Of a DNA stretch of 21,026 bases, positions 1-21,026 are shown in pieces. Under the pieces are notes generated by a model, which saw only the letters and a list, made by a program, of their open reading frames with translations, did not search any database and was not told where the DNA came from. Source of the DNA: a virus. A program made the translations under genes and the position numbers. The stretch spans positions 1-21,026 of IMG/VR virus record IMGVR_UViG_3300021349_000012, one strand, 5' to 3'. How positions within the stretch are numbered: position 1 is the first letter of the stretch; each line of letters starts with the position of its first letter.

Positions 1-228
1 TGGGCTCAATAAAGTTACACCTGATTGTGTGCCAAGTAACTGAGCAACAACTTTAGAAACCTTATAATCTATAGAATTAGTATCAGCAGATCCATCAATA
101 CCTACTTTGGCTTCTAAAGCCTCTACAATAGGTTTGATTTCTAAATTATGCCGAATAGAATGTCCTGCAGCACTTAATGTTGAACTAGCTGGCATTGTAG
201 CAATTGTGTCTATTTCAGTTGGATACAT
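1..228 (-). CDS. Virion/tail protein, N-terminal part (runs off left edge)
   Basis: The first 76 codons of a gene that continues beyond base 1. The start is ATG at 226-228, which overlaps the TAA of the upstream gene (TAATG). It begins MYPTEIDTIATMPASS and continues with a stretch reading AGHSIRHNLEIKPIVEALEA and then KVGIDGSAD. This N-terminal pattern, in which particles are bound around an IDT and a regular helical 'EALEAKVG' segment, recurs in phage tail-fibre or virion-associated proteins; that is recalled from family knowledge, not searched. Its position downstream of capsid and connector-like genes fits a structural role. The product cannot be named more exactly without the rest of the gene. 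Confidence 0.6.
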   Translation of the reverse strand, partial: MYPTEIDTIATMPASSTLSAAGHSIRHNLEIKPIVEALEAKVGIDGSADTNSIDYKVSKVVAQLLGTQSGVTLLSP

Positions 229-413
229 TAGGCCCACACAGTCTGATTAATATTTTCAATAGGTGAATACTTTGTTGGATCATAACCGTCTATTTGTATA
301 ACAAGATCATCAACTAGGCAGATCAAATCGTCAACTAAAGTAGCACCAATATTGATGTTACTCGTCCAAGACGTGCTTCCTATAGTTGAGTTTGTCCAGA
401 CAGTATTTTCCAT
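228..413 (-). CDS. Small hypothetical protein, possible leaderless gene
   Basis: 61 residues, rich in Thr, Ser, Ile and Asn, starting MENTVWTNSTIGSTSW and ending NQTVWA. It contains a duplicated LVDDL (LVDDLICLVDDLV). No recognised domain. It ends on a TAA that overlaps the next ATG, so the two are probably translated together. The length and placement just before a fibre-like gene suggest a small virion or joining protein, but this is inference. The ATG at 411-413 has no Shine-Dalgarno sequence. Instead a TGATATAAT promoter-like element ends 6 bases upstream, which would put transcription initiation at about the first base of the start codon. Confidence 0.6.
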   Translation of the reverse strand: MENTVWTNSTIGSTSWTSNINIGATLVDDLICLVDDLVIQIDGYDPTKYSPIENINQTVWA

Positions 414-419
414 ATGACT

Positions 420-428
420 ATTATATCA
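420..428 (-). promoter_or_regulatory. Extended -10 motif TGATATAAT, copy 1
   Basis: A perfect extended -10 element (TGN followed by TATAAT) lies three bases after the TAA of the coiled-coil gene. The same AAATATGATATAATA context occurs at 1934-1942, and close variants at 5242-5250 and 9019-9027. The predicted transcript start, about 7 bases beyond the -10, falls on the ATG at 413. No good -35 is visible. Confidence 0.5.
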
Positions 429-431
429 TAT

Positions 432-1211
432 TTAGATACTCAGATTTGTCCGTAAGACACTTTCTCTATCTTCTAAACGTATCTCTCGGATCTGTAATTC
501 TTTTTCCAGTCTTTTTGAAATAAGATATTTACTGTTTACAACTTTTTCTCTGGTTTCTAAGTCTCTGGAAACTTTGTTTAGTTCTAACGTCTTAATCCTC
601 ATTTCATCCATCAAAGACTGAGCTTGCTTTTCTTTTTGTATGATAGATTGCTCACGTTCATCTAAATCTTTCTTTAGGACTGATTCTAGTGCCTTCTGAG
701 AGATAAATTGTGACTTATCTGCTGACAAATTCTCTTTAGCTAGGTTATAATTATCGACTTTGGATTGAAAGGATGAACGAGTTTTTATAAAATCTGAATA
801 TTCGATATCAAAGTTCTCTTTTGTAGCAAATAAATCTCTTTGTTGTTTTTCAAGTTCTACTTTCTGCAATTCAATAGAAAATTGAGCAAGTTTAATCTTT
901 TTATCAGCTTCTCTAAGATCATTCTTAAATTTAGCCAATTCAATCTCTTGCTCTTCTTTTTCTTTTTGCCACTTAGATTTTTCAATATCAATTTTTTCGT
1001 ACATACTTCTAATATCATTATCAATATTCGATTGTACCTGAGAGCATTGTCGCTGTAGTTCTAATACCTTAGATTTTAATTCTTCCTTTTTGGCTTCTAA
1101 ATCATTAGAGCTAATCTCTAAAATACCGACTTTACTTTGTAATTCGGTTCTTCTTTTTATTAAAGCCTCAACTTCATCAGCAGCTTGTTGTGCAGCCTCT
1201 GAGTATACCAT
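432..1211 (-). CDS. Long coiled-coil protein, virion-associated
   Basis: 259 residues, almost entirely predicted helix. From about residue 10 to 255 it is a near-continuous heptad-like run of Lys, Glu, Leu and Gln with few helix breakers (for example ELQSKVGILEISS near the start, KQQRDLFATKENFD near the middle, LEKELQIREIRLEDRE near the end). No cysteine-based or catalytic motif is visible. The start ATG at 1209-1211 overlaps the TAA of the upstream gene, with AAGG a little upstream. Position among capsid/connector genes suggests a structural or scaffolding-type filamentous protein, but that is inference. Homology searches will give spurious coiled-coil matches. Confidence 0.75.
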   Translation of the reverse strand: MVYSEAAQQAADEVEALIKRRTELQSKVGILEISSNDLEAKKEELKSKVLELQRQCSQVQSNIDNDIRSMYEKIDIEKSKWQKEKEEQEIELAKFKNDLREADKKIKLAQFSIELQKVELEKQQRDLFATKENFDIEYSDFIKTRSSFQSKVDNYNLAKENLSADKSQFISQKALESVLKKDLDEREQSIIQKEKQAQSLMDEMRIKTLELNKVSRDLETREKVVNSKYLISKRLEKELQIREIRLEDRESVLRTNLSI

Positions 1212-1888
1212 TAGAAAGCCTTGATTTTGGAAATTAGATTTTGAGCTGTATCGTTTCTAGAAATTGGAATACCAAGAGATTTGCACTCAGCCATTAGTTC
1301 GGCTCTAGTTTTAGTTTCATTGCCGACGACTACTGTGTCATCTGCTGGAGCGTTCTTAATATCTTCTAGCGTAATTGTATCTTGCTGTTTGACTTCAAAG
1401 CCTCTAAGTTGATCAGATACTTCAATTTCTTCTTCTCTCAAAGTTTTAGAATTTGAGTCAGAGTTATCCATATTTGAATTTACAGGAGTATAATCTCCAA
1501 GCAATATTTCTTCTGAGATAATAATTTGTTTTAGAAGAGCTGTTCTCTCATTAACATCATTTACTATATTTGGTTTGCCTGTCTTCTCTGATTTTTTTTG
1601 CAAAAGGTGATCAATCAAGTGCTTTGCATAATGCTCTCCAATATATCGAGGAAGTCGTCTTGTTTCGCCGGGACGGATATTAAATATATTTCCGCCATAC
1701 ATTACTTGAAATCCCTCAGAGTGATTGAACTCATACATTACATCTTCTTCTTCTGCTTCTTTTTGTGGAGCCATTCCTAGGGGAGCATCTCCAGCACCGT
1801 AACTAATCTTCTTCTTGTACTCGACTGTAACATCATTACAATCTACGTCAATGTTGTGCACAATTAACGTATCATCAGGACTTTGCAT
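1211..1888 (-). CDS. Structural-region protein with C-terminal HeH/SAP-like motif
   Basis: 225 residues. Residues about 50-100 contain a compact segment reading YGGNIFNIRPGETRRLPRY followed by a helical 'GEHYAKHLIDHLLQKK'. This resembles short domains often encoded near capsid genes, likely head-associated. The last 35 residues (TRAELMAECKSLGIPISRND then TAQNLISKIKAF) look like a helix-extended-helix/SAP-type fold, which in phages can bind nucleic acid or partner proteins. The middle is acidic and Asn/Ser-rich, probably a linker. The ATG at 1886-1888 is preceded by GAAAGG and by a small leader hairpin. Exact function unknown. Confidence 0.7.
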   Translation of the reverse strand: MQSPDDTLIVHNIDVDCNDVTVEYKKKISYGAGDAPLGMAPQKEAEEEDVMYEFNHSEGFQVMYGGNIFNIRPGETRRLPRYIGEHYAKHLIDHLLQKKSEKTGKPNIVNDVNERTALLKQIIISEEILLGDYTPVNSNMDNSDSNSKTLREEEIEVSDQLRGFEVKQQDTITLEDIKNAPADDTVVVGNETKTRAELMAECKSLGIPISRNDTAQNLISKIKAF

Positions 1889-1897
1889 AAATACCTT

Positions 1898-1914
1898 TCG
1901 TCGCTTTAAGAGCG
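1898..1914 (-). promoter_or_regulatory. Leader hairpin before the HeH-motif gene
   Basis: On the transcribed strand the sequence TCGCT, loop CTTAA, AGCGA forms a 5-bp stem directly upstream of the ribosome-binding site GAAAGG. It lies between the copy-2 TGATATAAT element and the ATG. Short, so possibly incidental. Confidence 0.35.
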
Positions 1915-1933
1915 ATCTTTAATTATTAGATAT

Positions 1934-1942
1934 ATTATATCA
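1934..1942 (-). promoter_or_regulatory. Extended -10 motif TGATATAAT, copy 2
   Basis: Identical to copy 1 over AAATATGATATAATA. It follows a strong hairpin (1952-1981), so the order is terminator-like hairpin, promoter, leader, gene. The predicted start is near 1927, leaving a leader of about 40 bases before the ATG at 1888. Confidence 0.55.
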
Positions 1943-1951
1943 TATTTACAT

Positions 1952-1981
1952 AAAGAGACTTTCAGGGTAGAAAGCCTCTTT
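1952..1981 (-). terminator. Hairpin, probable bidirectional terminator
   Basis: Arms AAAGAGGCTTTC and GAAAGTCTCTTT pair over 12 bp with one G-U pair around the 6-base loop TACCCT. The U-tract after the stem is short in the minus direction (CTCTTTATG) and better in the plus direction (CTCTTTTATATT). It sits in the 183-base gap between the beta-helix gene and the next transcription unit. No gene is supported in 1989-2071. Confidence 0.6.
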
Positions 1982-2071
1982 TATATTGTGAATATTATTC
2001 AATCTTTCTCTTGTTCGCTTCCAACATTTCATATAGATAGTCAGATTAGACCAGATCGATTGAGTGATTCA

Positions 2072-3004
2072 CTATGCAGTAGCAACAGGGTCAAGTTTAC
2101 CAGATGTTGAAGTAACATTGGTAACAAAGTTCTGACAAGCGTAGCAGGAAGCCGGAGCAACCATACCAGCAGCAGCAGTTTTCGAACCGCCGACATTGTT
2201 GTATGAAATTATACCAGTTGAGCCTGAAAACATTGCAATTGGAAGACAAGCAGTACCAAGATTATAAATCTCATTACCCTTAACAACAACTCTCAATGAA
2301 GCTGTAGTAGCCCCACCAATAACACCAGAACCGGCATTATTAGAAGTTACGATATTGAAGTAGTTGTTAATAATTTTACAGTCATCAGCACCAGTAAGAG
2401 TGATCCACCAAGCATTGGCAGTAACGGCAGCTGTAGTCATATGTTGGCAATTGCTAACAGTAAGTTGATCAGCAGCAGCAGTTGTAGTCAAGAAAGAGAT
2501 GATCGAAGTAGCACCAGCCTGAACGTCAACGCCATCCAAAACACAACCAGCAGCAGAGATAGTAACCATAGAGGCTAATTCTGCAACAGTTCCTTTAAGG
2601 ATAACATTTTCGATCGAGCAATTAGCAGCAGACATTGTGATAGTCGTTGTAGCAGGCGTAGCAAGAGTAATAGTTGGGCGACTATTTCCTGTTCCTAAAC
2701 CAATAACTCTGACACCAGCAACATCTAAAGTAATGGAGCTACCAGCAGTACCAGTAATTGTCTCAGCGTGCTTTGGCATAACGAAGACAACATCACCATT
2801 ATTAGCTGTGACGCTAGTAATAGCACGATCAATAGTAGCAAATGGCTGTCCTGGGGTTGTACCAGTATTAGCAGTATCTGAACCAGTGACTGAATTTACA
2901 TAATACGTATCACCGAAAGTTAAGATGCCTGCACCTTGCAGGGAATCAAGTGGCAATTTTGCTCCATAACGTAGAGCAGGGATGTAATTTTTAAGACTTT
3001 GCAT
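2072..3004 (-). CDS. Right-handed beta-helix (pectate-lyase-like) virion protein
   Basis: 310 residues. After a short N-terminal segment (residues 1-30) comes a repetitive Thr/Ala/Ser/Val/Ile-rich region with regularly spaced Asn and Gly, typical of a right-handed parallel beta-helix. Near residues 35-65 is YYVNSVTGSDTANTGTTPGQ then PFATIDRAI, the characteristic N-cap seen in many pectate-lyase-fold proteins, and later rungs read CSIENVILKG and CKIINNYFNI. No catalytic residues can be assigned. In phages such folds form tail spikes or capsid-surface proteins that contact host glycans. The location among capsid genes leaves open a head-surface role. The start is ATG at 3002-3004; the upstream Shine-Dalgarno (AGAAAG) is weak. 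Confidence 0.8.
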   Translation of the reverse strand: MQSLKNYIPALRYGAKLPLDSLQGAGILTFGDTYYVNSVTGSDTANTGTTPGQPFATIDRAITSVTANNGDVVFVMPKHAETITGTAGSSITLDVAGVRVIGLGTGNSRPTITLATPATTTITMSAANCSIENVILKGTVAELASMVTISAAGCVLDGVDVQAGATSIISFLTTTAAADQLTVSNCQHMTTAAVTANAWWITLTGADDCKIINNYFNIVTSNNAGSGVIGGATTASLRVVVKGNEIYNLGTACLPIAMFSGSTGIISYNNVGGSKTAAAGMVAPASCYACQNFVTNVTSTSGKLDPVATA

Positions 3005-3028
3005 ATTTTCTTTCTGTTTCCTGAATTA

Positions 3029-3050
3029 GAGGCGGTTTTTACGCCGCCTC
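3029..3050 (-). promoter_or_regulatory. GC-rich hairpin in the leader of the beta-helix gene
   Basis: GAGGCGG and CCGCCTC form a perfect 7-bp GC-rich stem around the 8-base loop CGTAAAAA in an otherwise AT-rich intergenic space. There is no U-tract after it in the transcribed direction (CCTCTAATTC), so it is not a classical intrinsic terminator. It could stabilise mRNA ends or attenuate. Confidence 0.5.
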
Positions 3051-3066
3051 GTCCTCGTCAAAACAA

Positions 3067-3285
3067 TTATTTATTGTGGATTTGAGCACCTTCTACAGGG
3101 TCAATGATTGCTTCTTCTAAAGTCTGACCAGCGGCAATCTGTGCCTCGGTCATAACTATCTCAGGAGCAACCTCTTCAACAGGCTCTTCAATTGGTTCTT
3201 CGATGGTTTCTTCAACCGGCTCTTCGATAACCTCAGGAGCAACCTCTTCAACCTCAGGGGCTGGATCAACAATCTTCTCTACCAT
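3067..3285 (-). CDS. Acidic Glu/Pro repeat protein
   Basis: 72 residues, extremely acidic. The central half is built from E-E-P/V/I units such as EEPVEETIEEPIEEPVEE, followed by a less repetitive C-terminal part (MTEAQIAAGQTLEEAI). No hydrophobic core or known domain is visible, so it is probably extended or disordered. The start is ATG at 3283-3285 with AAAGGATTATT upstream. It sits between the probable decoration protein and the beta-helix protein. A function as an acidic linker or DNA-mimic-like spacer is possible but unproven. Confidence 0.7.
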   Translation of the reverse strand: MVEKIVDPAPEVEEVAPEVIEEPVEETIEEPIEEPVEEVAPEIVMTEAQIAAGQTLEEAIIDPVEGAQIHNK

Positions 3286-3296
3286 AATAATCCTTT

Positions 3297-3316
3297 ACGC
3301 TTAAAGCGTTATTATA
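3297..3316 (-). promoter_or_regulatory. TATAAT element plus small leader hairpin
   Basis: TATAAT at 3311-3316 directly follows the TAA stop of the upstream gene, and after one base comes the hairpin ACGCT, loop TTA, AGCGT (3297-3309), then AAAGGATTATT and the ATG. It lacks the TGA of the four extended -10 copies and has no clear -35, so it is a weaker version of the same arrangement. Confidence 0.35.
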
Positions 3317-4063
3317 TTATCCAATCTCAAGGAAAACAGGACGATATTCACCATTAGCAGCAGTGTATAGGAAGTAACCAATAGTCTGATTTACTCCACC
3401 TGTTGCGTAGTTGATAACTCCACCTGCACCAGAACCAGTAGACGTAGCCATAACGCCAGTCGTACCTGCACCATCAGCTGAATAAACAGCTGCAACACCA
3501 CGAGTCTGTAACCAACCATAGTTGGCAGCAGTCTGAGCAATAAGTGGAACACCAGCTGCACGAGCAGTCAATGAAGCAATTTCTTGCGTGTTGTTGTAAG
3601 TGTTGTGAACAATACTAATCTTTGAAGTTGTATCCAAAGCGATCATAAGTGGGTCGAACAGATCAATAATCATCCCGTAAGCTGAACCAGCTGAACTAAG
3701 TGCAGCGGTAGCTGAAGAAATGAAATTGTGTTTGATCTTAGCGATTTGACCAAGACCTGTACCTGCATTAACGACCATATAGCCTTCATCATAGATACCG
3801 GCTGTTACTGCTGATGTACCAGTAGTAACTTTAACTTGCGTTCCACCAATAGCAACTGCAGCTAGACAAGTCATATTCTGAGCGTCTGCTACAACTGTTG
3901 GCCCTTGCTGTAAGTAACCTGCATGATTTGTTGCAACAGCTTTGTTGAAACGAAACCAGCGACTGTCTGCACATTTGACAACTTCACCAAAGTTTTGTCC
4001 ACCAGCAGTTGACTGCTGATATGGATCAAACTCGAGAAGCATTGCTGTACTCTCTAATTTCAT
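3317..4063 (-). CDS. Probable capsid decoration/head structural protein
   Basis: 248 residues, rich in Ala, Gly, Thr and Val, with beta-strand character throughout and no signal peptide or catalytic motif. The C-terminus YFLYTAANGEYRPVFLEIG and the internal GYMVVNAGTGLGQIAKIKHN resemble small structural proteins encoded immediately downstream of phage major capsid genes. The placement 28 bases after the capsid gene is the main argument for a decoration or cement role. The start is ATG at 4061-4063 with AAAAAAAGGATAAC upstream. Could instead be a head fibre or minor capsid protein. Confidence 0.65.
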   Translation of the reverse strand: MKLESTAMLLEFDPYQQSTAGGQNFGEVVKCADSRWFRFNKAVATNHAGYLQQGPTVVADAQNMTCLAAVAIGGTQVKVTTGTSAVTAGIYDEGYMVVNAGTGLGQIAKIKHNFISSATAALSSAGSAYGMIIDLFDPLMIALDTTSKISIVHNTYNNTQEIASLTARAAGVPLIAQTAANYGWLQTRGVAAVYSADGAGTTGVMATSTGSGAGGVINYATGGVNQTIGYFLYTAANGEYRPVFLEIG

Positions 4064-4091
4064 TGTTATCCTTTTTTTATTAATTATCTAA

Positions 4092-5165
4092 CTAAACTCC
4101 AGTAACACCAGTTAGGACACCCTGACGACGTGGAGACCAAGAAGTCAAGTTACCAAGTTGGATCAATTCACCGATTGTACCAAACTGATTAAGCGAAGAA
4201 CGAAGACCAGACCAACCAAAACCGTGGAAAGTTGACATTGGAGACTCTTCGTAAACACCATCAATTTGAGCAGAACCAAGTTGAACGTCTGAATATCCCT
4301 CTACGCCATTTGTTGGCCAGCCATAGAAATCAAGATAATTCTCGTTCAATGCATATAGATTAGCTGTTGTAGCTTTTTCATCCTTGCAGAAAGGAACACC
4401 TCTGAACGAAAGTGCAACGAAACCATTTTGACCGACTAAACCTTGACCCTGAGTCATTCCACCAGTAGCACCGATTGAAGGCATACCGCTCATAGAATAA
4501 TTCTCACGAATTGTAGGTGTAAGAAGTTGCTCATATAGAGACCAAACATTCTTAGGAGAAACATATAGATTGACGTGGAACTTCTGTGAACCAGATGAAG
4601 TAGCATCAGTCAAAGTAGCAAGTTTCTGAAGTGTCAAAGTACCACCAGAAGCTGTCTTTGTTGCATTTAGGACAGGGTAAGTAGTTCTTGAAAGAGAACC
4701 AATTGTGATAACTGTTGAACCATCATCAACGATAGCACCAAGACCAATGTAGTCTTTGTTTGAGTTTCCTGTACCATCACCATAAAGAAGACCGCCGATT
4801 CCATCAGCCATTTCCTGCTCGATTTCCTCAAGGGACTCTTTGATCAAATCAACTTTAGCGTCAGCTGTTGCATTAGCAACCTGATCCATACCAGCAATAG
4901 CGAGAGGGATACGAACTGCTCTCATATCAAAAATAGCCTTTACCTTAGTGTTCAACTGTGCAGCACTAAAAGTGTCCAAACCACTGAACGAACTGAACGT
5001 ACCAGAACTCTTGTACTTTAGAGGCTTTCTGATGTCATAGCCTTTACCCTGTTTTGCATTTCCTAGGATACGAGCAGCAAGAATGTTGCTATTCAACACA
5101 TTGTCGACCACTTTTGGGATCAAATCCTCTTGAGTAATCGCTGTAACTTTATCATCAAATGTCAT
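4092..5165 (-). CDS. Major capsid protein (HK97-fold type)
   Basis: 357 residues. It forms the icosahedral shell. The evidence is the size, the gene order (scaffold-like gene upstream, decoration-like gene downstream) and the composition: an N-terminal region without a protease-type domain, a helical 'spine'-like stretch around residues 105-130 (AKVDLIKESLEEIEQEMADG), a Gly-rich variable middle (GMPSIGATGGMTQGQGLVGQ) and a beta-rich C-terminus containing STFHGFGWSGLRSSL. The fold name is an inference from the pattern. The start is ATG at 5163-5165 with AAAGGATTTTATC upstream. A dedicated TGATATAAT element and a long leader hairpin precede it, consistent with high expression. Confidence 0.85.
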   Translation of the reverse strand: MTFDDKVTAITQEDLIPKVVDNVLNSNILAARILGNAKQGKGYDIRKPLKYKSSGTFSSFSGLDTFSAAQLNTKVKAIFDMRAVRIPLAIAGMDQVANATADAKVDLIKESLEEIEQEMADGIGGLLYGDGTGNSNKDYIGLGAIVDDGSTVITIGSLSRTTYPVLNATKTASGGTLTLQKLATLTDATSSGSQKFHVNLYVSPKNVWSLYEQLLTPTIRENYSMSGMPSIGATGGMTQGQGLVGQNGFVALSFRGVPFCKDEKATTANLYALNENYLDFYGWPTNGVEGYSDVQLGSAQIDGVYEESPMSTFHGFGWSGLRSSLNQFGTIGELIQLGNLTSWSPRRQGVLTGVTGV

Positions 5166-5203
5166 GATAAAATCCTTTCTTTACTAATTATTTATTAACA
5201 AAA

Positions 5204-5235
5204 ATCGCCAAAAAGCATATCAGCTCTGTGGCGAT
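5204..5235 (-). promoter_or_regulatory. Long stem-loop in the capsid gene leader
   Basis: Outer arms ATCGCCA (5229-5235) and TGGCGAT (5204-5210) plus inner arms AGAGC and GCTTT form a 12-bp stem, one G-U pair and one mismatch, around the loop TGATAT. It is followed by TTTTTGTTAATAA. If copy 3 of the -10 motif is used, the mRNA would start at or one base from the base of this stem. It may act as a 5' stabiliser, or as a terminator for reading from the scaffold gene. Confidence 0.6.
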
Positions 5236-5241
5236 GATTAT

Positions 5242-5250
5242 ATTATATCA
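5242..5250 (-). promoter_or_regulatory. Extended -10 motif TGATATAAT, copy 3 (capsid promoter)
   Basis: AAATGTGATATAATA lies directly behind the TAA of the scaffold-like gene. A second overlapping TATAAT occupies 5237-5242. The predicted start at about 5235 gives a leader of about 70 bases for the major capsid gene. No convincing -35 is seen. Confidence 0.55.
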
Positions 5251-5253
5251 CAT

Positions 5254-5946
5254 TTAGATATCGTATTTTTGTTTTGCCTTTTGAAGCAAACGATCTAGAG
5301 ATGAATTATGAAGTTCCTTGTAGCTCATTCCTTGTCCTGAAGTTGATGTTCTGCTGGATGATGATCCTATTGGAGCGAACTTGCCCGGCACTCTGTATTC
5401 TGACTGTATCCATTTGTTTTGATCAATATCAAAGTGCTTGCCTGATTGATTGTACATCTTTACAGTCTCAGCAATTTTTAACAGGTCAGTTGTACCCATA
5501 AAATGAGCAAAACCAAATAGATCTCTTCTAGCAGCATTACCTGGATCGTTGTGATCTTTTGGATCTCTTACTTCTGGAAGATAACCGTCTTTAACAGCTT
5601 GTGCCGCTTCTTGCTCAAATTTATCATCCCATTCTTTTTCAGCAACTTTCATCTCTTCTTGCTTTGAAAGCTGTTCTTCTTCTTTTGCTAACAATCTAGC
5701 CTCAGCCTTTGCTTCTGCTGTCTGCTCAATCTCGTCTCGTAAAGTTCTCCAGTCAGCTGGTGGAGCGTTTCGTGGGTCAAGTGCTGGATCAATAGGAAGA
5801 TCAACGGGTCTAGAGGCTTCCTCTATTCCTGAAATTCTCTCATTAATTGTTTGTAAATCAGCACCGAGTGAATTAACAGCTTCTAAAAGCTGACTTAAAT
5901 CTTGTCCTTTGGCTGCTTCTTGAGCAGCAATTTCTTCTGGTGACAT
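5254..5946 (-). CDS. Scaffold-like protein
   Basis: 230 residues, highly charged and mostly helical, placed immediately upstream of the capsid gene, where phage scaffolding proteins are normally encoded. Residues 1-45 are helical (LLEAVNSLGADLQTINERIS), 45-65 are Pro-rich, 70-125 are a Lys/Glu/Ala helix, and the C-terminus is Ser/Thr-rich followed by a basic helix (SLDRLLQKAKQKYDI). A basic C-terminal helix is the capsid-binding element in known scaffolds such as that of P22. No protease motif is seen. The start is ATG at 5944-5946 with TTGGAG about 11 bases upstream. Confidence 0.75.
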   Translation of the reverse strand: MSPEEIAAQEAAKGQDLSQLLEAVNSLGADLQTINERISGIEEASRPVDLPIDPALDPRNAPPADWRTLRDEIEQTAEAKAEARLLAKEEEQLSKQEEMKVAEKEWDDKFEQEAAQAVKDGYLPEVRDPKDHNDPGNAARRDLFGFAHFMGTTDLLKIAETVKMYNQSGKHFDIDQNKWIQSEYRVPGKFAPIGSSSSRTSTSGQGMSYKELHNSSLDRLLQKAKQKYDI

Positions 5947-5970
5947 TTTGAATGTTCTCCAATTATTTAA

Positions 5971-6162
5971 TTATTCTTTTGCTTTTTGTGCTAGCTTATC
6001 TTGCGCAATCTTATGCATATTCTCTGCAAATACTGCTTCTTTCTTGGCAACTCCGCCCTTTTTCTCAGCAGTCTTGACCTTTTTAGCGGTAAATTTACCG
6101 AACTTTCCTACTGTACCCTTTTCTTCCATCTTCTTAACAGCTTTTTGTATCCAAAATGCCAT
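5971..6162 (-). CDS. Small basic hypothetical protein
   Basis: 63 residues, lysine-rich, starting MAFWIQKAVKKMEEKGTVGK and ending HKIAQDKLAQKAKE. Proteins of this type, with a K-G-T-V-G-K-F core, are common among small genes close to phage portals, but the function is not known. The start is ATG with AAAAGGAATAAT upstream. Positive charge would suit binding of DNA or an acidic partner inside the head; that is speculation. Confidence 0.65.
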   Translation of the reverse strand: MAFWIQKAVKKMEEKGTVGKFGKFTAKKVKTAEKKGGVAKKEAVFAENMHKIAQDKLAQKAKE

Positions 6163-6172
6163 ATTATTCCTT

Positions 6173-6340
6173 TTAGGCTTGTGCCTTTTGCTTTAATAAT
6201 TGTAGTTTTTGAGCAACAACTGATGGTTTGGCAGCAACTCTAGGCCCTGTGAAAGCCGATACCTTAGGCTGTGCTTTAACTTGTGGCTGTTGGCTCATAA
6301 AGTTATTTATTGCTTCTTGTGATTGTAATGGTGATGGCAT
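6173..6340 (-). CDS. Small Gln/Ala/Pro-rich hypothetical protein
   Basis: 55 residues, starting MPSPLQSQEAINNFMSQQPQ and ending QKLQLLKQKAQA. Low-complexity, with a central Pro/Val/Ala part and a helical Gln/Lys tail. No recognised domain. Its ATG at 6338-6340 overlaps the TAA of the preceding small gene (TAATG), so it is probably translated by coupling. The open frame and tight packing support it as a real gene. Confidence 0.6.
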   Translation of the reverse strand: MPSPLQSQEAINNFMSQQPQVKAQPKVSAFTGPRVAAKPSVVAQKLQLLKQKAQA

Positions 6341-6462
6341 TATTTAGCCTTTTTCTTTAATACACTATAAGCAATAGCAACTGCCTGCTTCTGAGGCTTG
6401 CCTGCTTTTATCTCTGTCTTGATATTCGTTGAAAAATTCTTTTTTCCTTTAAGTAATGGCAT
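6340..6462 (-). CDS. Small basic phage protein with GKPQKQAVAIAYS motif
   Basis: 40 residues: a basic N-terminus (MPLLKGKKNFSTNIKTEI) followed by KAGKPQKQAVAIAYSVLKKK. The G-K-P-x-K-Q-A-x-A-I-A motif marks a family of very short phage proteins that I recognise from portal/terminase neighbourhoods (DUF6496-like). Function unknown. The start is ATG at 6460-6462, just after the portal stop, with AAGGATAAAT spanning the boundary. Confidence 0.7.
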   Translation of the reverse strand: MPLLKGKKNFSTNIKTEIKAGKPQKQAVAIAYSVLKKKAK

Positions 6463-6464
6463 AT

Positions 6465-8285
6465 TTATCCTTGTGGTATATTTTCTTGTATTGGTGTCTC
6501 TTCTGTTGGGTTTTGAGCCATAGAGGTCTTGCCTTGCATTGCTTCAGCTGGGTTCGGAGCTGTCTGCTCGTCTTCTAGCCCACATATCTGCATATATTTA
6601 GCAAAGCCATCTCCGTTTTGTCCTTCACCCATCATAAATGCTAACAGACGTTTAGCTTTTTCTTTTGGATTAGCAACGTCTAAGTCCTCAAACATTGATA
6701 GTGGATCAATTCCTTTGATAGGAAGTAGTGCCATTGCCGTGTCTCTGCGTGCTTTCTTATCTACTGTATTGGCTTTGATGTTTACTAGTATTCCGTCAAC
6801 GATCAAGCCATTGTTGATAGTCTGTTCTACGAGTTTGCCATCATCGCCCATCTGTCTTGAATAGTGATCTTCATCGTAGTAGACCTTCATCATCTGGACA
6901 GACCATTGAGCCATCTCCCAGACAACACGATCTACAACAGTAGTAACAAGATCGTCTGCCATTGTGATATCGCCTTGCATCATCAACTGACGAGCCATAC
7001 CAGACATATGCACAGAAGCCATCTCGCCTTTAGAAGCCTGATGGGTTGCGAACTTAGAATCAATATTTTCTTTGACCATTGCCATATCTTGTAGAAGCAT
7101 CTGTGATGGTGGAGCACCAGCGATTGAGCCATAAGCCTTGGAGACATCTTCTGTATTGAACCATAGAGACTCTGATGGGTCATTGGTGACAGAAGCAGCA
7201 TCTTCTTTGGTCATACCATTGCCGAATATCTTTTTAGGTACACAGGCATCTGATATCTCTGTGATCTGTCGTCCACGTTTGTTGACTATCTTCTGTAATG
7301 GCATTGTCTGCTCAACAGCGGTAGTATCGTCCATTGGTCCGTGACCTAAGTTCTTATGAGAAAAGAATATATATGGCTTGCGTGGTCGATCAAAGAAGTT
7401 GTGATATACGTGCTTAGTCTCAAAAGCTGAATTATCCTTCTTCAAGAACTGAGCATCATATCCGTCCCAGTCCCAGTTAGGATTTTTCATCTTATCTAAA
7501 ATAATATTGCCATACTTCCAGCAAACACCTTCAAATATTTGACCTTTCTCGTCATACCAAGTAAACCAGACTTCTAAATATCGAAGTTTAGAAGCATATC
7601 TTTTAGAGGACATCTGCTTATATCCGAGTTGCTGCATCAATTCGTCTTTCTTAGCAGGAAACTTAGCAAGGACTACAGCAGTTGGCTCTTCAATCCACTC
7701 AGCGATAAACTCCATATTGTCAGCCGTAAAGCCGTCTTGTGGTATTTTAGCTGTATGATCAATGACCATACGATTGATATCACAGAGTTCATAAATATAA
7801 TCACCGTTCTCGCCTTTATTGTTGTCCCAGCGATATTTGATAGCCGCTAGATAGTTGATATCGTGCATTCTAAGACCATCTTTGACAATACGTTGTCCAG
7901 CATCACAGTTGATACGTCGGCTTAGTTCATCTTGTAATGCCTTGACACTATCAACGTCAGGACCATTGCAGATAATATCTGGCAACTTGTTAGAAGCCAT
8001 AGTGATCTTACGTTCAAGGTCTTCCCAGATCATATTGTCTTGATAAATAGGCTTTTGATAGTCATACATCTGACTTTCATCAATCTGATTACCAAGATAA
8101 AAGTCTTCGTTTAATTTACGACGACCTTTTAATTTGTTCTTTTCATAAAATTTATCTGAGTTGCTAATCTTTTCATTGAGTACAGAAATAAGATCTTTGT
8201 CTTCTATAGGCAAAGATAAAGCAGGCGTATCTACGACTACTCGTTCATCGTTTTTCTCTAGTTCTGATGCAGATGCTTCGTACAT
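6465..8285 (-). CDS. Portal protein
   Basis: 606 residues, the size of P22-like or related portals. It forms the dodecameric DNA channel at one capsid vertex and docks terminase. Visible features: an early DFYLGNQ segment near residue 62, followed by a predicted wing/stem region; a long central region with aromatic and acidic character (YLEVWFTWYDEKG); helices around residues 400-450 with QASKGEMASVHMSGMARQLM, comparable to the crown/stem-side helices of portals; and a low-complexity Gln/Glu/Pro C-terminus. Its position between terminase and scaffold/capsid genes is the expected one. The start is ATG at 8283-8285 with TTAGGATATTT upstream. No nuclease or protease domain is fused. Confidence 0.85.
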   Translation of the reverse strand: MYEASASELEKNDERVVVDTPALSLPIEDKDLISVLNEKISNSDKFYEKNKLKGRRKLNEDFYLGNQIDESQMYDYQKPIYQDNMIWEDLERKITMASNKLPDIICNGPDVDSVKALQDELSRRINCDAGQRIVKDGLRMHDINYLAAIKYRWDNNKGENGDYIYELCDINRMVIDHTAKIPQDGFTADNMEFIAEWIEEPTAVVLAKFPAKKDELMQQLGYKQMSSKRYASKLRYLEVWFTWYDEKGQIFEGVCWKYGNIILDKMKNPNWDWDGYDAQFLKKDNSAFETKHVYHNFFDRPRKPYIFFSHKNLGHGPMDDTTAVEQTMPLQKIVNKRGRQITEISDACVPKKIFGNGMTKEDAASVTNDPSESLWFNTEDVSKAYGSIAGAPPSQMLLQDMAMVKENIDSKFATHQASKGEMASVHMSGMARQLMMQGDITMADDLVTTVVDRVVWEMAQWSVQMMKVYYDEDHYSRQMGDDGKLVEQTINNGLIVDGILVNIKANTVDKKARRDTAMALLPIKGIDPLSMFEDLDVANPKEKAKRLLAFMMGEGQNGDGFAKYMQICGLEDEQTAPNPAEAMQGKTSMAQNPTEETPIQENIPQG

Positions 8286-8292
8286 AAATATC

Positions 8293-8535
8293 CTAACTTA
8301 TAATATATTTAGTGTGACATTTCTGATAATATGTTCCGCCATCGTAGTCTTTCTTTTCAATCGATCCTTTACATTGTACCACGACCGGACTCTTTATTTC
8401 ATTTTCTCCGACTACAATAGATTTAATATCTCCATAGTATTCAAATACTATTTTACCACAACGACAGCATCTAAATGTATTTCTTAGTTTAGTCGGTTCA
8501 AGCCAGACGCTTATTGAGAGGTCTTTATCTGTCAT
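8293..8535 (-). CDS. Small zinc-ribbon-like (Com-like) protein
   Basis: 80 residues. Cysteines lie in FRCCRCGK (residues 22-29) and later in QCKG and QKCH, giving a CxxC plus distal Cys arrangement suited to a single zinc ribbon. The pattern is reminiscent of Mu Com, a zinc-binding translational activator, but similarity is only at the motif level. The ATG at 8533-8535 overlaps the TGA of the upstream gene. It is the last gene before the portal. Confidence 0.6.
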   Translation of the reverse strand: MTDKDLSISVWLEPTKLRNTFRCCRCGKIVFEYYGDIKSIVVGENEIKSPVVVQCKGSIEKKDYDGGTYYQKCHTKYIIS

Positions 8536-8795
8536 TTTGCTTTTCTTTTTAGCACGATAGAAGCTGACTCTTTATCAGCCTTATCACGTTTGCCATTCTC
8601 TTCCATCTTTTCAAGACGAGTATAATAGTCTGGAATTTCTTTAAGATGAGCCAAGACGATTTTAGCTGTCATCTCTGGATCACCTTTTGTGATGTCTTTA
8701 TGCTCTTGCTCGACTTTCATTCCCTGACAAAATTGGTCATAACTGACTCGAGACCAATCTACGTTTAATTTATCGCCGACTTCTCGTTCGGTCAT
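8532..8795 (-). CDS. DUF5661-like protein
   Basis: 87 residues. The core VDWSRVSYDQFCQGMKVEQE followed by TAKIVLAHLKEIPDYYTRL matches the consensus I know for DUF5661, a small helical family found in phages and some bacteria with unknown function (Gly-Met-x-Val-Glx-x-Glu-His, then Lys-Ile-x-Leu-Ala-His-Leu). The C-terminus is a lysine-rich helix. The ATG at 8793-8795 overlaps the upstream gene (AAAGGAATGTAATG), so the two are coupled and share the ribosome-binding site AAAGGA. Confidence 0.75.
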   Translation of the reverse strand: MTEREVGDKLNVDWSRVSYDQFCQGMKVEQEHKDITKGDPEMTAKIVLAHLKEIPDYYTRLEKMEENGKRDKADKESASIVLKRKAK

Positions 8796-8989
8796 TACAT
8801 TCCTTTGTCTTCTTTTTTCTCATAGCTAGAACTCTCGCCCTTTTCTTCTTCAGCTGAGCCTTCTTTAGCTTTCTTCTTCAAAAGATTCATTCCTGCCTTT
8901 TTAGGAAGTTCTCTTTTTTCTTCTTCTTTGACACCATACTTTTTGACAGCAGCAGCTTCAATTTTCTTGTTTTCTTTAGCTTCGATCAT
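8795..8989 (-). CDS. Small Lys/Glu-rich hypothetical protein
   Basis: 64 residues of alternating Lys and Glu (for example GVKEEEKRELPKKAG, LLKKKAKEGSAEEEK), probably a charged helix or disordered. No domain recognised. It is the first gene behind the terminase gene. Its AUG and AGGG ribosome-binding site lie inside a short inverted repeat (ATAGG, loop GATTAT, CCTAT), so translation could be modulated by pairing. Real coding is supported by tight packing at both ends. Confidence 0.6.
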   Translation of the reverse strand: MIEAKENKKIEAAAVKKYGVKEEEKRELPKKAGMNLLKKKAKEGSAEEEKGESSSYEKKEDKGM

Positions 8990-9018
8990 AGGATAATCCC
9001 TATTAATAATATAAATAT

Positions 9019-9027
9019 ATTATATCA
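9019..9027 (-). promoter_or_regulatory. Extended -10 motif TGATATAAT, copy 4
   Basis: CATTTGTGATATAATA, in which the TGA of the motif is also the stop codon of the large terminase gene (9025-9027). The predicted start is at about 9012, about 20 bases before the ATG at 8989. It would drive the portal/capsid transcription unit separately from terminase. Confidence 0.5.
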
Positions 9028-10518
9028 CAAATGTCGTTCTGCACTTTTATGTTTCAATTTCTTCTTAAACTGTTCTGTCAGGTCGACAGTCGTTACTTGA
9101 TTGCCTGTTTGTTGCCAAGGCATACGCTTCTGAATTGGTTTGGCTTGTTTGACTACGCCAGAGTTTATATTCCAAGTAGCGGCAATTGTCTTGAAGCCTA
9201 GAGATACTGAGTCATAATCATCATCGCCATCTACTTTAGCTACGTCTTCAGGATTAGTATTAGAATAGACCATTACGGGAAGTGTCTCGATCAGATTTTT
9301 GCATTTAGGATGTATCTGCCAGTATGGTTTGCCGTCTGTAGCTATAGACAAGTTCTGATGAGTCAAAGCCACACGATTAACACGAGCACCAGCACTTAGC
9401 GTATCACCCCTTATTACTCTGCAACCTGTCGGCTGGATTATACGTTCAAATATTTTAGCAATTGACTCCTTGCCTTCTTTGTCAGCATAACAATCGTGAG
9501 GCAAAACTATAAATTCAGTCTTTTCCATCTTGGTAAATATTGCGATCTGTTGTGCCCATAGTTCTGGAGATGTCTTGTTCTGGTGTAGCTCTCTATAAGA
9601 GTAAATTCTTGATACTCCCCATTGGTTCTCTGGACAGATAGCAAGCCATTGGGCTGAACCTGCGTGACCATAGCCCCAGTCAAAGCCTATAATCTTTTTA
9701 CAATCTTCCAACGGATAGTCAAATCTATCAGTGACGTGTACATCTTGCATAAACTCAGAGAATACCTGACCGATGAATACATCCCAGCTACCCATACGCC
9801 AAGCCTTCCAGAGCTGATAGTTGACTTCCTTTAGTTGATCAAGACGTTTGATATAGTTCGGATCGTTCTTTGATAGTGTTGGGTTGTTATCAAGAGTAGC
9901 CGGAATAAATATTCTCATTACTCCATTTTCATCTTTGTAGGGTAGTCCCATCTGTGCTTTTTGAAGAACACCCATCTCATCAATGTATTCGTATGATCGT
10001 AGTTCAGCAGTATCAATAAAGCGTTTCTTGACCCATCCGTGACCAACACCGCCGGGATTACCAGTTGAGAACACTTGAGCCGGCAAGGAAGGCTCAGAAG
10101 ATCGACAAGATGATATAAGCTGCAAGTATCTTTGCTCGTTTGGTATCTGTGTTAGCTCTTCAATCAGTTCTCTATGATATTCGTGTCCTTGGTACTTAGT
10201 ATAGGCTTGATCGTCTCCAAGATGTCCTGAGCGGATTATAGCACCACTCTTAAATGTTATGACTGAGGGCTTGTAAGCAAATGTAGCTCCATATCCCCTA
10301 AACCATACTCTTGCTCTATCCATCCAGTCAGAAAGATCGTCAGCGTTCTTACGAATAACTAATCCTCTGTATTTTGGGTTCATTACAGGTTTAGATATCC
10401 ATAGTAGTCCAGCAGCCGTCTTGCCTGGACCACGAGAGCCACCAAAAAAAGTCTCAAATATATCACTTGAAACTTTCAATGCTTCTTCTTGAGGACCTTT
10501 ATGAGGTTTTATTATCAT
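9025..10518 (-). CDS. terL: Terminase large subunit (packaging ATPase/nuclease)
   Basis: 497 residues, a normal full length. The motor docks at the portal, hydrolyses ATP to pump DNA and cuts concatemers. N-terminal ATPase: Walker A GGSRGPGKT (residues 26-34), Walker B region ELIEE (117-121) with the catalytic acid pair, and coupling motif STGNPGG (151-157). C-terminal RNase H-like nuclease: FDWGYG with Asp280, HDC around 341-343, and the acidic cluster DGDDDYD around 430-436. This is the Terminase_6-type arrangement. The start is ATG at 10516-10518, which overlaps the small-subunit gene by 20 bases. There is no strong Shine-Dalgarno, so coupling is likely. Confidence 0.95.
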   Translation of the reverse strand: MIIKPHKGPQEEALKVSSDIFETFFGGSRGPGKTAAGLLWISKPVMNPKYRGLVIRKNADDLSDWMDRARVWFRGYGATFAYKPSVITFKSGAIIRSGHLGDDQAYTKYQGHEYHRELIEELTQIPNEQRYLQLISSCRSSEPSLPAQVFSTGNPGGVGHGWVKKRFIDTAELRSYEYIDEMGVLQKAQMGLPYKDENGVMRIFIPATLDNNPTLSKNDPNYIKRLDQLKEVNYQLWKAWRMGSWDVFIGQVFSEFMQDVHVTDRFDYPLEDCKKIIGFDWGYGHAGSAQWLAICPENQWGVSRIYSYRELHQNKTSPELWAQQIAIFTKMEKTEFIVLPHDCYADKEGKESIAKIFERIIQPTGCRVIRGDTLSAGARVNRVALTHQNLSIATDGKPYWQIHPKCKNLIETLPVMVYSNTNPEDVAKVDGDDDYDSVSLGFKTIAATWNINSGVVKQAKPIQKRMPWQQTGNQVTTVDLTEQFKKKLKHKSAERHL

Positions 10519-10981
10519 TAAATTTATCAGTTATTGATTGGGCTGACTTATACTCTTCTGGCATATAAATAATCATTGGCTCAATTTTCTCGCCGTCAGT
10601 AGTGTGGTCTACGTTCCGCATATCTCTCCAGCCAAAGTTATTAGTGAGGTTAAATATAGCTCCAGTAGCCTGTTTTTCCATCAATCTAGTCTCTACATCT
10701 TCATGCACTCTTTCTCTCGCGGCTTTTATAGCACCGAAATAGGCTTCTCTGTGAGAGTAATTATTTAGGGTATCCCTATCTATTCCCATCGATCTAGCTA
10801 ATCCCGACATAGTATACGGTGCTGGATCTATCACTTCTATAACTGACTCCGCTTTGGGACTATAGACGTGCTGTATTCTATTGTCACAGAACATAAAATA
10901 TTCATCAATCTTATCTTGTAGCTCTTTAAGTGTCTTGTATTTTGGCAACCTTATTGGAGGCATATTTTTTGGTACTGACAT
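10499..10981 (-). CDS. terS: Terminase small subunit (Gp3-type)
   Basis: 160 residues. It recognises the packaging site and loads the large subunit. The segment PYTMSGLARSMGIDRDTLNN (residues 55-74) is a helix-turn-helix, followed by a helical EARERVHEDVETRL-like stretch and then AIFNLTNNFGWRDM. This is the pattern of the DNA-packaging Gp3 small-terminase family. The gene is directly upstream of, and overlapping, the large subunit. The ATG at 10979-10981 has AAAGGATTACTAAA upstream. Confidence 0.9.
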   Translation of the reverse strand: MSVPKNMPPIRLPKYKTLKELQDKIDEYFMFCDNRIQHVYSPKAESVIEVIDPAPYTMSGLARSMGIDRDTLNNYSHREAYFGAIKAARERVHEDVETRLMEKQATGAIFNLTNNFGWRDMRNVDHTTDGEKIEPMIIYMPEEYKSAQSITDKFNDNKTS

Positions 10982-11002
10982 TTTAGTAATCCTTTTAGGT
11001 TT

Positions 11003-11299
11003 TTACTTCTCGACATCTTTCAATATTCTATCGATCTCTCCGCTCATATGTTTCATCATCTTTTCCATTCTTGCCTCGCTTGCTTCACTCTGTATATTTT
11101 GACCCAACATAATCACAGGCAATAATACTAGTTGTAATACATAAGATGATATTGCTCCACAGGTTAGAGCTAGTATCTGGTTGTTTGTTGTTATTCCAAT
11201 TAGACTGCCGATACCAATGAACAGAAAAAGTATAGCACATTCCATCGTTCCGACATGATTAGTCACCCAGATGGCAATATTCTTTTTTATTTCTTCCAT
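11003..11299 (-). CDS. Two-helix membrane protein, DUF1003-like
   Basis: 98 residues from ATG at 11297-11299 (a TTG four codons upstream is the alternative). Two hydrophobic segments, about residues 19-37 (MECAILFLFIGIGSLIGITT) and 45-66, are followed by a charged C-terminal helix. The order 'hydrophobic hairpin, then PVIMLGQNIQSEASEARME' resembles the DUF1003 membrane family, where a helix pair is followed by SQNRQ-like residues. A two-helix small membrane protein in a phage could also be a holin, but no lysis gene is adjacent. It overlaps the upstream zinc-ribbon gene by 13 bases. Confidence 0.65.
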   Translation of the reverse strand: MEEIKKNIAIWVTNHVGTMECAILFLFIGIGSLIGITTNNQILALTCGAISSYVLQLVLLPVIMLGQNIQSEASEARMEKMMKHMSGEIDRILKDVEK

Positions 11300-11724
11300 T
11301 CTGTTTTCCAATCTTCTTTTAATATCTCCTTGACTCTATCATCAGCGTTGCCATTAAATTCAATTCCTTCTCTGGCTTTGTTGGCTTCAACTTTCTCTTC
11401 CGCCACTGCTTTTATTATACTCTTTCCTAATTTTGAGTATCCTGCTTCATCCAGTTGTTTTTGGCTAAAAAAGTTCTTGGCTCTAGTGCCATTTAGTTTT
11501 AGAAATTCCTCGTTTGGTATTACTTTTTTTGATACCTTGTCCCATTTCTGAGGTGGTTGCATATCACCTTCAAACTTAAGTGAGTCCATTCTCACCCTGT
11601 TTCGAGTCATTAAATCGTCTGTTCTGCGGTTCTCTTTAATATGGGCACAATTAGGACATCGCTCCCCATAATGTGGATAGTATTTTATGTGAGTTGTTTC
11701 TTCGCCACAATTTGAACATTCCAT
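11287..11724 (-). CDS. Zinc-ribbon protein with charged helical tail
   Basis: 145 residues. The N-terminus MECSNCGEETTHIKYYPHYG followed by ERCPNC gives a clear two-knuckle zinc ribbon (CxxC ... CxxC). The rest is helical and charged with no known domain (LKFEGDMQPPQKWDKVSKK, EFLKLNGTRAKNFFSQKQL). Zinc ribbons of this type bind nucleic acid or partner proteins. The ATG at 11722-11724 overlaps the TAA of the previous gene. Its place just upstream of terminase does not by itself assign a function. Confidence 0.7.
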   Translation of the reverse strand: MECSNCGEETTHIKYYPHYGERCPNCAHIKENRRTDDLMTRNRVRMDSLKFEGDMQPPQKWDKVSKKVIPNEEFLKLNGTRAKNFFSQKQLDEAGYSKLGKSIIKAVAEEKVEANKAREGIEFNGNADDRVKEILKEDWKTEWKK

Positions 11725-11954
11725 TATAATCCTAATAATTCTTTTTTACGTTGGTATTCACCGTCTTTACTTAGTTTAATCTCTTCTGGTGTTTTAGCTT
11801 TGACAGGGCCTGAAGTAATTTGCTGTCGTTTCATCATATCTATTCTATTTTCGACTATCTTGTTGAATTGTTTTGTACCAATAAGATAACCAATAAAACT
11901 TGATATGGCTATGATTATAAAAGTGTAAATTCCACCGATTAACATATCAATCAT
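11724..11954 (-). CDS. Small single-pass membrane protein
   Basis: 76 residues with an N-terminal hydrophobic helix at about residues 4-26 (MLIGGIYTFIIIAISSFIGY), followed by a charged cytoplasmic-type tail (KTPEEIKLSKDGEYQRKKEL). No signal-peptide cleavage site is obvious, so a membrane anchor is likely. Overlaps its neighbours on both sides. Function unknown; possible roles include membrane association during assembly or lysis, neither supported directly. Confidence 0.65.
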   Translation of the reverse strand: MIDMLIGGIYTFIIIAISSFIGYLIGTKQFNKIVENRIDMMKRQQITSGPVKAKTPEEIKLSKDGEYQRKKELLGL

Positions 11955-12141
11955 TTTTCTTCATTTCTTCTAATCCATAGAAATCTTCATTAAAAAATTC
12001 ATCAAGTCCTTTTGCTAAGTCACTTATTAATTCTTCTTGTAACCTTATAAATTCTGCATTCATTACTTTCTCCAAAATCTTTGCAGTTTCTTTATCTTTT
12101 TTATCTTTTGGTGTTACTTTAAATTTAGTCATTTTGTCCAT
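11947..12141 (-). CDS. Small helical hypothetical protein
   Basis: 64 residues, Lys/Asp/Glu-rich, with a helical centre ETAKILEKVMNAEFIRLQEE and an acidic C-terminal half (AKGLDEFFNEDFYGLEEM). No domain recognised. The ATG at 12139-12141 overlaps the upstream gene; an ATG three codons later (MTKFKV, preceded by GGACAAA) is an equally plausible start. Confidence 0.6.
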   Translation of the reverse strand: MDKMTKFKVTPKDKKDKETAKILEKVMNAEFIRLQEELISDLAKGLDEFFNEDFYGLEEMKKND

Positions 12142-12343
12142 ATATTTTAGGCTTACTATATTTTTGCCAATTTAATAGGTATTTCTTTTTGCAAGTCCCA
12201 CATTCAATATATTCATCGTGTCCGATCTCTGCCTCTACTTGTTCGTGGCCACAAGGTAGTTTAATAACATTCTTTGGCTGAGTGGTATGCCAAGACTCGT
12301 TCATTATCTGATCAATATATTTTGGATCAATTTGCGGATACAT
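12125..12343 (-). CDS. Small zinc-ribbon-like protein downstream of GroEL
   Basis: 72 residues. LPCGHEQVEAEIGHDEYIEC followed by GTCKKKY provides a C-x-x-H ... C-x-x-C arrangement that would hold one zinc ion. Residues before and after are helical or basic. The ATG at 12341-12343 lies inside the GroEL gene (17-base overlap), so it is translated with it. The family is not recognised; similar short ribbons occur widely in phages. Confidence 0.65.
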   Translation of the reverse strand: MYPQIDPKYIDQIMNESWHTTQPKNVIKLPCGHEQVEAEIGHDEYIECGTCKKKYLLNWQKYSKPKIYGQND

Positions 12344-13940
12344 CTTTTTCTTCGATTATTATAGTTGAGGTTGTTAAGATCATTATCGCAGAACTAGAGG
12401 CATTGCGAAGGGCTGACTTGACTACTTTGGTCGGGTCAATAATTCCTGACTTGACCATATCCTTACTCTCTCCATCCATTACATCAATTCCCCAGTTCTC
12501 GTCTTTTGTGCAATCGAACCAAAATGCTTGTAATCGTTCTAGCATTTGACCAGAATTATAGCCTGAGTTCTCCATTAAAACCTCAAATGGCTTTTGGCAA
12601 GACTTTACAATTATACTCGCTCCGATGGCAATTTCTCCATCTAATCCGTGAGGAACGCTGCTAATACATCGAATCAACGTAGTCTCTCCGCCTGGAACTA
12701 TACCATCTTCGCAAGCTGCCTTGACTGCACTAATGGCATCAATACAGGCTTCCTTTTTCTCTCGAACTTCTGCATCTGATGAAGCACCAACATTGATAAT
12801 AGCTATTCCTGAGGTCAATTTGGCTAGTCGTTCTTGTAATCTCTCTCGGTCAAACTCTCTGTCCTCGTTTGCAAGTTGGTTTTTTATAAGTTTAACTCTC
12901 TCTTTCAAATCTTTAGCATCTCCAGCACCACCTATAATAGTTGTTGAATCTTTTGTTGAAATGATCTTTTTAGCTCTGCCAAAGTAGTCAATCTTAAATT
13001 CATTTAGTTTAATTCCTAAATCCTTTGAGATCATTGTTGCACCAGTAGCAGTAGCAATATCTTGTAAGAAGTCTAATTGTTGTATTCCAAATCCCGGTGC
13101 TTGAATACACAGAGGCTTTAGTCCACCATTTACTTTATTAGAAATAAGAGTAGCCAGAGGAGCACCGTCAACACCATTTGAGATTATAACAAGTGAAGTG
13201 TTTTCAATTAAGTTGGCTTTAAGTCCAGCATCGTAAGCTGCAAAGATACTCATAAACTCTTTCATATCGCTAATCCGAGCATCAGTAATCAAGATGTATG
13301 GATTTTCAATCTCTGCTTCGCCTGTCTCGTTATTAGTTATGAAGTATTTATTTTGCCAACCTTTATCAAAAGCCATACCCTCTTTATAATCGATTGACAT
13401 ATCTGTTGAGCCGGACTCTTCTACAGTAATAACCGCATCTCTACCTAATTTTTTGATAGCTCCAGCGATCAGTGAGCCGATCTCTTCATCTTGAGCTGAG
13501 ATAGTAGCAATCTGTAAAATATTCTCATCCTTGATTGGAATTGACATTTCTTCTACTCTTTCGATGATCTTGTCTACTGCTATTTCAATCCCCTTGCGCA
13601 GCATTCGAGCATTAGCACCAGCTACTATGTTTTTATTGGCTTCTTTGGCGATTGCGTAAGTGAGAATTGTGGTCAGTGTTGTACCATCTCCGACTGCATC
13701 CATTTTGTCAGCGGCACTCTTAATTAGTTCAGCACCAAGATTTTCAAATTTATCTTCTAATCCAACACACTCGCGAGATACAGATACGCCATCGTGAAAA
13801 ACGGCAGGTTCTCCCCATTCTCTACCGATAGCTACATTTGAACCCTTTGGACCAAGCGTGCTTGAGACTGCTTTAAATACCTTTTCAGCACCAGATAATA
13901 GTTTATTTCTTGCATCTGTTCCGTATAATATCTTTTTCAT
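12327..13940 (-). CDS. groEL: Chaperonin GroEL (phage-encoded 60-kDa subunit)
   Basis: 537 residues, close to the 548 of E. coli GroEL. Subunits form rings that encapsulate and fold proteins using ATP. Key elements are intact: STLGPKGSNV (residues 27-36), DGVSVSRE with Asp50, the ATP-binding VGDGTT (83-88, Asp85), the apical KPLCIQAPGFG, the intermediate-domain GASSDAEVREKKEACIDAIS with Asp401 (equivalent of ATP-hydrolysing Asp398), VPGGETTLIR, and DPTKVVKSALRNASS near the C-terminus. Odd features: it has Trp at 42, 195, 474 and 483, seven cysteines, and no Gly-Gly-Met tail (ends EEKDVSAN). The start is ATG at 13938-13940, overlapping the previous TAA. It lies in a phage operon with GroES, so it likely folds capsid proteins. 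Confidence 0.96.
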   Translation of the reverse strand: MKKILYGTDARNKLLSGAEKVFKAVSSTLGPKGSNVAIGREWGEPAVFHDGVSVSRECVGLEDKFENLGAELIKSAADKMDAVGDGTTLTTILTYAIAKEANKNIVAGANARMLRKGIEIAVDKIIERVEEMSIPIKDENILQIATISAQDEEIGSLIAGAIKKLGRDAVITVEESGSTDMSIDYKEGMAFDKGWQNKYFITNNETGEAEIENPYILITDARISDMKEFMSIFAAYDAGLKANLIENTSLVIISNGVDGAPLATLISNKVNGGLKPLCIQAPGFGIQQLDFLQDIATATGATMISKDLGIKLNEFKIDYFGRAKKIISTKDSTTIIGGAGDAKDLKERVKLIKNQLANEDREFDRERLQERLAKLTSGIAIINVGASSDAEVREKKEACIDAISAVKAACEDGIVPGGETTLIRCISSVPHGLDGEIAIGASIIVKSCQKPFEVLMENSGYNSGQMLERLQAFWFDCTKDENWGIDVMDGESKDMVKSGIIDPTKVVKSALRNASSSAIMILTTSTIIIEEKDVSAN

Positions 13941-14158
13941 TATTCATCTCCTTCTTGTTGCATAGTTCGTGCCTCTTCTAATTGAGCCATTAAAAAGTTA
14001 TAAAATCCTTTGACTGCTAACATATCTTTTTTAGTCAGATATGGCATTAGCTTTCTTTTCTTGTTAGCGTCTGCAAAGTTTACCCAAGAGTCCATTACAA
14101 AGTTCTCTACTTGATCTAGGAACTTCAATATCAGTTTCTGATCTGCAATCTCTTTCAT
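13940..14158 (-). CDS. Unknown protein between GroES and GroEL
   Basis: 72 residues: MKEIADQKLILKFLDQVENF, then VMDSWVNFADANKKRKLMPY, then a helical region ending AQLEEARTMQQEGDE. Predicted all-alpha, no cysteines, no known motif. Its ATG at 14156-14158 overlaps the GroES stop (ATGA) and its TAA overlaps the GroEL start (TAATG), so it is made in tight coupling with both chaperonin parts. That position makes a client, adaptor or regulator of the chaperonin worth considering, but no sequence evidence states it. Confidence 0.7.
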   Translation of the reverse strand: MKEIADQKLILKFLDQVENFVMDSWVNFADANKKRKLMPYLTKKDMLAVKGFYNFLMAQLEEARTMQQEGDE

Positions 14159-14427
14159 ATTCCCTCCTCTATTATTGCTAAAACATCTTCAAACTTAACA
14201 ATCTTATACTCTTCGCCTAACCAGCTGAATGATGAACTGTGATATTTTGGATAAACGATTGTTTGTCCTGTAGAACAAGAACATACTTCGTCTTTCTTAT
14301 TTTCCCCGCATTTAATTACTTCACCAATCATCGACTCTTTCTCATCTGCTGACACTATCTCAAAGTTTCCGATCTTGTTCGTTTGCTTATCCTTAATCAA
14401 CACGTACCCTGCCTGAGGTGAAATCAT
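14155..14427 (-). CDS. groES: Co-chaperonin GroES
   Basis: 90 residues, near the normal 97. It caps the GroEL ring. The beginning SPQAGYVLIK matches the first strand of Cpn10. Residues about 12-31 form the mobile loop that docks onto GroEL (NKIGNFEIVSADEKES aligned with the IVL-type loop, here FEI). Next come GEVIKCG and a roof-loop region carrying CSCSTG, then TIVYPKYHSSSFSWLGEEYK and IVKFEDVLAII, the classic Cpn10 closing strands. The start is ATG at 14425-14427 with AAGGG upstream, right behind the HNH gene. Confidence 0.92.
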   Translation of the reverse strand: MISPQAGYVLIKDKQTNKIGNFEIVSADEKESMIGEVIKCGENKKDEVCSCSTGQTIVYPKYHSSSFSWLGEEYKIVKFEDVLAIIEEGI

Positions 14428-14430
14428 TTT

Positions 14431-14943
14431 TTACCCTTCCTTATTTAATTCGTTTATTACATCTTCTAAATAACTATCTGTCAGTTTAACTAACTTCTTG
14501 CTTTCTGTTTGAACGTCCCCTAGCCAATCAATTCCCTTTGCTATTATTATCTGGTTTTGCAGAAACTCTGGACATTTTCCGTGTAGTGCTCCGTGCTCGT
14601 CGTTGGTTACCGGTATGCCATTAGGCACATAGTATCTGGTGGCGTTGCTGTGGCTTTTATATATCCAATGGTGGATTACTTCTGTTGGCAATCCGCTAAT
14701 GATTGAATATGGGTATTTTTTTATAAGTTCTATCTGGTAAGTTTTATCAGCTTTATGTCTTAATCTATCGTTTTCTTTGCCACTTATTTGACGCATAGTT
14801 GCCGTTTTGCTGCGTTTAATACTGTCTTGCCATAGACGATAGCATTTGTAGTTAGGGTGTGTTTGCTGGAGACTTGTGGTCGGATTATCAATTATCTCGT
14901 TGCAACCTTTACAAATTCTAATCTTTTTACTTTTCACTTTCAA
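14431..14943 (-). CDS. HNH-type zinc nuclease, NinG-like
   Basis: 170 residues. CKGCNE near residue 11 begins a CxxC zinc knuckle. The catalytic-looking segment EVIHHWIYKSHSNATRYYVP then NGIPVTNDEHGALHGK (residues about 88-122) has paired His, a downstream Asn and a closing His, as in HNH nucleases and the Rap/NinG recombination protein of lambda. Such proteins cut branched or nicked DNA during phage recombination. The start is uncertain: TTG at 14941-14943 overlaps the ribbon-helix-helix gene by 17 bases, GTG at 14937 is an alternative. It follows the SSB and recombination genes, which fits a recombination role. Confidence 0.75.
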   Translation of the reverse strand: MKVKSKKIRICKGCNEIIDNPTTSLQQTHPNYKCYRLWQDSIKRSKTATMRQISGKENDRLRHKADKTYQIELIKKYPYSIISGLPTEVIHHWIYKSHSNATRYYVPNGIPVTNDEHGALHGKCPEFLQNQIIIAKGIDWLGDVQTESKKLVKLTDSYLEDVINELNKEG

Positions 14944-15076
14944 TACCGTCTTTAATATATTTTCTAAGTTGATCAGTACGATTGCGTCTGTTTTTGTGGG
15001 CTATTTGGTCAATCTTTTCAACATCTGTTGTTTCCATTCTGATTGCAATAACTTTTACTAGTTTTTTCTCTCTCAT
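14927..15076 (-). CDS. Ribbon-helix-helix DNA-binding protein
   Basis: 49 residues. VKVIAIRMETTDVEKIDQIA followed by HKNRRNRTDQLRKYIKDGI is the pattern of an Arc/CopG-type ribbon-helix-helix protein: one beta strand (KVIAIRM) and two helices, with an R-x-x-x-x-R-T/N turn before the second helix. These dimers bind operators. It may regulate this block, where two copies of a promoter/DnaA-box module occur. ATG at 15074-15076 with AGGAAATATT upstream. Confidence 0.75.
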   Translation of the reverse strand: MREKKLVKVIAIRMETTDVEKIDQIAHKNRRNRTDQLRKYIKDGIESEK

Positions 15077-15099
15077 AATATTTCCTGATTAGTTCCTAA

Positions 15100-15123
15100 C
15101 CGATGCCTCCGAAGAAGCATCAG
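15100..15123 (-). promoter_or_regulatory. cUUCGg tetraloop hairpin after the SSB gene
   Basis: CTGATGCTTC and GAGGCATCGG pair over 10 bp (two G-U pairs) around the loop TTCG, with the closing C-G of the very stable UUCG tetraloop. It starts just behind the SSB stop codon (15129). No U-tract follows (GGTTAGGAAC), so it is probably an mRNA-stability or processing element, not a simple terminator. Confidence 0.65.
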
Positions 15124-15128
15124 GTCAG

Positions 15129-15698
15129 CTACTTAGTGTCTAGTACGTCGTCGAAGTCTTTGTCTTCGTTAGCAAGAGCGAATGGGTCTCCGCCAATGAA
15201 TAGTTGTTCTAGGTCTATATGCATTGATTTGTATTGCTCAAGTATCTCTGTCGGCATCTCTTCTTTTGGCTCTGGATTGGTCTGATATTCGGTCTCTTTG
15301 CCTTTGCCTGATCGACTAATGCATATATTGTACTGTGATTGATCTCCCCATTTCTTGTTATCTACAAGAGCCTTGATAGCCTTGCGGATACTTGCCTGAG
15401 TGACCTCAAGTATTTGGATTGCGTCAGCGTCCCAGTTGTATACTACGAAAGCCCAGAATACTTTTGGTGTGTCCAGCGTGCCATCTTCTTTGACTTCAAG
15501 ATCGTTCATATCAATCTTTTCGTTCAATCTCTTGCGGATTGGCGTTCGTCCTCGTGTACCGTCTGATTTAGTGATCTCTTTCCAATACTCGTAACCTACA
15601 ATCGCACTTGATAAAATTCTAAATGTATTCTCGCCCTCAGTAAGTTTCATGTACTTATCTGTTACTGGCTCTTTATAATCCGTTGGTAAAAAACTCAT
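15129..15698 (-). CDS. Single-strand DNA-binding protein (gp32-like)
   Basis: 189 residues. The opening FLPTDYKEPVTDKYMKLTEG then ENTFRIL, AIVGYEYWKE, the central IQILEVTQASIRKAIKALVD and YNICISRSGKGKETEYQ follow the pattern I know from phage-encoded gp32-type SSBs. The acidic C-terminus ending EDKDFDDVLDTK is the usual partner-binding tail. The start is taken at ATG 15696-15698: AAGGAG lies six bases upstream, whereas another ATG two codons earlier abuts the Shine-Dalgarno directly. It lies between a recombination-associated protein and an HNH nuclease, and will coat ssDNA during replication or recombination. Confidence 0.85.
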   Translation of the reverse strand: MSFLPTDYKEPVTDKYMKLTEGENTFRILSSAIVGYEYWKEITKSDGTRGRTPIRKRLNEKIDMNDLEVKEDGTLDTPKVFWAFVVYNWDADAIQILEVTQASIRKAIKALVDNKKWGDQSQYNICISRSGKGKETEYQTNPEPKEEMPTEILEQYKSMHIDLEQLFIGGDPFALANEDKDFDDVLDTK

Positions 15699-15713
15699 AA
15701 TCATCTCCTTTAG

Positions 15714-16340
15714 TTATCTTAATAAACTTGTTAAACTTCCCTCGTTTGTAATCTTCAATCCTGCGATTGTATGCTCTCCTGCTTTGATCGCAGCAGTTAT
15801 CTTAGCGTGGTCTGGACTCTGTAAGTGCGTTGGTACTAGAGTAGGGTCGACCACCTCGTATACCCATTTGTCTTTGATGATTGTCTTAGCCCAATCGCTC
15901 TTTACTCCTTTTGATATTTCGCTAGGAGCGTTATCGATCTTTTCAATCATCTCAATGGCCTTGTTGACTGTTCCCTCATTGTCGCTTTCAAGTGCCAATT
16001 TCTCAAGTAACTCTTTTTCTGAGTTTCTTTGTTTCTCTTCTTCAATCTGCTGTAGTCTGATCTGCTCTCTCTGATACTCTAAGATGTTCTTAGTTAGAGC
16101 ATTTTTGATCTCTTCGGCTTTGTCCTCAGCTGGAGCGAACCATGATCTAATCATCTTAATAGATTCCATTGCCGGGCCAGTCGCACTCTTCTTCATCGTC
16201 TCCAAGTCCTTGATCTTAATCTTAATGCCCTTCAGGTTGTCTGCGGCATACTTGCAGCTCGTCTCGTCGGTGATTGGCTTTACCCAACCTGCGATCTGAT
16301 CGATGTCAGCGGTTACTAATTCAATCTCCTTTTGTTCCAT
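15714..16340 (-). CDS. DUF1351-like recombination-associated protein
   Basis: 208 residues. The first 150 residues are helical and charged, with a coiled-coil stretch (QREQIRLQQIEEEKQR). The C-terminal part (WVYEVVDPTLVPTHLQSPDH then AKITAAIKAG and TIAGLKI) is the 'W.yE..D...vP..yl..D...I...ik.G...i.G.ki' pattern frequent in phage proteins encoded beside recombinases and SSB. Its exact biochemical role is not established by the sequence. It is the first gene after the promoter at 16368-16414, with AGGGAGAGAGT before the ATG. Confidence 0.75.
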   Translation of the reverse strand: MEQKEIELVTADIDQIAGWVKPITDETSCKYAADNLKGIKIKIKDLETMKKSATGPAMESIKMIRSWFAPAEDKAEEIKNALTKNILEYQREQIRLQQIEEEKQRNSEKELLEKLALESDNEGTVNKAIEMIEKIDNAPSEISKGVKSDWAKTIIKDKWVYEVVDPTLVPTHLQSPDHAKITAAIKAGEHTIAGLKITNEGSLTSLLR

Positions 16341-16367
16341 ACTCTCTCCCTGTTTAATTATATTCTT

Positions 16368-16414
16368 ATACTACTCTTTATGTATTACGTTGTCAAACAG
16401 TCAACTGTGGATAA
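16368..16414 (-). promoter_or_regulatory. Promoter with DnaA box, copy 2
   Basis: TTGACA (16391-16396), a 17-base spacer and TAGTAT (16368-16373). A perfect consensus DnaA box TTATCCACA (16406-16414) lies 9 bases upstream of the -35. The spacer ACGTAATACATAAAGAG is nearly identical to that of the copy at 20887-20933. The predicted start at about 16361 gives a leader of about 20 bases with a good Shine-Dalgarno, AGGGAG. Confidence 0.85.
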
Positions 16415-16464
16415 GTTTTACATTGTCAACTAAATTACTTGAGGTTGTCAACTACATTGTCAAC
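16390..16464 (-). repeat. GTTGACAA repeat cluster upstream of promoter copy 2
   Basis: On the transcribed strand GTTGACAA occurs at 16457-16464, 16445-16452 and 16423-16430, then GTTGACT (16399-16405) and TTTGACAA (16390-16397, the functional -35). Two copies are inside the end of the preceding gene, where they encode VDN VVDN. None of the upstream TTGACA copies has a good -10 at 17 bases, so they are more likely an operator-like array than promoters. Confidence 0.55.
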
Positions 16465-16599
16465 TAAATACTTCTTGCAAGCCTCCATAATCGGCTCAAT
16501 TTCATCTTCTTTTATGGCCCAAGCTGTCTCGTCATGTTTACCATTTATTTCTAGCCAGAGACAACCTTCATAGTCTTTAATTTCAGCTTTTACTTTCAT
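16435..16599 (-). CDS. Small hypothetical protein
   Basis: 54 residues, starting MKVKAEIKDYEGCLWLEING and ending CKKYLVDNVVDNLK. A short beta-rich first half (YEGCLWLEINGK) and a helical acidic C-terminus. The start ATG at 16597-16599 is preceded by AAAGGAAAAT; an upstream GTG at 16656 would add 19 residues but has no Shine-Dalgarno. The last codons contain the GTTGACAA repeats. Family not recognised. Confidence 0.6.
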   Translation of the reverse strand: MKVKAEIKDYEGCLWLEINGKHDETAWAIKEDEIEPIMEACKKYLVDNVVDNLK

Positions 16600-16829
16600 A
16601 TTTTCCTTTCTTTTAGTTACGAGTGGTTGCGATGTCTTGTCTCCACACCACCACAACCTTATCTCGTAAATTGACTGATTTTGTTTGGTATATGAGCTAG
16701 CAATCTCCTATACTATTTTGTTCAGTCTTCAACGACTCTGTGCTATACTGTGGTGTTCCAGCCTACGAGTTATATAAACCCTAGTATCTGGCACGGAATA
16801 GTTTATTATTAGAAGCCGTCATATTAAGA
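16600..16829 (-). other. 230-base gene-free gap
   Basis: The only long gap within the early block. I find no open frame beyond 13 codons in the transcribed direction. There is a possible long-range hairpin with arms GGTTGTG and CGCAACC (one G-U pair) around a loop of about 20 bases near 16625-16660, and a 7-bp imperfect stem (GTGCCAG with CTGGAAC) near 16757-16795. A TAGTAT sequence occurs but without a matching -35 at 15-18 bases. No tRNA cloverleaf was recognised. Confidence 0.5.
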
Positions 16830-16994
16830 TTATTTAATTTCGTTTATTCTTTTAACATAAACCAGCATATTTTTTATTGCTTCTTTAGCTGCGTTTTCGC
16901 TTGGTTTATCTCCGACTATTTCTATACACGTTTCCCTAGTATTTGTTCCATTTTTTTCTTTGATATAAATTACTGTTGTTTTCTCTTTCATCAT
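16830..16994 (-). CDS. Small hypothetical protein
   Basis: 54 residues: MMKEKTTVIYIKEKNGTNTR, then ETCIEIVGDKPSENAAKEAI and a helix ending VKRINEIK. A beta-hairpin followed by a helix is likely. No family recognised. It starts with ATGATG at 16989-16994, overlapping the TGA of the upstream gene, with GAGGAA adjacent. Supported by tight packing and absence of stops. Confidence 0.6.
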   Translation of the reverse strand: MMKEKTTVIYIKEKNGTNTRETCIEIVGDKPSENAAKEAIKNMLVYVKRINEIK

Positions 16995-17197
16995 TTCCTC
17001 ATTTCATTATTTAGTGGACTAGTGTTTCCAAAGGTTTGACAAGTTACCCAATATGGTTGGTATGGTACTACTGGTTGTTGTGGCACATATACTGGATATG
17101 CTGGGATAGTTACATTTGGTTGTTGAAGTGCCTTTACTAGTAACTCAAGCATTTCAATTCTGTTTTCTAGTTGTTTAATTTTTTCATCTGTTGTCAT
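16991..17197 (-). CDS. Coiled-coil plus proline-rich small protein
   Basis: 68 residues. A short coiled-coil helix (KIKQLENRIEMLELLVKAL, residues 6-24) is followed by a Pro/Tyr/Val/Gln-rich stretch (VTIPAYPVYVPQQPVVPYQ, residues 29-47) and a Cys-containing tail. It may oligomerise by the helix and bind a partner by the proline-rich part. Family unknown. ATG with AAAAGGAAGTAAT upstream. Confidence 0.65.
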   Translation of the reverse strand: MTTDEKIKQLENRIEMLELLVKALQQPNVTIPAYPVYVPQQPVVPYQPYWVTCQTFGNTSPLNNEMRK

Positions 17198-17216
17198 ATT
17201 ACTTCCTTTTCATTAT

Positions 17217-17411
17217 TTAGTTAGACTTTCTAAGCTCCGAAAGAACTCGTGACAAATCCATACTAGACCTTTTCGCAGCAGATGTGGCTTTTCCACAATA
17301 GTAATACTCATATTCTGCTATAGCTTTTTCGGCTATCTCTGCTTTTTCGAGAAATCTTTTCGCTTCTGATATGGCGTTACGATATTTTTGTAGCAATATA
17401 TTTTCTTTCAT
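17217..17411 (-). CDS. Small helical hypothetical protein
   Basis: 64 residues, Ala/Glu/Lys-rich and helical (NAISEAKRFLEKAEIAEKAI), then a Tyr/Cys patch (YEYYYCGK) and a Ser/Arg-rich C-terminus. No domain recognised. The ATG at 17409-17411 overlaps the upstream TGA. One of several small charged genes in this early block. Confidence 0.6.
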   Translation of the reverse strand: MKENILLQKYRNAISEAKRFLEKAEIAEKAIAEYEYYYCGKATSAAKRSSMDLSRVLSELRKSN

Positions 17412-17752
17412 TTTTCGGTCTCCTTAGATTTATTAAGTGCTAGAATTGAGTCTTTGGCTTCAACAATCGCTTGATTGTATTGTTCTACACTACAATCGCA
17501 GGGGAGTTCTTCTGTATCTTCGTGTGCACACCACTCGTTGTGGGTAGAAAAATGTGGTAAAGCCTTGATACACTCCTCAATAGTCTCAGTCCTTACTTTT
17601 TGCTCTAGGTCTTTGATAAAGTCTTCTAACTCGCTCGCCACTAATTCTTCACAGTGAACAAACTCATCATCTATGTTAGTGCAGTATAGGCTAGGCAATC
17701 CTTGATGTATTGCTTCTCGCAACTTTTTTTCCCAGCTTTGTTCTTGTTTCAT
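17408..17752 (-). CDS. Hypothetical protein with Cys/His-rich centre
   Basis: 114 residues. Starts with a helical region, then HFSTHNEWCAHEDTEELPC followed by DCSVEQYNQAI, which provides His and Cys residues suited to a metal site. The rest is helical and acidic. Similar 'NEWCxH ... CxC xxxxYN' segments occur in unannotated phage proteins, but I cannot name a family. The ATG has AAGGAGATT upstream. Likely co-expressed with the following small gene by overlap. Confidence 0.6.
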   Translation of the reverse strand: MKQEQSWEKKLREAIHQGLPSLYCTNIDDEFVHCEELVASELEDFIKDLEQKVRTETIEECIKALPHFSTHNEWCAHEDTEELPCDCSVEQYNQAIVEAKDSILALNKSKETEK

Positions 17753-17766
17753 AATCTCCTTAATTT

Positions 17767-18363
17767 TTACTTATTTGCTTCATAAAATGCTTGTGCAAAC
17801 TCTGGATAACACATACTTCTTGCGTTCATTCTGTCGTAAGGGTCTCGGTGTGTCATAGGACTAATAATACTATTAACATGTCTGTTGATTGGTTTTGGTG
17901 TATCAGGAAATGGTTTTTTAGGTTGATTGAACAATCCCCATAAAGAAGTTTGTTTTGAATAATCAGCACCAAATTCGTGAGGTGAATATTTGTATGGTGG
18001 AGTTCCGAGAAAGCTCTTCAACGCTCCGCTTCCAGGATTCTCTATCACCCAGAATTTCAAGTTACTTTTGGAGAAGTGTCCGACTGTTGGATATTGGCAC
18101 TCCCAGATAATCCTTAAACATTCTTTAACCAATCTCATACCCTCTATAAAGTCTCGTTGTGTCTTGGCATTTGACCGAGCGATAGAGAACATCGTGCAGG
18201 GTGGATTCGCTATTATCCCATAAACTCCTTTAGGTGGGTGATAATTTTCTACGCCAATATCTCTACCGACTAAACGAACATCATATCCAGCGTCTTTATA
18301 TGGCTTCGAGTCACTGCCAATATCTGCACAAAGATGAAGTATTATTTTATCGTAGTTGTTCAT
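17767..18363 (-). CDS. Compact DNA cytosine-5 methyltransferase-like protein
   Basis: 198 residues. Residues 8-35 (ILHLCADIGSDSKPYKDAGYD) correspond to the SAM-binding start. ANPPCTMFSIARS (52-64) resembles the PCQ-type catalytic loop with Cys56. WVIENPGSG (105-113) matches the ENV-type motif VI, and the end FGADYSKQTSLWG and YPEFAQAF match the compact phage-type family. It would methylate cytosine, possibly protecting phage DNA. It is much shorter than host C5 methyltransferases and lacks a large target-recognition domain. The start is ATG at 18361-18363; an earlier ATG at 18397-18399 would overlap the Cys-rich gene by 32 bases. Confidence 0.75.
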   Translation of the reverse strand: MNNYDKIILHLCADIGSDSKPYKDAGYDVRLVGRDIGVENYHPPKGVYGIIANPPCTMFSIARSNAKTQRDFIEGMRLVKECLRIIWECQYPTVGHFSKSNLKFWVIENPGSGALKSFLGTPPYKYSPHEFGADYSKQTSLWGLFNQPKKPFPDTPKPINRHVNSIISPMTHRDPYDRMNARSMCYPEFAQAFYEANK

Positions 18364-18367
18364 AGTG

Positions 18368-18523
18368 TTATTTCTCAATATAATTATCGCACTCATCAAA
18401 GTTAGTTAAATTCTCTCCAAAGTCGCAATAAGACTGATATTCGGAGTTGCTACCTTGCTTTCTGGCACAATCCTTTGGACAAGCTTTATTCACACATCGG
18501 CAGTAGTCATCTGTTAATTTCAT
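18368..18523 (-). CDS. Small cysteine-rich hypothetical protein
   Basis: 51 residues with six cysteines: DDYCRCVNKACPKDCARK in the first part and SYCDFGENLTNFDECDNY in the second. The arrangement CxCx4CxxxC followed by two more Cys could bind metal or form disulphides; the family is not recognised. ATG at 18521-18523 with AAGGAATAACACT upstream, a start context also seen in part before the next gene (AATAACACTATGAA). Confidence 0.65.
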   Translation of the reverse strand: MKLTDDYCRCVNKACPKDCARKQGSNSEYQSYCDFGENLTNFDECDNYIEK

Positions 18524-18550
18524 AGTGTTATTCCTTCTCTATCCTTTCTT

Positions 18551-18567
18551 GACGCTATGCGTCTAAA
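18551..18567 (-). repeat. Intergenic hairpin variant of the AGACGCATAG repeat
   Basis: GACGC, loop ATA, GCGTC forms a perfect 5-bp stem preceded by GTTTA. Its GTTTAGACGCATAG half is shared with 18969-18982. It is followed by AAGAAAGGATAGAGAAGGAATAAC-type Shine-Dalgarno sequence before the ATG of the Cys-rich gene. Confidence 0.5.
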
Positions 18568-18741
18568 CTAATATCGTATATTATCTGCTTCGTCCCATTT
18601 TTCGTGGTCGTTCCACCATTTTTTTAGAGGACATATTCCCCGTAAATATTCTATCTTTTTGCCAGTATAAGGATCGAAACCCATTATGTATTTTGTGAGC
18701 AGAAGTTTAGTTCCACACTTCCAACAATATCTATCTTTCAT
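18568..18741 (-). CDS. Small zinc-knuckle protein
   Basis: 57 residues. RYCWKCGTKLLL near the start is a CxxC knuckle and GICPLKKWWNDHEKWDEAD provides another Cys plus His. Aromatic and basic residues are enriched near the end. The product could bind nucleic acid with one zinc ion; no family assigned. ATG at 18739-18741 overlaps the TGA of the HTH gene. Confidence 0.65.
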   Translation of the reverse strand: MKDRYCWKCGTKLLLTKYIMGFDPYTGKKIEYLRGICPLKKWWNDHEKWDEADNIRY

Positions 18742-18956
18742 TTGATTACTCCTCGTTTGTACAATTCTTTTAGGTCAACCGCCACGCTGTATAAAACATT
18801 GTAACTGCTGCTGGTATATCCCAAGGCTTCTGCCATTTGAGAGGTCGTTATTTCACCTTTTAACCAAGCCAGAGAACATTCTATTCTTTCTTCCGTTTGC
18901 CTTACTTGGTTAGTTTTTCGTGTATCTATTTTCTTGGCTTCATCTAGCAATGTCAC
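18738..18956 (-). CDS. Small helix-turn-helix protein
   Basis: 72 residues. The segment GEITTSQMAEALGYTSSSYN (residues 34-53) is a helix-turn-helix, preceded by a charged helix (VRQTEERIECSLAWLKG) and followed by SVAVDLKELYKRG. Probably a small transcription regulator. It starts with GTG at 18954-18956 and has AGAGAGG seven bases upstream, inside the repeat described for 18963-18978. Confidence 0.7.
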   Translation of the reverse strand: MTLLDEAKKIDTRKTNQVRQTEERIECSLAWLKGEITTSQMAEALGYTSSSYNVLYSVAVDLKELYKRGVIK

Positions 18957-18962
18957 TTTGTA

Positions 18963-18978
18963 TCCTCTCTATGCGTCT
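18963..18978 (-). repeat. Ribosome-binding-site repeat, copy A
   Basis: AGACGCATAGAGAGGA, shared exactly with 19203-19218. It contains the Shine-Dalgarno AGAGAGGA and is placed just before a start codon (GTG at 18956). Confidence 0.6.
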
Positions 18979-18984
18979 AAACTT

Positions 18985-19197
18985 TTAATTATATTTCTCG
19001 TATACTATTTCGTACTTCATTTCCTTTTTTTCCTGTGGTAAATCCAGTTTCAGATAACATTCTCTGCATAAATCAATTCTTCTTGGGCAATAGGGTCTAT
19101 CCGTATAAATCTCTGAAACTTCTACCACAAATTTATATTCTTGTTCTGTTATCAAAGTTTTACACTTGTCGCAAAAATACCTTGTTTCGCTACTCAT
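18985..19197 (-). CDS. Zinc-ribbon protein
   Basis: 70 residues. RYFCDKCKTLITEQEYKF and RRIDLCRECYLKLDL supply a full CxxC ... CxxC zinc ribbon. The C-terminus is charged (PQEKKEMKYEIVYEKYN). Such proteins commonly bind nucleic acid or act as adaptors. ATG at 19195-19197 with AGAGAGGAACAGA upstream, overlapping the end of the TPEM-repeat gene. Confidence 0.7.
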   Translation of the reverse strand: MSSETRYFCDKCKTLITEQEYKFVVEVSEIYTDRPYCPRRIDLCRECYLKLDLPQEKKEMKYEIVYEKYN

Positions 19198-19783
19198 TCT
19201 GTTCCTCTCTATGCGTCTGATTAAGTTGCTCTAATAATTTACATAAAATTTGATGTTTACCAGAATAAAATTCATTTTTTGTAGAATAGGTAATCTTTCC
19301 ATTTTTATCTTTCAATATTTCTGCGAAATGTTCTTTTTGTTTACATAGTTCTTTATTTATTTCTTCCACCCCCCGCTTGTAACTTGCGTCTATGAGGGAT
19401 TGGATAAAAAGTTTTATAAGTGGTTTGACATCTCCCTGCCAAGTATCGCAAGAACTCATCAGGCCACCTCGAATAGTGGTAACAAATAATTCGTCAAACC
19501 TCTCTTGCCAATCTGTGCTAAGTTCTTTCATTTCTGGTGTTTCAACTGCTAAAGATTTCTTAGTAGTTGCTTCTGGTGTTGGGATTACGTAACAATGGCT
19601 ACACAAAGGTTCTCCATCTTTTCTTTGATGCCTTGCTCCTTGTATTTGATTATAGTAGCAATCTTTTACAAGTTTTTGGCATCCTGCTGGACACTTGTCT
19701 TTCATTTCTGGTGTAGGGCCAGTCATTCGCTTAGTACATTTTTCACACTCGCACTTAGACATTTCTGGTGTAGGGCTAGTCAT
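19190..19783 (-). CDS. Cys-rich protein with PTPEM repeats
   Basis: 197 residues. The N-terminal third contains four TPE(M/A) repeats: MTSPTPEMSKC, MTGPTPEMKDKC, IPTPEA and ETPEMKEL. Between them lie CxCxxC, CPAGC and CSHC, so this part likely binds zinc. The C-terminal two-thirds, beginning ELSTDWQERFDELFVTTIRGG, is helical (KPLIKLFIQSLIDASYKRGV). The first two repeats are DNA-level duplications (see repeat entry), each with an in-frame ATG. ATG 19781-19783 is preceded by GGAGGTCAA. Function unknown. Confidence 0.7.
   Translation of the reverse strand: MTSPTPEMSKCECEKCTKRMTGPTPEMKDKCPAGCQKLVKDCYYNQIQGARHQRKDGEPLCSHCYVIPTPEATTKKSLAVETPEMKELSTDWQERFDELFVTTIRGGLMSSCDTWQGDVKPLIKLFIQSLIDASYKRGVEEINKELCKQKEHFAEILKDKNGKITYSTKNEFYSGKHQILCKLLEQLNQTHREEQNE
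19203..19218 (-). repeat. Ribosome-binding-site repeat, copy B
   Basis: AGACGCATAGAGAGGA, identical to copy A. Here it lies across the 3' end of the TPEM-repeat gene and supplies the Shine-Dalgarno for the zinc-ribbon gene. Confidence 0.6.
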
Positions 19784-19784
19784 T
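19704..19784 (-). repeat. Direct repeat encoding MTxPTPEM
   Basis: A 25-base unit at 19704-19728 and 19760-19784 with one mismatch, 56 bases apart, both in frame and both containing ATG. Partial copies of the core ACACCAGAA recur further into the gene, where they encode TPEA and TPEM. Confidence 0.65.
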
Positions 19785-19910
19785 TGACCTCCAAATCAGA
19801 TATACGATTCCACCTATAAAGATTAAATTCCAAAGATTTGTCCATTGAAAAGTAAAGTCGGATGTTTTAATATACCCACCTTCGCTCATTAACCACTTAA
19901 TTATTTTCAT
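19776..19910 (-). CDS. Small single-pass membrane protein
   Basis: 44 residues: MKIIKWLMSEGGYIKTSDFT, then FQWTNLWNLIFIGGIVYLIW as a hydrophobic helix and a short RSND tail. ATG at 19908-19910 with a strong AAGGAGAAAG. Its stop overlaps the next start (ATGACTAG). Function unknown. Confidence 0.65.
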   Translation of the reverse strand: MKIIKWLMSEGGYIKTSDFTFQWTNLWNLIFIGGIVYLIWRSND

Positions 19911-19931
19911 CTTTCTCCTTAGCTCTTAATG

Positions 19932-20054
19932 TTAGTTATCTACTAATCCAACTATATCTTTGCACTCGTCACATATGCACATCATTCCAGCATCAGGTAA
20001 GTAGTCAAAATCCTCGCCGCAGATATTACATTGTTTTGTTATTGTGTCGGACAT
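19932..20054 (-). CDS. Very small zinc-ribbon protein
   Basis: 40 residues. KQCNICGEDFDYLPDAGMMC followed by ICDECKD gives CxxC ... CxCxxC, a compact zinc-binding ribbon. ATG at 20052-20054 immediately follows the upstream gene stop. No clear Shine-Dalgarno is visible, but AGAATGTCC lies within the tight junction. The dense cysteine pattern and intact frame support coding. Confidence 0.6.
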   Translation of the reverse strand: MSDTITKQCNICGEDFDYLPDAGMMCICDECKDIVGLVDN

Positions 20055-20055
20055 T

Positions 20056-20238
20056 CTATTTTGCCCCCAGAGTGTACGCTAATGCGATTATTATCCAAAT
20101 TAGTACTCCGCCACCTGTTATGGCTAATATAGCGTTTAAATCGTCACGTGTTGCCTTCCAAGCCTTAATCCTGCGCTGTCTAGCCTGTGATTTCTTGTAA
20201 AGTGCGAAATGATTGATCTCTTTGCAGTAGTTTACCAT
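20056..20238 (-). CDS. Small C-terminal-anchored membrane protein
   Basis: 60 residues. A basic N-terminal half (KKSQARQRRIKAWKATRDD) is followed by a hydrophobic helix (ILAITGGGVLIWIIIALAYT, residues 37-56) near the C-terminus. ATG at 20236-20238 with GGAGATAGG upstream, overlapping the previous gene by 7 bases. Role unknown. Confidence 0.65.
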   Translation of the reverse strand: MVNYCKEINHFALYKKSQARQRRIKAWKATRDDLNAILAITGGGVLIWIIIALAYTLGAK

Positions 20239-20597
20239 CCTATCTCCTTATTTAGTTTCTCAGTCATAATCTCTTGATATTCTCTGTCCTGGCGTTCTAC
20301 TTCGGTCTCGGCTGTCTTGCCAGTTACTTCCCGGCGTACAAGTACCTGTCTGATCTTTCTTTTCTTCTGAATGGTCTCAGTCGGTAGATATAGGCCAGCG
20401 GCGTTGGTCATCTGTCTGGCCCGGCGGATTGTTTCAAAGCTTTCCATTGGGCTGCAGATGCAAATGTATATTCTGTCTAGTTCGACCGTATTTTGTGGGT
20501 AATAAATCTCGGCATATTTTGTATAAAGTTCGTTATCGTTCCCTCGTGTCTCTGGATAGTATTTCAGTATCTCCTCGACTTTGTTTCTTATCTTCAT
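20232..20597 (-). CDS. Hypothetical protein, possible DNA-binding
   Basis: 121 residues, charged. IRNKVEEILKYYPETRGNDN near the start and ESFETIRRARQMTNAAGLYL in the middle, followed by a basic Lys/Arg stretch (QKKRKIRQVLVRREV). The core resembles small proteins encoded in the early/lysogeny-type regions of many phages, of unknown function. ATG at 20595-20597 with AAGGGAGATAAG upstream, overlapping the previous TGA. Confidence 0.65.
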   Translation of the reverse strand: MKIRNKVEEILKYYPETRGNDNELYTKYAEIYYPQNTVELDRIYICICSPMESFETIRRARQMTNAAGLYLPTETIQKKRKIRQVLVRREVTGKTAETEVERQDREYQEIMTEKLNKEIGW

Positions 20598-20731
20598 CTT
20601 ATCTCCCTTCGTTTAAGATCGTTGTATTGTTCAATGTTCTCAGGGGTTAGTTCGATTATCCCTTTTTCGTACATCTCAATCCATTCATCTTCTTCTTCTT
20701 CGATCTCCCAATCTTCCTTGATCTCTTCCAT
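20594..20731 (-). CDS. Small acidic hypothetical protein
   Basis: 45 residues, very acidic (EEIKEDWEIEEEEDEWIEMY), ending NDLKRREIR. The start is set at ATG 20729-20731, where GGGAGG lies at good spacing. A GTG at 20809 would add 26 residues but abuts its own Shine-Dalgarno. First clear gene behind promoter copy 1. An acidic early protein could mimic nucleic acid, but this is only an idea. Confidence 0.6.
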   Translation of the reverse strand: MEEIKEDWEIEEEEDEWIEMYEKGIIELTPENIEQYNDLKRREIR

Positions 20732-20886
20732 AATGACCTCCCAGTCAGTTAATAAATTCTTTGTTGTAACCGTTGGTGGGTGAAGCTCGCTATTGGAGTT
20801 GTTCTTCACCCCCTCTTGGTTTATTTGTTACCAGCGTGCATGCTACGGTCATCTCCTCGTGTAAGTATTGTCTCGCCAGTAATATA

Positions 20887-20933
20887 AATATACGCTCTAT
20901 GTATTACGTTGTCAAACGCTTGACTGTGGATAA
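20887..20933 (-). promoter_or_regulatory. Promoter with DnaA box, copy 1
   Basis: TTGACA (20910-20915), a 17-base spacer and TATATT (20887-20892), with the consensus DnaA box TTATCCACA at 20925-20933, 9 bases upstream of the -35. The core GTTTGACAACGTAATACATA is identical to copy 2 at 16368-16414. The predicted start near 20880 leaves a leader of about 150 bases before the acidic gene. Confidence 0.88.
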
Positions 20934-21026
20934 CTTTAATTTCTTTGCCTTTTTACGCTCGTTTTGTTGATATATCTCTTCGTACTGCTTGGCTTTTATC
21001 ATGAAGCAAATGCTATGAATTGGGCA
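20904..21026 (-). CDS. C-terminal end of an upstream gene (runs off right edge)
   Basis: An open frame of 40 codons from the right edge to TAA at 20904-20906, ending YEEIYQQNERKKAKKLKLST then VKRLTT. Its last codons include the DnaA box and -35 of promoter copy 1. An ATG at 21000-21002 could begin a 32-residue protein but has no Shine-Dalgarno, so a continuing partial gene is more likely. Basic, no domain recognised. Confidence 0.35.
   Translation of the reverse strand, partial: CPIHSICFMIKAKQYEEIYQQNERKKAKKLKLSTVKRLTT

Follow-up and report, generated by a model that had tools for sequence, protein, structure and literature searches.

Chaperonin genes encoded by a virus raise the question of whether they belong to the virus at all and, if they do, where they came from and what they are used for. 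The DNA analyzed here (hereafter, the window) is an entire virus record, a linear fragment of 21,026 bases, in which complete genes for both GroES and GroEL lie together. We consider it likely that these genes encode a GroES/GroEL pair that works as a Group I chaperonin, that was captured from a host among the Patescibacteria, a group of ultra-small bacteria, and that would serve as a fixed morphogenesis module for folding head proteins. In the following, the gene layout, the distribution of the cassette among related phages, the features of its proteins and their ancestry are examined in turn, and the alternatives are weighed.

Organization of the chaperonin cassette

The main genes of the window are all encoded on the minus strand. 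The cassette consists of GroES (Cpn10, 90 aa; 14155-14427), a 72-aa gene that we refer to as orfX (13940-14158) and GroEL (Group I Cpn60, 537 aa; 12327-13940), followed by a zinc-ribbon-like gene of 72 aa (12125-12343), which was recognized by eye from its CxxC-type motif and which comes after GroEL in most core members of the phage lineage described below. The reading frames and the Pfam and PHROG matches agree that both chaperonin genes are intact, as a preliminary description of this DNA had stated. GroES overlaps orfX by 4 nt (ATGA), orfX overlaps GroEL by 1 nt (TAATG) and GroEL overlaps the zinc-ribbon-like gene by 17 nt; these overlaps, together with a purine-rich Shine-Dalgarno-like stretch upstream of each of GroES, orfX and GroEL, make translational coupling of the three genes plausible. 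A scan for promoters and terminators was uninformative.

The cassette sits upstream of the genes for packaging and head formation, all of them on the minus strand: the terminase small subunit (10499-10981; Pfam GP3_package, 9.6e-17, and PHROG terminase small subunit), the terminase large subunit (9025-10518; Pfam Terminase_6N and Terminase_3, and PHROG terminase), the portal protein (6465-8285; homologous to a gene annotated as portal protein in phage MW202566) and the 357-aa major capsid protein (4092-5165; PHROG major head protein, 6.2e-42, and NCBIfam capsid_maj_Podo, 1.5e-41, above its cut-off). The capsid gene begins 7.2 kb past the GroEL stop, somewhat closer than the earlier figure of about 8 kb. 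The cassette had also been placed between a recombination nuclease and the packaging genes; the packaging side of this statement holds, but the supposed nuclease, a 170-aa ORF upstream of GroES (14431-14943, minus strand), is HNH-like by eye only and has no family match in Pfam, PHROG or NCBIfam. Also among the surrounding genes are a single-strand DNA-binding protein, an exonuclease-like protein, a DNA methyltransferase-like gene (17767-18399, minus strand; PHROG, 1.1e-23) and a DUF5661 gene (8532-8795, minus strand), which shows 81% DNA identity over 84 bases to the Patescibacteria genome L131. The DUF5661 family was found in 19/145 Patescibacteria genomes and in 1/14 control genomes.

The cassette in a lineage of tailed phages

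The cassette is found again, with the genes around it, in the contigs L002, L003 and L009, in which GroEL is 94%, 76% and about 50% identical to that of the window, and the same gene order is present in the complete circular phage MW202566 of 38956 bp. Occupancy was counted on loci that had been fetched by terminase alone, whose large subunit served to define the lineage, and that were not chosen for GroEL; these loci were divided by the strength of their portal match (strong meaning E below 1e-60), and only those extending over 4.5 kb upstream of the terminase were counted. GroEL was present in 12 of the 13 contigs with a strong portal match, and in none of the 14 contigs with a weak or no portal match and equal upstream length. 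In almost every lineage member, it lies upstream of the terminase at a distance of 1-4 kb, and the longest cassette-bearing contigs measure 38-41 kb. GroEL distances correlate with those of the portal (r 0.85) and the capsid protein (r 0.80; permutation p <= 0.0005), and GroES and GroEL distances correlate with each other (r 0.72), although joint inheritance and functional coupling give the same signal in such correlations. We are fairly confident that the cassette is a fixed part of a tailed phage lineage with genomes of ~38-41 kb, and the presence of terminase, portal and capsid genes on the same record, together with the synteny in the lineage, identifies the GroES/GroEL pair as phage-encoded.

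The preliminary description had named as its own refutation that the genes are a recently acquired piece of a host genome or stem from a chimeric assembly. The sole point in favour of this is that the window comes from a metagenome and is a fragment without assignment. Against it, independent contigs share the cassette and its neighbours, as does a complete circular phage genome; no bacterial GroEL came close, and the base composition of the cassette resembles that of the adjacent genes. The synteny across the independent contigs of the lineage refutes this explanation, and the dN/dS values given below and the co-divergence with portal and capsid point in the same direction, so that the probability we leave to it is vanishingly small.

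In three other contigs, the terminase large subunit frames are far longer than those of their relatives (L016, 8079-10037; L210, 10507-13884; L206, 6495-8744), perhaps owing to inteins or insertions.

Features of GroEL, GroES and orfX

The GroEL of the window is a full-length Cpn60 with equatorial, intermediate and apical parts, which defines it as a Group I chaperonin. It matches Pfam Cpn60 above the curated cut-off (E 1e-58, spanning 23-531 of 537 residues) and PHROG groEL (6.9e-122), and its score lies above the NCBIfam subfamily cut-offs and below the TIGR02348 equivalog cut-off. The AlphaFold2 model (pLDDT 85) superposes on solved GroEL chains with a TM of 0.86. The key ATPase residues noted in the preliminary description, D50, D85 and D401 (D52, D87 and D398 in E. 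coli), are present and invariant in all rows examined; the GDGTT motif and the catalytic aspartates are therefore recognizable, with T91 replaced by L in the subgroup of the window. The alignment indicates that the apical groove for GroES and substrate stays hydrophobic (Y199W, Y203, F204, L234M, L237F, L259 and V263I), with S at V264. The protein has no GGM tail and contains a short apical insert; an equatorial insert, AFWFDCTKDENW, which lies just past the ring-contact helix, is shared by the window and L002 and is absent from L003. GroEL is under purifying selection, with a dN/dS of 0.044 between the window and L002, as compared with 0.043 for the terminase.

GroES matches Pfam Cpn10 with an E value of 4.8e-10, which exceeds the curated cut-off. 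In an alignment of 20 phage GroES proteins, the tripeptide FEI of its mobile loop is in register with IVL/IVV/LYL of relatives, so that both the Cpn10 domain and a mobile loop with a hydrophobic tripeptide are present, whereas the roof hairpin is apparently absent. The dN/dS of GroES between the window and L002 is 0.11, a rough value because the gene is short.

The gene between groES and groEL, orfX, is accessory, although it is genuine and subject to selection. Its dN/dS between the window and L002 is 0.016 (a rough value, given the few sites), and its model (pLDDT 83) is a predicted two-helix hairpin, with no PDB match by fold or by sequence. Among the lineage contigs compared, orfX was found only in the window and, at the same place, in L002, L003 and L009; in other members, groES and groEL overlap directly or are separated by unrelated genes, which rules out orfX as part of every cassette. 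Confined to four related contigs, the extra gene does not belong to the general folding machine. Because the genes in the gap differ between phages, the gap looks like an insertion spot. By eye, the gap genes of L206 (2856-3407), L212 (7562-8014) and L222 (6217-6672) are HNH-like, and that of L214 (7628-7996) is YopX-like.

Ancestry of the phage GroEL and the probable host

Trees had been proposed as a check of long residence in phages, and the outcome supports it: the phage GroELs form a clade of their own, apart from those of any host. In a tree of 104 GroELs, the lineage phage proteins make up one side of a branch and adjoin five Patescibacteria proteins (L277-L281). When long phage branches were left out and a smaller tree was rooted on other bacteria, the core phages nested inside the Patescibacteria as the sister group of L277-L281, with a support of 100/98, and an AU test rejected a grouping of all Patescibacteria together without the lineage phages (p 2e-5). 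Directly ahead of the first catalytic aspartate, where E. coli has K51, H is found in 37/39 lineage-type phage GroELs and in 30/45 Patescibacteria; H occurs at this position in 0/34 other bacteria and 0/10 named-phage GroELs, of which 32/34 and 10/10, respectively, have K. The GroES tree shows the same order with weak support. By these GroEL trees and the AU test, the GroEL of the lineage descends from a Patescibacteria GroEL. Separately, the GroELs of the virus contigs L204 and L208 fall in different Patescibacteria groups in the 104-GroEL tree, which suggests that host GroEL was captured on further, separate occasions.

Other phage GroELs group with those of their own hosts, as exemplified by Vibrio phage Va1 with Salmonella and Bacteroides phage DAC16 with Bacteroidetes, and GroEL kinship is thus a fair, although not certain, sign of the host. 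Additionally, the terminase, portal and capsid proteins are related to those of a phage recorded as infecting TM7/Saccharibacteria. On the basis of the GroEL ancestry and this TM7 phage, Patescibacteria are probably the present or past hosts. Searches for a direct link through prophages or CRISPR found none: no repeats were present near the short DNA matches that four Patescibacteria genomes gave, and a terminase scan of all genome contigs yielded six loci, none with the GroEL of the lineage. In two Patescibacteria bins with terminase matches, one of them with 66% GC, the contigs lacked the portal, capsid and GroEL of the lineage in the stretches read. The host assignment therefore rests mainly on one gene family and the TM7 phage. 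Some Patescibacteria groups read TGA as glycine; since TGA is the stop codon in 8/35 genes of the window, these groups are disfavoured. GroEL is present in 171/192 Patescibacteria genomes, so that a host without GroEL is ruled out as the general case and the phage copy fills no gap common to the phylum.

The ring-ring interface

The single-ring E. coli GroEL mutant SR1 carries the changes R452E, E461A, S463A and V464A at the major inter-ring contacts (PMC5653362). At 452/461/463/464, the window GroEL has E/N/G/Q as against the canonical R/E/S/V, so that all four SR1 positions are non-canonical; they lie in an ungapped stretch, whose register is anchored by the conserved P450, N457 and G459. 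In other bacteria, 452 is R in 34/34 and 464 is V, I or L in 33/34, whereas the core phages have Q at 464 in 10/12 and E at 452 in 7/12. Patescibacteria retain R at 452 in 40/45 and have often lost the hydrophobic residue at 464. The drift of the interface thus appears to have started among the hosts and to have advanced further in the phages. Position 464 in most sampled Patescibacteria is occupied by K, W, E or another residue, and weak ring contacts may be common in this phylum.

With all four SR1 positions altered, the ring-ring interface of the phage GroEL is predicted to be weak or absent, and the protein may work as a single ring or as an easily splitting double ring. A single ring was reported for an ancestral Group I chaperonin in which three comparable changes occur (PMC12696368). 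GroEL E461K, by contrast, was crystallized with 14 chains (entry 2eu1), which indicates that single changes need not split the rings. Tentatively, and with considerable doubt, we suggest that the GroEL and GroES captured by these Patescibacteria phages form a natural single-ring machine for head assembly, in which the ring contacts have been eroded as in SR1 and GroES has been kept.

Proposed function and alternatives

We propose that the groES-groEL operon passed from a Patescibacteria host to a phage ancestor and that it would have been retained there as a module for morphogenesis, immediately upstream of the genes for packaging and head formation. The apical domains of the GroEL ring would bind unfolded phage protein, ATP binding would recruit GroES through its FEI mobile loop, the bound protein would fold inside the closed chamber and ATP hydrolysis would reset the ring. 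GroES and GroEL would thus interact with each other; the ATPase residues, the apical groove and the GroES loop are conserved. The substrates would be the capsid and other head proteins, which would be made from the same strand at the same time; the capsid protein is the most likely one, and the co-divergence of GroEL with capsid and portal fits this role. In T4, the size of gp23 is the reason for its special chaperonin need. The 357-aa capsid protein of the window would fit a normal chamber, so that size, unlike in the case of gp23, is not the reason here; the phage would more likely carry its own chaperonin so as not to depend on that of the host, which may be sparse or mismatched.

The chaperonin could instead be an auxiliary gene that raises the general folding capacity of a gene-poor infected cell, and not one for head assembly in particular. 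Group I chaperonins have many substrates, and the sites of chaperonin genes vary among phages, with immuto having its gene beside one for a DNA polymerase, Vibrio phage Va1 between tail genes and the TM7 phage in yet another place. However, the place beside the packaging and head genes is fixed in the present lineage, and GroEL divergence tracks that of portal and capsid; we consider general folding an unlikely explanation, albeit one to be taken seriously. Far less probable is that the phage proteins act mainly with the host chaperonin, either in mixed rings or by capping host GroEL in the manner of T4 gp31. The host GroEL is likely to be present, and the phage GroEL shares ancestry with it through the Patescibacteria, but the phages have retained both partners, which co-diverge, and phages using host GroEL encode a GroES homologue only (PMC7185714). 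Folding of head proteins by a pair belonging to the phage is the explanation that we favour.

Comparison with known systems

The pairing itself, described earlier as out of the ordinary, turns out to be established: some phages encode homologues of both GroES and GroEL (PMC7185714), annotated pairs exist in immuto, elemo and Calle_1, and phage GroES/GroEL pairs are thus already known as a kind. As far as our tools show, the new elements are the fixed place in a lineage of small genomes, the Patescibacteria ancestry and the SR1-like interface; a literature search on chaperonins of Patescibacteria phages found none, with a 2017 virioplankton chaperonin study falling outside its scope. It is mainly larger phages in which chaperonins are known, whereas here the full pair is fixed in genomes of ~39 kb. 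Patescibacteria phages are hardly known, and the cassette provides a marker by which more of them could be found. With its natural SR1-like residues, it also allows a test of whether one ring suffices for a GroES-dependent chaperonin in nature; until now, this question has been approached with engineered GroEL and mitochondrial Hsp60.

Among individual phages, MW202566 (Caudoviricetes sp. cthkR962, with an annotated groEL) resembles the window in having a GroES-like gene and groEL followed by terminase, portal and capsid genes on a circular genome of 39 kb; its GroEL is 48% identical to that of the window, it has no gene between the GroES-like gene and groEL, and the literature search found no published function for it. 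The TM7 phage DolZOral124_53_65 (MG269973; 38.8 kb), with its related terminase, portal and capsid proteins, has a Cpn60 gene and, before it, a gene with weak likeness to GroES, but this Cpn60 is only 26% identical and is located elsewhere, the head genes being on the other strand. Flavobacterium phages immuto and elemo and Cellulophaga phage Calle_1 likewise carry both chaperonin genes close together, and Calle_1 also has a small gene between them, which by eye bears no resemblance to orfX; these phages belong to other families with genomes of 60-160 kb, and their GroELs, 30-38% identical to that of the window, fall elsewhere in the tree.

The chaperonins gp146 of phage EL and gp246 of phage OBP were found as single rings in the cycle or on purification (PMC5934643, PMC7185714). 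Like the window GroEL, they are phage-encoded Group I-like chaperonins, but they come from giant phages with GroEL only and share about 26% identity with it along part of the sequence, and the EL chaperonin does not bind E. coli GroES. SR1 and the window GroEL are altered at the same four positions and share E at 452, whereas SR1 has A/A/A at 461/463/464 and the window GroEL has the natural residues N/G/Q. T4 gp31 is a phage co-chaperonin linked to capsid folding that works with host GroEL; the phage of the window, in contrast, supplies GroEL as well.
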